DNA of 64,000 nucleotides from Halorhabdus utahensis DSM 12940 (GTDB lineage: Archaea > Halobacteriota > Halobacteria > Halobacteriales > Haloarculaceae). Location: NCBI RefSeq assembly GCF_000023945.1, contig NC_013158.1:1302001-1366000 (forward strand), in the 5' to 3' direction. Below are positions 1 through 64,000 of this stretch, piece after piece (position 1 is the first letter of the stretch; each line of letters opens with the position of its first letter). The notes beneath the pieces were generated by a model. That model made no database searches and was not told where the DNA came from. It worked only from the letters and a program-made list of their open reading frames with translations. The translations under genes were made by a program, and so were the position numbers.

Positions 1-871
1 GTCGCCCCGCCGTGTCGCCCAGCACGACGTCGACATCGTTGGCTTCAGCGTACTCGACGGCGTCGTAGATGACCGCCGTCGGATCGCCGCCCTGCTCGTG
101 GGAGATGTAGGGGACATCGAGTGCCTCGGCGTGTTCGCCGAGTTGCTGGTTCGCGCCGGCCCGGTAGGTGTCGCCGTTGGCCAGCACCGAGGAGTGGCCC
201 CGATCTTCGAGATACTGGGCAAGCTTGGCGATCGTCGTGGTCTTGCCGACGCCATTGACGCCCGTAAAGACGATCACGACCGGCTTCTCTGCCGCGGCGA
301 TTCGTTCCTCGAAATCGAACTGCCCGACGCTGATGACGTCGTACAGTGCCTCCCGGAGGGAATCCTGGACGAGATTGCCCGTGCTCTGGAGGCGACGGCG
401 AGTCTCGCCCACGAGATTCGCCTCGACGCCGTCGAGGATCTCGCCCGCGACACTCATCTCGACGTCGCTGCTCAGCAACGCGAGTTCGAGATCATCGAGA
501 TGGTCCTGGAGGTCGTCCTCGTCGATGACGGTCTTACCGGTCGCAAAGAGTTTCGCCCGCTCGGCGACGCCACGGTCGGGTTCCGCCGCGTCCTCGGTGG
601 ACGCGTCCGGTTCGGCAGACGTCTCAGTAGCGGCTGTGCCGTCTGCTGGCTGCGTGTCGACCGTCGATTCAGCGTCTGCATCGGATTGGCTGGATGCGTC
701 GCTCTCTGCCGCGGATTGGGTGACATCTCCCGCAGACCCACCCTCACCCGGGGCCTCAGCGTCGGCCCCGCTGTCATCGATATCGTCGGCCTCACCTTCT
801 TCGACGGCGTCGACATCTTCCTCGACGTCGTCGCTGAAGCGGCCGAGCTTCTCGCGCAGTCCGTCGAACAT
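1..871 (-). CDS. ftsY: Signal recognition particle receptor FtsY (3' end outside window)
   Basis: Only about the first 290 codons lie in the window; the C-terminal G-domain half is cut off at base 1. FtsY is the GTPase that docks SRP-ribosome complexes at the membrane. The protein begins MFDGLREKLG. It has an acidic Asp/Glu/Ala/Ser-rich A region to about residue 100 and a helical N domain. The G1 loop GVNGVGKTTT lies near residue 200, followed by DTYRAGA and, at the window edge, DTAGR. These are the SRP-GTPase G1, G2 and G3 motifs. It starts 3 bases after the prefoldin stop, and the order LX-pfdA-ftsY is a known archaeal operon in which srp54 often follows. The acidic N-terminal region is normal for halophiles. 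Confidence 0.96.
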   Translation of the reverse strand, partial: MFDGLREKLGRFSDDVEEDVDAVEEGEADDIDDSGADAEAPGEGGSAGDVTQSAAESDASSQSDADAESTVDTQPADGTAATETSAEPDASTEDAAEPDRGVAERAKLFATGKTVIDEDDLQDHLDDLELALLSSDVEMSVAGEILDGVEANLVGETRRRLQSTGNLVQDSLREALYDVISVGQFDFEERIAAAEKPVVIVFTGVNGVGKTTTIAKLAQYLEDRGHSSVLANGDTYRAGANQQLGEHAEALDVPYISHEQGGDPTAVIYDAVEYAEANDVDVVLGDTAGR

Positions 872-874
872 CGC

Positions 875-1342
875 CTACTCTTCGCCGCCTTCCTGCTGTT
901 GCATCTGCTGCATCTGCTGTTGCATCTGCTGCTGTTGCATCTGCTGGGCCTGCTGTTCGAGCTGTTGGCTCTCCTCTTCGAGCTCCGAAATTTCCTCGGA
1001 GAGCTGCTCGATCTGGTCGTCGATGGCGTCTTGCTTGCGTTCGAGGGTGTCGGTCGCGTCGTCCTGTCCCTGCTCGGCCGCGTAATCGGCACCGAGGCTC
1101 ACGGTGATCTCGTCCATATCGAGGACTTCCGCGCGGACGTAGGCGTCGCCGCCGAGGGGAACCTGCACGGTCGAGCCCGTTTCGAGCGTCTCGATGGCCT
1201 CGATCGCCTCGTCGATCTCGGTCTGCTTGTTGCGGAGGTCCTGGACTTCCGCTTCGAGTTCCTCGCGTTCCTCGTCGATCGCTTCGATCGCCTGGGCGAT
1301 CTCCTGGAGTTGTTGCTGACCGCCGCCACCACCGAGACTCAT
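875..1342 (-). CDS. pfdA: Prefoldin subunit alpha
   Basis: 155 residues, the expected size for archaeal prefoldin alpha, the coiled-coil hexameric co-chaperone that hands unfolded proteins to the thermosome. Two long heptad-rich helices (about residues 10-50 and 95-140) flank a beta-hairpin region containing TGSTVQVPLGGDAYVRAEV. The tail is Gln/Met rich with several QQQM repeats and ends in acidic residues. The start codon overlaps the stop of the LX gene by 4 bases (ATGA), indicating translational coupling. The Gln-rich tail is more extreme than usual but lies outside the fold. Confidence 0.95.
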   Translation of the reverse strand: MSLGGGGGQQQLQEIAQAIEAIDEEREELEAEVQDLRNKQTEIDEAIEAIETLETGSTVQVPLGGDAYVRAEVLDMDEITVSLGADYAAEQGQDDATDTLERKQDAIDDQIEQLSEEISELEEESQQLEQQAQQMQQQQMQQQMQQMQQQEGGEE

Positions 1343-1512
1343 GCGTCTACCCCCTCGATCTCGATCTGGGTGCGTTTGAGTCCGTGCTGGGAGCCGAACT
1401 CGGCGAGAGTGTGCTCCTCGGCGACGTTCTCGTTCGGTGCCTCGATCTCTGTCTCGAACGATTGCCAGCCGTCACGGGCCTGGAAGGTCCCGGTAACTGT
1501 ATATTCGCTCAT
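1339..1512 (-). CDS. rpl18a: 50S ribosomal protein L18Ae (LX)
   Basis: 57 residues starting MSEYTVTGTF. This matches the small archaeal LX/L18Ae protein, which binds the large ribosomal subunit. An in-frame ATG 7 codons upstream exists, but the family normally begins at MSxYTVTG, so the later start is chosen. The gene is the first in this window of the LX-pfdA-ftsY operon and overlaps pfdA by 4 bases. Confidence 0.93.
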   Translation of the reverse strand: MSEYTVTGTFQARDGWQSFETEIEAPNENVAEEHTLAEFGSQHGLKRTQIEIEGVDA

Positions 1513-1604
1513 GTTCACTGAAAGGGAGGGCAATGGGGAAGTATCTTCTCATCGAGTGTTCGCCGAAGCCGAGAGGGGCTCGCCAGTCGTTCCCCCCACA
1601 GGCC

Positions 1605-2246
1605 TCACTCGCGAGCGTCTTCGACCGCCGCGACGAACTCGCCAGCGTGTGCTTCGACGGCCTCGAAGTCGCCACGCTCGATGGCGTCATAATCGATAAG
1701 CGCGCTGCCTGCACCCACGACGGTCGCCCCAGCCTCGAAAAAGTCCGCGACGTTGTCCGGCCCGACGCCGCCGGTCGGCATCAACGGCAGGTCCCCAAGC
1801 GGGGCCTGGATCGCACTGAGATGACCCGGGCCGACGGTCGCGGCCGGGAACACCTTGATCAGGTCCGCCCCGGCTTCGGCGGCCCGCAGCGCCTCGGTCG
1901 GGGTCATCACGCCCGGCGCGACGAGCGTATCGTAGCGGTTGGCCGTCTCGATGACGTCTTCTTCGAGTGTGGGGCCGACGACGAATTCCGCGCCGGCCTC
2001 GATTGCCGACCGAGCCGCGGCAGCGTCGAGCACCGACCCGGCACCCACGACCGCGTCCTCGCCGTCGAACGTCTCGACGACGTCCCCGACCAATTCGCTC
2101 GCGTTCCGCGCGTCGACGGTGACTTCGAAGGCAGTCACGCCGCCCCGATGCAGGGCCTCGACGGTGTCTACCATCGCGTCGGCGTCGATGTTCCGGAGCA
2201 CTGCCACGACCCCGCTGTCGACGAATTGCTGTTCGATATCGCTCAT
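1605..2246 (-). CDS. kdgA: KDPG / KHG aldolase (bacterial-type class I)
   Basis: 213 residues beginning MSDIEQQF. The protein is a single TIM barrel of the Eda family: VVAVLRNI at the N terminus, EVTVDARN, GAGSVLD, then ADLIKVFPA carrying the Schiff-base lysine, and MPTGGVGPDN binding the phosphate. It cleaves 2-keto-3-deoxy-6-phosphogluconate to pyruvate and glyceraldehyde-3-phosphate in the semi-phosphorylated Entner-Doudoroff pathway used by haloarchaea. A longer reading frame extends upstream, but its extra N-terminal residues are Arg/Pro-rich and not family-like. The gene is monocistronic here and lies tail-on after the LX operon. The alternative activity, 4-hydroxy-2-oxoglutarate aldolase, cannot be excluded. 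Confidence 0.9.
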   Translation of the reverse strand: MSDIEQQFVDSGVVAVLRNIDADAMVDTVEALHRGGVTAFEVTVDARNASELVGDVVETFDGEDAVVGAGSVLDAAAARSAIEAGAEFVVGPTLEEDVIETANRYDTLVAPGVMTPTEALRAAEAGADLIKVFPAATVGPGHLSAIQAPLGDLPLMPTGGVGPDNVADFFEAGATVVGAGSALIDYDAIERGDFEAVEAHAGEFVAAVEDARE

Positions 2247-2361
2247 GGTCGCGAATCCGAATCGCGCCGTGAAAAGCGTCCCGACTGGTCGGTGAGGGGG
2301 ATGGTGCAGCCGACTCCGGCCCGACACCAACCATTTGCATGACTAGGTCGTATGTCCACGC

Positions 2362-2868
2362 ATGGCACTCGAGGACGTCTTCGAAAATCTCCCGGACCCC
2401 GGATCGTACTCGTTCCCGGACTACGCGATCCCACAGGGAGATCCCGTGATGCCGGTCGCGCTCACCGACGACGAACTGCACGCGTTGCTCGATCTCTACG
2501 AGACCTTCGCAGCGGTCGATCCGACGGGCCTCGACTCGAACCCGTTCCTTGCGAACACGACCGAGTTCCTCCAGCAGACCTTCGGCGCCCCCGCCTACCG
2601 GCCCGACGAGCAACTCAACGACGACATCGCCGGGATGCTCAACGACTTCGCCGAGGACCTCGGCGGCGGGGAGTTAGGTGTCGTCGACGCCAGCCCGAAA
2701 CACCACCAGACGCTGTACTTCTTCCTGGTGAGCGCAAAAGGGTATCACATGGCCCCCCACATCCAGTTCGATCCCGATCCGGCCGCCGTCGAGACGCTCT
2801 ATCGCCTCTACCAGCGCGTCACTGAGCAGGACTACTATCTGAAGCGTCCCTCGACGATTCTTGAGTGA
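2362..2868 (+). CDS. Uncharacterised haloarchaeal protein
   Basis: 168 residues, acidic and soluble, with no signal peptide or membrane segment. It begins MALEDVFENLPDPGSYSFPD. The coding character (third-position GC, Asp/Glu richness) is typical of this genome. No catalytic motif was recognised; the His/Tyr-containing patch SPKHHQTLYFFLVSAKGYH is the most distinctive part. It is divergent from the KDPG aldolase gene (115 bases between starts) and convergent with the AbiE-type toxin gene. Function unknown. Confidence 0.75.
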   Translation: MALEDVFENLPDPGSYSFPDYAIPQGDPVMPVALTDDELHALLDLYETFAAVDPTGLDSNPFLANTTEFLQQTFGAPAYRPDEQLNDDIAGMLNDFAEDLGGGELGVVDASPKHHQTLYFFLVSAKGYHMAPHIQFDPDPAAVETLYRLYQRVTEQDYYLKRPSTILE

Positions 2869-2935
2869 GTGGGCGATGTCTGTTCGAGGTCTCGATCTGT
2901 CCCACCGTTTCCGGTGGAGATAGATATATCCCGAA

Positions 2936-3994
2936 TCACGGCTCGAACTGCGCCCATGCTTCAAGAGGGCCTTTCGTGGGTCCAAAGCCGTCGCTAACGT
3001 CCACCGCTGGCTGGATCGACTTGCCAACCCACGACGACCGGGGCTCGCCGGATACCGCCGGTCGCCACGTGTCTTCCCAATCGAGTTCACCCCGCTGGAT
3101 GGATTCGACCGCGTGATGAGCACAGCCTGCGCTCGTCCGGAGTTCAGCTCGAGTGTACGGAATGCGGATTCCTCCCTGTACCCGTCCGTAAGCTCTCCAG
3201 AGGCTGCCCCGGAGACTCCCGTCGTCCACCGGTGGATGGGCAAAGTGACGATACGATTCAAGCGCGCCGTCAAGTATGGTGTCGAACTGGAAGTCCTCGT
3301 CCCCGTACGTGGACTTCCGCTCGACGTCCTCCCTGGCCGCCTCCAGGACTCGTTGGGAGTCGAGCGGTTCTTCGCCCAGACAGTAGAGGTCGAAGAGGTC
3401 TTTGACGAAGTTTTGTCGTCCGAGATGACTTTCGAGATCGCGACCATACGGCGGATCGGCGGCAAGTAAGAGTTTTTGCGCGGCCCTCGTTTCCGGCGGC
3501 GCGGCCATTGGGAGTTCTCCGTCATCCCAGGGGGAGGGAATGTCCTGCCACGGCATGGATCCGGACGGCCATCGGTCGTTCTCGAGGACATCGACTCTGA
3601 GATCCCAATCAGGTCCCGATGCGCGTGGAAACTGGATGTGTCCGGTGAACCCGGCAACCGGACTTTCTCGGACTGTCAGGCGGATCTCGGAGTCAGAGAA
3701 CGCGTCTTCTATCCGGGTGAGGGCGACTCGCAAATCCTGTGTATCTGCTACCTCGAGGTCGAGATCGACACTGGCTCTGTACGGCGGCCATTCGAGGGAG
3801 TTCTGCAAGAGCGTTCCCCCTTTCAGAAGCACTCGCTGATCCCGTTGGGTGATCTGTGTGAGCATCTCAATCGCCACCGCAGCTCGGAGGAGTTGATGGC
3901 CCCAGTCGCCGTGTTCTTTCCTGAGCGATTCTCTATCGAAGCGTTTCGGTGGACCGACGAGCTTCGATCGGTCCGCCTCGGCGAACAGATTCAT
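2936..3994 (-). CDS. abiEii: AbiEii-like nucleotidyltransferase toxin
   Basis: 352 residues. The segment VLLKGGTLLQNSL followed by ASVDLDLEV matches the GG[T/S]-xn-D[L/I]D[L/F] nucleotidyltransferase signature of AbiEii/AbiGii toxins, and PETRAAQKLLLAADPPYGRD resembles the conserved downstream region. In known systems the toxin NTP-transfers onto tRNA and, with the antitoxin AbiEi, gives type IV abortive phage defence. Its start overlaps the stop of the upstream wHTH gene by 4 bases, as expected for a coupled antitoxin-toxin pair. The tail beyond residue 270 has no recognised motif. Confidence 0.82.
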   Translation of the reverse strand: MNLFAEADRSKLVGPPKRFDRESLRKEHGDWGHQLLRAAVAIEMLTQITQRDQRVLLKGGTLLQNSLEWPPYRASVDLDLEVADTQDLRVALTRIEDAFSDSEIRLTVRESPVAGFTGHIQFPRASGPDWDLRVDVLENDRWPSGSMPWQDIPSPWDDGELPMAAPPETRAAQKLLLAADPPYGRDLESHLGRQNFVKDLFDLYCLGEEPLDSQRVLEAAREDVERKSTYGDEDFQFDTILDGALESYRHFAHPPVDDGSLRGSLWRAYGRVQGGIRIPYTRAELRTSAGCAHHAVESIQRGELDWEDTWRPAVSGEPRSSWVGKSIQPAVDVSDGFGPTKGPLEAWAQFEP

Positions 3995-4842
3995 CGCTCA
4001 CCTTCGATGAGCGTCCCCGCGACCGGCGAGAGTTTCGAGACGAAGTCTTTTCGCATCTGTGGCCGGAGTTCCGTTCCGACGCCGGCGAGTAGCGCACCGA
4101 TGTCGGTGGTAACACCCAGCGTCTCCCCAGCGGCCCACAGACGGTCCAGGGTGACGTCCGGATCCTGGAGAAGGGTTCGGACGATTGCTGACGCCTCAGG
4201 CGGCCCGTCCGATCCAAGGAACTCGACCAGAATCCGTTCGGGGAACGGCGTCCGATAGCCACCGGGTGTCAGTCCGGTCGCACCGAACTTCTCCCGCTCC
4301 ACGAAGACGATACCATCTGACAGCCGATAGGGGGTCGGACTATCGGGTTCGAAGAGTCCTGGCCCGAGCGGTCCGCTCGTCTTGACACTCCAGGTTGCGA
4401 CCGGTTCCTCGTCCGGCCAGGCCGCTTGCACTTCGTCCTGTAATGACGCGGCCGTTTTGTGTTCGACGACGAGTCGCGTGCCGGGCCCACCATCTTCGGC
4501 AAGCTGCAAATACGGCGTTGCGTCCCAGAGAACGGTGCGACGGAGCGAGTCGGCTCGTACTTTCTCTGAGATGATGTCGACAAGGCGTTCGAGAGCGTCC
4601 GTCATCTCCGGGTCCCTCCGGACGAGAGCGTATCTGCCACGTTCGGGTCGCTCGAGGATACCCTCCTTGGTGAGACTGGTGAGACGGCCACGAATCTCGT
4701 TGTCCGCTGGAAGTCTATCCCGGTCCTGAAGCTGTTCTCGCACGCTTTCGACGATCTCGCCGACGCTCATCGTTACGTCGGGCTCTCGTTCCTCAATGAC
4801 TGATAAAATGGCCGACGACGTGGACGGGCGAGTCATGCTCAT
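3991..4842 (-). CDS. abiEi: AbiEi-like winged-helix antitoxin
   Basis: 283 residues (277 if the second Met is used). The N-terminal 70 residues look like a winged helix: SVGEIVESVREQLQ and NEIRGRLTSLTKEGIL, then ERPERGRYALV, the wing. The remaining 200 residues resemble the C-terminal half of AbiEi antitoxins, which both repress the operon and neutralise the toxin. It sits directly upstream of, and overlaps, the nucleotidyltransferase gene. Immediately upstream lie nested repeats (4837-4882), a probable autoregulatory operator. Assignment rests on N-terminal fold, gene order and partner rather than on strong sequence signature. Confidence 0.7.
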   Translation of the reverse strand: MSMTRPSTSSAILSVIEEREPDVTMSVGEIVESVREQLQDRDRLPADNEIRGRLTSLTKEGILERPERGRYALVRRDPEMTDALERLVDIISEKVRADSLRRTVLWDATPYLQLAEDGGPGTRLVVEHKTAASLQDEVQAAWPDEEPVATWSVKTSGPLGPGLFEPDSPTPYRLSDGIVFVEREKFGATGLTPGGYRTPFPERILVEFLGSDGPPEASAIVRTLLQDPDVTLDRLWAAGETLGVTTDIGALLAGVGTELRPQMRKDFVSKLSPVAGTLIEGER

Positions 4843-4882
4843 TGTGCTAATGAGCTTATTGAGCTAAAAAGCTTATTGAGCT
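4837..4882 (-). promoter_or_regulatory. Operator/promoter repeats of the AbiE pair
   Basis: A 7-bp perfect inverted repeat (gctcatt/aatgagc, 4837-4855) overlaps the start codon. It is followed by two perfect 13-bp direct copies of agcttattgagct at 4853-4865 and 4870-4882, with period 17. The A/T run between them reads as a TATA-like element on the minus strand about 25-30 bases before the start. This is the layout expected for autorepression by the winged-helix antitoxin. Confidence 0.6.
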
Positions 4883-4947
4883 TTCGTTCCACCCGCGTCG
4901 CTCTGACGGTGACGTGACTTATGGTCCACACGCGAGTACGGTCGGGT

Positions 4948-5832
4948 ATGCAAACCCGTCCGCTCGGCACGACCGGTCAGGACTCAAGCGTCGTCACCTT
5001 CGGCGCGATCGCGCTGAACTGGCTCGAACAGGAGGGGGCCGACCAGATGGTCGAACTCGTCCTCGATCACGGCGTGAATCACTTCGACGTCGCGCCGACC
5101 TACGGCGACGCCGAGCTCAAGCTCGGCCCGAAGCTCAGAGAGTATCGTGAGGAGATCTTCCTCGGGTGTAAGACCCAGGAACGGTCCTACGAGGGGGCCT
5201 GGGAGAAACTCGAACGATCGCTCGATCGACTCGGCGTCGACACGATCGACCTCTATCAGGTCCACGGCCTGGAATACGCGGACGAACTCGACGATATCAC
5301 CGCGGACGACGGGGCGCTTGCGGCGTTCCGCGAGGCACAGGAACAGGGACTCATCGAGAACATCGGCCTGACGAGCCACGGCAATCCGGGCCTGATCCTC
5401 GACGCGCTCGACCGGATCGACGACCTCGAGTCGGTGATGTTCCCACTGAACCCCGTCGTCGACGCCAAGGACGGCGACGAGTACGACTACCAGGCCGTCC
5501 TCGATCGCGCCGACCGCGAGGACGTCGGCACGCTGGCGATCAAGGCCTTCGCCGGCGGGTCGTGGCCCCCGACCGCGGAGTTGCCCGAGCATCGCCGACC
5601 CTACGCCAACTGGTACGAGCCGGTCGACACGCCCGAGACGATCCGCGATCGACTGAACTACACGCTTTCCCAGGGCGTCACTAGCGTCGTCAGCCCCGGC
5701 GATCCCAAGCTCGTGCAGATGGTCCTCGATGCGGGCGACCGCTTCGCGGAGCTCGACGCCGCGGCCCAGCGGAGCGTTCGCGAGGACGCCCGTCACGACG
5801 GGAGCCCGGTGCCGGAACAACTCCATCACTAG
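4948..5832 (+). CDS. Aldo/keto reductase family oxidoreductase
   Basis: 294 residues starting MQTRPLGTTGQDSS, the classical AKR N terminus. A (beta/alpha)8 barrel is suggested by FDVAPTYGDAELKLG (catalytic Asp and Tyr), a Lys in FLGCKTQERS and DLYQVHGLE (catalytic His), followed by IGLTSHG. The set Asp-Tyr-Lys-His is therefore present. The family reduces aldehydes and ketones with NAD(P)H; the substrate cannot be told. A longer frame begins 9 codons earlier, but MQTRPLG fits the family. It ends one base before the methyltransferase start, so the two are probably co-transcribed. Confidence 0.9.
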   Translation: MQTRPLGTTGQDSSVVTFGAIALNWLEQEGADQMVELVLDHGVNHFDVAPTYGDAELKLGPKLREYREEIFLGCKTQERSYEGAWEKLERSLDRLGVDTIDLYQVHGLEYADELDDITADDGALAAFREAQEQGLIENIGLTSHGNPGLILDALDRIDDLESVMFPLNPVVDAKDGDEYDYQAVLDRADREDVGTLAIKAFAGGSWPPTAELPEHRRPYANWYEPVDTPETIRDRLNYTLSQGVTSVVSPGDPKLVQMVLDAGDRFAELDAAAQRSVREDARHDGSPVPEQLHH

Positions 5833-5833
5833 C

Positions 5834-6565
5834 ATGGAGGTTCCCGAGACCGTCACCGCGGCGCTCGCCGATCGCCCTGTCGATGGCGCGCACTGCCTGG
5901 AAGCCGGTGCCGGCGCGGGGAACGCGACCGCCGGACTCATCGACGCGGGCGCGGCCCAGGTCGTCGCAGTGACCAACGAGCGCGAGCACGCCGAGACGGT
6001 CCGTGAACGGGTCGGTCAGGAGTATCCGGATCGGGTTCGCGTGCTCGAAGCCGACCTTCGCGAGATTCCACTCCCCGACGATTCGGTCGAAATTATCACC
6101 GCCCACGCGCTGTGCAACGTCGTTCCGCCGGCTGCACTCGACGCGATCGCCGCCGAAGTGACACGCGTCGCGGCCCCGGGAGCGCACCTGATCGTCGACG
6201 ACTACGCGCCGCTGCCGGGCGAGACAGCCATGCGCGATCTCTTCGCCGTCGAGAACGCGGCCGCCGAACTTGCCGTCGGCCGGTCGGCACTGACGTTCTA
6301 TCCGGCCCGCGTCCTCCGCGGCATCTTCGAGTCCTATGGGTGGACACACGACCGGACGGAAACCGTGCTCGATCCGGTCCCGTGGTCCGAATCACACGTC
6401 GCTGCCCACGCCGACATTGCAAAAGAATTTGCCGACGACGCCGCCACAGCCGGGAATCTGCTGGCCGAGAGAGCCGAGGGGCTCGCCACGAAGATCGGAT
6501 CGGAGTCGACGGGCGAAATGTACAGCCTCGCGATGCGATTACCGGGGTCGTCAGCCGTCGGTTAG
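5834..6565 (+). CDS. Class I SAM-dependent methyltransferase
   Basis: 243 residues starting MEVPETVTAALAD. Motif I is LEAGAGAGNATAGLIDAG; then comes an acidic motif II region (VAVTNERE), LEADLREIPLPDDSVEIITA as motif III/IV, and VDDYAPL. This is the Rossmann-like SAM fold. The long frame that begins about 100 bases upstream lies inside the aldo/keto reductase gene and is rejected. The start follows the reductase stop by one base, implying an operon. The substrate is unknown; no cofactor-specific motif (such as a UbiE signature) is clear. It is convergent with, and overlaps by 4 bases, the SRPBCC gene. Confidence 0.85.
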   Translation: MEVPETVTAALADRPVDGAHCLEAGAGAGNATAGLIDAGAAQVVAVTNEREHAETVRERVGQEYPDRVRVLEADLREIPLPDDSVEIITAHALCNVVPPAALDAIAAEVTRVAAPGAHLIVDDYAPLPGETAMRDLFAVENAAAELAVGRSALTFYPARVLRGIFESYGWTHDRTETVLDPVPWSESHVAAHADIAKEFADDAATAGNLLAERAEGLATKIGSESTGEMYSLAMRLPGSSAVG

Positions 6566-6975
6566 GTTCCAGTCGCGGTCTCTTCGAGATACGCCAGTTG
6601 ATCCTCGAGTTCCTTGGTCCGCTGGCGCTTGATCAGCGTCGCGTCGAGGGCTGCCCCGATGACGCCGCCGAGTTCGAACTGTGTCTGTGCGGTGATCGTC
6701 GTCTCGCCGTCCGCACCGTCGAGACGATAGGTCGTCGTCATCTCGTTGAACATCCCCTCGACCTGTTCGTAGGTCAGCGCATCGTCGCTGTCGACGATTT
6801 CGAGCGTGAGTTCGAGCTCTGCCAGGCCGATCGCACGCTCGACCGTCACGCGGTCGCCCTCGACAGTGACCTCGTCGAATCCCGCAGCGTCCATGAACGC
6901 CTCCATATCCTCGAATCCTGCCCGGATCGACTCGGGATCGGCCGCCACGTCCCGCGAGGCAGTGACCTCTTGCAT
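6562..6975 (-). CDS. SRPBCC (START-like) family protein
   Basis: 137 residues starting MQEVTASRDVAADP. The pattern is an initial strand, VAADPESIRAGFEDMEAF, central strands and a long C-terminal helix (GGVIGAALDATLIKRQRTKELEDQL). It matches the helix-grip fold of SRPBCC/polyketide-cyclase-like proteins that hold hydrophobic ligands. No enzymatic function can be inferred. The upstream part of the longest frame (residues rich in Pro/Gly) is not included. The gene is convergent with the methyltransferase and divergent from the Bat-type regulator. Confidence 0.75.
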   Translation of the reverse strand: MQEVTASRDVAADPESIRAGFEDMEAFMDAAGFDEVTVEGDRVTVERAIGLAELELTLEIVDSDDALTYEQVEGMFNEMTTTYRLDGADGETTITAQTQFELGGVIGAALDATLIKRQRTKELEDQLAYLEETATGT

Positions 6976-7114
6976 GGTCACCACAGGGACCCCCGGCGGC
7001 GTCAATCTGTCGTCGAACACGTTCGGCCCTGCGGCGGGTGAACCCGACGGACAGCCGCCGCTGTCGAACATGTTCGGAACAATTACCCTGGTTCGGCCCG
7101 AACACGTTCAAGAC

Positions 7115-7771
7115 ATGGTACATGCGACGCTGACGCTATCGATCCCCCGGCGGATCTGGATCGGCGCGCTCTCGCAGGATCATCCCGAGTCGTGTATTCG
7201 CGTCCTCTCGGCGTTCCCGAAGGGCGAGGAATCGGGCGTTGGACTGGTCGAAGTCGACGGCCCGGACGTGCCGGCGGTCGTCCGCGCCATCGACGAGGAG
7301 GAGACCGTCACCGATCTGGCGGTGCTGGGTCGCCACGAAGACACTGCTCTGGTGCAATTCGAGACCACCGATCCACTCCTCCTCTTCCCGATCATCGGCT
7401 CCGGGATCCCGCTGGAACTCCCCTTCGACATCCGCGATGGGGAGGCGCGCTGGGAACTCACGGCCTCCCAGGACCGCCTCTCGGAACTCGGCGAGCAACT
7501 GGAAACGCTTGGCATCTCCTTCACTGTCGAGCAGCTCCGCCAGCACGTCGAACCCGAGCAGGTGCTGACCGATCGCCAGACGACGCTGGTGACGGCGGCG
7601 ATCGAGCGCGGGTACTACGACACCCCACGGGAGTGTACACTGACCGAACTCGCCGACGCACAGGACATGGCCAAATCGACCTGTAGCGAGACGCTCCACC
7701 GCGCCGAGGAGAAGATCGTCAAGGGCTTCTTCGAGGACGAACCGACCGCGAGCGCCCGGCGAAGGATCTAA
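7115..7771 (+). CDS. Bat-type helix-turn-helix regulator
   Basis: 218 residues starting MVHATLTLSIPRRIW. The N-terminal 150 residues form a GAF/HTH-associated sensing region (RVLSAFPKGEESGVGLVEV...). The C-terminal 60 residues carry the HTH_10 signature: LTDRQTTLVTAAIERGYYDT, then LTELADAQDMAKSTCSETLH and RAEEKIVKGF. This is the bacterioopsin-activator-like family that is greatly expanded in haloarchaea. An upstream extension of the frame runs through non-conserved sequence and is rejected. The target genes are unknown. Confidence 0.87.
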   Translation: MVHATLTLSIPRRIWIGALSQDHPESCIRVLSAFPKGEESGVGLVEVDGPDVPAVVRAIDEEETVTDLAVLGRHEDTALVQFETTDPLLLFPIIGSGIPLELPFDIRDGEARWELTASQDRLSELGEQLETLGISFTVEQLRQHVEPEQVLTDRQTTLVTAAIERGYYDTPRECTLTELADAQDMAKSTCSETLHRAEEKIVKGFFEDEPTASARRRI

Positions 7772-7823
7772 ACGGCTGAACGAAACGAAGCGAACGACGG
7801 TCGGAGAAAAGCCTTTGTGAGTC

Positions 7824-7841
7824 TGCATACAACTGTATGCA
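7824..7841. promoter_or_regulatory. Palindrome at the vapBC start
   Basis: Perfect 7-bp inverted repeat tgcatac-aact-gtatgca ending one base before the ATG at 7843. Its position over the expected transcription start of a leaderless message fits binding by the VapB antitoxin. Confidence 0.55.
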
Positions 7842-7842
7842 C

Positions 7843-8079
7843 ATGTCGAAGAGCATCCGTCTCTCCGAAGAGGCCTACGAGCGCCTCGCCGCGCACAAAC
7901 GCGAGGAGGAGACCTTCTCCGAGGTGGTCCTCCGGCTGGCCGGCGAGCGGTCGCTCCTGGATCTTGCGGGGATCCTGAGCGACGACGAAGCCGACTCCCT
8001 CCGAGATGCCGTCGCGGAGCGCCGCGAACGGCGGAGCGACGAACTCGAGGGGATCGCCGACCGAATGGACGGGGTCTGA
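7843..8079 (+). CDS. vapB: VapB-type antitoxin
   Basis: 78 residues. The N terminus MSKSIRLSEEAYERLAAHKR is a ribbon-helix-helix DNA-binding motif, followed by EETFSEVVLRLAGERSLLDL and a charged helical tail. This is the archaeal VapB/DUF217 antitoxin type. A second ATG at 7837 would add Met-His but lies within the operator palindrome, so 7843 is preferred. One base separates its stop from the VapC start. It represses its own operon and neutralises the PIN toxin in known systems. Confidence 0.85.
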   Translation: MSKSIRLSEEAYERLAAHKREEETFSEVVLRLAGERSLLDLAGILSDDEADSLRDAVAERRERRSDELEGIADRMDGV

Positions 8080-8080
8080 C

Positions 8081-8470
8081 GTGCTCCTCGATACGTCGTT
8101 TCTCATCGATCTGATGAACGGCGACGACGCGGCCGTCGAGAAAGCCCGCGAGTTGGAACGGGATCTCGTCCAACAGCGGCTCTCGTCGATGACGCTGTTC
8201 GAACTGTACTATGGGATCGCTCGCGCGGCCGATTCCGAGACCGAGCGCGAGACGGTCGAAACCGTCCTCGACTCCAAGCCGATCTATCCCGCCGACGCCG
8301 CAGTCATGCGAAAGGCCGGGCAACTCTCGGGCGAGCTACAGAACGACGGCACACCGGTCGGAGACGGTAACGTGATCATCGCCGCCACTGCCGAGGTCGT
8401 CGAGGAACCCGTGCTCACTCGAAACGTCGAGGACTTCGAACGACTCGGCGTCGAAATAGAGACGTACTGA
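8081..8470 (+). CDS. vapC: VapC PIN-domain ribonuclease toxin
   Basis: 129 residues from a GTG start, read VLLDTSFLIDLMNGDD. The PIN acidic residues are visible: Asp in LLDTSF, Glu in LFELYYGI, Asp in VGDGNVIIAA and a late Asp in NVEDFERL. These residues coordinate Mg for site-specific RNA cleavage (tRNA or rRNA in studied VapCs). A longer frame extends back into vapB, but the GTG immediately after the vapB stop gives the canonical PIN start. It forms a coupled pair with vapB. Confidence 0.88.
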   Translation: MLLDTSFLIDLMNGDDAAVEKARELERDLVQQRLSSMTLFELYYGIARAADSETERETVETVLDSKPIYPADAAVMRKAGQLSGELQNDGTPVGDGNVIIAATAEVVEEPVLTRNVEDFERLGVEIETY

Positions 8471-8529
8471 GCAAGCCCGAGCCGACAGACAGCGACGTAG
8501 TACTGATCGTTGGCGTCCGAGCGCGTCTG

Positions 8530-9345
8530 CTACTCCCGATCGAGACGCCCCCGAAGCGCCGCCAGGACGTCCTCGTGAATCTCACCGCTCGTGGCGATCA
8601 GCGAGTCGCTGTCGTGTCGCCAGCGTTCGCCCGAAAGATCGGTCACCTGACCGCCGCCGGCCCGGACCATGTGCGCGCCGGCGACGGTGTCCCAGGCGGT
8701 CATGTGGACCGTCGAGATCGCGGCGTCGATCTCGCCACAGGCGACCATCGCCATGGAAGTCTGGCCACTGCCCAGTCGCCGGAGATCGCCGAGTTCGTGG
8801 TGGATGTAACTCGTCACGTCGTCGTAGTCGTCCCGGTCGCGGTCCTTCAACCCGAAGATCGGGGCGACGATCAGCGACGAGGGATCCGTCCGGTCGCTGA
8901 CGGCACACTCGACGCCGTTCCGTTCGACGACGCCGGGACCTGCCGCGTAGGTGTCGCCGGTGGCCGGTAACACCGTCGCGGCAGTAACGGGTTCGCCGTC
9001 GACCGTCCGTGCCAAGCTGACACTCCAGAGGCGGTTGCCCCGGACGAAGTTGTTGGTCCCGTCGATCGGATCGATGATCCAGGCCGGCCCGGATTCGGGA
9101 ACGGTCTTTTCGGCGTCGTTCTCCTCGCCGACGATCGCCGCGTCCGGATCGCGGTCAGACAAGACCGTGATGATCCGTTCCTGGGCCTCCTGGTCGGCCT
9201 TCGAGACCGGGTCCATCTGGTCGCGCTTGAAGTCGTTGCCGATCCCCTCCCGGAAGTACTCACAGGCGATGTCGGCCCCGGATTCGGCTGCCTCCCGGGC
9301 GATCGACCGCCACTCTGCGGCCGTCTCCTCATCGATCTCGTTCAC
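8530..9345 (-). CDS. Inositol monophosphatase / FBPase family phosphatase
   Basis: 271 residues from a GTG start (VNEIDEETAAEWRSI). The Li-sensitive phosphatase motifs are all present: metal-binding GEENDAEKTV, WIIDPIDGTNNFVRG, and AWDTVAGAHMVRAGGG near residue 215. The family hydrolyses inositol-1-phosphate, and some archaeal members also act on fructose-1,6-bisphosphate; which applies here cannot be decided. The longer frame has a non-conserved Arg/Pro-rich extension that is rejected. It is a single gene, convergent with vapBC and downstream of the ABC-2 permease on the same strand. Confidence 0.88.
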   Translation of the reverse strand: MNEIDEETAAEWRSIAREAAESGADIACEYFREGIGNDFKRDQMDPVSKADQEAQERIITVLSDRDPDAAIVGEENDAEKTVPESGPAWIIDPIDGTNNFVRGNRLWSVSLARTVDGEPVTAATVLPATGDTYAAGPGVVERNGVECAVSDRTDPSSLIVAPIFGLKDRDRDDYDDVTSYIHHELGDLRRLGSGQTSMAMVACGEIDAAISTVHMTAWDTVAGAHMVRAGGGQVTDLSGERWRHDSDSLIATSGEIHEDVLAALRGRLDRE

Positions 9346-9447
9346 AGTATCACTCAGTGGATGCAAACAAAGGGGCCGCCGAAACTTGAGTGGTGGGGCT
9401 CTGCAGTCGGGCGAGTTTCGGAACTGTCCCACACCGCGAAGGGACCC

Positions 9448-10287
9448 TCAAGCCACGGAAGCGCTGCTGGCACGGGCCAGCAGTCGGATGGCGATGGCCC
9501 CGACGATGCCGTTGAGGACGAGAAGGATACCGACAGCGGGGACGACGGTGTCGGCAACACCGCCGAACCACGACACCGACACCACCGTCAGTGTGTCCTC
9601 GCCGAGGACCAGCGCGCGGACCGCCTCGACGCCGTAGGTGATCGGGTTGAAGGTGGCAACCAATTCGATATCATCGGACAGCGGGATGAACGCCGGTGAG
9701 AGAAAGAGCAACGGGAACATGAACAGCATCGTCGCCGCGTTGATGACCTCTTCGTCGCGCGCGAGCAACCCGACGATGTTCGAGACGGCCATAAAGAGCA
9801 GGCCGACAAGCAGACAGATGGCGAGAATGCCGAGGACACCGATCGCACCGGTTTCGATGTTCGCACCGATCGCAACCGCGAGGCCGACGACGACGGACAG
9901 CTGGACGACGATCTGGGCCAACTCCGCGGCGGCCTTCCCGGCGAAGACGGCCGTCGCGGACATCGGCGTGACGATCGTCTTCTCGAACATACCCGTCTCG
10001 AGGTCGCGCACGAGCCCCATTCCCGACGAAAAGGCAGACCCCATCGTCGCCTGCATGAGGACGGCCGGCAGCAGGTAGGTGACGTACGCCACGTCGCCAA
10101 ACCCGGCGCGTTCGAGCGCCAATCCGCCCACGTCGCCAAAGACCGCGCTGAAGAGGACAAGCGAAAGGGTTGCGACGGCGATCTCGACGAGAAACGCCGT
10201 CGGATTGTGGACCGCTTTGCGAGTCCAGCGCTCGGCGTTGACTCGCAGGTCTCTCAATCTCGTGTTGGCCGTCTCAGTTACACTCAT
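9448..10287 (-). CDS. ABC-2 type transporter permease (DrrB-like)
   Basis: 279 residues with about six hydrophobic segments after a 30-residue cytoplasmic N terminus. The region AVLMQATMGSAFSSGMGLVRDLETGMFEKTIVTPM is the conserved ABC-2 permease stretch between TM2 and TM3. SPAFIPL and NPITYGVEAVRALVLGE near residue 210-230 are also typical of DrrB/NodJ-type permeases. It pairs with the ATPase encoded upstream (4-base overlap). Such two-gene exporters move drugs, lipids or polysaccharides; the substrate is unknown. Confidence 0.9.
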   Translation of the reverse strand: MSVTETANTRLRDLRVNAERWTRKAVHNPTAFLVEIAVATLSLVLFSAVFGDVGGLALERAGFGDVAYVTYLLPAVLMQATMGSAFSSGMGLVRDLETGMFEKTIVTPMSATAVFAGKAAAELAQIVVQLSVVVGLAVAIGANIETGAIGVLGILAICLLVGLLFMAVSNIVGLLARDEEVINAATMLFMFPLLFLSPAFIPLSDDIELVATFNPITYGVEAVRALVLGEDTLTVVSVSWFGGVADTVVPAVGILLVLNGIVGAIAIRLLARASSASVA

Positions 10288-11519
10288 GCCTCGACCTCCG
10301 TCCCCTGAACAGCATTGTCGTCCTCCGCCGTCCGCCCTGTTTCCGTGTCACCGGACGTTTGCTCCGTGGCTGCCGCATCTTCCCCGGACGCTTCCTCCGT
10401 GGCCGCCGCATCCACCGTCTCGGTGGTCCCGTCCAGCCCGTCAGCCGAATCACCAGCGATAGCGAGAAAGACGTCATCCAGCGTCGGTTCCGTGACGTCG
10501 AATCCAGTCACGGGCACGTCGGCGTCCCGGAGCGCGAGAAGCACATCCGGCCCGAGGTCGCCCGCATCTCGCGCCGTGATTCTGATCGCGTCGTCGGTCG
10601 TTTCGACGGTTGCGCTCGGTTCGACCGCCGCCGTCTCGCGGACGATATCGGCGGCTGCGTCGACGGGTTCACCGGCCGACTCGGCCCGATCACCCCCGAC
10701 TTCGAGTTCGAGAATGTCGCCACCGACGCGTCGCTTCAGTTCGTCGGGAGCGCCGTCCGCGACGATGCGGCCGTCGCGGATAACCGCCAGTCGATCACAG
10801 AGGTGATCAGCTTCCTCGAGGTACTGCGTGGTGAGAAACACCGTCGTCCCGCCCGCGTTGATGCGCCGGAAGTATTCCCACAGGCGGTTCCTGGCCTGCG
10901 GATCGAGGCCGGTCGTCGGCTCGTCGAGAAAGACCAGGTCGGGGTCGTGGACCAGCGCGGTCGCGGCGTCGAGTCGCTTTTTCATGCCCCCGGAGAAGTT
11001 GCCGGCGGGTGTGTCGGCGACGTCCGCCAGGTCGACGAGGTTCAGAAGGTCCGCGATACGTCTCGCCCGGTCGTCCCGGGGAACGCCGTAGGCATCGCAG
11101 GCGAACATGAGGTTCTCGCGGGCGGTCAGTTCCGTATCGATGCTGGTCTCCTGGGCCATGTAGCCGATCGAGGCGCGGACCGCAGTGCGGTCCCGGACGA
11201 CGTCGAAGCCGTTGACTTCGACAGTCCCGCTGGTCGGTTCGAGGAGCGTCGCCAGCACCTTGATCGTCGTCGTCTTCCCGGCCCCGTTTGGACCCAGGAA
11301 GCCGAAGAACTCGCCCTGCGGGACCGAGAGCGTGACGTCCTCGACGGCGTGGGTTCCGTCAGCATAGGTCAACGAGAGGGCGTCCATCTCGATCGACCGC
11401 TCGGAATCAGTCACGTGGCCTCCAGTTGTCCTGTCTGTGTCTATCCCGTCAGTATCTGTCCCGTCAGTATCTGTCCCGTCGATGTCTGTTTCGTCGGCTG
11501 CCACCGATTGGTGTGCCAT
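10284..11519 (-). CDS. ABC transporter ATP-binding protein (DrrA-like)
   Basis: 411 residues. Walker A is GPNGAGKTTTIKVL, the signature is NFSGGMKKRLDAA, and Walker B is DLVFLDEPTTGLDP, followed by a switch His region (LTTQYLEEADHLCDR). The C-terminal third is the DrrA-type extension ending in an acidic Thr/Ala/Glu-rich tail. The first 35 residues repeat Asp-Thr-Asp-Gly and are encoded by a short tandem repeat. A GTG at 11414 (VTDSERSIEM) would skip this and is a plausible alternative start. It overlaps the permease gene by 4 bases. It is divergent from the secreted glycoside hydrolase. Confidence 0.88.
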   Translation of the reverse strand: MAHQSVAADETDIDGTDTDGTDTDGIDTDRTTGGHVTDSERSIEMDALSLTYADGTHAVEDVTLSVPQGEFFGFLGPNGAGKTTTIKVLATLLEPTSGTVEVNGFDVVRDRTAVRASIGYMAQETSIDTELTARENLMFACDAYGVPRDDRARRIADLLNLVDLADVADTPAGNFSGGMKKRLDAATALVHDPDLVFLDEPTTGLDPQARNRLWEYFRRINAGGTTVFLTTQYLEEADHLCDRLAVIRDGRIVADGAPDELKRRVGGDILELEVGGDRAESAGEPVDAAADIVRETAAVEPSATVETTDDAIRITARDAGDLGPDVLLALRDADVPVTGFDVTEPTLDDVFLAIAGDSADGLDGTTETVDAAATEEASGEDAAATEQTSGDTETGRTAEDDNAVQGTEVEA

Positions 11520-11629
11520 TGGCTGATCCAGCGGGCCGGCATCCGAGTGCCTGCTGTGCGGTATACGAGGGGGATTTATGTCAGCCGTCGAAGACAGGTT
11601 TTTGTTCCCGGCTCGGGACTGTGCGTCCA

Positions 11630-14251
11630 ATGAGGTGGATCGAGTCGGGTCGTGGGATCGTGATTGTGGCGCTTGTGGGAATTGTCGTCGGCGGGGGACT
11701 CCTCGTCGGCGGTGCGGACGTAGCGGTCGCCGACAGCGAGAGCGACGACCCACCCACACTCGAGATCGGACAGACCACGACAGGGAACATCTTCCTGGCT
11801 GGCGAACAACCGCGGGTAGCCATCGAGACGGACGCACCCAGCGTCTCGTGGACCGTCCACGATCACCGGGGACGGCTGCTCGACAACGGGACGACGCCGG
11901 TCGACGGCGAGGTGACGCTGGAGCCATCCCTGAACGACGTGGGTCACTACACGCTTCGGGTACGAACGGCCGGCGACGGACAGCCGGCCACGGCCCAGAC
12001 GACACTGGCGGTCCTGCCAGCCGACGACTTCGACAACGACGATCCTTTCTTTGGAATGTCCACGCAGTTCAACGCCGGCTGGGATCACGAACTGATGGAC
12101 GTGATGGCGAGTGCGGGCGTCGCAAGCGTCCGCGAGGACTCGGGCTGGAGCCGGATCGAACGCTCCAGGGGCGCATACGACTTCTCGCCGTCGGATGAGT
12201 ACATGACCGCCCTCCAGGACCACGGCTTCGATCGGCTGTACATTCTCGCCTACGGGAACGATCTGTACGATTCCGAGAACAGCGGTTACTTCACGATCCC
12301 CTACACTGAAGCCTATCGCCAGGCGTTCGGGAACTTCTCGACGGCCGCGGTCGATCATTACGGCGACGTTGGAGTCGTCGAGATCTGGAACGAACCGAAT
12401 CTCGACACCTTCGCTCGCGGGCCAACGGGAACTGATCCGGCTGCCTACGCGGAATTGCTGGCGGCGACGTACCCGGCCATCCAGGGCAGCCGGGAAAACG
12501 TGACCGTCCTGGGCGGCGCGGCGGCGGTCAACGATACCGTCGACACCGAACGGACCTTTGACGATGGCTGGTGGCGTGGCCTGCTGGAAGCCGACGGTGC
12601 CGAGTACATGGATGCCATGTCGATCCACCTCTATCGGGACGAACCGACGGGCTTCGCGCGGGACCTCTCGGATCTCCGGGAGATGACCCGCGACCACACT
12701 GACGGCCAAGCGCTGCCGATCTGGGTGACGGAACTCGGCTGGCCGGCGACACCGACATCGCCCGGTGGCGAACAGACGGCTGACCAGGCCCGCCACCTCG
12801 TCCAGAGCCACGCCCGACTGGGGGCCGCCGGCGTCGAGCGTTTTTACTGGTATACCTTCCGGGACCCGACATTTGCGGACGGGGACACCCCCCAGACAGC
12901 CGAGGCCAGATACCTGGGTGGGTTGGTCCGGGGGCCAGACAATCCACGAGGAGCCAATACGCCGCGTCCGGGGCTAGTCGCCTACGCCACGATGACTCGC
13001 CAGCTGTCGGGCGCTGAATTCGTCGAGAACGCCTCGACGCCGGTTCAACAGTACATCTTCGCCGACGGCGACGACAGGACGCAGGTGCTCTGGGCCGACG
13101 AGCGGACGGACGTGACCGTCCACACGGGCGAACCAGTGACGGTCACCGGAATGCTCGGCGAGCAAACCAGGCTGGAACCACGCGACGGCGAGGTCTACCT
13201 GACGGTCGGCCCTGATCCCATCTACCTCGGTGGTAACGTCTCGGATATCACGGCCGGCGCGCCGGTCTCAGTCACCGGTCCCGTCGAATCAAACGGCCAA
13301 GCGCCCCACATCACTGTCACCGCCGACGACCTCGGCGACTCCGTTACCCACCGGATCGGCGGCGAGACGACGACCGTCGACGGGGAAACTGCAGGCTCGA
13401 TACCCGTTCCATCGAGCCATCGCGACCGGGCTGGCATCGCCGTCGATATCGTGTCAGTGGACGGCGCGCCGGTGGCTCGACTTGAAACGCCAGTCGGTGC
13501 TCCAACTGCCCGCCTGGGCGAACCGGGCGAGTTCGCAGGGCTGACTGTCGAAACGAGCAATCCTGGTGAGGGTTGGTTCTCCGAAGCCAACGACGTTGGC
13601 ACAGCTCACAGCGCTTTCAACGCAACCACCCGGGACGGTCGTCAGTGCTGGCGCAGCGACATCACCGCAGGCGGGCCGGGCAACAGCCTCCATCTCGACA
13701 TCCCGCATGGCCATCTCGACGCCGGTGAGGACCGTCTGGTGTCAGTGTCCTACTATGACGGGACAGGCGGCGAAATCGGGATACAGTACGACGGCACTGA
13801 AACCGATACCGCGTGGGGGGGTTCTGTCGCACTCGATGGCACCGACCAGTGGCGAACTCACACGTTCACTCTGTCGTCCGCAGAACTCCGCGACGGACTC
13901 GGTCCCGGTCACGACGTTCGGCTGGTCTTCGATGGTGGAAACGGCGACGTCTGCATCGGATCCATCACTATCGGCAGCGAGGCGGCACCGCCGTTTCCGG
14001 CATCGACCGGCTCCGCATCGGATGCTCCCGTGGCGACAACCAGTGATGGACCGACGAACCCGACGGTCACTCCGACAACGGAACCGGCCGCCAGCGACAC
14101 CACGACGAGCACGCCGGGAACAGCCGGTAGCGACGTGTCACCGTCACCGACGGGGCCGGACGTGACCTCGACAGCTGGCCCCGGATTCGGCTCCGTCATG
14201 GCCTTCGTAGCGCTACTCGCCACTGGTCACGTCGTCTGGCGGTCCGAGTGA
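11630..14251 (+). CDS. Secreted clan GH-A glycoside hydrolase with PGF-CTERM-like anchor
   Basis: 873 residues. Residues 1-35 (MRWIESGRG then a hydrophobic run ending VAVADSES) are a Sec-type signal peptide. A short beta domain (about 45-125) precedes a TIM barrel beginning DPFFGMSTQFNAGWDH. EIWNEPN places the acid/base Glu at 255, and TELGWP places the nucleophile Glu at 368, the clan GH-A pattern (GH5/GH39-like). Two or more beta domains follow; the last (about 640-790) resembles a carbohydrate-binding jelly roll. A Thr/Pro/Ser-rich linker leads to PGFGSVMAF, a membrane span and WRSE, which fits the PGF-CTERM archaeosortase signal. The exact GH family and substrate are not resolved. The likely role is cell-surface polysaccharide attack. 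Confidence 0.85.
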   Translation: MRWIESGRGIVIVALVGIVVGGGLLVGGADVAVADSESDDPPTLEIGQTTTGNIFLAGEQPRVAIETDAPSVSWTVHDHRGRLLDNGTTPVDGEVTLEPSLNDVGHYTLRVRTAGDGQPATAQTTLAVLPADDFDNDDPFFGMSTQFNAGWDHELMDVMASAGVASVREDSGWSRIERSRGAYDFSPSDEYMTALQDHGFDRLYILAYGNDLYDSENSGYFTIPYTEAYRQAFGNFSTAAVDHYGDVGVVEIWNEPNLDTFARGPTGTDPAAYAELLAATYPAIQGSRENVTVLGGAAAVNDTVDTERTFDDGWWRGLLEADGAEYMDAMSIHLYRDEPTGFARDLSDLREMTRDHTDGQALPIWVTELGWPATPTSPGGEQTADQARHLVQSHARLGAAGVERFYWYTFRDPTFADGDTPQTAEARYLGGLVRGPDNPRGANTPRPGLVAYATMTRQLSGAEFVENASTPVQQYIFADGDDRTQVLWADERTDVTVHTGEPVTVTGMLGEQTRLEPRDGEVYLTVGPDPIYLGGNVSDITAGAPVSVTGPVESNGQAPHITVTADDLGDSVTHRIGGETTTVDGETAGSIPVPSSHRDRAGIAVDIVSVDGAPVARLETPVGAPTARLGEPGEFAGLTVETSNPGEGWFSEANDVGTAHSAFNATTRDGRQCWRSDITAGGPGNSLHLDIPHGHLDAGEDRLVSVSYYDGTGGEIGIQYDGTETDTAWGGSVALDGTDQWRTHTFTLSSAELRDGLGPGHDVRLVFDGGNGDVCIGSITIGSEAAPPFPASTGSASDAPVATTSDGPTNPTVTPTTEPAASDTTTSTPGTAGSDVSPSPTGPDVTSTAGPGFGSVMAFVALLATGHVVWRSE

Positions 14252-14321
14252 GGCAAGCTCGAACGCGGTCGGTGTTGCTTCGAGCCCGACCTATTTGCGG
14301 TTCCTCGACGCTGCTTCAACA

Positions 14322-15005
14322 ATGCGATACCTTCGCGTCACCGCACGCGTCGACACGATGCAGGCACCGCCGCTGTTCGACCGCCTGGCGAACACGTCGG
14401 CCATCGAGCAGGCGCGCGTCCTCGACTGGAACTTGACTGCCGAAGATGCAATGCTGCTGTTCGCCGTCGACGGCGATCCCACCCCACTCACCGGGTCGGA
14501 GGGCGAATTCGCCGGGGTCGACCGCGTCGAACTGGCAGGCGACGGCCAGCGGGGTGGCGAAAGCGGCGTCCGCATGCTCGCGCACGTCCAGCGGTCGGCA
14601 GTCCCGATATTCAGTTGTCTCGCGAGCGCGCTTGAGGCCGGTGGGTTGATCGTCCAGACACCCGTCGTCTTCGCCGACGGGGAGGTCCACGCCAGGATCG
14701 TCGGCGATCCCGGCCCGCTCCAGACGGCGTTCGAGCGACAGGGTGACGGGATCGACGTGCGGATCGACGAGATCACCTCGACTCCGGCAGTGAATAGGGC
14801 GTCGAACGGCGGGCTGAGCGAACGCCAGCGGGAGGCGATCGTCGCGGCGAAAGAGCTGGGATATTACGAGAAACCGCGGGGCGCAACGCAGGCGGACGTG
14901 GCGGCGGCACTAGAGTGTTCGCCCCAGACCGCGGGAGACCACCTCCGGAAAGCCGAAGCGAAGTTGGTGGACGCCGCGCTCGACGAGGTCGAATCCAGCG
15001 TCTGA
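14322..15005 (+). CDS. Bat-type helix-turn-helix regulator
   Basis: 227 residues starting MRYLRVTARVDTMQAPP. Residues 1-155 form the variable sensor region. The HTH_10 domain is at the C terminus: LSERQREAIVAAKELGYYEK, QADVAAALECSPQTAGDHLR, KAEAKLVDAAL. Another Met 9 codons upstream is possible but not family-like. It follows the secreted glycoside hydrolase on the same strand (70 bases) and precedes an MFS transporter, so it may regulate either. It is only distantly similar to the Bat-type gene at 7115. Confidence 0.86.
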   Translation: MRYLRVTARVDTMQAPPLFDRLANTSAIEQARVLDWNLTAEDAMLLFAVDGDPTPLTGSEGEFAGVDRVELAGDGQRGGESGVRMLAHVQRSAVPIFSCLASALEAGGLIVQTPVVFADGEVHARIVGDPGPLQTAFERQGDGIDVRIDEITSTPAVNRASNGGLSERQREAIVAAKELGYYEKPRGATQADVAAALECSPQTAGDHLRKAEAKLVDAALDEVESSV

Positions 15006-15168
15006 GTGGCGACTGCCAGCGGGTTCACCGCGAATGAGCGCTCCCGCCGGACAGTATCACGGGCCAGTGACGGCCACGGAACCCAGTCAGCGGGAACAGT
15101 GTGAGAAAACAGCGACCCACGGTATCGTGAATGGTGTATTTTTTCACCGATTGTTCCAATAGTCGGCT

Positions 15169-16326
15169 GTGAACAATCGGCAGCGCTGGACGGTCGCCAT
15201 CTTCACCTTCGTGGTCGGCGACGCCATTGCCCTCCAGATGCGAGGAGCCGTCCTCCCGGAGGTGGCAGCAGACTTCGACGTGCCGGAAGCGCTCCTTGGG
15301 CTGGTTGCGCCGGCCGGGACGCTCGGCTTTCTGCTGGCCGTGCTGGTCGTCGGACTGGCCGCCGGGCATCTGCCGGTCCGACGGACGATGCTCGCAGGGC
15401 TGGGGGTGGCGATGGCGGCGCTCCTCTCGATGGCCGTCGCACCGATATACGTGGTCTTTCTGGGCTTTCTGCTGATCCAGGGGACGGCCGACGGCGTCGG
15501 TCGTGCGCTGGATCGACCCGCCCTGAGTCACCTCTATCCCGCCCAGCGCGGGCGGACGTTCAACCTCTACGCGATGGCGTGGGCTGTCGGCGGTGCCAGC
15601 GCGCCGATCCTGGCGAACGTCGTCATCGACGTCGCGGACTGGCGATACGTCTTTCCCATCGTGGCCGTCCTGTTCGTCGTGCCAGTCGTCCTGCTGGCTC
15701 GATCGGCGGATCTGGAGTCGGCGGCCAACGAGCGGCGGCTGACCGTCTCCGGGCTTCGGGAGATGGTACGCGATCCGGCCGTCCTCGGCATGGCCGCGGC
15801 CCTCGTCTTCAGCGGCGGCGTCGAGGGGTCTATTTTCACGTGGCTCCCCTATTTCGCCAGCGAGCACGTCACGAAATCGCAGGCGAACATGGTGCTGTCG
15901 GCGTTTCTGGTCACGTATATTCCAGCCAGGGCAGCCTACGGACTCGTGATCGAACGCTACGATTATCTCGTGGTGACGTTCGTCCTGGCAATCTGTACCG
16001 CACCACTCGTCTACCTGGCGTTCACGACGACGTCCGTGACGGTGTTCGTCCTTGCGATCCTCGCGACTGGGGTGGGAGTGAGTAGTTTCTTCCCGACCCT
16101 CTCGGCCTTTGGCGTCGACGAGCATCCGGAGTACAGCGGGCCTGTCAGCGCCATCGCGACCGGTGGGAACTACCTCGGGATATCGGTGTTTCCGGCAGTC
16201 GTCGGCCTGCTCAGCACGTACATCGGGCTCGGGACGGCACTCAGTCTGCTGGCTGGCGCGTTCGTCTGTCTGGGGGCGATCATCGCCATCACTGCCTGGG
16301 TGACGCGACGTGGCGCGGTCGCCTGA
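15169..16326 (+). CDS. MFS transporter
   Basis: 385 residues from a GTG start (MNNRQRWTVAIFTF). Twelve hydrophobic segments are visible. The loop-2 region GHLPVRRTMLAGLGVAMAA resembles the MFS signature between TM2 and TM3, and a longer cytoplasmic loop near residue 190 divides the halves. The substrate is unknown. The gene lies between a Bat-type regulator and a convergent TrmB regulator (5 bases between stops), so a sugar or organic-acid substrate is possible but unproven. Confidence 0.88.
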   Translation: MNNRQRWTVAIFTFVVGDAIALQMRGAVLPEVAADFDVPEALLGLVAPAGTLGFLLAVLVVGLAAGHLPVRRTMLAGLGVAMAALLSMAVAPIYVVFLGFLLIQGTADGVGRALDRPALSHLYPAQRGRTFNLYAMAWAVGGASAPILANVVIDVADWRYVFPIVAVLFVVPVVLLARSADLESAANERRLTVSGLREMVRDPAVLGMAAALVFSGGVEGSIFTWLPYFASEHVTKSQANMVLSAFLVTYIPARAAYGLVIERYDYLVVTFVLAICTAPLVYLAFTTTSVTVFVLAILATGVGVSSFFPTLSAFGVDEHPEYSGPVSAIATGGNYLGISVFPAVVGLLSTYIGLGTALSLLAGAFVCLGAIIAITAWVTRRGAVA

Positions 16327-16331
16327 GCGAC

Positions 16332-17453
16332 CTAGCCCTGGGGAACGGGATGGACGGGTGTCAGGTCCTCGGTGTCGTCTGTGACCGACAGCGAGATGTC
16401 GTCGATCTCGATCCGATGGACTTCCATGTCCTCGTAGACCGCGCCCCAGCTGCCGATCGAGTAGGTTTCCGGCCCGAGATCCAGCAGGACGGAAAGCGAC
16501 CCGGAGAGCTGTTCGAGCGACGGCGGCCCGCTTGTCCGGAAGTCGTCGGTGTAGGTGACGTCAGTGACACGACCGGCGACGGTCCGAAGTTCGCGCTTCT
16601 CGTTGTCGTACCCGATCGCCGTGATCGACACGTCCAGCCCACCGTCGAGGAGCACCGTGAAGTCCCTGACGAAGCCTTCAAGCGTGACGTAGGTCCACCC
16701 GCTGGCGGCGTCGACGTACGCCCGATCGTTGAGCGCCCAGTTGCAGGTATAAAAGTACCAGTGGAAGATAAAGGACAGCGTCTCGTCTTCGACCAGCAGT
16801 CCGTGCTGATCGGAGATACTGGCGTCCGGGATGAAGAAACACCGGCCACGGTCGACGACAGCCAGGAACGGACCAGGAATGTAGGATAACCGAAGTTCCG
16901 AGACGGCCGCCTCGACGTCGAGGTGGGTCGCAAGTTCGTCGGTATCCTGGTTGTCGTACAGCGTCACCCTGACGATGACGCCGTTCTCCCGCGCACTCAC
17001 GAGCGCCGGATGGAGCGTCTCGAACTGCTCGGGCGACAGTACCATCTCGATGAGGGTATCGCTCTCGGCGATTGCCTCTTTTGCCCGCTCTAAAAGCGTT
17101 TCCTGATGTTTGACGACACCGCCGTTGTCGTCGTAGAGCTTCGGTTGCTCCCAGCGGTCCTCGATGTCGTCGGCCGCTTGCTGGAGTAACTGGCCAGTCG
17201 ACCGGAGTTCGTCGAGCACCACGTCCGGATCGCGTGGGCGGACGTGAAGCTGGTCACGTTCGATCGTCTCGACGAAGCCTTTCTCCTCGAGATCACGCAA
17301 AACTTTGTAGACCTGGGAAACGGGAACGGAGCAGTTACGAGCGACCGTAACCGCTGGCGCTACCCCGAGTTCCAGAACCGCGAGATACGCGTCCGACTGA
17401 TACGAGGTCAGTCCGGTGTTCTCCAGCGCATCCTGAAGTTCCTCCGCATCCAT
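16332..17453 (-). CDS. TrmB-family transcriptional regulator
   Basis: 373 residues starting MDAEELQDALENTGLTSYQS. The N-terminal winged helix (TGLTSYQSDAYLAVLELG, then VPVSQVYKVLRDLEEKGFVE) is the TrmB signature. A helical linker and the sugar-binding C-terminal domain (residues 150-370) follow. TrmB proteins control sugar uptake and glycolytic genes in archaea. A minus-strand TATA-like gttatag at 17479-17485 lies about 28 bases before this start, consistent with a leaderless transcript. It is convergent with the MFS gene. Confidence 0.9.
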   Translation of the reverse strand: MDAEELQDALENTGLTSYQSDAYLAVLELGVAPAVTVARNCSVPVSQVYKVLRDLEEKGFVETIERDQLHVRPRDPDVVLDELRSTGQLLQQAADDIEDRWEQPKLYDDNGGVVKHQETLLERAKEAIAESDTLIEMVLSPEQFETLHPALVSARENGVIVRVTLYDNQDTDELATHLDVEAAVSELRLSYIPGPFLAVVDRGRCFFIPDASISDQHGLLVEDETLSFIFHWYFYTCNWALNDRAYVDAASGWTYVTLEGFVRDFTVLLDGGLDVSITAIGYDNEKRELRTVAGRVTDVTYTDDFRTSGPPSLEQLSGSLSVLLDLGPETYSIGSWGAVYEDMEVHRIEIDDISLSVTDDTEDLTPVHPVPQG

Positions 17454-17586
17454 GTCAATACAATTCAAAATCGGCAACTATAACGCTTTTTCTATCCATC
17501 CGTAGCGTGTTGCTCTATTTTCATATTGGTTGTCAATTTTTGGGAGAAAGAGACACACGATCGGTGTCGAGCGCACAGGAGACGCG

Positions 17587-18486
17587 TTACTGGATCGCCA
17601 GCGCCGTTTCGATGTCCGCCCCGTCGACGAGATCCACCGCTCGTTCGGCGTGGGCGGTCATCTCGGCCGCGTTCTCCAGTAACACCGTCTCGCTGGGGAA
17701 CAGACGATCGCCCACCAGGAGTCCGTGATCGCGCGCCGTCGATCCCGAGACCGTGATGTACACCCCAAGCCCGACCTCGGCGACGAGATCCTCTTCGGTC
17801 CGGTCACGGTCGGGATACCGGAAGTCGATCCCCTCGATGGCCGCTGTCCCGAGGACCGCCGTCACGAGGCGCTCGTAGCGCGGCGAGATGCAGAGCTCGC
17901 CCGCGTACTCGGCGACGAACTCCCGCGTGAGGTCGGCGTCCAGCTCGTCGGCAACGGCGGGGGTCGCGAGCAGCGTGTGATAGACCGTGTCACCGAGGCC
18001 GGTGTGGACGCGAACGTCGGTGTCGAGCGGGTCGATCCGCTCGTTGAGCGCCGCCAGGTCGGTGAGCGGTTCGGGGTCGAGGCGGACGACCTCCTCGAGA
18101 ACGAGGTCGGCGCTGTCGAAGCCGAGCGCGAACTCGTGTTTCCGGAGCGCCCGGAACGGTTCCTCGCGACCGATCAGTTCCAGATCGACCGTCTCCGAGG
18201 GAATTCGGACGCTGTCGAAGACGATCCGGCGGGGCATCGACTGGCGGTCGTCCCGCATGAGCGTGTATTCGGGGGCAGTCGGGTCCGTGGCGTCGCTGTA
18301 GCTCGAAAGGCGGTCGTAGACCGGCGCGTCGGGCTGCTGGTCACCCTTGGCGATGGCCTTCTCGTAGCGTAGCGTCGAGATGATCTCGTCGGCCAGGCCC
18401 GTCCGGCCGGTCCGGCTCGCGATCCGTTCGAGGACCGCCTCCAGGGGCCGGCCCTTCCGGGGCACGGCTATCCGCACGCTCGTCAT
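17587..18486 (-). CDS. HisG-like paralog (ATP phosphoribosyltransferase fold)
   Basis: 299 residues. The start MTSVRIAVPRKGR matches the HisG opening (RIAVPNKGR). FALGFDSADLVLEE resembles the HisG GITGxD loop, and the segment ITVSGSTARDHGLL followed by FPSETVLLEN closely mirrors HisG's V-TG-TLRxNGL...S-A-LIAN phosphoribosyl-binding end. However, residues 45-80 form an insertion not usual in HisG and the catalytic region is diverged. It is isolated from histidine genes and divergent from serA (119 bases). Function unknown; it could be a second phosphoribosyltransferase, a regulator or a binding protein. Confidence 0.7.
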   Translation of the reverse strand: MTSVRIAVPRKGRPLEAVLERIASRTGRTGLADEIISTLRYEKAIAKGDQQPDAPVYDRLSSYSDATDPTAPEYTLMRDDRQSMPRRIVFDSVRIPSETVDLELIGREEPFRALRKHEFALGFDSADLVLEEVVRLDPEPLTDLAALNERIDPLDTDVRVHTGLGDTVYHTLLATPAVADELDADLTREFVAEYAGELCISPRYERLVTAVLGTAAIEGIDFRYPDRDRTEEDLVAEVGLGVYITVSGSTARDHGLLVGDRLFPSETVLLENAAEMTAHAERAVDLVDGADIETALAIQ

Positions 18487-18605
18487 TGTCCGACGATAGG
18501 CGAGCGTGCCTAAAACGGGCGCGGTTCGCGATCGGCGATATCCGTGGTCACCCCCGACAGGACGAACTCTAAAAGGTTAATGTGATGGGGAGATTCCCTC
18601 CGTGC

Positions 18606-20168
18606 ATGAAGGTACTGGTCACGGACCCGATCGACGACGCCGGGCTGGCACGCCTCCGGAGTGCCGGCCTCGACGTCGAGACCGACTTCGACATCGACAC
18701 GGCGGGCGTCCTCGAGAAGATCGCGGACGTCGACGCCATGCTCATCCGCGGGACGGAGATTACCCGCGAAGTCTTCGAGAACGCGCCCAATCTCAAGATC
18801 GTCTCGCGGGCGGGCATCGGCGTCGACAACATCGACATCCCCGCGGCGACCGACCACGGCGTCATCGTCGCCAACGCCCCCCGCGGGAACGTCTACGCCG
18901 CCGCCGAGCACACGATCGGCCTGGCCTTTAACGCCGCCAAGCAGATCCCACAGGCCCACATGCAGGTCCAGGCCGGCGGGTGGGACGGTGCGTCCTTCGA
19001 CGCGCTCGAACTCGGCGACATGACTGCCGGGATCGTCGGCCTCGGCCGGCTGGGCCAGGAGGTCGCCTGGCGGCTCGACAACCTCGGCATGGATCTGCTC
19101 GCCTACGATCCATATCTCGGCGAGGCCCGGGCCCGCCAGATGGGCATCGAACTGGTCGAACTCGACGAACTCCTCGAACGCGTCGACATGCTGTCGGTCC
19201 AGGCCCGCCTCACCGACGAGACCCGCGGGCTGATCGGGCCCGAGGAGATCGACCGCTTCGCCGGCGACCTGATCGTGTTGACCTCCCGTGGCGGTATCGT
19301 CGACGAGCCGGCGCTCGCCGACGCCGTCGAGTCCGGCGAGATCGCGGCCGCCGGCGTGGACGTCTTCTCGACGGAGCCGCCCGAGGACAACCCGCTGCTC
19401 GACGTCGAGAACGTCGTCGTGACGCCACACCTCGGCGCGAAGACCCACAACGCCCAGGTCAACGTCGCCGTCACGGCCGCCGACAGCATCATCTCGGCGC
19501 TGGAGGGCGACCTCGTCCAGAACGCGCTGAACCTCTCCTCGACGGACGCGAGTTCCGATCCCCGCACCCGAGGCTACGTCGACGTCGCCGAGACGGCAAG
19601 CAAGATCGCCCTCCGACTCTTCGAGGGTCGCGTCGAGTCGATCGAGATCGAGTACGCGGGCGACCTCGCCGACGAGGACACCAATCTGGTCACGGCCGCG
19701 GTGTTCAACCCCTTCGGCTGGCAGGATGTCGTCGTCGACGCGCCGACCCGGATTGCCGAACAGCGCGGCATCCAGGTCGTCGAGAGCAAGCGCCGCGAGA
19801 CCGAGGACTACCAGAGTCTGGTGTCGATCACGGTCAGCGACGGGGTGCGCGAACTCACTGTCAGCGGGACGCTGTTCGGCGACAACGAACCCCGACTGGT
19901 CGAGATCGACGGGTTCAGAGTCGACGCGACGCCATACGGCCACATGCTGATCTCGCGCAACCGCGACGAACCTGGTGTCATCGGCGCGCTCGGCAGCGTC
20001 TTCGGCGAGTACGACGTCAACATCGCCGGCATGGCTAACGCCCGCGAGTCGATCGACGGCGAAGCGATGTCGGTGTACAACCTCGACGATCCCGTGACGC
20101 CCGAGCTCCTCGAAGAACTCGAATCGGATACCCGTGTCACGGGCGTGACGGCGATCGACCTGGATTAA
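18606..20168 (+). CDS. serA: D-3-phosphoglycerate dehydrogenase
   Basis: 520 residues starting [18 protein letters not shown]. The NAD-binding fold shows [13 protein letters not shown]. The catalytic Arg lies in [13 protein letters not shown], the Glu downstream, and the His in [13 protein letters not shown]. An intervening domain (about 320-440) and a C-terminal ACT domain ([19 protein letters not shown]) mark the long, serine-regulated class. It oxidises 3-phosphoglycerate in the first step of serine synthesis. A start 8 codons upstream is possible. Its stop overlaps the stop of the convergent protease gene. Confidence 0.95.
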
Positions 20169-21430
20169 GCCTCAGCTTTTGCGGATTCGTCGGCCAGCGT
20201 TCGGATGTGCTGCAGCCGTTTCGGCACGGGTGGGTGATCGTAGTGGAAGGTTTCATAGAGCGGGTGCGGGAACGGGTTCGAGAGGTTCTCGCTCGTCAGA
20301 TCGGCGAGTGCGTCGGCCATCGGCTCGGCACCCATCACCTCGACGGCGAAGGCGTCGGCCTCGCGTTCGTGGGCGAGTGACAATCGGTTGGTGAGCGGCG
20401 CCGAAAGCTGGGCGACGGGCACGAGCCACAGCACGGCCAACACGAGACCGGCGTAGACCGGCTGGCCGGCAATGCCGAACATCTCATAGAGCCACGTGGC
20501 CTCGACCAACAGCGACGCGCCGAACAGCAGGGCACCCATCCAGAGGGCGCTCGCACCGAGTTGCTTCCAGATGTGCCCACGGTCGTAGTGGGCGAGTTCG
20601 TGGGCGAGGACTGCCTGCACCGAGGGGATCGACAACTGCTCGATCAGGGTGTCGAACAGCACGACTCGCTTGGTCCGACCGAAGCCGATGAAGTAGGCGT
20701 TGGCGTGGGACGATCGACGGCTGGCGTCCATCTCGTAGATCGCGTCGGTGTCGAAGCCCGCGCGATCGAAGACGTCAGTCACTGCGTCGTGGAGATCGCC
20801 GGACTCGATCGGGTCGAAGTCGTTGAACAGCGGCGCGATCACGCGTGGGTACAGGACCTGCATGAGCAAGGAAAAGCCGACGAACAACGCCCAGGCGGCG
20901 ACCCACCACAACTCGCCGAGAGCATCCATGGCGAGAAACACCGCCGTAGCGAGGACGCCGACCAGCACCACCATCACGAGAAGCGAGACGAGTTGATCCC
21001 GGATGTACAGCCGTAGCGTCTGTTGATTGAAGTCGAAGAGGTCCTCGACGACGAACGTCTCGACGACGTCGAACGGGAGCGAGAGCGCCTGGAGCGCGAG
21101 GACGGTACCAACGACGAAGACAGTCCCGCGAACGAAGGGTGGCCAGCCAGTCGCCTCCAGGGCCGCAACGGCATCGGCATAGAGGCCCGAGTACAGTACC
21201 AGCAACACGACGACGAGCATCATCCAGGTCTGGAGGTGGCCCAGCGCCGTTCCCAGTCGGTTGTACGCGAGCAATTCCTCGGGATCGTCGATTCCGAGAC
21301 GATCAGTCACGAAATCTCCCTCCTCGTCGACGGTCCGTTCAGCGTGCCGGACGTTCAACGCGGCGAGCGCGGTAAAGAAGCCGGTCGTACCAGCAAGTAA
21401 CGTGACGAAGAGCGCATGATAGACGAGCAT
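20165..21430 (-). CDS. Ste24-like M48 family CAAX endopeptidase
   Basis: 421 residues starting MLVYHALFVTLLAGTTGFF, with four N-terminal and two later membrane spans. The zinc site is VLAHELAHYDRGH (HExxH). The third ligand Glu lies in LAHEREADAFAVEV. The layout (N-terminal spans, ASRRSSHANAYFIGFG before the HExxH, DHPP near the C terminus) matches the M48A Ste24/CAAX prenyl protease branch rather than short HtpX. In archaea the substrate is unknown, and quality control of membrane proteins is a plausible role. The longer frame upstream of MLVYHA is not family-like. Confidence 0.9.
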   Translation of the reverse strand: MLVYHALFVTLLAGTTGFFTALAALNVRHAERTVDEEGDFVTDRLGIDDPEELLAYNRLGTALGHLQTWMMLVVVLLVLYSGLYADAVAALEATGWPPFVRGTVFVVGTVLALQALSLPFDVVETFVVEDLFDFNQQTLRLYIRDQLVSLLVMVVLVGVLATAVFLAMDALGELWWVAAWALFVGFSLLMQVLYPRVIAPLFNDFDPIESGDLHDAVTDVFDRAGFDTDAIYEMDASRRSSHANAYFIGFGRTKRVVLFDTLIEQLSIPSVQAVLAHELAHYDRGHIWKQLGASALWMGALLFGASLLVEATWLYEMFGIAGQPVYAGLVLAVLWLVPVAQLSAPLTNRLSLAHEREADAFAVEVMGAEPMADALADLTSENLSNPFPHPLYETFHYDHPPVPKRLQHIRTLADESAKAEA

Positions 21431-21577
21431 ACCCGGGTTTGGAGACGGCGGGCAAAAAGCCACTGGACATACCAGCGCCAGGATTACGCCGGTGTAGGTG
21501 GCCCGGCAGCGTGGCTCCGTCCCACGCAATTTGCCGGGGAACGTGAAACTTACCTCGGGACGGCCTAACGTGAGGCC

Positions 21578-22108
21578 GTGCAACGTTCGCGGTTCATCAT
21601 CGCCCTTGCCGTGGCGTTCGGCGCGATGACGGTCGCCCTCGCCATCGCGGGAGCACTGTATAACCTCGCGATTCTCGCTCCTGCAGGGCTGTTCGGTGCG
21701 GTGACGTACCTCCTCTGGATGCACGGAACCGGCCGGCTGGCCGCCCGCGTCTACCGCCGGGTCGAGCAACAGGCGGCGACCAACGGCGGCCCGTCCGGCC
21801 CGTCGGGCGCAGCAGAGACCCGGAGACAGGAGTCGACCGGTCGAACGCGGCGGTCACGACGCACCGGGAGTCGGCGGACGACTGACCGCCGGCGAGGCAC
21901 GAGCGCGACGCGTCCGGATCGCTCGGAACCGGAGGAGATGTCTCGACGGGAAGCCTCTCGCGTCCTTGACGTCGAAATGGGGGCCGACCAGGAGACGATC
22001 AAGCGAGCGTACCGCGAACGGGTCAAGGACGTCCATCCCGACGCCGCCGACGGTGATACGCAAGCGTTCAAGCGCGTCCGGACCGCCTACGAGCGCCTCG
22101 AAGAGTGA
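21578..22108 (+). CDS. Membrane-anchored J-domain protein
   Basis: 176 residues from a GTG start. Two hydrophobic spans occupy residues 6-50. A low-complexity Arg/Ser/Thr linker follows (about 75-115), then a C-terminal J domain: REASRVLDVEMGADQETIKR, AYRERVKDVHPDAADGD with the essential HPD, and FKRVRTAYERLEE. It would recruit DnaK/Hsp70 to the membrane. The domain order is reversed relative to classical DnaJ and there is no zinc or C-terminal substrate domain. It is divergent from the Ste24-like protease (147 bases). Confidence 0.88.
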   Translation: MQRSRFIIALAVAFGAMTVALAIAGALYNLAILAPAGLFGAVTYLLWMHGTGRLAARVYRRVEQQAATNGGPSGPSGAAETRRQESTGRTRRSRRTGSRRTTDRRRGTSATRPDRSEPEEMSRREASRVLDVEMGADQETIKRAYRERVKDVHPDAADGDTQAFKRVRTAYERLEE

Positions 22109-22177
22109 GTGGAGCCCCACAGATTCAATTCCCTCGTACCACATACACGGCCCTCACGAATTGTTCGGGCCGAGAGA

Positions 22178-22248
22178 TGCGCCGGCCGGGAATTGAACCC
22201 GGGCTATGAGCTTGGGAAGCTCATGTCCTACCACTAGACCACCGGCGC
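22178..22248 (-). tRNA. tRNA-Gly (anticodon CCC)
   Basis: Cloverleaf on the minus strand. The acceptor GCGCCGG pairs with CCGGCGC. The D arm is GTCTAGTGGTAGGAC and the anticodon stem TGAGC/GCTCA carries loop TTCCCAA (anticodon CCC). The T arm CCGGG/CCCGG has loop TTCAATT. The discriminator base is A; CCA is not encoded and there is no intron. The 5' flank contains extra copies of the acceptor 5' sequence (see the neighbouring repeat). Confidence 0.95.
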
Positions 22249-22375
22249 GCTCGTCACTGCGTTCCTCGCGCGCCGAGGCTCGCAAATCCTCCGGATTTGC
22301 TCACCACCGGAACGCTCGTCGCCTCACGTTCCGAGACTTGCCTCGCTCCGCTCGGCAAGACACCGGCGCTCGATT
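22249..22375. repeat. Hairpin-rich 5' flank of tRNA-Gly with copies of its 5' end
   Basis: On the minus strand this stretch contains two diverged copies of the tRNA 5' end (GTTCCGGTGGT near 22305 and GCGCCGGTGT near 22362). Between them are short perfect hairpins, e.g. aaatcc-tcc-ggattt (22282-22296) and cttgcc...ggcaag (22338-22360). No gene is visible. It may be a remnant of tRNA-associated recombination or a structured leader. Confidence 0.5.
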
Positions 22376-22525
22376 GCTACCTTCGATTTCCAATATCCCC
22401 GTGATCACACTTGAACATAGCGCTTCGTCGTCGTGTCCCGACTCGAGGTCGAAGACACCACGCTCGTCCAGCAATATCGCGTCGAAAGGTGACTATTAGT
22501 TCCTGGAACGCCAACAGCTTCGTAT

Positions 22526-23353
22526 ATGTCAGAAACCGAGGCGATCGCGAAAGGGGACTCGCCACTCGACCTCTCGCTTTCGGCCGCAGAACTCGACGCG
22601 CGACGTGAGCACATCACCGACTTCATCGCTGATCAACTCGATGCCGCCGGCGTCGACCGGGCGGTGCTGGGGCTCTCCGGTGGCGTCGACAGCTCCCTCG
22701 TCGCACACCTCGCCGTCGAGGCCATCGGGGCCGAGAACCTCCACGGGCTGGTCATGCCGAGTTCAGTCAACGACGAGGCGACGATGAGCGACGCCGAGCG
22801 AGTCGCGATGGAATTGGGCATCGAATACGACGTCATCGAAATCAACCCAATCGTCGATACGTTCCTCGACGCCTATCCGGAAGCCGAAGGCGAAAAGATG
22901 GCAGTCGGCAACGTTCGCGTCCGTGCGCGTGCAGTGCTAAATTATCTCGTCGCCAACACCGAGAACGCACTGGTACTGGGGACGGGCAATCGGACCGAAT
23001 CGCTGACCGGCTACTTCACGAAGTACGGCGACGGGGCCGTCGACTGCCACCCGATCGCGAACCTTTACAAACAGCAGGTCCGCCAGCTGGCCCGCCACGT
23101 TGGGGTCCCCCAGGAGATCGCCGAGCGCACGCCGACCGCCGGCATGTGGGTCGACCAGACTGACGAGGGTGAACTCGGCGTCGAATACGACACCCTCGAT
23201 TCGATCCTCGCGCTGGCGATCGAAGGGGAAGTCGGGACGAGTGCGACGGCCAGGATCGTCGGCGTGGATCGAGAGATCGTCGAGCGCGTGCGAGACCTCT
23301 TCGAGCAAAGTGGCCACAAGCGGTCGATGCCACCAGCACCGGCGAAACTGTAG
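22526..23353 (+). CDS. nadE: NAD+ synthase
   Basis: 275 residues. The adenine-nucleotide alpha-hydrolase P-loop LGLSGGVDSSLVAHLA is near residue 50. VGNVRVRARAVLNYLVAN, LGTGNRTESLTGYFTKYGDG and the C-terminal GHKRSMPPAP complete the NadE pattern. It amidates deamido-NAD to NAD. There is no glutaminase domain, so it is the ammonia-dependent form. A TATA-like ctattag lies about 29 bases before the ATG, suggesting a leaderless transcript. The neighbouring gene at 23456 is on the same strand but unrelated by sequence. Confidence 0.95.
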   Translation: MSETEAIAKGDSPLDLSLSAAELDARREHITDFIADQLDAAGVDRAVLGLSGGVDSSLVAHLAVEAIGAENLHGLVMPSSVNDEATMSDAERVAMELGIEYDVIEINPIVDTFLDAYPEAEGEKMAVGNVRVRARAVLNYLVANTENALVLGTGNRTESLTGYFTKYGDGAVDCHPIANLYKQQVRQLARHVGVPQEIAERTPTAGMWVDQTDEGELGVEYDTLDSILALAIEGEVGTSATARIVGVDREIVERVRDLFEQSGHKRSMPPAPAKL

Positions 23354-23455
23354 CGACGATCCGCCCGACGTGGGCGGCGTTGAACGTGCTTCTCCCGGGT
23401 GGATACAGGGGGGCTTTCCAAAGGTCTTTGACTTTGCCTCCACTAGGATCGTGTA

Positions 23456-24145
23456 ATGCAGGAAGTCGCGGTGGTTCGCCGGACCGCGAAGGAAGTCCTC
23501 GAGGGTGTCGAGCCCGAGCGGCTGCACGATCGAATCGTGTCCCGTCTCGACCGGAGTTCGATGACGGCCGGCGTTCTCGCGGTGCGGTGTGCGCGTGCCG
23601 TCCTGGACCGGCGAGGCACCGGAGGAACCCAGCCCGTGTTCGAGCGATCCGACGATTCATTGGCGGATGCGATCGCCCGCCGTGCTGTCGGTGTGCAACT
23701 GATTTACGAAGGGTTGGCGTTGACCCGGACGCTCGCCCAGAACCCGCCGTGGCTCGCTGACCGGAAAGCCGAGGGCGATCTGGACGTGTTGATCGCCGAT
23801 ATCATGGTGGCCAGGGGATTTTACCTCCTGGCCCGGACGGAAGCGGCCGACGAAGCCGTCGCGACGGTCCGGGCCTTTGGCCGCGATCAGACCGTCCGGC
23901 GCGAGACCGACGACCCCTCGCTTGATCGGAGTCTCGAAGCCGACGTCTACGAACTGGCGACCGTCGCCGGCACGACCGCGGTAGGCGGGCAGCCGTCGCC
24001 GTCGTTGCGTGAATACGCGGACTCGCTCGCTCGGAAGGCCCGGACCAATGGTGGCACGGCCGAGCCAGAATCGGATCAACTCGCGAGACTCGTCTCCGTC
24101 GATTCGACCGCCAGCGATGGGGTTCGAACCTCGGCTGATCACTGA
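23456..24145 (+). CDS. Uncharacterised haloarchaeal helical protein
   Basis: 229 residues, soluble and mostly alpha-helical by pattern. The recognisable stretch ADIMVARGFYLLARTEAAD and AVATVRAFGRDQ has a flavour of trans-isoprenyl-diphosphate-synthase-like or Hep-like helices, but the Asp-rich prenyltransferase motifs are absent. The C terminus (after residue 190) is low-complexity. It lies between nadE and tRNA-Thr on the same strand. Function unknown; the coding assignment rests on consistent codon use and the absence of a competing frame. Confidence 0.7.
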   Translation: MQEVAVVRRTAKEVLEGVEPERLHDRIVSRLDRSSMTAGVLAVRCARAVLDRRGTGGTQPVFERSDDSLADAIARRAVGVQLIYEGLALTRTLAQNPPWLADRKAEGDLDVLIADIMVARGFYLLARTEAADEAVATVRAFGRDQTVRRETDDPSLDRSLEADVYELATVAGTTAVGGQPSPSLREYADSLARKARTNGGTAEPESDQLARLVSVDSTASDGVRTSADH

Positions 24146-24190
24146 GAATCGAAACGCCTAAAGTCAACTCGGGGTAAGCAGTTGATGCGT

Positions 24191-24262
24191 GCCTGGGTAG
24201 CTTAGCGGTAAAGCGCGTCCTTGGTAAGGACGAGACCCCGGATTCAAATTCCGGCCTAGGCT
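24191..24262 (+). tRNA. tRNA-Thr (anticodon GGT)
   Basis: Acceptor GCCTGGG pairs with CCTAGGC (one G-T). The D arm is GCTTAGCGGTAAAGC. Anticodon stem CGTCC/GGACG has loop TTGGTAA, giving anticodon GGT. T arm CCGGA/TCCGG has loop TTCAAAT; discriminator T. CCA is not encoded and there is no intron. The 3' quarter of this tRNA is repeated twice more downstream within a palindromic array. Confidence 0.95.
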
Positions 24263-24645
24263 TCTACCGACACAATTCTGCGAGGCGTTAGTCGCCGAGC
24301 GATTGCTGTGTCGGTGAAGCCGAAACCGGCATTTGAATCCCTGCCAGTGGCACGCCCGCACAGCGACCGAAGGGAGCGAGCAGGAACCCCTGGCTCCGGT
24401 TCAAATTCCGGCCTAGGCTTTTTCCGAGCGATTGACCCCGGAGCGTCAGCGATGGGGTCCTGAGCGAGTGAAATGCCAAAGCGGAATTTGAATCCCTGGA
24501 AGACGCAGCGGCCGACCATGGGGAGGGCGACCGTCTTCCTCCGGTTCAAATTCCGGCCTAGGCTTCTACCGACACAATTCTGCGAGGGGTTAGTCGCCGA
24601 GCGATTGCTGTGTCGGTGAAGCCGAAACCGGCATTTGAATCCCTG
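24238..24645. repeat. Palindromic array built from the tRNA-Thr 3' end
   Basis: The T arm plus acceptor 3' strand of tRNA-Thr (24238-24262) recurs at 24396-24419 and 24541-24564 with one substitution. Inverted copies of the T-loop region (atttgaatcc) occur near 24331, 24485 and 24633. An 83-bp block following the tRNA (24261-24343) is repeated at 24563-24645 with one mismatch. Each block folds on itself: ggcttctaccgacaca pairs with tgtgtcggtgaagcc. The middle unit has its own hairpins (gacccc/ggggtc; ggaagac/gtcttcc). No reading frame uses this region. It could be tandem integration scars, a mobile hairpin cassette or a structured RNA. Confidence 0.75.
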
Positions 24646-24704
24646 GAAGGTATTGTCCCTGGCTGTCCCCCGAATTTACCACCAGTGACCACGTGACACA
24701 CGGC

Positions 24705-25394
24705 ATGCAGGACCTCACGCATCCGATCGAAACCGGGATGCAGACCTATCCCGGCGACCCGGCTGTCAGCGTCGAAGTAGTCGCGACCCACGACTCGGAC
24801 GAGTATCGGGAATCAAAACTCACCTGCGGAAGCCACACTGGAACGCACGTCGACGCTCCCGCCCATACCGAACCGACCGGAGAAACCCTCGAGGAGTTCG
24901 ACGTGGCGGCCTTCGAGCGAACCTGCCGTCGGGTGGACTGCCGCGATCTCGACGCCCGCGAGCCGATCTCCGCCGACCGCGTGCCGACGGTCGAATCTCA
25001 CGTGGACTGCCTCGTCTTCTGGACTGGTTGGGACGTACACTGGGGCACAGACCAGTATCTCGACCATCCGTATCTCTCGCCGGCAGCCGCCGAACGCTGT
25101 GCCGAGCAGGGGGTGGCCGTCGGTGTCGACACGCTCAATCCCGATCCGACGCCGAGCGAACGGGCAGACCCAGCGGAGCCGGAGGGGTTTCCAGCCCATC
25201 ACGCGATACTGGGGGCAGGGCTGATGATTTTCGAGAACCTGCGGAATCTCGGAGCGGTCGGGGATCGCTTCGAACTCCGGGCGTATCCCATCAGACTCGA
25301 CGGCGACGGTGCGCCGGTCCGGGCGGTCGGCGTCGATCGGTGGCCTGGTGGTCTGAGTTACACAGCTATTGTTCGTGACGTGAGCGGAGAGTGA
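24705..25394 (+). CDS. Cyclase family protein (kynurenine formamidase-like)
   Basis: 229 residues starting MQDLTHPIETGMQTYPGDP. The metal-binding motif SHTGTHVDAPAH is the hallmark of the cyclase/KynB family, and the C-terminal HHAILGAGLMIFENL is also typical. These proteins are Mn/Zn-dependent amidohydrolases; the substrate here is not determinable. An alternative GTG start lies 4 codons upstream at 24693. It is convergent with the lrp gene, with 17 bases between stops. Confidence 0.88.
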   Translation: MQDLTHPIETGMQTYPGDPAVSVEVVATHDSDEYRESKLTCGSHTGTHVDAPAHTEPTGETLEEFDVAAFERTCRRVDCRDLDAREPISADRVPTVESHVDCLVFWTGWDVHWGTDQYLDHPYLSPAAAERCAEQGVAVGVDTLNPDPTPSERADPAEPEGFPAHHAILGAGLMIFENLRNLGAVGDRFELRAYPIRLDGDGAPVRAVGVDRWPGGLSYTAIVRDVSGE

Positions 25395-25411
25395 AACAGT
25401 GTGAAGGATAC

Positions 25412-25870
25412 TCACTCCGCCGACGTGTCCACGGAGATCGGTTCACACGCTCGAACGGTATCCAACACTACATCGACGGTCACCGATCGCACGGCGGATT
25501 CCGTGAGCAGTTTGGCGACGTTCTCGTGCATGTCGTCGGTGTCGCGGAACCGACCGACGAGGACGACGTCATCCTCGCCGGTCACCTCGTACACCGAGCG
25601 GGCCCAGGGATATTCGCCAAGCGTCTCGATGACGAGTTCGGGGCCAGTACCCGTGCGGACCCGAACGACGGCCGTGACGTCGTAGCCGAGTGCGTCGTAA
25701 TCGACGCTCGCAGCGTATCCTTCGATGACGCCGGCGTCTTCCAGGGCCTCGATCCGCCGTTCGACGGCCGTTGGGGAGATCCCCACGCCGGCAGCGAGAG
25801 CCTGAGTGGACGCACGGCCGTCTTCGAGCAGGGCGGCGACCAGCGCGCGGTCGATATCATCGAGGTCCAT
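25412..25870 (-). CDS. Lrp/AsnC family regulator (copy 1)
   Basis: 152 residues starting MDLDDIDRALVAALLEDGRA. The N-terminal HTH (STQALAAGVGISPTAVERRI, EALEDAGVIEGY) is followed by a RAM/Lrp ligand-binding domain (YEVTGEDDVVLVGRFRDTDD). It is the last gene of an amt-glnK-lrp module, 18 bases downstream of glnK, and is a close paralog of the gene at 27891. It probably senses amino acids or glutamine and controls nitrogen genes; that role is inferred from context. Confidence 0.9.
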   Translation of the reverse strand: MDLDDIDRALVAALLEDGRASTQALAAGVGISPTAVERRIEALEDAGVIEGYAASVDYDALGYDVTAVVRVRTGTGPELVIETLGEYPWARSVYEVTGEDDVVLVGRFRDTDDMHENVAKLLTESAVRSVTVDVVLDTVRACEPISVDTSAE

Positions 25871-25888
25871 GTGGAGACCTGTGAGTGT

Positions 25889-26263
25889 TCAGACTGCCTC
25901 CGGACCGCTCTCGCCGGTGCGGACCTGGACGGCGTCATCGACCGGCAGGACGAAGATCTTTCCGTCGCCCTTCTCGCCCGTGTGAGCAGCCTCCCGGATC
26001 GCCTCGACGACGTCTTCGGCCGGAATATCAGCGACCACACACTCGATTTTGACCTTCTGGAGCAGGTCGACCACGTACTCCTCGCCGCGCCATTGGCCCT
26101 TCTTGGCGGCCTGGGAACCGCGACCCGACACCTGCGTCACCGTCAGCGAGGGCGCGCCGACCTCCGCGAGTGCTTGCTTGACCGCGCCTAGCCGATCCGG
26201 GCGGATCATCGCCATCACGAGTTTGATCTCGTCGTCGGCGTCCACAGTATCGTCGTCACTCAT
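25889..26263 (-). CDS. glnK: P-II nitrogen regulatory protein GlnK (copy 1)
   Basis: 124 residues. After a short acidic N-terminal extension the protein reads [20 protein letters not shown], with the T-loop [12 protein letters not shown] (Tyr63) and the B-loop [17 protein letters not shown] trimers bind ATP/ADP and 2-oxoglutarate and plug AmtB channels. The start MSDDDTVD overlaps the upstream amt gene by 8 bases; a longer frame starting 12 codons earlier is less likely. A 152-base stretch is identical to the second glnK at 28516-28667. Confidence 0.95.
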
Positions 26264-27593
26264 CGGAATCACCCCGCGAGCGGACCGCACTGACGCCACC
26301 GTCGGCGACGAGTGGGTCCTCGTCGCCGAACTCGGGGTAGGTCTCGACGCCGTGCTCGCTCAGGTCCAGCCCCTCACGCTCGTGCTCGGGTGTGACGCGG
26401 GCCTGGCCGATCGCCTTGAGGGCGCCCCAGACGACCCCCGTCGCGAGGATCGTCCACGCGGCGATGATGACGACGCCGAGGACCTGCGTGATGAATCCCT
26501 CGACCACGAAGCCCAGGTCGAGGCCGCCTTGCCAGGCTTCGACGGCGACGAACGGGAACGCGAGCGTCCCGAGCACGCCAGCGCTGCCGTGAACCGGGAA
26601 GACCGCACAGACGTCGTCGATCTTCAGGCGGTTCTCGACGAAGCCGAAGACGATCGGGAGCTGAGCGCCGGCGAGACCACCGACGATGAACGCGCCCCAC
26701 CAGGTCGTCGTGTCCGGGATCGCCGTGATCCCGACCAGGCCCGCCAGCAGGCCGTTGGCGACGTAGAGGGTGTCGACCTTGTCGGTCTTGAGCCAGGCGA
26801 CCAGGCCGGCACCCATCGCGCCGGCGGCCATCGCGATCGTCGTACCCATCGCGACGCGACTCAGCACGGCACCGTTGAACGCCAGCAGGTCGCCGTTCGG
26901 GCCGGCCTCGGCGAAGACGGCTGCGGTGCCGACGTTGAACCCGTACCAGCCGAAGGCGAGCATGAGCGTGCCCAGCACGGCGAACGTCATCGAGTGGCCG
27001 GGGATGACGTTCGGCGAACCGTCCTCGCCGAAGCGATCCATCCGCGGACCGAGGATGTAGGCGGCGGTCAGGCCGGCGATCCCGCCGAGTCCGTGCACGA
27101 TCATCCCGCCCGCGAAGTCGTGGAAGACGGCGTCGCCGACGGCGATGTACTCACCGACCCACGTGATCCCCGTGACGACGGGGTAGATCACGGCCGCCAG
27201 CAGGAACGTGTAGGTGACGTACGCCCGGAGTTTCGCCCGGCCGGCGACGGCCCCGGAGACGATCGTCGCGGCCGTCATCGCGAAGACGGCACCGTAGAGC
27301 CAGCCGATGTACTCCTCGTCGAGGAACGGGAACGCGTCGGTGTACGGATCGCCCCCGATGAGTCCGGAGATCCCGGCCCCGATCACGAAGAACACCGTCA
27401 CCCCGACGCTCCAGGTCAGCAGGTTCTTCGTCAACTGGTTGGCGACGTTCTTCGCTCTGACCTGCCCGGCCTCCAGCATCGCGAAGCCGGCGTGCATGAA
27501 GAAGATCAGGAACGTGACGGTGAGTACCCAGACGTTGCTGATCGCATCAGTCAGCGCGCTCGGCTCGACTTGCAACGGGAGCGCTTCGATCAT
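26256..27593 (-). CDS. amt: Ammonium transporter Amt (copy 1)
   Basis: 445 residues with 11 membrane spans. The twin-His pore residues appear in [16 protein letters not shown] and [18 protein letters not shown], and [11 protein letters not shown]-type signatures ([13 protein letters not shown]) are present. It imports ammonium. It is the first gene of an amt-glnK-lrp module and overlaps glnK by 8 bases. The cytoplasmic C-terminal tail ends [11 protein letters not shown]. It is clearly paralogous to the Amt at 28730, but more diverged than the two GlnKs are. Confidence 0.95.
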
Positions 27594-27692
27594 CGCTCAC
27601 ACCCGCCGGATATACCCAAACTTTTGTCCAACTTTCCACCGAATCCGACCGCGATTGTGATCTTATTCACGTTTGAAGCTGATTGGGATAGC

Positions 27693-27702
27693 CATATATA
27701 AG
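27693..27702 (-). promoter_or_regulatory. TATA-like element upstream of amt copy 1
   Basis: catatataag in an AT-rich 297-base spacer (27594-27890) that otherwise has no gene. On the minus strand it lies about 100 bases before the amt start, implying a leader of roughly 75 bases, unusually long for a haloarchaeon. The amt copy 2 gene has a similar arrangement. Confidence 0.45.
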
Positions 27703-27890
27703 AATTTGCTTCAGGATCGAAAATATACGAACTCCTGAATACACGTTTGTTCAAAATGCCATAGAATATTAGGAGTATAAGGTTATCGTCCGTAAATATT
27801 CATGCCAGGATGCGCTCGTAGAACTGGACGTTCGTATGGCCGATTTGGACGAAAAGTAGGGGTTCGTTGGGTGGACCGCGCGCGAGTCGG

Positions 27891-28349
27891 TCAGATCACG
27901 CCGTCCCCGATCCACAGGGGTTCACAGGCCCGGACGGCGTCGAGAACCACGTCGACGGTCACCGATCGCACAGCGGGTTCCGTGAGCAGTTCGGCGACGT
28001 TCTCGTGCATGTCGTCGGTGTCGCGGAACCGCCCGACCAGCAAGAAATCCGCCTCGCCGGTCACCTCGTACACCGAGCGGGCCCAGGCACACGTTGCCAG
28101 TGTCTCGGCGACGGCCGCGACCGATTCGCCAACCCGGAGACGCACGAGGGCGGTGACGTCGTAGCCGAGTTCGTCGTAATCGACGCTCGCAGCGTATCCC
28201 TCGATGACGCCGGCGTCTTCCAGGGCCTCGATCCGCCGTTCGACAGTCTCTGGGGCGACGTCGACAGCGGCGGCGAGGTCCTGAGTGGATGCCCGGCCGT
28301 CTTCGAGGAGGGCGTCGACCAGCGCACGGTCGATATCATCGAGGACCAT
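27891..28349 (-). CDS. Lrp/AsnC family regulator (copy 2)
   Basis: 152 residues starting MVLDDIDRALVDALLEDGRA. It is a paralog of the protein at 25412 with the same length and domain plan (HTH residues 1-55, RAM domain 65-150). The HTH recognition helix differs (AVDVAPETVERRI instead of GVGISPTAVERRI), which suggests different DNA specificity. The ligand-domain loop LRVGESVAAVAETLATCAW is also changed. It ends the second amt-glnK-lrp module. Confidence 0.9.
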   Translation of the reverse strand: MVLDDIDRALVDALLEDGRASTQDLAAAVDVAPETVERRIEALEDAGVIEGYAASVDYDELGYDVTALVRLRVGESVAAVAETLATCAWARSVYEVTGEADFLLVGRFRDTDDMHENVAELLTEPAVRSVTVDVVLDAVRACEPLWIGDGVI

Positions 28350-28367
28350 GTGAAAACCTGTGAGTGT

Positions 28368-28733
28368 TCAGACTGCCTCCGGACCGCTCTCGCCGGTGCG
28401 GACCTGGACGGCGTCCTCAACCGGCAGGACGAAGATCTTTCCGTCGCCCTTCTCGCCAGTGTGAGCAGCCTCCCGGATCGCCTCGACGACGTCTGCAACC
28501 GGGATTTCCGAGACAACACACTCGATTTTGACCTTCTGGAGCAGGTCGACCACGTACTCCTCGCCGCGCCATTGGCCCTTCTTGGCGGCCTGGGAACCGC
28601 GACCCGACACCTGCGTCACCGTCAGCGAGGGCGCGCCGACCTCCGCGAGTGCTTGCTTGACCGCGCCCAGCCGATCGGGCCGAATCATCGCCATCACGAG
28701 TTTGATCTCGCCGTCAGTTTCGGATTCACTCAT
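28368..28733 (-). CDS. glnK: P-II nitrogen regulatory protein GlnK (copy 2)
   Basis: 121 residues. Apart from the first 8 residues and a few others it is nearly identical to the copy at 25889. The T-loop Tyr is residue 60 in [12 protein letters not shown] and the ATP-binding [14 protein letters not shown] is present. Its start overlaps the amt copy 2 stop by 4 bases. The very high DNA identity to copy 1, beside clearly diverged amt neighbours, suggests recent gene conversion. Confidence 0.95.
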
Positions 28734-30145
28734 TCGTTGTCACCTCCGTTGAGCGAGCGACCGCCGTCGGTTCGGAGTTCACCGCCGTCGGGGGTGACCG
28801 TCGGGCCGGATGTGCCGGGCGTTCCCGGCTCGCCGCCGACGAATTCGGGGTAGACCGTGACGCCGTGTTCGCCCTCGTCGAGGCCGACTTCTTCCTCTTC
28901 GTCGGTGACCCGGAGGCCGAACAGCAGGTCGGCGATGCCGAAGGCGATCGCTGAACCGACGACCGCCCAGATCCCGATGACGATCACGCCGACGATCTGC
29001 ATCCCGAGCGCGTCGATGCCGCCGAACGCCCACGGGTCACCGAGAATCATCGTCCCGCCACTCTCGTAAGCGAACAGGGGGATCAGCGCGGTCCCGACCG
29101 CTCCCGCCATGCCGTGAACGGCAAAGACGCCACAGACATCGTCGATCTTCAGGGTATCGACCGTCCAGCGGAAGGTCGGCAGGACCAGGGCCCCGGCCAG
29201 CGAGCCGAGGATCAGTCCGCCCCACCAGGTGACGTGTGGAACGGCACCCGTCACGGCAACCAGCCCGGCGAGCAGACCGTTGGCAGTCCATAGCGGGTCA
29301 GGTTTGCCCTGCCAGGTGGTTGAAACCAGCATTGCCGCGAGGGCACCGCCAGCCATACCCAGGGTCGTGTTCAGCGCGACGCGGCCGAGTTGGGCGCCCA
29401 GGAACGCGTTCGCGCCGTCGTAGATCCCCGACGTCCCGACGTTGAACCCGTACCAGCCAAAGGCCAGGAACAGGGTCCCAAGTACTGCGAGCAGCATCGA
29501 GTGACCCGGGATCGGCCGTGAGTTGCCGTTCTCGTCGTACCGGCCTTTCCGCGGACCGACCATGTAGGCACCGACCAGCCCGGCGAGACCACCGAGCATG
29601 TGGACGACCGTCGCGCCAGCGAAGTCCTGGTAGCCGACACCGATGATATCCGCGATGAACCCGTTGTTGGCCGGGTTATCGGCCAGCGCGAGCAGGCCAC
29701 CGTCCCAGGTGATCCCCGTCGCGACGGGGTAGATGACCGCGGTCATCGCGGCCGCCACGAAGACGTATGCCTTGAAGTTCATCCGTTCGGCGACCGCCCC
29801 GGAAACGATCGTCGCCGCCGTCATCGCGAAGACGGCGCCCACGAGCCAGCCAACCCAACCGCTGGCCCCGCCGAAGTGACCGAACAGCGAGTCCATCGGG
29901 GTGATCGCCTGCCCACTGGTCAGCGTCGCGATGAGCACCGAGAACCCGAACCCGATGATGAAGTACGACAGGATGCCGAGCGTCCAGTCGGTCATGTTCT
30001 TCATCAGGACGTTCCCGACGTTTTTCGCCCGTACCTGTCCGGACTCCAGCAATGCGAAGCCCGGCTGCATGAAGAAGATCAGGAACGCCACGACGAGCGC
30101 CCAGACCGTATTGACGCCGCTGGCGACTTCCCCGCCGACCGGCAT
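28730..30145 (-). CDS. amt: Ammonium transporter Amt (copy 2)
   Basis: 471 residues with 11 membrane spans after a short periplasmic N terminus. The pore histidines lie in [18 protein letters not shown] and [18 protein letters not shown]. It differs from copy 1 by extra residues in the loops near residues 60-80 and 150-165 and by a longer C-terminal tail rich in Gly/Thr ([20 protein letters not shown]). It heads the second amt-glnK-lrp module. Confidence 0.95.
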
Positions 30146-30257
30146 CAGCGGACACCTCCACCAGCTTTCGCTGACATTTCTGATAATCTGTTCTCTTTTT
30201 CACCGTATTCAGCAACGTTCGTGGTTGCCATCTCGGTTCGAGGCCAAGAAAGGACGG

Positions 30258-30266
30258 TATATAATT
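30258..30266 (-). promoter_or_regulatory. TATA-like element upstream of amt copy 2
   Basis: tatataatt within the 344-base spacer between the third glnK and amt copy 2 (30146-30489). On the minus strand it lies about 113 bases before the amt start. A second AT-rich run (atagaatatatactgtata, near 30325-30343) lies further upstream. No gene is seen in the spacer. Confidence 0.4.
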
Positions 30267-30489
30267 CCTTGGTTGAACGTGTGCTTATTTCCAACCGATA
30301 ATAGGACATACGTCCAAGATTAGATAGAATATATACTGTATAAGGTCGACGGATGGTCACCATTCAGCCGATGGAAACGAGCGGAACTGGACAATCACCA
30401 AGCCCGTTGAGCGACAGTCAACGGTGAGAAACGGGTTGAGCGTCGCGCGCACGCCGGTGCCGAGCCGAAAAAATACGCTCGCAATCGAC

Positions 30490-30855
30490 TTAGATCGCGT
30501 CGGTCCCGCGATCGCCGGTCCGGACCTGAACGGCGTCAAACACGGGCAGGACGAAGATCTTGCCGTCGCCCTTCTCGCCGGTGTTTGCCCCTTCACGGAT
30601 CGCCTCGACGACGTCGTCGGCGTCTTCAGGTTCGACAACACATTCGACTTTGATCTTCTGGTGGAGGTCGATGACGTACTCCTCGCCGCGCCACTGACCA
30701 GTTTTGGCCGGCTGTGAGCCCCGCCCGGAGACCTGCGTCACCGTCAGTGAGGGGGCGCCGGCCTCGGCGAGAGCGGCCTTGACGTCTGAGAGTTTCTCCG
30801 GGCGGACGATTGCCATTACGAGCTCGAGGTCGGTGTCGTCAGTGGCTGGCGACAT
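30490..30855 (-). CDS. glnK: P-II nitrogen regulatory protein GlnK (copy 3)
   Basis: 121 residues starting [21 protein letters not shown]-loop [15 protein letters not shown] (Tyr60) and B-loop [14 protein letters not shown] are intact. It is more diverged from copies 1 and 2 than they are from each other. It stands 344 bases upstream of the amt-glnK-lrp modules without its own transporter, so it may regulate both channels or another target. Confidence 0.94.
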
Positions 30856-30916
30856 ACGATCAGACTCCGATCGGGTCGAAGATAAAACCCCTCCTAAGCG
30901 GCAGGGATCAGCGGTA

Positions 30917-31897
30917 CTACAGCGCGCCGGCGACGTCCTCGGCGAAGTACGTCAGAATGAGATCGGCACCCGCACGCTTGATCGAGAGGAGCGACTCGTA
31001 AGCGGTCGCCTCCAGATCGAGCCAGCCCTGTTCGCTTGCGGCGTGCAACATCGCGTACTCGCCGCTGACGTTGTACGCGGCGACGGGCTGGTCGAAGCGC
31101 TCGCGCACGTCACGGACGATGTCGAGATACGGCAATGCTGGCTTGACCATCAGGACGTCCGCCCCCTCTTCGACGTCGAGAGTCACCTCACGCATGGCCT
31201 CGCGGGCGTTGGCGGGATCCATCTGGTAGTGGCGGCGATCACCGAAGGCGGGCGCGCCGTCGGCTGCGTCCCGGAACGGGCCGTAAAACGCCGACTCGTA
31301 CTTGGCGGCGTAACTCATGATCGGCACCTCGGTGTGACCGGCGTCGTCGAGGCCCTCGCGGATCGCCCCGACCATGCCGTCCATCATCGCGGAGGGCGCA
31401 ACCATGTCCGCGCCCGCCGCCGCGTGGGAGACGGCTGTCCGGGCCAGCGCGTCCAGTGTCTCGTCGTTGCGGACAGTCAACACCGGGTCCTGGCGGGCGT
31501 CGTCTTCGAGGAGACCGCAGTGGCCGTGGTCGGCGTACTCGCACATGCAGACGTCAGTGATGACGTAGGCGTCGGTCTCGGCAGTGATCCGCCGGACAGC
31601 CTTCTGGACGACGCCATCGTCGGCCCAGGCCCGCGATCCCTCGCTGTCTTTCGATTCTGGCACCCCGAAGACGATGATCGCTTCGACGCCGGTCTCACGG
31701 ATCTCCTGAACACGCTCGACCGCCTGCTCGACCGGGACGCGCTCGTGACCGGGCATCGTCTCGATGGGTACCCGTTCGTCAGTCGTCGCGTCGATGAAGA
31801 CGGGCGCAATCAGATCGCTCGCATCCAGCGTGGTTTCGCTGACAAGTGGCCTGATGCCATCCGTCCGGAGACGGCGCGGGCGGTTGGGATGGTTCAT
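30917..31897 (-). CDS. hemB: Delta-aminolevulinic acid dehydratase (porphobilinogen synthase)
   Basis: 326 residues starting [18 protein letters not shown]. The zinc-site cysteines are in [14 protein letters not shown]. The two active-site lysines are in [14 protein letters not shown] and [12 protein letters not shown], and the substrate region NVSGEYAML follows. It condenses two 5-aminolevulinates to porphobilinogen for haem and cobamide synthesis. A longer frame starting at 31924 or 31978 is possible but not supported by the family. No other tetrapyrrole gene is adjacent. Confidence 0.95.
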
Positions 31898-32011
31898 GCA
31901 CGGGAGTTGTTGCGTCTGTGCCATAGCAGTGACGTTCCAGTACCGCCGTTGGACACCGCGTAGCGCGTGTCGCAACATTCTTTAGGGCACTACTTGATCT
32001 AATACTGAGAT

Positions 32012-34459
32012 ATGAAGTACGGGCATTTCGACGACGATGCGCGCGAGTACGTGATCACCGAGCCGGAAACGCCACGGCCCTGGATCAACTACATCGGCCG
32101 GCAGGACTACGTCGGGATGATCTCCAACACTGGCGGCGGTTACAGTTTCTATCAGGACCCACGCTATCGCCGACTGGTCCGGTATCGGTACAACAATGCG
32201 CCCCGGAACGTCGGGGGGCGCGGTCTCTATCTTCGGGACGCCGAGACGGGAGAATACTTCTCACCCACCTGGCAACCCGCGCGCGTCGACCTCGACGACT
32301 ACGAGTGTCGCCACGGACTGGGCTACACGACGATCCGCGGCGAGAAGGACGACATCGCCGCCGAGGTTACCTACTTCGTCCCACCCGGCGAGGATCTGGA
32401 GGCCTGGCGCGTCACCGTCGAAAACGACAGCAACGAATCCCGCAGCCTGCAGTTGTTCAGTCTCGTGGAGTTCTGTCTGTGGGACGCCATGGACGACATT
32501 TCCAACTACCAGCGCAACTACAACACCGGCGAGGTCGAGGTCGAGGATTCGGTCATCTACCAGAAGACCGAGTACCGCGAGCGCCGCAACCACTTCGCCT
32601 ATTTCGCCTGTTCGGCGGACATCGACGGGTTCGACACCCAGCGGGACGCGTTCCTCGGCAACTACGAGGGCTTCGACGAGCCGGCAGTCCTCGAAGCCGG
32701 CGAGGCGACCGACTCTATTGCTACCGGGTGGGCGCCGATCGGCTCCCACCAGGTCGATATGGAACTGGAGCCAGGCGAGAGCGAAGAGATCGTCTTTCTG
32801 CTGGGCTACCACGAGAACCCGGAAGACGAGAAGTTTGAGGAGCCGGGCGTCGTCAACAAGGAATACGTCGAGCCAACGATCGGGAAATACTGCGACCCGG
32901 CTGCGCTGGATGACGCCTTCGACGAGCTGACCGAGTTCTGGGAGGGGCAACTATCGGCGCTGCAGGTCGAGACGCCCGATCCCGAGACCGACCGGATGGT
33001 CAACACCTGGAACGCCTACCAGAACACGGTCACGATGAACCTCGCCCGGTCGGCCTCGATGTACGAAACCGGCCTGACGCGCGGGATCGGCTTCCGTGAC
33101 TCCCTGCAGGATCAACTCGCGGTCCTCCATCAGTTCCCGGATCGCGCTCGACAGCGCATCCTGAACCTCGCGAAGATACAGCTGAAGGACGGCGGGGCCT
33201 ACCACCAGTATACGCCCCTCACCGGCGAGGGCAACGGCGACATCGGCGGCGGGTTCAACGACGACCCGATGTGGCTGGTCATGTCCACCGCCGCCTACGT
33301 CAAGGAGACCGGCGACACCTCGATCCTCGACGAGGAGATCGTCTTCGAGAACGAACCGGGAACGGAAGCGCCGCTTGCCGAGCATCTCCAGCGCGCCGTC
33401 GAGTACGTTCGGGAACGCCGTGGCCCCCACGACCTGCCGCTGATCGGTCACGCCGACTGGAACGACTGTCTCAACCTCAACTGTTTCTCGGAGAACCCCG
33501 ACGAGTCCTTCCAGACGGCCGAACACGACGTCGAGGAGGAGCGCGCCGAGTCGGTGTTCATCGGCGGCCAGTTCGTCTACGCCCTCCAGGAGCTCGCCGA
33601 GTTGGCCGAACAGACTGACATCCTACCCGAGTCCGCCGAGGAGTACCAGGGCTACGCCGACGAGATGGCCGAAGCCGTCGCCGATGCCGGCTGGGACGGC
33701 GAGTGGTTCCGACGGGCCTACGACCACTACAGCGACCCGATCGGGTCGAGTGAGAACGACGAAGGCCAGATCTTCGTCGAGTCCAACGGCATGTGCGGAA
33801 TGGCCGGGATCGGTCGCGACGAGGGCAAGGTCCAGGACGCGATGGACTCGGTTCGGGAACGGCTGGCGACCGAGCACGGGATCGTGCTCCACCAGCCAGC
33901 CTTCACCGAGTACGACAAACGCTACGGCGAAATCACCTCCTACCCGCCGGGCTACAAGGAGAACGGGTCGGTATTCTGTCACACCAACCCCTGGATCATG
34001 ATCACCGAGGCGAAACTCGGCAACGGCGAACGCGCCTATGAGTACTACAAGCGGATCTGCCCGGCAGCCCGCGAGGACATCAGCGACACCCACACCACCG
34101 AGCCCTACGTCTACGCTCAGACGATCGCCGGTCCGGACGCCCCGACCACCGGCGAGGCCAAGAACTCCTGGCTCACGGGCACAGCAGCCTGGAACTACGT
34201 CGCGATCACCCAGCACATCCTCGGCGTGCGCCCGGACCACGACGGCCTCGTCGTCGACCCGGCGATCCCGGCCGACTGGGACGAATACGAGGTCCACCGC
34301 GAGTTCCGCGGCGCAACCTACGAAATCACCGTCGAGAACCCCAACAACGTCGAATCGGGCGTCGATCGGGTCGAAGTCGACGGAGAGGAAATTGACGGCC
34401 AGACGATCCCCGACCTCGGCGACGGCAAGACCCACGACGTTCGCGTCGTGATGGGCTGA
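32012..34459 (+). CDS. GH94 glycoside phosphorylase, cellobiose phosphorylase-like (copy 1)
   Basis: 815 residues with no signal peptide, so cytoplasmic. The N-terminal beta-sandwich (WINYIGRQDYVGMISNTGGG, RDAETGEYFSPTWQP) leads to an (alpha/alpha)6 barrel. ADWNDCLN at residues 481-488 holds the catalytic acid. RGIGFRDSLQDQL and SYPPGYKENGSVFCHTNPW are further GH94 signatures. The family cleaves beta-glucosidic disaccharides with phosphate to give a sugar-1-phosphate, saving ATP. Substrate specificity (cellobiose or related) is inferred. A TATA-like ttcttta about 30 bases upstream suggests its own promoter. It is followed after 64 bases by a paralog. Confidence 0.9.
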   Translation: MKYGHFDDDAREYVITEPETPRPWINYIGRQDYVGMISNTGGGYSFYQDPRYRRLVRYRYNNAPRNVGGRGLYLRDAETGEYFSPTWQPARVDLDDYECRHGLGYTTIRGEKDDIAAEVTYFVPPGEDLEAWRVTVENDSNESRSLQLFSLVEFCLWDAMDDISNYQRNYNTGEVEVEDSVIYQKTEYRERRNHFAYFACSADIDGFDTQRDAFLGNYEGFDEPAVLEAGEATDSIATGWAPIGSHQVDMELEPGESEEIVFLLGYHENPEDEKFEEPGVVNKEYVEPTIGKYCDPAALDDAFDELTEFWEGQLSALQVETPDPETDRMVNTWNAYQNTVTMNLARSASMYETGLTRGIGFRDSLQDQLAVLHQFPDRARQRILNLAKIQLKDGGAYHQYTPLTGEGNGDIGGGFNDDPMWLVMSTAAYVKETGDTSILDEEIVFENEPGTEAPLAEHLQRAVEYVRERRGPHDLPLIGHADWNDCLNLNCFSENPDESFQTAEHDVEEERAESVFIGGQFVYALQELAELAEQTDILPESAEEYQGYADEMAEAVADAGWDGEWFRRAYDHYSDPIGSSENDEGQIFVESNGMCGMAGIGRDEGKVQDAMDSVRERLATEHGIVLHQPAFTEYDKRYGEITSYPPGYKENGSVFCHTNPWIMITEAKLGNGERAYEYYKRICPAAREDISDTHTTEPYVYAQTIAGPDAPTTGEAKNSWLTGTAAWNYVAITQHILGVRPDHDGLVVDPAIPADWDEYEVHREFRGATYEITVENPNNVESGVDRVEVDGEEIDGQTIPDLGDGKTHDVRVVMG

Positions 34460-34523
34460 GGCGGCTGCTCCCCCGCTTTGTACCGTTGACAACTGCACCA
34501 ACGCCAGCAACCCACGACAGACA

Positions 34524-36881
34524 ATGACATACGGACACGTCGATCAGGAAACGGGCGAATACGTCATCGAACGACCCGACACGCCGACGCCGTGGATCAA
34601 CTACCTCGGCGAGGGCGTCTACGGCGGCATCGTCTCGAACACCGGTGGCGGCTACAGCTTCTATAAAGACCCGAAGAACCAGCGCGTGACGCGCTATCGG
34701 TACAACGCCGTCCCGGACGACCAGCCCGGTCGCTACGTCTACCTGCAGGATCGGGAAAGCGGCGAGTACTGGTCGCCGACCTGGCAACCCGTGAAGACGG
34801 ACCTCGACGACTACGAGTGTCGTCACGGGCCGGGCTACACCACGATCGAGAGCAAATACGACGGCATTGCGGCCGAGATGACGTATTTCGTCCCGCTCGG
34901 TGAGGACTGCGAACTGTGGGTGCTGGACATCGAAAACGAGGGCCGGGAGACCCGCACCCTCGGGGCGTTCTCCTACGTCGAGTTCTCGTTCCCGGACGCG
35001 CTGGGTGACCAGACCAATCTCGACTGGACGGGCCAGATCATGCGCTCGCGGGTCGACGAAACCGAGGGCGTCATCGAGATGTACTCTTCCGCCCAGGAAC
35101 TCAGCTACACCCACGCGACCAGTGCCGAGGTCGTCGGCTTTGACACGCAGCGGCGGGAATTCGTCGGCCAGTACGGCAGCCTGGAGGAACCAGCCGTCCT
35201 GGAAGCGGGAGCAGCCAGAAACTCACAAGCCACACACGACAACGTCATCGGTTCCTTCGAGCACGACCTCGAACTCGAACCGGGCGAGAGCGAGCGAATT
35301 GTCTTCATGACCGCGCCCGAACGAAACGACGACCTCATCGCGAAGTACGACGATCCGTCGGTCGTCGACGAGGCGTTCGAGGCCCTGCAAGCGGAGTGGG
35401 AGGACTATCTCTCGACGCTGCAGGTCCAGACCCCTGACGAGCAGATGAACACAATGGTTAACGTCTGGAACCCGGTGCAGTGTCGCTCGACGCTGTACTG
35501 GTCCCGGACGGCCTCCCGCTACCAGGCCGGGTTGGGCCGCGGGATGGGGACGCGTGACTCCAGCCAGGACACGCTCTCGATCGTCCACGCCGTGCCCGAT
35601 CAAGTCCGGGAGACCCTGGAGATGCTCTGGAAACTCCAGTTCCCCGACGGCCACGCCTGGCACCAGGTTTACCCACTCAGCGGCGAGGGTGACGCCGGTC
35701 TCGCCACGGAGGATCCCTCCAAGCCACAGTGGTTCTCCGACGACCATCTCTTTCTCGTGCTGGGAACCGTCCAGTATCTCAAGGAGACCGGCGACTACGA
35801 CTTCCTGGAAGCCGATATTCCATTCGAGGACGGCTCCACGGGCTCCGTCCGCGAGCACATCGAGCGTGCCATCGAGTTCACCGACGAGCACCGCGGCACA
35901 CACGGCCTGCCGCGGATGGGCTACGCCGACTGGAACGACTCGCTGAACCCCGACGACGGCAGCGGCGAGGCCGCCAGCGTCATGGTCGCGATGATGTACT
36001 GTCGCGTCCTCGATGAAGTCGCCGGCCTCTACGAGTTCCTGGGCGAGGACGACCGGGCAGCCGAACTCCGCGCCAAACGCGAGGCAGAGATCGAGCGGAT
36101 CGACGAGCACGCCTGGGACGGCGACTGGTACACCCGCGCCTACGACGACGAGGGGCGCGTCATCGGATCAGCCAGTGAAGACTACCAACAGATCTCGCTG
36201 AACACCCAGACCTGGGCCGCACTCGGCGGCGTCGACGACGACCGCGCCCGGGAAGCCATGGAAAACGCCCACGACCGCCTCAACACCGAGTACGGCTTCG
36301 CACTGCTCGACCCGCCGTGGGAAGGCGAGGGCAAGATCGACCGGATCGGCGGCACGACGACCTACCCGCCCGGGGCCAAGGAGAACGGCGGCATCTTCTG
36401 TCACGCCCACACGTGGTCGGTCGTCGCCGCCGGCCTGCTGGGCGACGGCGAGCGCGCCTACCAGTACTACCGGCAACTCCTCCCGCTGGCCCACGACGAC
36501 GTCGCTGATCTCCGGCGCGTCGAACCGTACGTCTACTGCCAGAACGTCCTCGGGCCCGCACACGAGGAGTTCGGCGTCGCGAAGAACTCCTGGCTGACCG
36601 GGACCGCATCATGGGCGTACGTCGGTGCGACCCAGTACCTCCTTGGCGTTCGACCGACCTTCGATGGCCTCCTGGTCGACCCGACGATCCCCGCAGAGTG
36701 GGACGGCTTCGAGATGGAACGGGAGTTCCGCGGCGCGACCTACGAGATCGCCGTCGAGAATCCCGACGGCGTGGAGAGTGGCGTCGCGAGTGTCGAAGTC
36801 GACGGCGAGGTGATCGAGGGCAATGTGGTGCCCGCGTTCGAGGACGGCGAGACCCATGAAGTTCGGGTCGTGATGGGCTGA
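34524..36881 (+). CDS. GH94 glycoside phosphorylase (copy 2)
   Basis: 785 residues, cytoplasmic, a tandem paralog of the upstream enzyme. The shared N terminus reads WINYLGEGVYGGIVSNTGGG, the catalytic motif is ADWNDSLN at residues 468-475, and TTYPPGAKENGGIFCHAHTW and the C-terminal EFRGATYEIAVENP are conserved. It is shorter in the loop after the catalytic motif (DDGSGEAASVMVAMMYC), where substrate-binding loops lie, so a different acceptor or donor is likely (for example cellodextrin or an aminosugar disaccharide). It is probably co-transcribed with copy 1. A third, truncated copy of the 3' end is found at 39011. Confidence 0.9.
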   Translation: MTYGHVDQETGEYVIERPDTPTPWINYLGEGVYGGIVSNTGGGYSFYKDPKNQRVTRYRYNAVPDDQPGRYVYLQDRESGEYWSPTWQPVKTDLDDYECRHGPGYTTIESKYDGIAAEMTYFVPLGEDCELWVLDIENEGRETRTLGAFSYVEFSFPDALGDQTNLDWTGQIMRSRVDETEGVIEMYSSAQELSYTHATSAEVVGFDTQRREFVGQYGSLEEPAVLEAGAARNSQATHDNVIGSFEHDLELEPGESERIVFMTAPERNDDLIAKYDDPSVVDEAFEALQAEWEDYLSTLQVQTPDEQMNTMVNVWNPVQCRSTLYWSRTASRYQAGLGRGMGTRDSSQDTLSIVHAVPDQVRETLEMLWKLQFPDGHAWHQVYPLSGEGDAGLATEDPSKPQWFSDDHLFLVLGTVQYLKETGDYDFLEADIPFEDGSTGSVREHIERAIEFTDEHRGTHGLPRMGYADWNDSLNPDDGSGEAASVMVAMMYCRVLDEVAGLYEFLGEDDRAAELRAKREAEIERIDEHAWDGDWYTRAYDDEGRVIGSASEDYQQISLNTQTWAALGGVDDDRAREAMENAHDRLNTEYGFALLDPPWEGEGKIDRIGGTTTYPPGAKENGGIFCHAHTWSVVAAGLLGDGERAYQYYRQLLPLAHDDVADLRRVEPYVYCQNVLGPAHEEFGVAKNSWLTGTASWAYVGATQYLLGVRPTFDGLLVDPTIPAEWDGFEMEREFRGATYEIAVENPDGVESGVASVEVDGEVIEGNVVPAFEDGETHEVRVVMG

Positions 36882-37134
36882 AGAACAGAACGAATCCAAA
36901 GTGACGACCAATCTGGTTGCTACGTGGCTGAGTCAAAGCAAAACAACGCGATAAGCAACATCGATAACGGTGAACACAGAAATGGCAGTATTAGTCATTT
37001 ACCCATTAATTCCTATCAATAGTAAATTCGCATATAATATTATTTAAATATTATGAATATTTGAGATTTTCTTTTTCAACTTTTGAGAAGACAGAAATGA
37101 TATTAAGGTAGTGTGTGATATGCGTCATATATAC
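36882..37134. other. AT-rich spacer at the left edge of an island
   Basis: The composition changes from GC-rich to AT-rich within about 80 bases of the GH94 stop. The stretch holds poly-A/T runs (e.g. tattatttaaatattatga near 37040) that could be promoters for the gene at 37135. No gene is seen. Together with 37135-39010 it forms an AT-rich segment unlike its surroundings. Confidence 0.5.
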
Positions 37135-38292
37135 ATGGATGATCAGAGCAGCCGCCGGGAGTTCATCTCAACTATTGGAAGTGTCACTATAGGGGTTTTC
37201 GGAAGTGCAATCATGTCGCAAACGGTTCAGGCTTCGGGCCCAACAGCGAAAGGTCAGATTGTTCCAGAAGTCGATACACAGGCCAGTAACGACGAAGTGA
37301 ATTTCAGAGGCCCGAATGGTAGTTTTGCCGAAACGACCACAGACATGCAAGGAAACTTTGAGGTAAGCATACCAGAGAAGGGACAATATGATCTTGCGAT
37401 ATATAAATCAAGCAGCCGAAATTTCGCAGAGCAAGAAAAAAACGGGATACCGCAAGTCTACCAATATCCGAGATCATTTCGTATCGATGAAGATGTGAAT
37501 GATTTTGGTAAAATCTCATTACCAGAAGGATATCTTGTTGATGTTCGAGTCGTAGATGAGGACGAAACTCCGCTTTCGGGAGCAAGCCCAGAAATCCGGC
37601 ATAATGGATATGGATTTGGGGGAGGATACCAATTCAATGAAGATGGGTATCTTCAACACGAAGACGCTTCGTTCACCGGAATAGAAATTAGAGATAATCT
37701 TTCGGTCGGTATCTCACCACCGCCAGACCGTGTTTACGAAAAAGGAGAATTCATTAATGAGTTCTTTATTGATGAACCAAGTGAAATAATTGTAACACTC
37801 AGTGAATCAGAGGCAACGTGGGATGTGTCAAAAAATGGTCAGCCGTCAACAACTACCGTAGAACCGACTACCACTCAAACAACCGAAACCACAACAACTA
37901 CTGTAGAACCGACTACCACTCAAACAACCGAAACCACAACAACTACTGTAGAACCGACTACCACTCAAACAACCGAAACCACAACAACTACTGTAGAACC
38001 GACTACCACTCAAACAACCGAAACCACAACAACTACCGTAGAACCGACTACCACTCAAACAACAGCAGCTGGAACTCAGCAAACAAAATCAGCACGGAAA
38101 ACACCCACCGATAGATTCATCACCACAACTACACCAGAACCAACAGATACCACAGCAAGTGAGAGATCACGGGGTTTCATTTCAAACTCGGGAGAGCAAT
38201 CAGATATCGCATCAAATGCAGTGAATTTAACGACTGTCGGGTTTGCGTTATCAGTGGTTGGGTTGGGCCATCAAATGATTGAGGGACGATAA
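37135..38292 (+). CDS. Tat-exported surface protein with Thr-rich repeats
   Basis: 385 residues starting MDDQSSRREFISTIG, a twin-arginine signal (SRREF) with a hydrophobic stretch to about residue 33. Residues 45-200 resemble one or two Ig-like/carboxypeptidase-regulatory beta sandwiches (TDMQGNFEVSIPEKGQYDL, VDVRVVDEDETPLSGASP). A mucin-like Thr/Pro region made of 15-residue repeats (VEPTTTQTTETTTTT) follows, then a C-terminal hydrophobic span. The protein is likely anchored at the surface with the Thr stalk O-glycosylated. An earlier ATG (37120) is possible. It is AT-rich and unlike its neighbours, pointing to transfer. It is 3 bases upstream of the PH-like gene. Function unknown. Confidence 0.75.
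   Translation: MDDQSSRREFISTIGSVTIGVFGSAIMSQTVQASGPTAKGQIVPEVDTQASNDEVNFRGPNGSFAETTTDMQGNFEVSIPEKGQYDLAIYKSSSRNFAEQEKNGIPQVYQYPRSFRIDEDVNDFGKISLPEGYLVDVRVVDEDETPLSGASPEIRHNGYGFGGGYQFNEDGYLQHEDASFTGIEIRDNLSVGISPPPDRVYEKGEFINEFFIDEPSEIIVTLSESEATWDVSKNGQPSTTTVEPTTTQTTETTTTTVEPTTTQTTETTTTTVEPTTTQTTETTTTTVEPTTTQTTETTTTTVEPTTTQTTAAGTQQTKSARKTPTDRFITTTTPEPTDTTASERSRGFISNSGEQSDIASNAVNLTTVGFALSVVGLGHQMIEGR
37852..38064 (+). repeat. 45-bp tandem repeat encoding a Thr-rich stalk
   Basis: Units begin at 37861, 37906, 37951, 37996 and 38041 (period 45), the last truncated. The copies are nearly identical, including synonymous positions; only one C/T position varies (accgta or actgta), which shows recent expansion. 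Each unit encodes 15 residues, so copy-number change keeps the frame. Confidence 0.9.
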
Positions 38293-38295
38293 ATC

Positions 38296-38931
38296 ATGGC
38301 CCGTGGACTTCCAGCGATCTGGAGTAGTGCGGCCGGAATACCGCTTGTGGGAGTAGGCGGATACATGCATACTGTTGAGTCGAATGTTCCACCGGAAGCA
38401 GGGCTACCGTTTGCCCTTTTTGGAGGATTTGTAGTCTGTCTCGGGTTGTATATCCAACTTGTTGCTGCACCTGAACCGCCGCTAATGAGGGAAAACGAAG
38501 AAATCATTGAAACAAGGAACCCCGCCCAACGGGCTGCTGCTGCAAAGACAGCAATTGGTTTAGCTGCCCTCGCAGTAGCGGTCTACCTACTAGTATTCAC
38601 GTTCAAGCCATACATCTATCCGACAGGATCACTTGTTTTAGGATTATACTGGTTCACAACTGGATTGCATGCATACTGGACAAATACGTTAACTACATAT
38701 TACGTAACCAATCAACGGATCATCAAAGAGTATCGATTCATATCACTCGTCAGACAAGAGCTGCCGTTCAGCAAAGTCCGGGGGGTCGAAGAGCGGAAAT
38801 CAATTTGGGAAACACTCGTGGGTTTAGGAAACGTGCGTGTCGCATCTGGCGGTGGCGGCACCCTCGAAGTGGTTATACGAAACGTATACTCACCCACGGC
38901 ATTCGCAAATGAGATTCGGGAATTGATATGA
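38296..38931 (+). CDS. PH-like domain membrane protein
   Basis: 211 residues with four hydrophobic segments (about 10-25, 38-58, 83-103, 112-130). A soluble region follows reading TTYYVTNQRIIKEYRFISLVR and LPFSKVRGVEERKSIWETLVGLGNVRV. That is the bacterial PH (bPH_2/DUF304) pattern: TN-RI, I-L--I--V---S----LGxGxI. These domains act in membrane-stress or transport assemblies; the specific role is unknown. Its start follows the Tat-protein stop by 3 bases, so the two form an operon. It is AT-rich like its partner. Confidence 0.8.
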   Translation: MARGLPAIWSSAAGIPLVGVGGYMHTVESNVPPEAGLPFALFGGFVVCLGLYIQLVAAPEPPLMRENEEIIETRNPAQRAAAAKTAIGLAALAVAVYLLVFTFKPYIYPTGSLVLGLYWFTTGLHAYWTNTLTTYYVTNQRIIKEYRFISLVRQELPFSKVRGVEERKSIWETLVGLGNVRVASGGGGTLEVVIRNVYSPTAFANEIRELI

Positions 38932-39010
38932 TGAAAGGACCTTAATTCAAATTAAGAATATTTTCTTATATATACAATATTGATAAGAAAATGAATGGGC
39001 TCCTGTTACG

Positions 39011-39085
39011 GTCGACGGCAGAGACGTTGACGACAACCCCGTCCTCGCCTTCGGGGATGGCAAGAACCACGTCGTGATGGGTTGA
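39011..39085 (+). pseudogene. 3' remnant of a GH94 phosphorylase gene
   Basis: In frame this reads VDGRDVDDNPVLAFGDGKNH then VVMG and a stop. It aligns with the last 28 residues of the two intact GH94 genes (VEVDGEEIDGQ...LGDGKTHDVRVVMG and VEVDGEVIEGN...FEDGETHEVRVVMG). GC-rich composition returns exactly here after the AT-rich island. It lacks a start and any upstream coding sequence. It is interpreted as the end of a third or disrupted GH94 gene, left on the far side of an insertion. Confidence 0.8.
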
Positions 39086-39107
39086 AGCCGCGAGTTCTAT
39101 CTCCGGA

Positions 39108-39518
39108 TCAAGAGTCCGCCATCACCACGTCGAGGTCGACGAGATCGTACAGCGGTGGCTTGTCGAAGTCCGTGGCATTGTGCGTGACGAACGTGCCACC
39201 CGCAGCGTGGGCGGTCGCGAGATTGAGCAGATCGGCGGGATCCAGCCGGATCCCCTGTGCGCGAAGCTGTTCGTCGAGATACGCGGCTTCGAGGGCACAA
39301 TCGTCGGTGAAATCCAGCACGCGATCGAACTGCTCGTCGAGGACGCGCTGGGTCCTGAGCATCTCCGTCCGGCCCGACCCGGCCTTGTAGGACTCCCAGG
39401 CGACGACGGCGGGGATCGTCCACTCCTCTCTGCGGTACTGCCCGAGGTGTGACAGGATCGCCTCGTTCGGATCACGGCCGGCGATCTTCGCGAGGACGTC
39501 ACGATCGAGAACGATCAT
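39108..39518 (-). CDS. VapC-like PIN-domain toxin (second pair)
   Basis: 136 residues starting MIVLDRDVLAKIAGRDPN. The first Asp is in VLDRDV, a Glu in VAWESYKAG, an Asp in LDPADLLNLATA, and the terminal Asp in THNATDFDK. The typical threonine after the first Asp is Arg here. Longer frames start upstream within the antitoxin gene, but the start at 39518 overlaps its stop by 4 bases. It lies just outside the GH94 remnant. Confidence 0.82.
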   Translation of the reverse strand: MIVLDRDVLAKIAGRDPNEAILSHLGQYRREEWTIPAVVAWESYKAGSGRTEMLRTQRVLDEQFDRVLDFTDDCALEAAYLDEQLRAQGIRLDPADLLNLATAHAAGGTFVTHNATDFDKPPLYDLVDLDVVMADS

Positions 39519-39736
39519 CGCCGGCGGGACAGCGACTCGTTCAGTTCGTCGTGGGCCGCCCGCATCTCCGCTTCCAATGTCCCGTCCTCGTCGAGGAAGG
39601 CGAGACTGCCGGCCATCTCCTCGATGTCTTTCTCCCGGCGGCTCAACCGATCCAGTAGCTCGTCGAAGGACTCCTCGTCGCGCTTCAGGGCACGCAGGCG
39701 TTCCTTGACCTCCTCGGAAACGCGAATCGTACTCAT
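39515..39736 (-). CDS. VapB-like antitoxin (second pair)
   Basis: 73 residues starting MSTIRVSEEVKERLRALKRD, a ribbon-helix-helix-type N terminus. EESFDELLDRLSRREKDIEE and a helical toxin-binding tail (LDEDGTLEAEMRAAHDELNE) follow. It is coupled to the PIN gene by an ATGA overlap. Upstream, a short gtgtatacggtgtgtac tract (39736-39752) surrounds the expected transcription start and may be the operator. Confidence 0.8.
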   Translation of the reverse strand: MSTIRVSEEVKERLRALKRDEESFDELLDRLSRREKDIEEMAGSLAFLDEDGTLEAEMRAAHDELNESLSRRR

Positions 39737-39851
39737 GTGTATACGGTGTGTACGAGAGTGAATAGGTGTTACGCCGGTCCGAGAACGTCACAGATCAAAC
39801 GGATCGACGAACCGTTTGTCCCAACGAGTGTACCGGGCCACCGTCAGCAGG

Positions 39852-40574
39852 TCAGAACGGGAAGCCGCCGTATCGCAGGTAGACCATGTCGAGGATCAAC
39901 AGAAGCTGGAAGGCACCCTGGACGCCCCCGAGCATCGCGTTCTGCTTGCCGATGGCGGCGATGACGCCGGAGTCGGGATTCGCCGACGTCATCTCCCGGT
40001 AGATCCGCAACTCGCCGGGCATCAGGAAGCCGAAACCCTGGACCGAGAGGATCGTGACGATCGCCAGCGCGACCGCGATCGCGGGCTCGATCGCCGGCAG
40101 GGCATCGAGCGTCAACGCGACCCAGGCCAGCGAGCCGACCGTCGCGACGCCGAAGGGCAGTTGCCAGCGCCAGTCCCGCCAGGCGTCGAGTCGCCACCCG
40201 AGCAACAGGAGGATCGGGACGGCGTTGGCGGCCGTGAACAGCGCGAGCCACCCCTCGCCGTCGGCCAGGTAGCCCAGTTCGAGGGCGAGTGCGATCCCCG
40301 AGGCGATCGTCACCGTCGCCAGTGAGGGCAAGAGAAAGGCGGTTTTGGGTGTGAGTCGCTGGAACACCGCGGCGCTCTCCTCGTCGTCGAGGCCGCCGAT
40401 CACCGGCCCCAGGACGGCCCCGATGAACACGTCGATGCCCGTCCAGAGGACGCCCGCCATCACGTGAACGTAGGTGTGGCCCTGAATCGATGCGACCGTG
40501 AGCGCGTAGCCCAGCGCCGCAAGCGGAATCGCGACCACTGCGACCGCAAACGCCGGATTCGCTCGTTGTGCCAT
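39852..40574 (-). CDS. Uncharacterised integral membrane protein
   Basis: 240 residues starting MAQRANPAFAVAVV (an alternative Met lies 11 codons upstream). It has six to seven hydrophobic segments. Possible conserved features are HTYVHVMAGVLWTGIDVFIGAVLGP, a His-containing span resembling copper-resistance/DUF2269-type proteins, and LGGVQGAFQLLLILDMVYLR at the C terminus. Function unknown. It is divergent from the GH3 gene and downstream of the VapBC pair in the opposite sense of reading. Confidence 0.78.
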   Translation of the reverse strand: MAQRANPAFAVAVVAIPLAALGYALTVASIQGHTYVHVMAGVLWTGIDVFIGAVLGPVIGGLDDEESAAVFQRLTPKTAFLLPSLATVTIASGIALALELGYLADGEGWLALFTAANAVPILLLLGWRLDAWRDWRWQLPFGVATVGSLAWVALTLDALPAIEPAIAVALAIVTILSVQGFGFLMPGELRIYREMTSANPDSGVIAAIGKQNAMLGGVQGAFQLLLILDMVYLRYGGFPF

Positions 40575-40754
40575 GCCCGCGATGGTCCCCCGTACCGTCG
40601 TTGCCATACGGGACGGCGATCCAGCGACCTGATGTTAATGGTACGTCTCCCTGCAAGGGCGGCCGGTTCTCGACGGGCAGGACGCCTTCCGAATCGCGGT
40701 TCGACGCCACGAACCAATCTTTTTGCCCCGTGGCGACGCGTCTTCTGGGAGGCA

Positions 40755-42968
40755 ATGACCCAGGACGACCCGCTCTATCGCCGGCCCGATCAGCCGACGG
40801 AACACCGCGTCGAAGACCTGCTTTCGCGGATGACACTCGAAGAGAAGGCAGGCCAGGTGGTCGGCACCTGGGCCGGTGAGCGTGGCGAAACACATGATAT
40901 CCCGGTGGTGAGAGACACAGTCGCCGAGCACGGCTTCGGAAGCGTCGCCGCCTTCGGGTGGGCAGGGGCGGCGGTTTCGACTCCCCGCGAGATCGTTGAG
41001 GCTGTCAACACCCTCCAGGAGACGGCGATGGAGGAGACACGGCTCAGCATCCCGGTGCTGTTCACCGTCGATGCCGTCCACGGTCACGCCTACGTCGAGG
41101 ACGCGACCGTGTTCCCGAACGGCCTCGGCGCGGCAGCGACCTGGGATCCGAAGCTGATCGAACGCTCCGCAGCCGCGACGGCGCGTGAGGTTCGCGCGAC
41201 CGGCGCACACCAGAATTACTCGCCGACCTGTGACGTCGCGCGGGAGCCACGCTGGGGGCGCGTCCAGGAGACCCACGGCGAGAGTCCGCGACTCGCCGCC
41301 GACTTCGCCGCGGCGAAGGTGTGGGGCCTCCAGGGAGAAGGAATCGACGATCCCGAGTCGGTCGTCGCGACGGCCAAGCACTTCCCCGCCTACAGCGATC
41401 CCGAGCGTGGCCAGGACGGCGCACCGGTCGAAGTCTCCGAGTACGTCCTGGGGAACACCTTCCTGCCGCCGTTCGAGGCCGCGATCGACGCGGGCGTCGA
41501 GTCGGTGATGCCGGCCTACAGCGCGACGAACGGCGAGCCAGCCCACGCGTCAATTCAACTGCTGACGGACCGTCTCCGGGACGAACTGGACTTCGACGGT
41601 CACGTCGTCGCCGACTGGAGCGGCATCAAGCAACTCCACGAGTCCCACGGCGTGACCGCCGACTGGCGCGAGTCCGTCCGTCGCACACGCGAGGCTGGCC
41701 TGGACGTGGGGTCAGTCGACCACACGGTCCACGTCGAGGAACTCGTCGAACTCGTCGAAGACGGGCAACTCGACGAGGCGATTCTCGACGACAGCGTCCG
41801 ACGAGTCCTCCGGGTAAAATTCGAGCTGGGGCTGTTCGAGGAACCCTTCATCGACGTCGAAGACGCGGTCTCGACGCTTGGCTGCGACGAGCACCGTGAA
41901 CTCGCCCGAGAGACCGCCAGCCAGTCGATGACGCTGCTCGAAAACGACGGGATCCTCCCGCTCTCTGGCGACGAGACGGTCTTCGTCGGCGGGCCGAACG
42001 CCGACAATCTCGTTCACCAGGTCGGCGGGTGGAGCCACCACGAGGAAGCAGGGCTGGCCGGCGATACCGTCCGGGAGGCCATCGAGGAGCGGGCGGCCGG
42101 CGAGGTACTGTTCGAGCAGGGGGCGACGCTCATCGAGGAACGCGATATCGACGCCGCCGTGGAAAAAGCCAGTCGGGCGGACGTCGCCGTCCTGGGACTC
42201 GGCGAAGGCTGGTACATCCACGAGTTCGGCCCCCAAGACATGCTCGGAACCGACACCGGCGAGTGGCCGACGCGCTCGGAGTTGCGGCTCCCGCCCGCCC
42301 AGCGACGGCTGGCCGAGGCAATCCACGCGACCGGGACGCCGGTCGTTGGCGTCCTGCTGACCGGCCGGCCGCTGATCGTCGACTGGCTGGCAGAGCACGC
42401 CGACGCGCTGCTGATGGCATACTTCCCAGGGTCAGAGGGCGGCCAGGCCGTCGCGGAGACGCTGTTCGGCGATCGCGATCCCGGCGGGCGACTCCCGATC
42501 TCGATCGCCCGGTCGCACGGCGATCTTCCACAACTGCACGATCACGCCCGCCATCCACTCACGCTCGGCAAAGCCGAACACCCCGATTCCTACGACCCGC
42601 TGTATCCGTTCGGCCACGGGTTGAGCTATACGACATTCGAACGTCGCGATCTAGAACTCACCGAGACAGCCGTCGGACCTGACGGGACGGTCTCCGTCGC
42701 GATGACCGTCGAGAACGTCGGCTCGCGGCCGGGCGAGGACGTGATCCAGGTCTACGGTCGCCAGGAGACGCCCTCCCGAGTACGTCCCGACCGGGAACTG
42801 GTCGGCTACGATCGCGTCGCACTCGATCCCGGCGAAGCGAGGACCGTCGAGATCGGGGTTCCCGTCGAGCACTTCGGCTTCTACAAACCAGGGGAGGGCC
42901 ACGTCCTCGAGGGCGACACCTACCACGTCACAGTCGCGGGCATGGAAGCAGCGTTTACAGTCGAGTGA
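40755..42968 (+). CDS. GH3 beta-glucosidase-like glycoside hydrolase
   Basis: 737 residues starting MTQDDPLYRRPDQPTEHRVE. The GH3 N-terminal barrel includes GWAGAAVSTPREIVEAVN, KHFPAYSDPERGQDGAPVEV (substrate-binding Lys-His) and GHVVADWSGIKQL. The nucleophile Asp is residue 287. The C-terminal alpha/beta sandwich (LPLSGDETVFVGGPNADNL, GLGEGWYIHEFG) and a fibronectin-III-like end (YPFGHGLSYTTFER) complete the family plan. There is no signal peptide, so it is probably intracellular, releasing terminal beta-glucose or xylose. It acts next to the GH94 genes on the same carbon source, by inference. Confidence 0.92.
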   Translation: MTQDDPLYRRPDQPTEHRVEDLLSRMTLEEKAGQVVGTWAGERGETHDIPVVRDTVAEHGFGSVAAFGWAGAAVSTPREIVEAVNTLQETAMEETRLSIPVLFTVDAVHGHAYVEDATVFPNGLGAAATWDPKLIERSAAATAREVRATGAHQNYSPTCDVAREPRWGRVQETHGESPRLAADFAAAKVWGLQGEGIDDPESVVATAKHFPAYSDPERGQDGAPVEVSEYVLGNTFLPPFEAAIDAGVESVMPAYSATNGEPAHASIQLLTDRLRDELDFDGHVVADWSGIKQLHESHGVTADWRESVRRTREAGLDVGSVDHTVHVEELVELVEDGQLDEAILDDSVRRVLRVKFELGLFEEPFIDVEDAVSTLGCDEHRELARETASQSMTLLENDGILPLSGDETVFVGGPNADNLVHQVGGWSHHEEAGLAGDTVREAIEERAAGEVLFEQGATLIEERDIDAAVEKASRADVAVLGLGEGWYIHEFGPQDMLGTDTGEWPTRSELRLPPAQRRLAEAIHATGTPVVGVLLTGRPLIVDWLAEHADALLMAYFPGSEGGQAVAETLFGDRDPGGRLPISIARSHGDLPQLHDHARHPLTLGKAEHPDSYDPLYPFGHGLSYTTFERRDLELTETAVGPDGTVSVAMTVENVGSRPGEDVIQVYGRQETPSRVRPDRELVGYDRVALDPGEARTVEIGVPVEHFGFYKPGEGHVLEGDTYHVTVAGMEAAFTVE

Positions 42969-42987
42969 AGAGAGAGGGCCGGGTCAG

Positions 42988-44319
42988 TTACCACTCGCCG
43001 TCGAAATCCTCGTGAGAGAAGGGGATGGCGTCCTCGCCAGCGTAGGAGGCGACCAGGTGGCCGTCGCCTTCGAGGTAGTACTTGTAGGTCGTCAGCCCCT
43101 CTAGGCCGACGGGCCCGCGGGCGTGGATCTTGCCCGTCGAGATGCCGACCTCCGCGCCCAGGCCGTAGCGATAGCCGTCGGCGAACCGGGTCGAGGCGTT
43201 GTGGAAGACGCTGGCGGCGTCGACACCCGTCATGAATTTCCGGGCCTTGGCGTCGTCCTCGGTCAGGATCGACTCGGTGTGCTTCGAGCCGTTCGTGTTG
43301 ACGTGATCGATGGCGTCCACCAGCGAGTCGACGACCTTGATCGAGAGGATCAGGTCGCCGTATTCGGTACGCCAGTCTTCCTCAGTCGCCTCGAGCACGT
43401 CCAGGCCCGAATCAGCGAGAATCTCCCGCGTCCGGTCGTCGCCACGCAGTTCGACATCGGCCTCGGCGTAGCGGTCGGCCATGGTGGGCAGGAACTCCTC
43501 GGCGACGTCATCGTGGACCAGCAGCGTCTCGACGGCGTTACAGACAGCGGTGTACTGCACCTTCGCGTCGTAAGCCACCTCGACCGCTTCGTCGAGGTCG
43601 GCCTCGCTGTCGACGTAGACGTGACAGACGCCCTCGGTGTGGCCCAGCACGGGAATCTGCGTGTTTTCCTGGACGTAGCTGACAAACGCCGAGGAGCCGC
43701 GAGGCATCAGCAGGTCGATGTATTCGTCCATTTCTAGGACGGTGTCGACGGCCTCCCGGGCCTCGATCAACTGGACCCAGCCCTCGGGGATGGCCTCGAC
43801 GTCCTGGGCAGCCTCGCGGATGATCTCGAAGAGTTCACGGTTGGACTCGCTGGCCTCGCTGCCGCCCTTGAGGATGACCGCGTTGCCCGATTTGAGGGCG
43901 AGGGCGGCGATCTGGACTAAGGCGTCGGGCCGAGACTCGAAGACCGTCCCGATCACGCCGATGGGGACCGCGACCTTGTAGAGATCCAGGTCGTCGTCGA
44001 GGTGGCGCGCTTCGAGGGTCTCGCCGAGCGGGTCGTCCATCGCCGCGACGCTCTCGACCATCTCGACGATCGAGTCCATCTTGGCGTCGTCCAGCTTCAG
44101 CCGGTCGACCAGCGCCTGGGTGTATTCGCCGGCTTCGAGCAACTCCTCGCCGGCCTCGACGTCCTCATCATTGACCGCGATGACTTCCTCGCGGTGATCG
44201 TCGATGGCCGTTGCGATCGCTTCCAGGGCGGCGCGACGATCGGCGTCGCTGACGTTGGCCAGTTCGAGCGCCGCAGCTTCGGCGGCCTCGACCTTGGATT
44301 CAGTGTCCGTATCAGTCAT
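42988..44319 (-). CDS. proA: Glutamate-5-semialdehyde dehydrogenase (gamma-glutamyl phosphate reductase)
   Basis: 443 residues starting [37 protein letters not shown] and [18 protein letters not shown] are NADP-site features; the catalytic Cys is in [14 protein letters not shown]. It reduces gamma-glutamyl phosphate to glutamate semialdehyde in proline synthesis. Its start overlaps proB by 8 bases (translational coupling). A longer frame starting in proB is rejected. Confidence 0.95.
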
Positions 44320-45145
44320 CGTATGCTCCGTTGACAGGCAAGAATATTGTGCCCACCGATTCGCCGGCGGCGATGCGGGCAAGCACGTCCGGTTCGGCCG
44401 AGCCCGCGATCACCGCCGGGATCCCGTGCTCGTTGGCCGTTCGCGCGCCCTCGACCTTCGTCGTGATCCCGCCGAATTCCTCGGTCGTGCTCTGGGCGAC
44501 GATCTCCTGGACGGCCCCGTAGTTGCTCCCGACGGCCTCGATCTTGGTCGCGTCGGGATCGTCCTTCGGGTTGCCGGTGTAGACGCCGTCGACATCGGTC
44601 AGCGTCACCAGCAGGTCGGCCTCGATCCCGACCGCGATCGACGAGGAGAGCATGTCGTTGTCGCCGATCTGGATCTCCGCGATCGCGACGGCGTCGTTCT
44701 CGTTGACGATCGGGACGATCCCCCAATCCAGCAGCGTCTCGACAGTGTTGTGGAAGTTGGTGAACCGCTCGGGATCGTCCAGGTCGGCCTGCGTGACCAG
44801 AATCTGGGCGACCTTCCGATCGTAGCGCTCGAAGCTCTCGGTATACCGGCGCATCAGATGGCTCTGGCCGACGGTCGACAGCGCCTGGGACGCTTCGACG
44901 GTGTCGGTCTCTGCGTCGACGCGTCCCCGGCCGGCCCCGATCGCCGCCGAAGAGACCAGCAGGACCTCCTTGCCGTGATCGAGCAGGTCGGCCACGTCGT
45001 CGACGAGCTTGTCGAGTTTCGCGTCGTCGAGGTTCGACTCGGCGTCCGTCAGGGAGTTCGTCCCCGCCTTGACGACGACCCGCTCGGCGTCGGCGGCGAG
45101 TTCGCGCGTCCGCTCGATCTCTTCGGGGTCGATGGCGTCACTCAT
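44312..45145 (-). CDS. proB: Glutamate 5-kinase
   Basis: 277 residues. The amino-acid kinase fold shows [12 protein letters not shown] at the N terminus, [28 protein letters not shown] and [16 protein letters not shown]. The PUA domain of many bacterial ProB enzymes is absent, as in shorter archaeal forms. It phosphorylates glutamate in the first step of proline synthesis. The start is a Met with no better upstream option; 270 bases without a gene separate it from the small membrane gene. Confidence 0.94.
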
Positions 45146-45415
45146 CGTCGACCTCGCTGGTGATCTCCACGGAAGGACGCTCGATGGTTGCAGTGGTCAG
45201 TGCCATCCCGTGTGTTGGATGTCCGCGTACGGTGGCGACCGATGGGAGTACCGGATCTCATTGTAATGGGAGAAATGGGCGACGGACAAACCTACTACGG
45301 TTCGCAACGAGTTGCCAGTCAGTAGGCTACAACACCCTCCAGCGTTGGGTATCGTTTACCGCTCTCGTGTAGATGTACCACAGAAATTAATAGAATGAAA
45401 GAACGGATATATAAT

Positions 45416-45721
45416 ATGGACGATGGAGTATCAAATGGAGTTGTCATTGGGCTCTCTGCGGGAATTCTGGGGTGGACCCTCTTGATGATTCAGCAGCCAA
45501 TATTCGGAATTGCTGTCGTCTCTGGTTTGACGACGTCATATTCCACATGGCGACACGAAAAACCCGAGGAGACAGGGTTGCTCATAGCCCTCTGGAGTTT
45601 GATTGCGATCGCTGCTTGGACAGCCAATCTACTATTCATCGCCGGATCAGTCGTCATAGCGGCAGTTGTCTACATCGCGTGGACAGTGAGAAAATTGGTG
45701 GGTAGTGTTGAAAGTCAGTGA
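45416..45721 (+). CDS. Small membrane protein of unknown function
   Basis: 101 residues with three hydrophobic segments (about 7-35, 55-75, 77-92) and an Arg/Lys end. An aaattaat TATA-like element 25-32 bases before this ATG supports it over the ATG at 45395. The gene is more AT-rich than its proline-synthesis neighbours and lies on the opposite strand between proB and proC, so it is likely an acquired insertion. No motif was recognised. Confidence 0.6.
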   Translation: MDDGVSNGVVIGLSAGILGWTLLMIQQPIFGIAVVSGLTTSYSTWRHEKPEETGLLIALWSLIAIAAWTANLLFIAGSVVIAAVVYIAWTVRKLVGSVESQ

Positions 45722-45740
45722 ATCCCTGAAGGCATCGTAC

Positions 45741-46511
45741 TCACTCCTCGCCGACTTCTGCGGTGATCTCTGCCGACCGTTCTTCGGCGGCCGTCACAGC
45801 TTCGCCGAGGACGTCCTCAACGTCGCTGTCCCACAGCACCTCCATGCCCTCGATCGTCGTCCCGCCTTCCGTCGCCACGGCGTCGATCAGTTCATCGACG
45901 CTCTCGTCGCTCTGCAGGGCGATCTCGGCCGCGCCTTTGAACGTCTGGGCGGCAAGTGCCGCAGCGTCATCCGAGTCAAGGCCGCCCTCAATGCCAGCCT
46001 GCTGCATCGCGCCGATCAGGTAGAAGACGAACGCCGGCCCACTGCCGTTGATCGCCGTCGCAAGGTCCATCTGGTCCTCCTCGATCGTGACAACGGTCCC
46101 CAGGTCTGCGAGGACTGCGGCGACATCGCCCGTGGGTTCGGGCGTCACCGCGGCGGCCATCTCGCCGTACTCGGCGGCGAGGTTCGGCATCATCCGGACG
46201 ACGGCGGCGTCGGTCGTCGATTCGAGGACCGACGTCGAGACGCCCGCGGCGACCGAGACGACCGTCTGGTCGGGGTCGAGACCGAGACCCGCGAGCACTT
46301 CGCCGGCGATATCGGGGCCGACCGCCAGCACGACGATCGGCGCTGAGGCTGCCGCTTCGAGGTCGGTCGTCGTCCCGTCGGCGACGCCCGATAGGTCTTC
46401 GAGTGCCGATTCGTCGACGTCACAGGCCGTCACCCGGTGGTTGGCGGCGGACAACCCACGGACGAGCGCCCCGCCCATGTGTCCACAGCCGATAACGCTA
46501 ACGTGAACCAT
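45741..46511 (-). CDS. proC: Pyrroline-5-carboxylate reductase
   Basis: 256 residues starting MVHVSVIGCGHMGGALVRGL, the NAD(P) Rossmann motif GxGxMGxA. VVRMMPNLAAEYGEMAAAV and INGSGPAFVFYLIGAM are strong ProC signatures, and the C-terminal dimerisation helices end near VEDVLGEAVTAAEERS. It carries out the last step of proline synthesis. The other two genes (proB, proA) lie just beyond the small membrane gene, on the same strand. Confidence 0.95.
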   Translation of the reverse strand: MVHVSVIGCGHMGGALVRGLSAANHRVTACDVDESALEDLSGVADGTTTDLEAAASAPIVVLAVGPDIAGEVLAGLGLDPDQTVVSVAAGVSTSVLESTTDAAVVRMMPNLAAEYGEMAAAVTPEPTGDVAAVLADLGTVVTIEEDQMDLATAINGSGPAFVFYLIGAMQQAGIEGGLDSDDAAALAAQTFKGAAEIALQSDESVDELIDAVATEGGTTIEGMEVLWDSDVEDVLGEAVTAAEERSAEITAEVGEE

Positions 46512-46578
46512 TCTCTGGGTGGCTCTCGGACGGTGGCGGATTTACCAACTGCGATTCGCTCCGGTGAAGACCAGCGGT

Positions 46579-47256
46579 TCACCCGACGTACTCGGGCACG
46601 TCCCGGTCCGCGACGAGCAGCTCCCGGATGACGAACTCGGCGATGGCGTCTCGCATCCGCCGAGTGGCGTCCGCGGCACCGAGGGTGACCTGGTAGGTTC
46701 GCGCCCCGACCATCGCGGTGTAGATGGCTTCGCCCACGCGCTCGGGATCGACGTCCCGGAAGACGCCTGCCTCGATCCCGTCGGCGAGGATGTCGGCGAC
46801 GGTTTCGACGTTGCGTTCGTAGTGTGCCTGCAGTTTCTCGCGGAACTGGGGGTGGTGGACGGCCTGGACGCGTAGCTCAGCGATTGCGACGGCGAACGTC
46901 TGCCGATCGGACTCGTCCGGCTCGATCACGAACCGATCGACGTACTCCGCCAGCCTGGGGAGTGGCTCGTCGGTCTCCGTCTCGGCCAATCGATCCCCGA
47001 TCCACCCCACCATCTGGTCGACGAACGCGAGCAGCAGGTCCTCCTTCGTGTCGTAGTGATAGTGCAACAGCGACCGGCTCTTGTCGAACTCGTCGGCGAT
47101 GTCCTGCATCGTGAGGTCGGCGTAGCCATGCTCACACAGCGCGCGATAGGTCGCACCCATGATCGCCTCGTGGGTGTCGCCAGCGGCGTCCGTCGCAGTG
47201 CCGGACCCAGTGTCACCCTCCGAAGCGCTGTTGCCGGCGTCGCCCTCCGTGCCCAT
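46579..47256 (-). CDS. TetR/AcrR family repressor
   Basis: 225 residues starting MGTEGDAGNSASEGDTGSG; the first 25 residues are a low-complexity acidic lead. The HTH is residues 30-75: AIMGATYRALCEHGYADLTM, QDIADEFDKSRSLLHYHY, DTKEDLLLAFVDQMV. A helical ligand domain follows. It is divergent from the ABC exporter at 47351, with a palindrome in the 94-base gap. It therefore probably represses itself and the exporter, released by a drug or lipid ligand. A longer frame upstream is rejected because it crosses that operator. Confidence 0.9.
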   Translation of the reverse strand: MGTEGDAGNSASEGDTGSGTATDAAGDTHEAIMGATYRALCEHGYADLTMQDIADEFDKSRSLLHYHYDTKEDLLLAFVDQMVGWIGDRLAETETDEPLPRLAEYVDRFVIEPDESDRQTFAVAIAELRVQAVHHPQFREKLQAHYERNVETVADILADGIEAGVFRDVDPERVGEAIYTAMVGARTYQVTLGAADATRRMRDAIAEFVIRELLVADRDVPEYVG

Positions 47257-47298
47257 GTTTCTCCGGTCGGGAGGCACCCGGTAAAAACTTCGGAAAAT

Positions 47299-47320
47299 CC
47301 TGACTGACGCGACAGTCAGG
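47299..47320. promoter_or_regulatory. TetR-type operator between regulator and ABC exporter
   Basis: A 22-base near-perfect palindrome: half site cctgact, centre gacgcgac, half site agtcagg, with only the two inner A positions breaking symmetry. It lies 43 bases before the repressor start and 31 bases before the exporter start, close to the likely TATA and start regions of both. The length and dyad fit TetR-family operators. Confidence 0.75.
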
Positions 47321-47350
47321 TTTTTGTGCGGTGGTACGTTAGCGGGGGCC

Positions 47351-49306
47351 ATGTCCTGGGGCTTTTCGGGCGGCAACGACGACGCGGACACCTTCGAACA
47401 CCTCCGTGAGGGTGTCGACCGCCCGATGTGGCGGCTCCTCGGGAACTACGGCCGGGGATACATTCCGGAGTTCGTCCTCGGTGGGGTGGCGAGCGTCGTC
47501 GCACGGTTTCTCGAACTCATTCCGGCGCTGGTGCTCGGGGTCGCCATCGACGCGCTGTTCGTCGGGGGCCAGGATTTCACGCTGCCGCTCGTCCCGCAGT
47601 CGGTCATCCCGGCGGACGAGCCGGGGCAGTTCTGGTTCGCCGTCGGCCTGGTCGGGGCGGTTTATCTGCTCAGCGCCGGGCTGAACTGGGTCAACGGCTG
47701 GGCCTGGAACCGCTTCGCCCAGCACCTCCAACACGAGGTCCGGGTCGACACCTACGACGTCGTCCAGCGGATGCGCATGGGCTTTTTCGACGACAAACAG
47801 ACCGGCGAGGTCATGTCGATCCTCAACAACGACGTCAACCAGCTCGAGAGTTTTCTCACGAACGATCTCAACGCCGGCATCCGGATCTCCGTGCTCGTGG
47901 TCGGCGTCGCGAGCGTGATGGTCTGGCTCAACTGGCAACTCGCCATCGTCGCGCTGCTGTCGGTGCCGGTGCTCGCCGTCGCGAGTTACCTCTTCGTCCA
48001 GCGGATCGGCCCCAAGTACGGCCGCGTCCGGCGGTCGGTCGGGGCGCTCAACTCCCGGCTCGAGAACAACATCGGCGGCATCGAGGTCGTGAAGTCCTAC
48101 GGCCGGGAGTCCTTCGAGCGCGACCGTGTCGAGGAGGCCTCCGAGGAGTACCTCGACGCCAACTGGGACGCAATTACGACCCGAATCAAGTTTTTCCCGA
48201 CACTACGGATCATCACCGGGCTGGGATACATGTTCACGTTCCTCGTCGGCGGGTACTGGCTGCTGTTCGGGCCGCCATCCGTGTCACTCGCCGGGACGAC
48301 CGTCGGGTTCACGGGCGGGATGACACTTGGCGTACTCACACCGATGTTGCTGTACGCCAGGCGGTTCCTCTGGCCGATGCGCCAGTTCGGCAACGTCGTC
48401 AACAACTACCGCTACGCCTTCGCGGCCGCGGAACGGATCGTCGGCCTCATGGAGTACCCGGGCACCGTCGACGATCCCGACGACGCGGTCGACCTGGGCG
48501 GCGTCGACGGTCGCGTCTCCTACGCGGACGTGACGTTCCAGTACCCGGAAGCCGACGAGGCCTCGGTCGACGACGTGAGTTTCAGCGCCGAGGCCGGCGA
48601 CTTCGTGGGCCTCGTCGGCCCGACCGGCGCGGGCAAGACCACCCTGCTCAAACTCCTGGTGCGGCTCTACGATCCCGAGGAGGGCGAGATCCGCGTCGAC
48701 GGCCACGACGTCAGGGACGTCTCCCTCGCGAGCCTCCGCGAGCACGTCGGCTACGTCAGCCAGGAGCCGTATCTCTTCCACGGGACCGTCGCCGAGAACG
48801 TCGCCTACGGCATCGACGCCGGCGACGACGAAATCCGCGAGGCGCTCTCGATGGCCGGCGCGATGGAGTTCGTCACCGAATTACCGGAGGAAATCGACAC
48901 GATGGTCGGCGAACGCGGCGTGAAACTCTCGGGCGGGCAGCGCCAGCGTGTCGCCATCGCGAGAGCGATCCTCGAAGATCCGGAGATCCTGATTCTCGAC
49001 GAGGCGACCTCCCACGTCGACAACGAGACCGAGGTCCTGATCCAGCGCTCCCTGGAGACGCTGACGGCCGACCGAACGACCTTCGCCATCGCTCACCGCC
49101 TCTCGACGGTCCGGGACGCCGACACCATCCTCGTGATGGACGAGGGGCGGGTCGTCGAGCGCGGGACACACGAGGACCTCCTCGCCGCCGATGGGCTCTA
49201 TGCCAACCTCTGGAGTGTCCAGGTCGGCGAGATGGAGGCCCTCCCCGAGGAGTTCATCGAGCGCACGGCCGAGCGCGAACGGGCGGGGACCGGCGATGAC
49301 GACTGA
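47351..49306 (+). CDS. ABC-type exporter (membrane and ATPase domains fused)
   Basis: 651 residues starting MSWGFSGGNDDADTFEHLRE. Six membrane spans occupy residues 40-360. The ATPase has Walker A GPTGAGKTTLLKLL, Q-loop YVSQEPYLFHGT, signature LSGGQRQRVAIARAI, Walker B ILILDEATSHVD and H-loop AIAHRLSTV. It is a homodimeric half-transporter of the MsbA/BmrA multidrug or lipid exporter type. It is controlled by the divergent TetR gene. Start alternatives upstream run into the operator. Confidence 0.95.
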   Translation: MSWGFSGGNDDADTFEHLREGVDRPMWRLLGNYGRGYIPEFVLGGVASVVARFLELIPALVLGVAIDALFVGGQDFTLPLVPQSVIPADEPGQFWFAVGLVGAVYLLSAGLNWVNGWAWNRFAQHLQHEVRVDTYDVVQRMRMGFFDDKQTGEVMSILNNDVNQLESFLTNDLNAGIRISVLVVGVASVMVWLNWQLAIVALLSVPVLAVASYLFVQRIGPKYGRVRRSVGALNSRLENNIGGIEVVKSYGRESFERDRVEEASEEYLDANWDAITTRIKFFPTLRIITGLGYMFTFLVGGYWLLFGPPSVSLAGTTVGFTGGMTLGVLTPMLLYARRFLWPMRQFGNVVNNYRYAFAAAERIVGLMEYPGTVDDPDDAVDLGGVDGRVSYADVTFQYPEADEASVDDVSFSAEAGDFVGLVGPTGAGKTTLLKLLVRLYDPEEGEIRVDGHDVRDVSLASLREHVGYVSQEPYLFHGTVAENVAYGIDAGDDEIREALSMAGAMEFVTELPEEIDTMVGERGVKLSGGQRQRVAIARAILEDPEILILDEATSHVDNETEVLIQRSLETLTADRTTFAIAHRLSTVRDADTILVMDEGRVVERGTHEDLLAADGLYANLWSVQVGEMEALPEEFIERTAERERAGTGDDD

Positions 49307-49374
49307 GACGGAGTGCTTGTTTAGATGTTCGAGTTCGGGCGAATCGAAGCCGCACTATTGGTTTGGTATGTATC

Positions 49375-49757
49375 GGTGAAAGCCCTCGGCTGCGTGCCGG
49401 CAAGCCGGCACGCCCAATCGAGACCGGTGAACCGGCCTCGCGGCTCGCGCACGCTCAGCAGGATATCCTCGCTCGCTCTGCTCGCTCGGATAGGGCCTGC
49501 GTGGGCGGCAATCGCCGCCCACGTTATAGGCGGTCGGCACCGCCGACCGCCCTGCTGAGATTCACACGACCGGCCCTCATCTTTTCGATCCGCCAGGCGA
49601 ATATCGTGCATAGACAGCTATACAACCGAATGCCTGGTGGAATGAAAGGGCGAATCCGCTTCGCGCGTCGCTGCATGACCCCTATCTGAGCGAGCAGAGC
49701 GAGCGAAGATATGTCAGGCAGCGGCCGCGAACGGGTGAGGGCTTTCTACCGCTTTTT
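49375..49757. repeat. Hairpin-rich inverted-repeat element (possible MITE or structured RNA)
   Basis: The 531-base gap 49307-49837 has no credible gene. Its core is a long imperfect palindrome. The outer ends ggtgaaagccctc (49375-49387) and gagggctttctacc (49737-49750) are inverted. An inner pair (caggatatcctcgctcgctc near 49458 and gagcgagcgaagatatgtc near 49699) is also inverted. The left arm holds serial perfect hairpins: cgtgccggc/gccggcacg, gtgggcggc/gccgcccac, ggcggtcggc/gccgaccgcc. A T-run (gcttttt) at 49751-49757 could be a terminator. The sequence gtggaatgaaaggg near 49639 recalls ends of haloarchaeal IS200/605-type elements. The identity is not established. Confidence 0.6.
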
Positions 49758-49837
49758 CGATACTGGTGTTGATCCTGATGAATATGGGCGCGTAGACAGA
49801 TCTAAGCGGAGTGCTTTCCGAAATCCGTTCTGACCGG

Positions 49838-50191
49838 CTACTGGTCAGCCGTCGAGTGCTCGGAGACGACCGTCTCGTGTTCGATCTCGACCGCCGATTC
49901 CGCGAGACCGAGACGGCCGAACTGGGTCCGGACGTGCTCCTCGGCGGCCGCGATGGCGCGGTCTCGATCCGCGAACCCGCGGGGGGCGGGCGACTCGAAA
50001 GCGACATTGATGTCCTTGCCGTCGACATGCTGGACGGTTCCGCCGCTCTCGACCGCGTAGAAGGCATCACACACCCAGACGAACGGCGCGTCGGCGTCGG
50101 GCGCGCCCTCGTAGCTCGGGGACTCCTCGCCAGGTTCGTACAGCGTCCCCGTCAGCGCCGTCCCGCCGGCCCGTCCACGGATGAGTCGCAT
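49838..50191 (-). CDS. Uncharacterised small haloarchaeal protein
   Basis: 117 residues starting MRLIRGRAGGTALTGTLYEP. Soluble alpha/beta pattern with AFYAVESGGTVQHVDGKDIN, AFESPAPRGFADRDRAIAAA and a hydrophilic end. No recognised motif. Coding is supported by composition and by the lack of a competing frame. It is on the same strand as the 42-residue zinc-finger gene upstream (112 bases between). Function unknown. Confidence 0.7.
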   Translation of the reverse strand: MRLIRGRAGGTALTGTLYEPGEESPSYEGAPDADAPFVWVCDAFYAVESGGTVQHVDGKDINVAFESPAPRGFADRDRAIAAAEEHVRTQFGRLGLAESAVEIEHETVVSEHSTADQ

Positions 50192-50303
50192 ACCGATCGT
50201 AGGTGATCAGCGAGTAAAAACGAGTCGGCCGGCGAGGATGGAGAAACGACACTGTCGCAGAAAGGCAGTCTCTGTCGTTCAGCGCGATCGGGTACCGCGC
50301 TCG

Positions 50304-50432
50304 TCAGTGCTCGAGGAACACGAGGTGACCCTGCTCGTCCTCGTGAACGCGCTTTGCATGTTCGGCCATCTCGCGCTTGGGCATCGGTCGTTCCCACTCA
50401 CAGTCCTGGCAGACAGCCACGTACTCGGTCAT
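50304..50432 (-). CDS. 42-residue putative zinc-finger protein
   Basis: Too short for ordinary gene finding, but it has a clean ATG and stop. It reads MTEYVAVCQDCEWERPMPKR, then EMAEHAKRVHEDEQGH and a short tail LVFLEH. Cys8, Cys11, His25 and His30 form a C-x2-C-x13-H-x4-H pattern, suitable for one zinc ion. Such micro zinc-finger proteins are frequent in haloarchaea. Binding partner and role unknown. It lies 148 bases from the EEP gene. Confidence 0.7.
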   Translation of the reverse strand: MTEYVAVCQDCEWERPMPKREMAEHAKRVHEDEQGHLVFLEH

Positions 50433-50580
50433 ACCGATACTACTGGTTCAACGCGGATAATACTGAGTCCCGCCATTGACAGCCGCCCACGGCTGAACCC
50501 CGCTCCTCGGTCTGCTGGTGGCGACCCCGATACGAACGCCGCGATCTCCAGAGCGTCACAGCGTGATGGGATTCGACCCG

Positions 50581-51384
50581 CTACCCCTCACCCGGACCGA
50601 GTTCGACCAGCACCGGCAGATGATCGGAGGGGAACCGGCCGTCGTCGTAGACGTCGCTGCAGACGCCGTGAGTGCCGACAGTCACGTCGGGCGTCGTGAA
50701 GACGTGGTCGATCTTGCGATTCGGCACCAGATTCTCGAAGTCCGTCACGGATGTCGGCGGGCCGTGAGCGGGTTCGGCCGATCGTTCTTGTTCGCCACTG
50801 AGGGCGAGCGGGCTGTCCTCGCCGGTCAGAATCTCGTAGGGCTCTTCGCCCGCCACGCAGTTGAAATCGCCCGTGAGAACCACGGGCTCGTCATCCCGCA
50901 GGTCAGCGAGTCGGTCGAGCAAGAGATGGGCGCTCTTCCGGCGGGCCCGCGGGCCGTCGTGCGAGAAGTGCGTGTTCGCGAACAGCAGGGTGGCGTCGGT
51001 CCGGCGGTCACGCAGGCGCGCCCAGGTCACGATTCGGGGATAGCGGGCGTCCCAGCCGACAGATCCAGGCTCCTCAGGGGCCTCCGAGAGCCAGAAGGTG
51101 TCGCCATCGACGTATTCGATCCGGTCGGTCCGGTAGCCGATCGGGGTGTGTTCACCTTCCGATTCGCCGTCGACGCGGCCACTACCGATCCACTCGAAAC
51201 TGGGGAGGCGATCGGCGACGTCTGCGAGTTGGTGATCGAGTGGTTCCTGAAGGCCGACGACATCGGGCGCGTGAAACCGGATCGTGCTCGAAACAGCCTC
51301 GCGACGGTTCGCCCAGCGGTGCTCGCCGTCCTCGGGGTTGTCGTAGCGGACGTTGTACGTCATGGCGCGAGGCCACGCGGTCAT
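50581..51384 (-). CDS. Endonuclease/exonuclease/phosphatase (EEP) family protein
   Basis: 267 residues starting MTAWPRAMTYNVRYDNPEDG. The EEP metal-binding and catalytic motifs are present: TYNVRYDN, VVGLQEPLDHQL (Glu), NTHFSHDGPRARRKSA (His), LTGDFNCVAGEEPY (Asp-Asn) and PSDHLPVLVEL (Asp-His). It is a single-domain enzyme that could be a phosphodiesterase, nuclease or sphingomyelinase-like phosphatase. No signal peptide. It is divergent from the HerA-like gene (103 bases). Confidence 0.9.
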   Translation of the reverse strand: MTAWPRAMTYNVRYDNPEDGEHRWANRREAVSSTIRFHAPDVVGLQEPLDHQLADVADRLPSFEWIGSGRVDGESEGEHTPIGYRTDRIEYVDGDTFWLSEAPEEPGSVGWDARYPRIVTWARLRDRRTDATLLFANTHFSHDGPRARRKSAHLLLDRLADLRDDEPVVLTGDFNCVAGEEPYEILTGEDSPLALSGEQERSAEPAHGPPTSVTDFENLVPNRKIDHVFTTPDVTVGTHGVCSDVYDDGRFPSDHLPVLVELGPGEG

Positions 51385-51487
51385 CGGGAGTGGCTTCGGA
51401 TGCCAGGGTAAGGACGTTTGGGGTCGAACTCATACGGGCCGATGCTCGGGGGAAACCGGTTTGTCCGTCGGCCCACACTGGACGGAT

Positions 51488-53302
51488 ATGTCCGACCTCG
51501 GGGATTTCACGGAGTTCGATAACGACGACGCCGGCGAGCAGGCGTCCGAGGGGAGTGACGCCCCCGAACGAGCGTCGACCGACGACTTCGAGCCGGTCGA
51601 AACCACGCCGACCGGCGAGGAGCGCGGCATCGGCGTCCTCTCGGCGGCGGAGGGCCTGACCATCAGCGAGGACGGCGAGGACACCCGACTGCGAGCGTAC
51701 GTCACCGTCGGCAACCGCGCCGACGTTCGGATCGGCACCTATCTCCTCGCGCCGTATCCCGACAGCACGACCGAGGAGCGTCTCTTCTGTCGGATCACCG
51801 CCCTGGAGTACGTCCGGGAGTTCCGGGCCGACGACGCGACCGAGATCCACGCCCGCCGGGCGATGCGCGCCGAAGGTATCGACGAACAGGACTTCAAGTT
51901 CATGGCGACGCTGGAGCCGGTCGCCATCTTGTATAATGATGATGGCGAGCTCCAGCGCCGGATGACCGACCGCGTCCCCAAGCCCGAGACGCCCGTCAGC
52001 CACGCCGACGAGCGGTCGGCGATCAAGACCGGGCTGAAGATCCCCGAGGACGGTGTCTTCCTCGGTCACCTCTCGGTCGGGGGCGAAAAGGTCCGGACGG
52101 CGGCCCAGCCCCCCACCATCGACTACCGGCTGAAGGACGCTTACGACGCCGGCGACCCGCTGGTCTTCCGGCACACGCTCGTCGCCGGCGGGACGGGTTC
52201 CGGGAAGACTCATCTCGCGAAGAACGTCCTCCGGCAGTTCCTCGCCGAGGAGCGGTCCTACCCCGTCGAGACCGGCAGCGACCGCACGGTTAGCCCCGCC
52301 GTCGTCCAGTTCGACCCCCAGGACGAGTACGCCCAGATGCACGACGACGGCGATCTCTCGGCGGACTTTCGGCGGCGGTGTGAACGCGAGGGCATCGCCT
52401 GCGGTGGTCACGAGGACACCGTCGCGTTCGTCCCCGAGGTCGGCGGCGCGACGTACTCCGCCGAGCACCATCGCGCCGAGCAGGTCGCCTTCACCATCCC
52501 GTTCTCGCTGGTCTACGACAACCCGTGGCTGATCGCCGGCAGCGGCCTCAACGACAACCAGTACAACGCGCTGGTGAGCGTCCTCCTCAAGCGGTTCAAA
52601 AAGCAGTACGGCCGCGAGGGCACCTACGATCAGTTCACATCCTTCCTCGACGATCCCGCGCTGAAGGAAGAACTCGACGAGACCGGCCGGGTCCATGAAG
52701 CGACCTACGACGCCGTCAAGCGTCGGGCGCTGGGCTTTGGCAACGTCTTCGATCAGGACGCCCGCCCGATCACGGACCTCGTCCACGAGTTCGTCCGTCC
52801 GGGCGGGCTGACCGTCGTCCCGACGTACCACGTCAACGACTCGCGAGCGACTGAGACGGTCGTGCTCGCGCTGTCGTCGCTGCTCGTCGACGAGAAACTC
52901 TCGAACGACCCGACCTACGAGCGCATCGGGGAGACGCCGCTGGTCGTCGGCATGGACGAGGCCCACAACTTCCTGACCGACGCCGACAGCGTCCAGGCCC
53001 GAAAGGTCATCGGGAAGTTCACCGACGCCGCCAAGCAGGGCCGCAAGGAGCGACTCGGCCTCTTTCTCATCACCCAGGACCCCCAGGACATCGCCGACCC
53101 CGTCTTCAAGCAGATCAATACGACGGTCGTCCTGAATCTCGGCGACGAGGACGCCATCTCGGCGGTGAATATTCCGAGCCATCTAGAGGCGAAAGTGCCC
53201 TACATGGAGCAGGGCCAGCTGGTCGTCTACTCGCCGGACAACTCCGAGCCCGTCGAACTGATCGGCCTCCCGGAGTGTGTGACGAGACACGGGCGTGACT
53301 GA
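51488..53302 (+). CDS. HerA-like ATP-binding protein (DUF87)
   Basis: 604 residues starting MSDLGDFTEFDNDDAG, an acidic lead, then a HAS-barrel-like N domain. Walker A is LVAGGTGSGKTHLAKNVL (residue about 240), Walker B VVGMDEAHNFL near 490, and GRKERLGLFLITQDPQDI is the HerA-type sensor region. HerA hexamers pump DNA and partner NurA nuclease in end resection. No nurA, mre11 or rad50 is present here, so the role may be different. It ends 51 bases before the convergent Cys-rich Tat gene. Confidence 0.85.
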   Translation: MSDLGDFTEFDNDDAGEQASEGSDAPERASTDDFEPVETTPTGEERGIGVLSAAEGLTISEDGEDTRLRAYVTVGNRADVRIGTYLLAPYPDSTTEERLFCRITALEYVREFRADDATEIHARRAMRAEGIDEQDFKFMATLEPVAILYNDDGELQRRMTDRVPKPETPVSHADERSAIKTGLKIPEDGVFLGHLSVGGEKVRTAAQPPTIDYRLKDAYDAGDPLVFRHTLVAGGTGSGKTHLAKNVLRQFLAEERSYPVETGSDRTVSPAVVQFDPQDEYAQMHDDGDLSADFRRRCEREGIACGGHEDTVAFVPEVGGATYSAEHHRAEQVAFTIPFSLVYDNPWLIAGSGLNDNQYNALVSVLLKRFKKQYGREGTYDQFTSFLDDPALKEELDETGRVHEATYDAVKRRALGFGNVFDQDARPITDLVHEFVRPGGLTVVPTYHVNDSRATETVVLALSSLLVDEKLSNDPTYERIGETPLVVGMDEAHNFLTDADSVQARKVIGKFTDAAKQGRKERLGLFLITQDPQDIADPVFKQINTTVVLNLGDEDAISAVNIPSHLEAKVPYMEQGQLVVYSPDNSEPVELIGLPECVTRHGRD

Positions 53303-53352
53303 GAGCGGCCAAACGACTACCGGGAACCGATTGTGTGTACCAGTACGAGTTA

Positions 53353-53964
53353 TCAGATGCTATCCTGACACTCACACACCCACTTCGTATGACACGAAAG
53401 ATAACCGGGACACACAGTCACCTTCTGACACGCACAGTCATAGCAATATGCTCCACAGGGACCCCCAACTCCATTCGCAATTGTCTCAGTCTCCCCGTCG
53501 GCGGAGTGAACCACCGCGAAGGCCTTCTCTTCTTCGGGATGGGCCTGGATCGAGAGCGTCTTCTCACCAAGATCCTTCCGCGCGGTGACCGCCGCAACCT
53601 GTCCATCGGTCCCCGCCACTGGCGCGGCGAACACCTCTGTATCAGCAAGATTGCTGACTTCGTCCTCGGAAAGGCCAGTCTTCTCCGCGATGTCAGCCAC
53701 CAGTCCGTCCTGGTTCTGCAGTACCTCACTGACGGTTGCTGCATCCTCGTGCCGCTTGGCGATCTTGTACGCCTTGTCCCACCTGCGAGAGGCACTGACA
53801 CTGCCAGCAATACCACTCAAGCCGAGCGTTGCGGCGGCCGCTGTGGCCACCCCTTTCAGGAATCCGCGACGATCGGATTGGCCGGCCACCGTTTCGTGTG
53901 CTGACGCACTCGCATCCTTTGCGATCTCTGTACGACGCACTGAACTGTCAGAATCTTCGGACAT
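53353..53964 (-). CDS. Tat-exported precursor with Cys-rich tail (halocin-like, copy 1)
   Basis: 203 residues starting MSEDSDSSVRRTEIAKD. A twin-arginine motif SDRRGFLKG (Arg32-Arg33) and a hydrophobic region ending SVSAS near residue 59 form the signal. A middle domain (residues 60-160) follows, predicted soluble and Cys-free. A 40-residue tail holds 8 cysteines in the pattern C-x3-C-x2-C-x-C-x5-C-x5-C-x5-C-x-C. It is a paralog of the gene at 54214, near-identical in signal and similar in middle but different between tail cysteines. That is the precursor plan of halocin-type exported peptides; the activity is inferred. A leaderless TATA box lies 27 bases upstream. The upstream in-frame Met (MHIFLV) is not used. 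Confidence 0.75.
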   Translation of the reverse strand: MSEDSDSSVRRTEIAKDASASAHETVAGQSDRRGFLKGVATAAAATLGLSGIAGSVSASRRWDKAYKIAKRHEDAATVSEVLQNQDGLVADIAEKTGLSEDEVSNLADTEVFAAPVAGTDGQVAAVTARKDLGEKTLSIQAHPEEEKAFAVVHSADGETETIANGVGGPCGAYCYDCACQKVTVCPGYLSCHTKWVCECQDSI

Positions 53965-53990
53965 TACAACTAGGAATATATGCAACTTTC

Positions 53991-54000
53991 ATTTAAATAT
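53991..54000 (-). promoter_or_regulatory. TATA box of Cys-rich gene 1
   Basis: atttaaatat, followed inward by gaaagtt on the minus strand. Its distance to the ATG at 53964 is 27 bases, exactly as in the paralog at 54864. The transcript would be leaderless. Confidence 0.6.
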
Positions 54001-54213
54001 TTTCAATTTCAATTGTGAGATGGGTATAGCACCATCAATATTAGCAGCGTCAATATCTGACCCTTGGATTGGGGGCGCAAATGGCTATGGTCCGGAAGCC
54101 AAGCTTGCCAATCACGTCGGAGAAACCGACTTGGCGTGAAAAGTTGTCGGAGTGGTTCTGTCGATTGCGTTGGAGGGATGCAGTTCCCTCAGCGGAGCCT
54201 GCAGCGGCTTTGT

Positions 54214-54864
54214 TTAGCAGAGCCAATCAACCCAGCAGCCGTCATAGCATTTACACTTTATTCCCTCATGGCAACAGGTCGATCTATGACTACAATTACA
54301 AACAGTTGCTTCGCGACACCGACAGTCATCACAATCCAATTCGCAGCCAGGACCGATTATGTCTACGTCAGAAGTCTCCACTAACTCGGATTCCCCGTCA
54401 GCCGACTGGATCAGCGCAAAAGCCTCGTTTTCTTCGGGATGAGTCTGGATCAAGAGCGACTCGTCACCGATATCCTTTTTTGCGGTTACCGCCGCCACGT
54501 GACCGTCGGCACTTTCCATTGACGCAGCAGACACCACTGCACTATCGAGATCGGTGACCTCATTTTCGGAAAGACCCGTCTCCTCCGCAATGTCAGCCAC
54601 CAGTTCGTCCTGGTTCTGCAGTACCCCAGTGACGGTGGCTGTACTTTCGTGCTGTTTGGCGACCTTGTACGCCTGGCCCCAGCTGCGGGAGGCACTGACG
54701 CTGCCAGCGATGCTCCCCAGCCCGAGCGTTGCGGCGGCCGCCGCAGCCACACCCTTCAGGAACCCACGACGATCGGATTGGCCGGCCACCGTTTCGTGTG
54801 CTGACGCACTCGCATCCTTTGCGATCTCTGTACGACTCACCGAATTGTCGGAATCGGCTGACAT
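54214..54864 (-). CDS. Tat-exported precursor with Cys-rich tail (halocin-like, copy 2)
   Basis: 216 residues starting MSADSDNSVSRTEIAKD. The Tat motif SDRRGFLKG sits at the same position as in copy 1, and the hydrophobic region again ends SVSAS. The middle domain (60-165) keeps TGLSENEVTDLD, VAAVTAKKDIGDESLLIQTH and HPEENEAF. The 45-residue tail has 12 cysteines, sharing C-x3-C-x2-C-x-C-x5-C with copy 1 and adding CC and C-x-C pairs. A conserved precursor with a fast-varying Cys framework suggests a secreted antimicrobial or toxin family. It is AT-rich outside the conserved body. Confidence 0.75.
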   Translation of the reverse strand: MSADSDNSVSRTEIAKDASASAHETVAGQSDRRGFLKGVAAAAAATLGLGSIAGSVSASRSWGQAYKVAKQHESTATVTGVLQNQDELVADIAEETGLSENEVTDLDSAVVSAASMESADGHVAAVTAKKDIGDESLLIQTHPEENEAFALIQSADGESELVETSDVDIIGPGCELDCDDCRCREATVCNCSHRSTCCHEGIKCKCYDGCWVDWLC

Positions 54865-54890
54865 TGCAAACTGACATATTTACCACTTTC

Positions 54891-54900
54891 ACTTAAATAT
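54891..54900 (-). promoter_or_regulatory. TATA box of Cys-rich gene 2
   Basis: acttaaatat, with ctttc just downstream on the plus strand, 27 bases from the ATG at 54864. It matches the element of the other Cys-rich gene (ctttcatttaaatat) at the same spacing, so the promoter was duplicated with the gene. Confidence 0.6.
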
Positions 54901-55127
54901 ATCTAATTACATTAATAGAATTGCTATCTAAAAATCAAAATGGGGAGGGTGGTGGTGTGATTTCAACATGAGCCGTCGAAATGAGCGCTCCACCCCACAG
55001 TTTCCGATCACGCAGTGGGAGCGCTACATAAGGGGTGCATCGACGGCCCTACGGTCCGAGACGGAGAGGTACGACGAATCGAAACGGCGTGGTCGGTGGG
55101 AGAGTTGCCAGACAGCTTCGTTCGTGT
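54901..55127. other. AT-rich then GC-rich spacer, no gene
   Basis: The first 70 bases are AT-rich with the promoter for the Cys-rich gene. The rest has a short frame starting near 54968 that overlaps the gene at 55128 and has Arg/Ser-rich, non-conserved content. Nothing else is supported here. Confidence 0.5.
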
Positions 55128-55898
55128 CTACGATGCGACTTCGAGAATATCCGTCTGACACTCCTCACAGCCGAGCACCGTCACGGTCGCCGTCGAACAA
55201 CAGGACTCGACCGACTCCTGAGTCACTGATATCGGAGTCTCACACGCCGGGCAATGCTCGACGAACGAACGGAACGAAGCCAGGATAGCAAACTGCTCTG
55301 AGACATCTTCAGCGTGAAAATTATCGGCCCGGCGCTCCAAAATAGGGAGTGCGGCTAGCTCAACCTGGAGCGCCAGGCGTGATTCCCGACGGAGGAGTGG
55401 CTCGCCATCGCCGAGGACGATACACGCCCCGGGTGCCTCGTCGATCTCGATCGAGTCGACCTGGAACACGTTCCGAAGCCGTTCTTTCTCCGTGGTATCG
55501 GTCAGGGAATCGAACTCCGACTGGAACTCATCGCGGACCGTATCGGTTAGCGACAGATCGTTCTCACCAGGTTTCTCTTCAACGACATCCAGTTCCGTGA
55601 GAACGGAGACACCATCAACACCAGCTTTCCCGAAGAGTGCCAAAAGCGAGTCCGGAAAGTATCGCTTGGTCAGCGTGGGCGTTCCGGGAATGAGATACCC
55701 GCGGAAGTATATCATCGCAATACTGACCAGAAACGCGAAAGCCCCAACGGGGAGGGAGATGGTGGCCAGCGCACTGGCAACAGCTACTGCCAGAACGGTG
55801 TTAACTGCGGTACACCGACTACAGCGGTTTGGGCCCGTATACGCCGGTTGACGGAGTCTATCGAGGAGTGACCGGTACGTATTTCCCATATTGCTCAT
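55128..55898 (-). CDS. Membrane protein with N- and C-terminal Cys motifs, linked to the Cys-rich pair
   Basis: 256 residues starting MSNMGNTYRSLLDRLRQPAY. A CSRC motif (GPNRCSRCTAVN) precedes two membrane spans (about 31-72). A PGTPTLTKRYFPDSLLALFG segment and a soluble region (100-205) follow, then a C-terminal Cys cluster (HCPACETP, SCCSTATV, CEEC) resembling a zinc ribbon. In haloarchaea similar CxxC-membrane proteins are, to my recollection, found near halocin-like genes, so a maturation, export or immunity role is possible but inferred. An AT-rich taagttaaaaattttg lies about 25-35 bases before the start. It is upstream of the pair on the same strand. Confidence 0.7.
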   Translation of the reverse strand: MSNMGNTYRSLLDRLRQPAYTGPNRCSRCTAVNTVLAVAVASALATISLPVGAFAFLVSIAMIYFRGYLIPGTPTLTKRYFPDSLLALFGKAGVDGVSVLTELDVVEEKPGENDLSLTDTVRDEFQSEFDSLTDTTEKERLRNVFQVDSIEIDEAPGACIVLGDGEPLLRRESRLALQVELAALPILERRADNFHAEDVSEQFAILASFRSFVEHCPACETPISVTQESVESCCSTATVTVLGCEECQTDILEVAS

Positions 55899-56021
55899 AC
55901 GGATTAGATGATACGTAGATAAGTTAAAAATTTTGAATCGAGCGTCTCGGTACTGACCGGTAGATCCAGTGGAACCGAAGACAGGAGAAGACTCAAGTCC
56001 ACATGTGTGGTAACAGTAAGC

Positions 56022-56450
56022 ATGGGAAAGCGCATTCTGGTGCCGGTCGACGGCAGCGACCAGTCGAAGGCGGCGATCGAGTTCGCCATCGCGGAGTTCC
56101 CCGACGCGGAGTTACAGTTGCTGCACGTCATCAACCCGGCCGATGCGGGCTACAGCGTCCAGGCGTCGATGCCGACGTTCTCCGAGGAGTGGTACAGCCG
56201 CCAGAAGGAGCAAGCCAAAAGCCTCTTCAGCGAGATCGAATCCGGCGCTGGCGACTTCGACGGCCGCTTCGAGGAGTTCATCAAGGTCGGCAAGCCGACG
56301 CATACGATCGTCCAGCACGCCGAAGAGCACGACGTCGATCAGATCGTGATGGGGAGCCACGGCCGTTCGGGCGTCACACGCATCCTGCTCGGCAGCGTCG
56401 CCGAGACCGTCGTCCGGCGCTCGCCCGTCCCGATCACGGTCGTCCGGTGA
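56022..56450 (+). CDS. Universal stress protein (UspA family)
   Basis: 142 residues starting MGKRILVPVDGSDQSKAAIE. The ATP-binding end MGSHGRSGVTRILLGSVAET fits G-x2-G-x9-G-S/T, and the last strand SPVPITVV closes the fold. It belongs to the nucleotide-binding USP group, whose members respond to stress and bind ATP. It is convergent with the phosphomutase gene and 123 bases from the Cys-rich membrane gene start. Confidence 0.93.
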   Translation: MGKRILVPVDGSDQSKAAIEFAIAEFPDAELQLLHVINPADAGYSVQASMPTFSEEWYSRQKEQAKSLFSEIESGAGDFDGRFEEFIKVGKPTHTIVQHAEEHDVDQIVMGSHGRSGVTRILLGSVAETVVRRSPVPITVVR

Positions 56451-56472
56451 CCCGTCGCGGCTGTTGTCGCTA

Positions 56473-57831
56473 TCAGGCGACAGCGTCGACGGCTTCTTTG
56501 ACGGTCTCGCGGACCTCTTCGAGCAGCGCCGTCGCGTCGTCGCTCTCGGCGTAGACCCGGATGTACGGTTCCGTGCCGCTCGGCCGGACGAGGAACCACG
56601 ACCCGTCGGGGAGTTCGATCCGGACGCCGTATTCCAGCGAGACCGTCCCGTCCGGGAACTGCTCGGGCAGCGCGGTCGCCAGGCGCTCCATCGCGTCGGC
56701 CTTTGCCCCCTCCGGGCAGTCGACCGGCTTTTTCTCCAGCGGGCGCTCGGTGACGGGTTCGAGCAGCGAATCGAGTCCGTCGGCGGCGATGAGTCGCGTC
56801 AGGACGCCGGCGCTCGCGATGCCGTCAGTCCAGATCCCCAGGTCGGGGTGGATGCACTTCCAGGGTTCACCCGCGAAGGCGATCGTCGTCTCGTCGTCGC
56901 CGGCTTCGAGGACGTCGGCGATGCCCTCGTGGAGCAGTCCAAGTGCGGTGCGTTCGACACGACCGCCGGCCGTCCGGACCGCCTCGTCGACGCGACCGGA
57001 GACGTTCGGCGTGGTCACGACGACCGGGTCGTCCACGTCGGCCTGCTCAACGAAGTACGACGAGAGCACGGCCAGGATCGTGTCCTCGTGGACGATCATG
57101 CCGTCTTCGTCGACGACGACGATTCGGTCGGCGTCGCCGTCGTGGGCGATACCCAGATCGACGGCGTCGCGCTCGCGAACGTACTGGGTTAGATCGGTGA
57201 TATTCTCCGGCGTGGGTTTACTCGGCCGGCCGGGGAAGTGGCCGGTGACGTTGGCGTGCAGCGTGTGGACGCTCGCACCGAGTCGCCGGAGGACTTCGGG
57301 CGTGCCCAGCGCGGCGACGCCGTTGCCGGCGTCGACCGCGATCGTCATGCCGTCGAGTGGGTTACCGTGCTCGCGGGCATATTCGACCACGGCGTCCAGA
57401 TAGGCGTCGAGTGGTTCCTCGCTCCGCTGTCGGCCCCACTCGTCCCAGGTGGCCGGCTGGGCGTCGTTCGCGACCCGTTCCTCGATGCGTTCCTCGTCGG
57501 CGGTCGTGTACTCCTCGCCGTCGACGAAGAACTTGATACCGTTGTCGGGCGAGGGGTTGTGGCTGGCGGTGATCATCACGCCGTGACGGCCGTAGGAGGC
57601 AAACCCGAGCGCCGGGGTCGGCAACATCCCGGCTCGGACGACGTCCGCGCCGGCGCTTTCGAGTCCCGCTTCGAGTGCGGCGGCGATAGCGACCCCGGTC
57701 TCCCGGCCGTCGCGAGCGATCACGAACTCCGCGCCGTACTGGCCGGCCGCGCGGCCGACCGACAGCGCGAGTTCGGGGGTGACTTTTGTCGCGACCGGCC
57801 CTCTGATTCCCGTCGTCCCGAATAGATCCAT
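56473..57831 (-). CDS. glmM: Phosphohexomutase-family enzyme (annotated type: phosphoglucosamine mutase; possible phosphopentomutase)
   Basis: 452 residues starting MDLFGTTGIRGPVATKVT. The phosphoserine loop is VMITASHNPSPDNGIKFF, the metal loop HDGDADRIVVVD, the sugar loop FAGEPWKCIHPDLG and the phosphate loop VRPSGTEPYIRVYAE. Sequence alone does not separate glucosamine, mannose, glucose and pentose mutases. It lies 31 bases downstream of uridine phosphorylase and in line with cytidine deaminase, so a pentose-1-phosphate role is attractive. An alternative start at 57837 adds two residues. Confidence 0.85.
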   Translation of the reverse strand: MDLFGTTGIRGPVATKVTPELALSVGRAAGQYGAEFVIARDGRETGVAIAAALEAGLESAGADVVRAGMLPTPALGFASYGRHGVMITASHNPSPDNGIKFFVDGEEYTTADEERIEERVANDAQPATWDEWGRQRSEEPLDAYLDAVVEYAREHGNPLDGMTIAVDAGNGVAALGTPEVLRRLGASVHTLHANVTGHFPGRPSKPTPENITDLTQYVRERDAVDLGIAHDGDADRIVVVDEDGMIVHEDTILAVLSSYFVEQADVDDPVVVTTPNVSGRVDEAVRTAGGRVERTALGLLHEGIADVLEAGDDETTIAFAGEPWKCIHPDLGIWTDGIASAGVLTRLIAADGLDSLLEPVTERPLEKKPVDCPEGAKADAMERLATALPEQFPDGTVSLEYGVRIELPDGSWFLVRPSGTEPYIRVYAESDDATALLEEVRETVKEAVDAVA

Positions 57832-57862
57832 GGTCATAGGTTTGGCTCGTGTCCGAAATACC

Positions 57863-58681
57863 CTACAGTTCCAGGCCCGGATGCCAGTGGTCGACCCCGG
57901 CCTCGGCCTTCACTTCGTCCATGCGCGCGAGGAGCTTCGTGGCGAGGGAAGCGACCTCGCTGGCGCGCTGATCGCTCTCGGTCCGGAACTCGCCGGTCAC
58001 GCGGTTGGCATAGACGGCACAGACCGCGCCGGCCCGCAGGCCGTAGACGTTGGCGATCGTCAGGATGGCGCTCGCCTCCATCTCGATGTTGGTGACGTTG
58101 ACCTCCTGAAGGTCCTCGACGAGTGTGTCGCTCCCGGGGGCCTCGAAGCCCTCGAACCCGGGACGACCCTGCCCGGAGTAGAAGCTGTCGGCGCTCATCG
58201 TGGTTCCGAGGTGATACTCGTAGTCCAGACGCTCGGCCGCGGCCGTGAGCGCGGAGACGACCTCGTGGTCGGCGGTCGCGGGGTAGTCCTCCCGGACGTA
58301 CTCCTTGCTGGTGCCCTCCTGGCGGACCGCGCCGGTCGTGATCACGAGGTCGCCGACCGAGACCCCCTCGCGGATCGACCCACACGAGCCGACCCGGATG
58401 AACGTGTCAGAACCTGCCCGGGCGAGTTCCTCGACCGCGATAGCCGCGCCGGGCCCGCCGATCCCGGTCGACGTCACCGAGATGGGCGTCCCGTCGTAGG
58501 TGCCGGAGACGGTCCGGTACTCCCGGTGGTGGGCCTTCTCCTCACTCTCGTCCCAGAAGCGGGTGATCTTCTCGATACGCTCGGGGTTGCCGGGGAGCAA
58601 GACGATGTCAGCGACATCCTCGGGTGTCACGGCGAGGTGATACTGTTCGTCTTCGTTGGGGTCCTCACTGTCTCCGGGCAT
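57863..58681 (-). CDS. udp: Uridine phosphorylase-type nucleoside phosphorylase
   Basis: 272 residues starting MPGDSEDPNEDEQYHLAVTP. The PNP/UDP family motifs are VLLPGNPERIEKI, STGIGGPGAAIAVEEL, RVGSCGSIREGVSVGD and VTNIEMEASAILTIANVYGL. It phosphorolyses uridine (and deoxyuridine) to base plus (deoxy)ribose-1-phosphate. The upstream Met at 58744 is rejected because the family start fits MPGD. It is part of a minus-strand cluster XapX-cdd-udp-mutase. Confidence 0.92.
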   Translation of the reverse strand: MPGDSEDPNEDEQYHLAVTPEDVADIVLLPGNPERIEKITRFWDESEEKAHHREYRTVSGTYDGTPISVTSTGIGGPGAAIAVEELARAGSDTFIRVGSCGSIREGVSVGDLVITTGAVRQEGTSKEYVREDYPATADHEVVSALTAAAERLDYEYHLGTTMSADSFYSGQGRPGFEGFEAPGSDTLVEDLQEVNVTNIEMEASAILTIANVYGLRAGAVCAVYANRVTGEFRTESDQRASEVASLATKLLARMDEVKAEAGVDHWHPGLEL

Positions 58682-58777
58682 GTACGTGGTGTTTTCACGG
58701 AACCGATTTAGTTCCCTTCCCGTCCACTCGACGGGGACGAACACGGCGGATCACGCGGGCGGGTGGTCACGGGAGAG

Positions 58778-59179
58778 CTATGACCGGTCCTGTAGGTTGC
58801 CGGGCTTCATCGCGGCGGGGAGGAGGTCACCCAACGTATAGTGGGTGATCTCGCCGTCGTCCTCCGTGAGGATTTCGAAGGAGTCGGCACAGAACTCCGC
58901 GAGCGTCTGGCGACACATCCCACAGGGAGTGAGGCCGTCGTGTTCGGCCGAGACGACCGCCACCCGCTCGAAGTCGCTCTCGCCGGCACGTAACGCGCCG
59001 GTAAGGGCGACCTCCTCGGCGTGGAGGCTGTTGGAATAGTTGACGACCTCGACGTTGAACCCGCGGTAGACCTCCCCCGCGGTCGTCTCGAGTGCGGCGC
59101 CGACCGGGTATTCGGAGTACGGGACGTAAGCGTCCTCGAGGGCGTCCGTTGCGGCGTCGAGGAGTGCACGTTCGTCCAT
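58778..59179 (-). CDS. cdd: Cytidine deaminase
   Basis: 133 residues starting MDERALLDAATDALEDAYVP. The Zn site is SLHAEEVAL (His ligand and catalytic Glu) plus TPCGMCRQTLAEF (two Cys). The substrate motif YSEYPVGAALET and FNVEVVNYSNS are typical. It deaminates cytidine and deoxycytidine to uridine forms, feeding the downstream phosphorylase. It uses His instead of Cys in the first zinc position, found in some homologs. Same strand as, and 96 bases from, udp. Confidence 0.94.
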   Translation of the reverse strand: MDERALLDAATDALEDAYVPYSEYPVGAALETTAGEVYRGFNVEVVNYSNSLHAEEVALTGALRAGESDFERVAVVSAEHDGLTPCGMCRQTLAEFCADSFEILTEDDGEITHYTLGDLLPAAMKPGNLQDRS

Positions 59180-59244
59180 ACGGCCCCTGTGTCGGCGAGG
59201 CACTTACGTGTACGGCTGCGGCGGACGCGACTCCGCACGACCGC

Positions 59245-59439
59245 TCAGAGGCCCAGCGCATCCAGGAGGTTGACGCCGACCCCGAGGTGGTCGACGGCGC
59301 GATACCCGACGAAAATGCCGACGATCCCCATGATCCCCGCGGCGTTCGGCGGGGCGGGGATCGGGACGTCGAAGAACCCAAAGATCACACCGGCCACGAG
59401 GCCGGTCACCGTTGCGAGGACGATTACCTGGACGTTCAT
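59245..59439 (-). CDS. XapX domain small membrane protein
   Basis: 64 residues: [20 protein letters not shown] followed by [20 protein letters not shown]. The conserved Phe-x-Val-P-IPAPP step between two membrane spans is the XapX (DUF1427) signature. In some bacteria it is linked to xanthosine transport genes. Here it is placed ahead of the cytidine deaminase (65 bases), so a role in nucleoside transport or handling is plausible but unproven. Confidence 0.85.
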
Positions 59440-59516
59440 ACCGGACGCACGGCCACTGTCGTCGAAACCGTTTCGGCTCCGGTGGGATTAATCCGATCAC
59501 CGACCTACGGCCTCGC

Positions 59517-60158
59517 ATGGACGACATCCTTTCGCGGATCGAACACACCGTCCTCGGCCCGGAAACGACACCGGCAGACGTCGAGGCTGTCCTCGACGAC
59601 GCCAGCGAATACGGCCTGCGCGCGTGCATCCCGCCCTGTTATCTCGAACTCGCCGGCGAGTACGCGCCTGACGTCGAAGTAGCGACCGTAATCGGGTTCC
59701 CGCACGGCAACCACACCACGGCGGCGAAAGTCGCGGAAGCCGAGGACGCTGTCGAGGCCGGCGCGGACGAACTCGACATGGTCTGTAACGTCGGCCTCCT
59801 CAAGGCCGGTGAAGACGACGCCGTCCGCGAGGACATCGAGTCCGTGGTCGCTGCGACCCGCAAGCCGGTGAAAGTCATCATCGAGACGCCGCTTTTGACC
59901 GACGAGGAGAAGCACCGCGCCAGTCAACTGGTCGCCGACGCGGGCGCTGACTTCGTGAAGACAGCGACGGGCTTCGGCGGCGGCGGTGCCACGGTGCCTG
60001 ACGTCGAACTCATGAGCGAGTACGCACCCGTGAAAGCCAGCGGCGGCGTCGGTTCCTGGGCGGACGCAAAAGCGATGTTCGACGCCGGTGCTGACCGAAT
60101 CGGAGCCTCAAGCGGCGACGTGATCGCCGAAGAATATTTCGAAGCGCAGGAAGCCTGA
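59517..60158 (+). CDS. deoC: Deoxyribose-phosphate aldolase
   Basis: 213 residues starting [20 protein letters not shown]. The Schiff-base lysine is in [19 protein letters not shown], the second catalytic lysine in [17 protein letters not shown], and the Asp in [12 protein letters not shown]. It splits 2-deoxyribose-5-phosphate into glyceraldehyde-3-phosphate and acetaldehyde. It is divergent from XapX. A 10-bp palindrome ggattaatcc about 23 bases upstream overlaps the TATA region and may be an operator. Upstream in-frame extension is rejected. Confidence 0.94.
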
Positions 60159-60165
60159 AAGCGGC

Positions 60166-61374
60166 TTAAAAGATACTGGCCTGCTGGTAGACGTCGATGC
60201 CGTCGAGGGTGATCGCGTAGGGTTTCGTGGCGCGCGAGTGGTTGGCGTTGCGGATCTTCTGGATCTCGACGGCCAGGCGGGTCTCCTGGGTGTCCCCACG
60301 GACGTACTGGAGGACGAAGACGGCGTCCGTCAGGTACTCGATGATGCCGTGTCTGGAGGCGTATGGGTTGTCCTCGTTGGCCTCGCTGGTGAACATCGTC
60401 GTGACACCGGCCTCCTTCAGCGAGCGCGTGAAGTCAAAGACCTCCGTCCGGCGGCGGGCCTGGTCATCGTACATCATCTCCAGCAGCGACACCGAGTCGA
60501 GCACCAGTCGGTCGGCACCGAACTCCCTGACAAGTTGGGGGAACTCCCCCCGGATGTTCTCTAAACTGTTTGCCATCTCGACGGGATCGAGGTCGACGAT
60601 CGCGAGTCGATCCTCGCGCTCGTAGCGGTCGAACTCCCAGCCGCGCTCGTCGGCGGTGTCGAGGATGCTCTCGCGGCTCTGCTCGAGCGTGATGAACACC
60701 GCGTTCTCGCCCTGCTGGAGTCCGTGATGGAGAAACTGGAGGCCGAACGTGGTCTTGCCGGTCCCCGGCGACCCGATGACAACCATCAAGTGGCGGCTGG
60801 GAACGCCGCCCTGAATCATCTCGTCGAGCCCCTCGATCCCGAGATCGATCCGCGGGATCTCAGATTCGAAGGAGTCGTCGTCGAATTCGGTTTCGGATGG
60901 ATCGGACCCGCCACCTGCGTCGTCACCACCGGGTCCGCCGGCGGACTCCAGCGCACTCCCGAAGTCCTCGTCGAACAACGAGCCGCCGCTGTCCGCGGCC
61001 TCGAAGTCCGGCGCTTCCTCCGTGATGGCAGTCTCCGGTTCTCCATCTGGGGCGACCGTCCCGGTTTCTCCGTCCCGTGTGGCCGTTTCCGACTCTCCGC
61101 CCGGTGTGGCCGTCTCGGCTTCAGCCTCCGCGGACGTCGAAGATGTCGTCGACTGGTCAAAAGCGTCGGTCTCGTCGGATGGATCGACCGTTTGGGCCTC
61201 GGGAGTGTCCCGGTCGTCCTCGGTGGAATGCTCCTCGTCCCCCTCGAACCAATCGTCGGGCGTTTCCTCAGTCGGGGAGTCCTCGTCAGTCCGCGTGGGG
61301 AGACCGTCATCAACGTCACGGTCTCCGCTGATCGCCTGTTCGAACCAGTCCTCGTCTGATTCGTCGTCGCTCAT
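60166..61374 (-). CDS. KaiC/RadA-like RecA-fold ATPase with acidic N terminus
   Basis: 402 residues. The first about 170 are a disordered, Asp/Glu/Thr-rich stretch. The RecA-like domain follows: ISRxD-type start (IPRIDLGIEGLDEMIQGGVP), Walker A VIGSPGTGKTTFGLQFL, Walker B region RLVLDSVSLLEMMYDD and C-terminal EIQKIRNANHSRATKPYAIT. It is a single-domain member of the KaiC/DUF2072-RAD55 group common in haloarchaea, possibly linked to motility or signalling. Convergent with deoC, with 7 bases between stops. The long N-terminal extension is unusual. Confidence 0.85.
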   Translation of the reverse strand: MSDDESDEDWFEQAISGDRDVDDGLPTRTDEDSPTEETPDDWFEGDEEHSTEDDRDTPEAQTVDPSDETDAFDQSTTSSTSAEAEAETATPGGESETATRDGETGTVAPDGEPETAITEEAPDFEAADSGGSLFDEDFGSALESAGGPGGDDAGGGSDPSETEFDDDSFESEIPRIDLGIEGLDEMIQGGVPSRHLMVVIGSPGTGKTTFGLQFLHHGLQQGENAVFITLEQSRESILDTADERGWEFDRYEREDRLAIVDLDPVEMANSLENIRGEFPQLVREFGADRLVLDSVSLLEMMYDDQARRRTEVFDFTRSLKEAGVTTMFTSEANEDNPYASRHGIIEYLTDAVFVLQYVRGDTQETRLAVEIQKIRNANHSRATKPYAITLDGIDVYQQASIF

Positions 61375-61564
61375 TCAGAGGCTCCCCGACTGGACCGACC
61401 AGTCTGTCCTGTTTTTGGGTACACTCCTCAATAACTCTGTCCGTCGGCAAGCGAATAGTGGCGGGGGTCGAAACTCGCGTGGCGACAGGCGTGGGCCGAC
61501 GGTTCGGGACAGTACCGGCAAGAGATGAGACGATTTTATCAGGGCCGGTGAGCAACGTCGAGTT

Positions 61565-62440
61565 ATGGAACTCGGACTCGTCGGACAGAAGGACAATCCG
61601 CGTGCCCGATCGCTCGTCGAGGCGATCCGAATGGATCTGGAGGACGAAGACGTCTCGATCGTCGTCGACGAAGTGACGGCCGCGGCGCTCGCCGATGACC
61701 GCCACGACACCTACGGCGGCGTCGCCACGCCGGAGCTTGATCCGCCGGCGAGCGTATCGATCGAAGAGATCGACGATACCGACCTGATCGTCTCGATCGG
61801 CGGCGACGGGACGTTCCTGTACGCCGCACGCGGCGCCAACGGCACGCCGATCATGGGCGTCAACCTGGGCGAGGTCGGCTTTCTGAACGCCGTCTCCCCG
61901 AACGACGCGATCGACGCCATCCGTGATGTCGTCACAGACATCCAGGAAGACGGCGAGACACCGACCCGCGACCTCCCCCGCCTCCAGGTCAGCGGCGACG
62001 GGTGGGAACTTCCCCCGGCGCTGAACGAGGTTGTGATTCAGGGGCCCCAGCGTGGGCACGGCAACGGCGTGGGCACGACAGTCCGGATCGACGACGCACT
62101 CTACACCAGCGGCCACGCCGACGGCGTCCTGATCGCGACGCCGACCGGCTCCACGGCCTACAACTTAAGCGAGGACGGCCCGCTCGTCCACCCTGCCGTC
62201 CCGGTGTTCGTCGTCACGGAGATGGCCGCCGAGCGCCCGATGCCGCCGCTGGTTGTCGACGAGGACACCACGATCACCGTGCGCGTCGAGGACGCCGAGA
62301 CGGCTTCGATCGTCAGCGACGGGCGGACCACCGAGGAGATCGAACCGCCCGCCCAGATCACGGTCGAGCAGGCCGATCAGCCGGTCCACGTCGCCGGCCC
62401 ACCGCTGGAGTTCTTCACGGCCCTCGGGAAACTCGAGTAG
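61565..62440 (+). CDS. nadK: NAD kinase
   Basis: 291 residues starting MELGLVGQKDNPRARSLVEA. The GGDGT motif is in VSIGGDGTFLYAARG. NLGEVGFLNAVSPNDA, PALNEVVIQGPQRG and TPTGSTAYNLSEDGPLVHP complete the NAD kinase pattern. It makes NADP from NAD and ATP (or polyphosphate). It is divergent from the KaiC-like gene (190 bases). Confidence 0.95.
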   Translation: MELGLVGQKDNPRARSLVEAIRMDLEDEDVSIVVDEVTAAALADDRHDTYGGVATPELDPPASVSIEEIDDTDLIVSIGGDGTFLYAARGANGTPIMGVNLGEVGFLNAVSPNDAIDAIRDVVTDIQEDGETPTRDLPRLQVSGDGWELPPALNEVVIQGPQRGHGNGVGTTVRIDDALYTSGHADGVLIATPTGSTAYNLSEDGPLVHPAVPVFVVTEMAAERPMPPLVVDEDTTITVRVEDAETASIVSDGRTTEEIEPPAQITVEQADQPVHVAGPPLEFFTALGKLE

Positions 62441-62486
62441 GGAGCGGCGAAAACGGTCGGTCGGAGTTGGCCGCGAGAAGTCTGAC

Positions 62487-62795
62487 TCAACTCGGCGTCG
62501 CCGACCGTTTGGCGGTCGTATACAGAACAGGTCCGGCCAGCAACAGCACTAGCCCGAAGAACTTGTACTGCATGACCGACCCGAGGAGACTGCCATCGCC
62601 GGGCTGGAGGGCACTCCCTGGCGTCATCACCAGAATGAGGCCGAAGCCGATTATCTGCGAGGCGAGCGCCTTCCGTGATCGCAATGCGAGCGCAGCAAGG
62701 ATCGACAGACCCAGTAACAGCAACAGGACGTCCCCCACGTTGTAATTGAGGAGGACGCTGTCGACGAGTTGCAACGGCACCAGTGTCCCGGTCAT
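62487..62795 (-). CDS. Small membrane protein of unknown function
   Basis: 102 residues starting MTGTLVPLQLVDSVLLNYNV, with three to four hydrophobic spans and a positively charged C terminus (TTAKRSATPS). No motif recognised. It shares strand with the two small genes further right. The longer frame upstream has Arg-rich content and is not used. Confidence 0.65.
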   Translation of the reverse strand: MTGTLVPLQLVDSVLLNYNVGDVLLLLLGLSILAALALRSRKALASQIIGFGLILVMTPGSALQPGDGSLLGSVMQYKFFGLVLLLAGPVLYTTAKRSATPS

Positions 62796-62897
62796 TGCCA
62801 GATACTCGCCCCGACGCGGGCTTGAACGTTCCGCTACCATTCGTATTGGCCGCCACCGCGCGGCACCGCAGGTCATGCTTCGACCGCGTCGGTCCTT

Positions 62898-63086
62898 CTA
62901 TATCCCCGTCATGTCAAGCGGGCGGACCCAGCCGTACCACAGAACGAACATCGTCGCGAGGTAGCCGCCACCCCAGACGAGCATCCCGAGCCGGTCGTAG
63001 CCCGCACTGGCGAGGGCGTGATCCGCCAGCCCGAAGCCGATGACGCCGCCGACCAGAATCGCCATGAACGTGAGTCTCCGGTCCAT
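62898..63086 (-). CDS. Small two-span membrane protein
   Basis: 62 residues starting MDRRLTFMAILVGGVIGFGL. Two hydrophobic spans with a short loop (ALASAGYDRLGM) and end RPLDMTGI. No function recognised. It probably belongs to a group of small haloarchaeal membrane proteins. It lies 102 bases from the membrane gene at 62795. Confidence 0.6.
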   Translation of the reverse strand: MDRRLTFMAILVGGVIGFGLADHALASAGYDRLGMLVWGGGYLATMFVLWYGWVRPLDMTGI

Positions 63087-63148
63087 TCAATTACCCCATC
63101 CTTGGGTCGCCAGTGTCCTGAACCTCACGATTCCGGTACCCCAGTCGC

Positions 63149-63466
63149 CTACCAATCCTTGCAGGCTGCACAGACGAGGTCACCGTCCTGGTACCACCGG
63201 CGGTCGATACTCGCGCCACAGGCGTCACACTCGGCCCCGGCAGGTGCGAACTCGGAGGTCGTCGTCGCCGGCTCGACGGCCTCCTCGGACGCTTCGTCGG
63301 CGCGTTGAGTCTGGGTCGCCGCCTCGTCGTCGGCGGATTCGGACTCGGTCGCCGTCTCGGCGGGAAGCTCGGACCCACTCGCCGCCTCGTCGTCGGCGGA
63401 TTCGGTCGCGGTCGCCGACTCCCCCTCGTCGCCCAGAAATTCGTTTAGGGAGGCATCGTCGCCCAT
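63149..63466 (-). CDS. Zinc-ribbon protein with acidic low-complexity N terminus
   Basis: 105 residues. Residues 1-70 are Glu/Ala/Thr/Ser-rich with repeats of ESADDEAA. The last 30 form a zinc ribbon: ECDACGASIDRRWYQDGDLV then CAACKDW (CxxC ... CxxC). The ribbon probably binds protein or nucleic acid. The whole resembles haloarchaeal proteins of unknown function with a C-terminal ribbon. Confidence 0.75.
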   Translation of the reverse strand: MGDDASLNEFLGDEGESATATESADDEAASGSELPAETATESESADDEAATQTQRADEASEEAVEPATTTSEFAPAGAECDACGASIDRRWYQDGDLVCAACKDW

Positions 63467-63590
63467 ACCGAAGCGAGTTCGCCGACGCTCTTAGCCCTGA
63501 CGCCGCACGGGCCCTTCGCCGCCCCGCGGGGAGCCCCCGATAGATCGCCGCCGTCCAAGCACCCAAGTACCGGGCGTGTGAACTGCCACC

Positions 63591-63794
63591 ATGATCGTCC
63601 TGTCACTCGTCTCGTTTCTGAACCGACTCGTCGGCAGTATCGGTGAGATGCCGTTTCGATTCGCCGACGTCGTGACGCACGACCCGATCAGCGCCGTGCT
63701 GGTCGGGATGGGCGCGCTGGTGATCGGGCTGACCGTCGGGGCCAGTGCGTATCTGACCCTCGGCGCAGTTGTCGATCTCGTCTCACCGGCGTAG
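63591..63794 (+). CDS. Small haloarchaeal membrane protein
   Basis: 67 residues starting MIVLSLVSFLNRLVGSIGEM. An amphipathic N terminus, then a hydrophobic span (PISAVLVGMGALVIGLTVGA) and a short tail. No functional motif. Same strand as nadK but 1.15 kb away. It is convergent with the LLM gene. Confidence 0.65.
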   Translation: MIVLSLVSFLNRLVGSIGEMPFRFADVVTHDPISAVLVGMGALVIGLTVGASAYLTLGAVVDLVSPA

Positions 63795-63831
63795 CGCCGA
63801 AAAACGACGACAGCGGTACTTTTTCTGGCAG

Positions 63832-64000
63832 TTACGTCGCCGTCGCATCTTCGAGCGCCTCGGCCGCGAGCTCGATCGCCGTCTCCAGATCGGGGCCGAG
63901 CGGCGACGCGGCGACGAAGCTGTCGACATGGTTCATCGCCTCCTCGATCCGATCGGCGACTGTCGCTTTCGTCCCGGCGATCGCGAAGGCGTCGATCATC
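63832..64000 (-). CDS. F420-dependent LLM-class enzyme, C-terminal end only
   Basis: Partial: only the last 55 codons are present, reading IDAFAIAGTKATVADRIEEA then VDSFVAASPLGPDLETAIEL. The pattern AIAGT...V-S--GPD--- is the C terminus of methylene-H4MPT reductase-like, F420-dependent luciferase-like monooxygenase-family (LLM) proteins. Full function cannot be judged. Confidence 0.6.
   Translation of the reverse strand, partial: MIDAFAIAGTKATVADRIEEAMNHVDSFVAASPLGPDLETAIELAAEALEDATAT

Follow-up and report, generated by a model that had tools for sequence, protein, structure and literature searches.

The DNA downstream of the tRNA-Thr(GGT) gene of Halorhabdus utahensis is a tandem array of palindromic, tRNA-derived units, and comparable arrays follow many other tRNA genes in nearly all genomes of its order. 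In what we regard as the best explanation, held at about even confidence, modular non-coding elements of ~100-160 bp stand here in tandem, recombine at tRNA T-loops and are mobilised in trans by a recombinase. The arrays would then be very small mobile DNA cassettes, apparently a family that has been overlooked, with tRNA genes as their landing sites. (Positions refer to the window, that is, the whole 64,000-nucleotide stretch of strain DSM 12940 that was analysed.)

A first-pass annotation had described a palindromic array made from the 3' end of the tRNA, and this array is real: the last 20 nt of the tRNA (T54 to the discriminator base, TTCAAATTCCGGCCTAGGCT) recur twice downstream with 20/20 identity, inverted T-loop copies occur at ~24322-24337, 24477-24492 and 24624-24639, and folding is far above that of shuffled sequence (z = -7.6 for array plus tRNA folded as RNA, and -4.8 to -6.2 for the array, whichever strand is folded and whether as RNA or as DNA). 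The three occurrences ascribed to T arm plus acceptor strand stand as to their number; the copied part falls short of the whole T arm and begins exactly at T54. The base preceding T54 is A in tRNA-Thr and G in both copies, and so the element itself supplies the 5' half of each copied T arm. A complete unit runs in the order HP (a hairpin module), iT (the inverted T-loop), core hairpin, exact 20-nt tRNA copy. Beside tRNA-Thr(GGT) there are two complete units and a truncated third, which ends after its inverted T-loop, with neither core nor T copy (Table 1). The 83-nt block at 24261-24343 does recur, as first reported: 24563-24645 departs from it at a single base (24286). The block is one hairpin plus inverted-T-loop module, and follows the first and third 20-mer copies. 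Elsewhere in the window (25412-30145, minus strand) lie two similar adjacent gene sets (Lrp-like regulator, GlnB/GlnK-like and ammonium-transporter-like).

Table 1. Features of the array beside tRNA-Thr(GGT), in window positions.
Feature	Positions	Strand	Basis or remark
tRNA-Thr(GGT) gene, intact	24191-24262	+	ARAGORN; Rfam RF00005, 66.8 bits
T54-to-discriminator 20-nt tRNA block, duplicated downstream	24243-24262	+	per-position identity, 27 copies in genome
Unit 1 HP module, hairpin CCGACACA...TGTGTCGG	24263-24329	+	missing in G006, where unit 2 abuts the tRNA
Unit 1 inverted T-loop CATTTGAA	24330-24337	+	complementarity reaching ~24322-24340
Unit 1 core hairpin, class I, TCCCTGCCAGTGGC...CCCCTGGCTCCGG	24338-24399	+	class-I signature, covarying stem
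Unit 1 exact T54-to-discriminator copy	24400-24419	+	preceded by G, against A in the tRNA
Unit 2 HP module	24420-24484	+	orthologous in G006 and G004, there directly after the tRNA
Unit 2 inverted T-loop AATTTGAA	24485-24492	+	sequence match
Unit 2 core hairpin TCCCTGGAAGACGC...CCGTCTTCCTCCGG	24493-24544	+	same core family in G006; other core on same HP in G004
Unit 2 exact T54-to-discriminator copy	24545-24564	+	sequence match
Unit 3, truncated: second unit-1 HP and inverted T-loop (24632-24639)	24565-24645	+	83-nt block, one mismatch

All 42 tRNAs of the genome (G000; 3,116,795 bp in one contig) were collected. The five other blastn matches of the array in this genome all sit just downstream of other tRNAs (Lys-TTT, Leu-TAA, Phe, Arg-CCG and Asn), which excludes a chance origin. 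At a cut-off of 15/20 or better, 15 of the 42 tRNAs are followed by copies of their own T54-to-discriminator block, as are 25/41 and 23/42 tRNAs in two sister species; tandem copies number up to four, at tRNA-Met. The upstream flanks of tRNAs, taken as control, hold no own-tail copies (best match never above 17/24). Identity between copy and own tRNA is 0.85-1.0 at positions 54-73, 0.1-0.3 at 44-49 and ~0.4 past 73, so that the duplicated piece is exactly the stretch from the first T-loop base to the end of the tRNA. The tails of G000 Ala-GGC (L012), Gly-TCC (L013) and Leu-TAA (L038) have a second hairpin type, seemingly inside their T-loop copies (TTC, then GCAAACG..CGTTTGC TC, then AATCC and the acceptor strand).

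The pattern GATTYGAA-N35..65-GTTCRAATC is present in 54/59 relatives, and the same pattern read backwards, as control, has no match in any of them. A phylum-wide draw places it in ~49/53 genomes of the order against ~12/240 outside (both by our own tally), where matches are mostly single and near chance; G028, G175 and G342 are examples of genomes in the order without a match. All 13 forward matches listed for G000 adjoin a tRNA. Among sampled loci of other genera, nearly all matches have a tRNA 19-200 nt upstream and end in the tail of that same tRNA; the exceptions include chance matches and one tRNA with an intron (L081). Plasmid examples come from Natronorubrum bangense (tRNA-Val) and Natrinema thermotolerans. 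The first-pass annotation would have fallen had the array been absent beside other tRNAs, with a simple flank in relatives; arrays at many tRNAs throughout the order clearly show otherwise, and local tandem duplication of a single locus is rejected on the same grounds. (An ortholog search of contigs for the locus itself yields only two distant loci, both without arrays.) A palindrome resembling a unit at L054:1501-1555 has no complete tRNA directly beside it, and is possibly the relic of a lost tRNA gene. Viral origin was considered and rejected: none of the 86 stretches from an IMG/VR scan has a haloarchaeal-type core, and phage records match the tRNA part or nothing. Four viral contigs (L257, L267, L274 and L290) carry a palindrome, GATTTGAACCGTGGACCTCTGG..CCAGAGGTCCACGGTTCAAATCC, that is almost perfect, has a variant form in L257 and encloses an unrelated core; this is perhaps another T-loop-associated attachment site. 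We found no account of such arrays in the open-access literature searched, a result that does not of itself prove novelty.

Comparison of all tRNA flanks of G000 with those of two sister species, G006 and G004, finds the tRNAs conserved and the units polymorphic. At Thr-GGT, G006 has unit 2 alone, directly at the tRNA, so that G000 exceeds it by precisely one inserted unit, unit 1. Eight clear gains (Arg-CCG, Gly-GCC, Thr-GGT, Ser-TGA, Glu-CTC, Ser-GGA, Val-CAC and Ile-GAT) are all tRNA-proximal, although some of these differences may be losses in a sister species rather than gains. Cores are swapped on an unchanged HP at Val-TAC and Thr-GGT; at Gln-CTG, the G000 unit unites the unit-1 HP and the unit-2 core of G006, the junction falling at the inverted T-loop. 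Two suggestions of the first-pass annotation survive in outline. Serial integration by a recombinase, itself putative, and a mobile hairpin cassette both agree with the precise gain of whole units at the tRNA end and with the likeness of the block from T-loop to tRNA 3' end to a tRNA attachment site.

The 105 distinct units collected include cores that are 88-98% identical at different tRNAs and followed by tails that stay tRNA-specific. The stretch of core identity is bounded by the inverted T-loop, GATTTGAA, and by the T-loop, TTCAAATC. Examples are G000 Gly-GCC and Ser-TGA of another genome, and G000 Ser-TGA and G006 Gly-TCC, whose inverted T-loops, GATTTGAA and GAATTGAA, each fit their own tRNA. 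Past the inverted T-loop, the next three bases likewise fit the local tRNA (2.96/6 matches vs 2.12 +- 0.09 shuffled). In a dense tRNA cluster on a megaplasmid of Haloarcula halophila (L300), a tRNA-Cys-like gene (L300:3926-4071) is interrupted by a class-I core, which parts G53 from T54 precisely; apart from it the T arm is well paired. This core shows an insertion point at the T-loop, without a regenerated tRNA end; the interrupted gene could be an intron-containing tRNA or a pseudogene. The cluster (L300:1858-4993, plasmid NZ_CP119561.1) packs more than 20 tRNA genes beside the gene of a TROVE-domain (Ro60-like) protein, and in several of its tRNA-like genes the anticodon loop or T loop carries an inserted hairpin.

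The main rival to mobile cassettes is ordinary recombination at repeats, with a functional RNA trailer next. The former dispenses with dedicated mobility: units would be created, lost and swapped by unequal recombination at the 20-bp T copies, by switches of template at inverted T-loops, and by conversion between similar hairpins in the polyploid haloarchaea. We consider this rather unlikely, while granting that ordinary recombination may need no more than a 20-bp repeat to delete or duplicate a unit, that module junctions coincide with the repeats, and that template switching would account for inverted T-loops fitting the local tRNA. HP modules are common mainly to tRNAs with similar 3' ends, and a single base in 83 separates the two copies of the unit-1 HP block in the window, both as this account would have it. 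It fits poorly with near-identical cores at unrelated tRNAs that have only ~8 nt of T-loop in common on each side, and with the plasmid core at G53/T54; nor are conserved mismatches and a fixed orientation expected from passive duplication.

Across 50 class-I cores, the named structure is paired in 95.5% of cells and shows 87 double changes, as against 84.2 +- 0.6 and 25, respectively, after shuffling. Pairing falls to 20-52% when the partner strand is slid, and all seven pairs of the inner core stem have compensatory changes. Recurrent features of the cores are an internal loop and a T.T mismatch. Orientation relative to the tRNA is fixed for cores (45:1), the HP motif (32:0) and a GNA-loop hairpin (35:0). 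G.T and A.C mismatches stand at 5:4 in HP and inner core stems vs 18:1 in tRNA stems of the same genomes (Fisher p = 0.026, from few mismatches and in sequences younger than the tRNAs); a separate count over whole-core stems gives 0 G.T and 14 A.C, the latter probably one recurring mismatch. The similar frequency of G.T and A.C in unit stems speaks, in small numbers, for a constraint on DNA hairpins rather than RNA. Inspected by eye, the hairpins offer no convincing bulge-helix-bulge or kink-turn.

The same data bear on a functional structured RNA, which we consider improbable. Here the units would be trailer hairpins of the tRNA transcript, in which iT perhaps acts as a switch that pairs with the T-loop of the tRNA or of the downstream copy, or which perhaps form protective 3' structures that tRNase Z removes. 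The units always lie downstream of the tRNA in sense orientation, their fold is conserved with compensatory changes and stable as RNA, and the inverted T-loop is complementary to tRNA-Thr itself; the fixed orientation would suit a role in the transcript, too. On the other hand, the covariation does not pass through G-U intermediates to the extent typical of structured RNA (G.T is no commoner than A.C), many tRNAs of each species have no units, and orthologous tRNAs differ in this respect between sister species. An Rfam search at gathering score finds no RNA family in the array, the tRNA being the sole match, and a known RNA family was rejected on that basis. An RNA cut by tRNase Z, as the first-pass annotation had proposed, is thus compatible with the orientation and weakened by the absence of a G-U preference and by fast gain and loss between close species.

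For mobile cassettes, part of the mechanism is visible in the arrays and part is proposed. With each gain the tRNA 3' end is regenerated, which leaves the tRNA intact and displaces older units downstream; cassettes would be kept on chromosomes only where that end is restored. HP and core modules are swapped at junctions in the T-loop and inverted T-loop, and core families are shared across tRNAs, while the 20-mer and inverted T-loop remain specific to the local tRNA. Mobilisation would be in trans; the putative recombinase would target tRNAs and belong most likely to the tyrosine family, whose members favour tRNA loops. The recombination substrate may be a folded single strand, because the hairpin of iT, core and T-loop is imperfect, covaries in Watson-Crick fashion, keeps a fixed orientation and has conserved mismatches; a hypothetical folded-strand recombinase would explain this mismatched yet conserved hairpin together with its orientation and strict Watson-Crick pairing, in a mode that might be likened to that of the integron attC site. 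All units are hairpin DNA of ~100-160 bp in which no gene is found, and they probably persist as selfish or neutral DNA. Neither circles nor excised intermediates were observed. More tentatively, and at clearly less than even confidence, the units may form an undescribed class of gene-less cassettes, whose folded strands move between T-loops and restore the tRNA, whose arrays grow tRNA-proximally (as those of integrons do at attI) and whose modules are exchanged across all tRNA species.

Plain attachment-site scars, left at the tRNA when an integrated provirus or plasmid was excised, are very improbable: integrase-like ORFs (as read from sequence) follow the same tRNA-Thr in relatives and the duplicated block resembles an att core, but a covarying core, core families that cross tRNAs and a constant unit size are not predicted, and simple provirus scars were rejected in view of the inverted T-loop and the conserved core. 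(The ORFs, which are tyrosine-recombinase-like and begin a few hundred bases past tRNA-Thr in L107, L109 and L118, all without arrays, suggest candidate proviruses at the site.) The tRNA attachment sites of tyrosine-recombinase elements have been reviewed for archaea (PMC8371274). The units resemble them in that a tRNA loop is targeted and the tRNA left intact, with its 3' part directly duplicated from the loop onward (identity block exactly T54-N73). They differ in being gene-less and 100-160 bp long, with a tRNA-specific inverted T-loop, a core hairpin and tandem stacking; between the duplicated ends there is hairpin DNA, and no integrase gene or remnant.

Integron cassette arrays consist of short tandem cassettes, new ones entering by a fixed site, and their imperfect attC hairpin has one recombinogenic strand. 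Tandem short cassettes, growth at a fixed site and an imperfect, mismatched hairpin are common to both systems, and a single recombinogenic strand may be; the unit hairpin is conserved and covaries, and its role as a recombination site is a prediction. In contrast to integron cassettes, the units have no ORFs and no demonstrated integron integrase, their site is the tRNA T-loop, and sites alternate in orientation. The pdif/Xer modules of plasmids are likewise freely shuffled between short recombination sites of alternating orientation, whereas the units are chromosomal, with tRNA-derived sites and non-coding hairpin modules. Archaeal tRNA introns are insertions at tRNA positions with a bulge-helix-bulge motif. 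The interrupted plasmid tRNA-Cys-like gene of L300 is comparable, though its fold is not recognised as bulge-helix-bulge, and the chromosomal units lie outside an intact tRNA. REP/BIME elements and the PATEs and SMRs of Haloquadratum share with the units the character of short, palindromic, non-coding intergenic repeats, but are not tied to tRNA ends and contain no copy of host gene sequence. PATEs/SMRs, which are also haloarchaeal, are defined as making no target duplication (PMC3119063), whereas each complete unit comes with a 20-nt duplication. That duplication, and the inverted T-loop and T-loop flanking each core, might recall MITE-type ends, but the inverted repeat is specific to the host tRNA and not to the element, and our searches brought up no autonomous copy.

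Were the RNA reading true instead, tens of tRNAs per cell would have a switch-like trailer of unknown role. If the arrays are mobile cassettes, much of the DNA that follows haloarchaeal tRNA genes would have been shaped by an unnoticed family of mobile elements, and T-loops would be general sites of exchange between tRNA loci. The annotation of archaeal tRNA 3' trailers, att-site predictions and 'tRNA remnants' would change, and the arrays would provide a natural system, independent of bacteria, for testing folded single-strand recombination.
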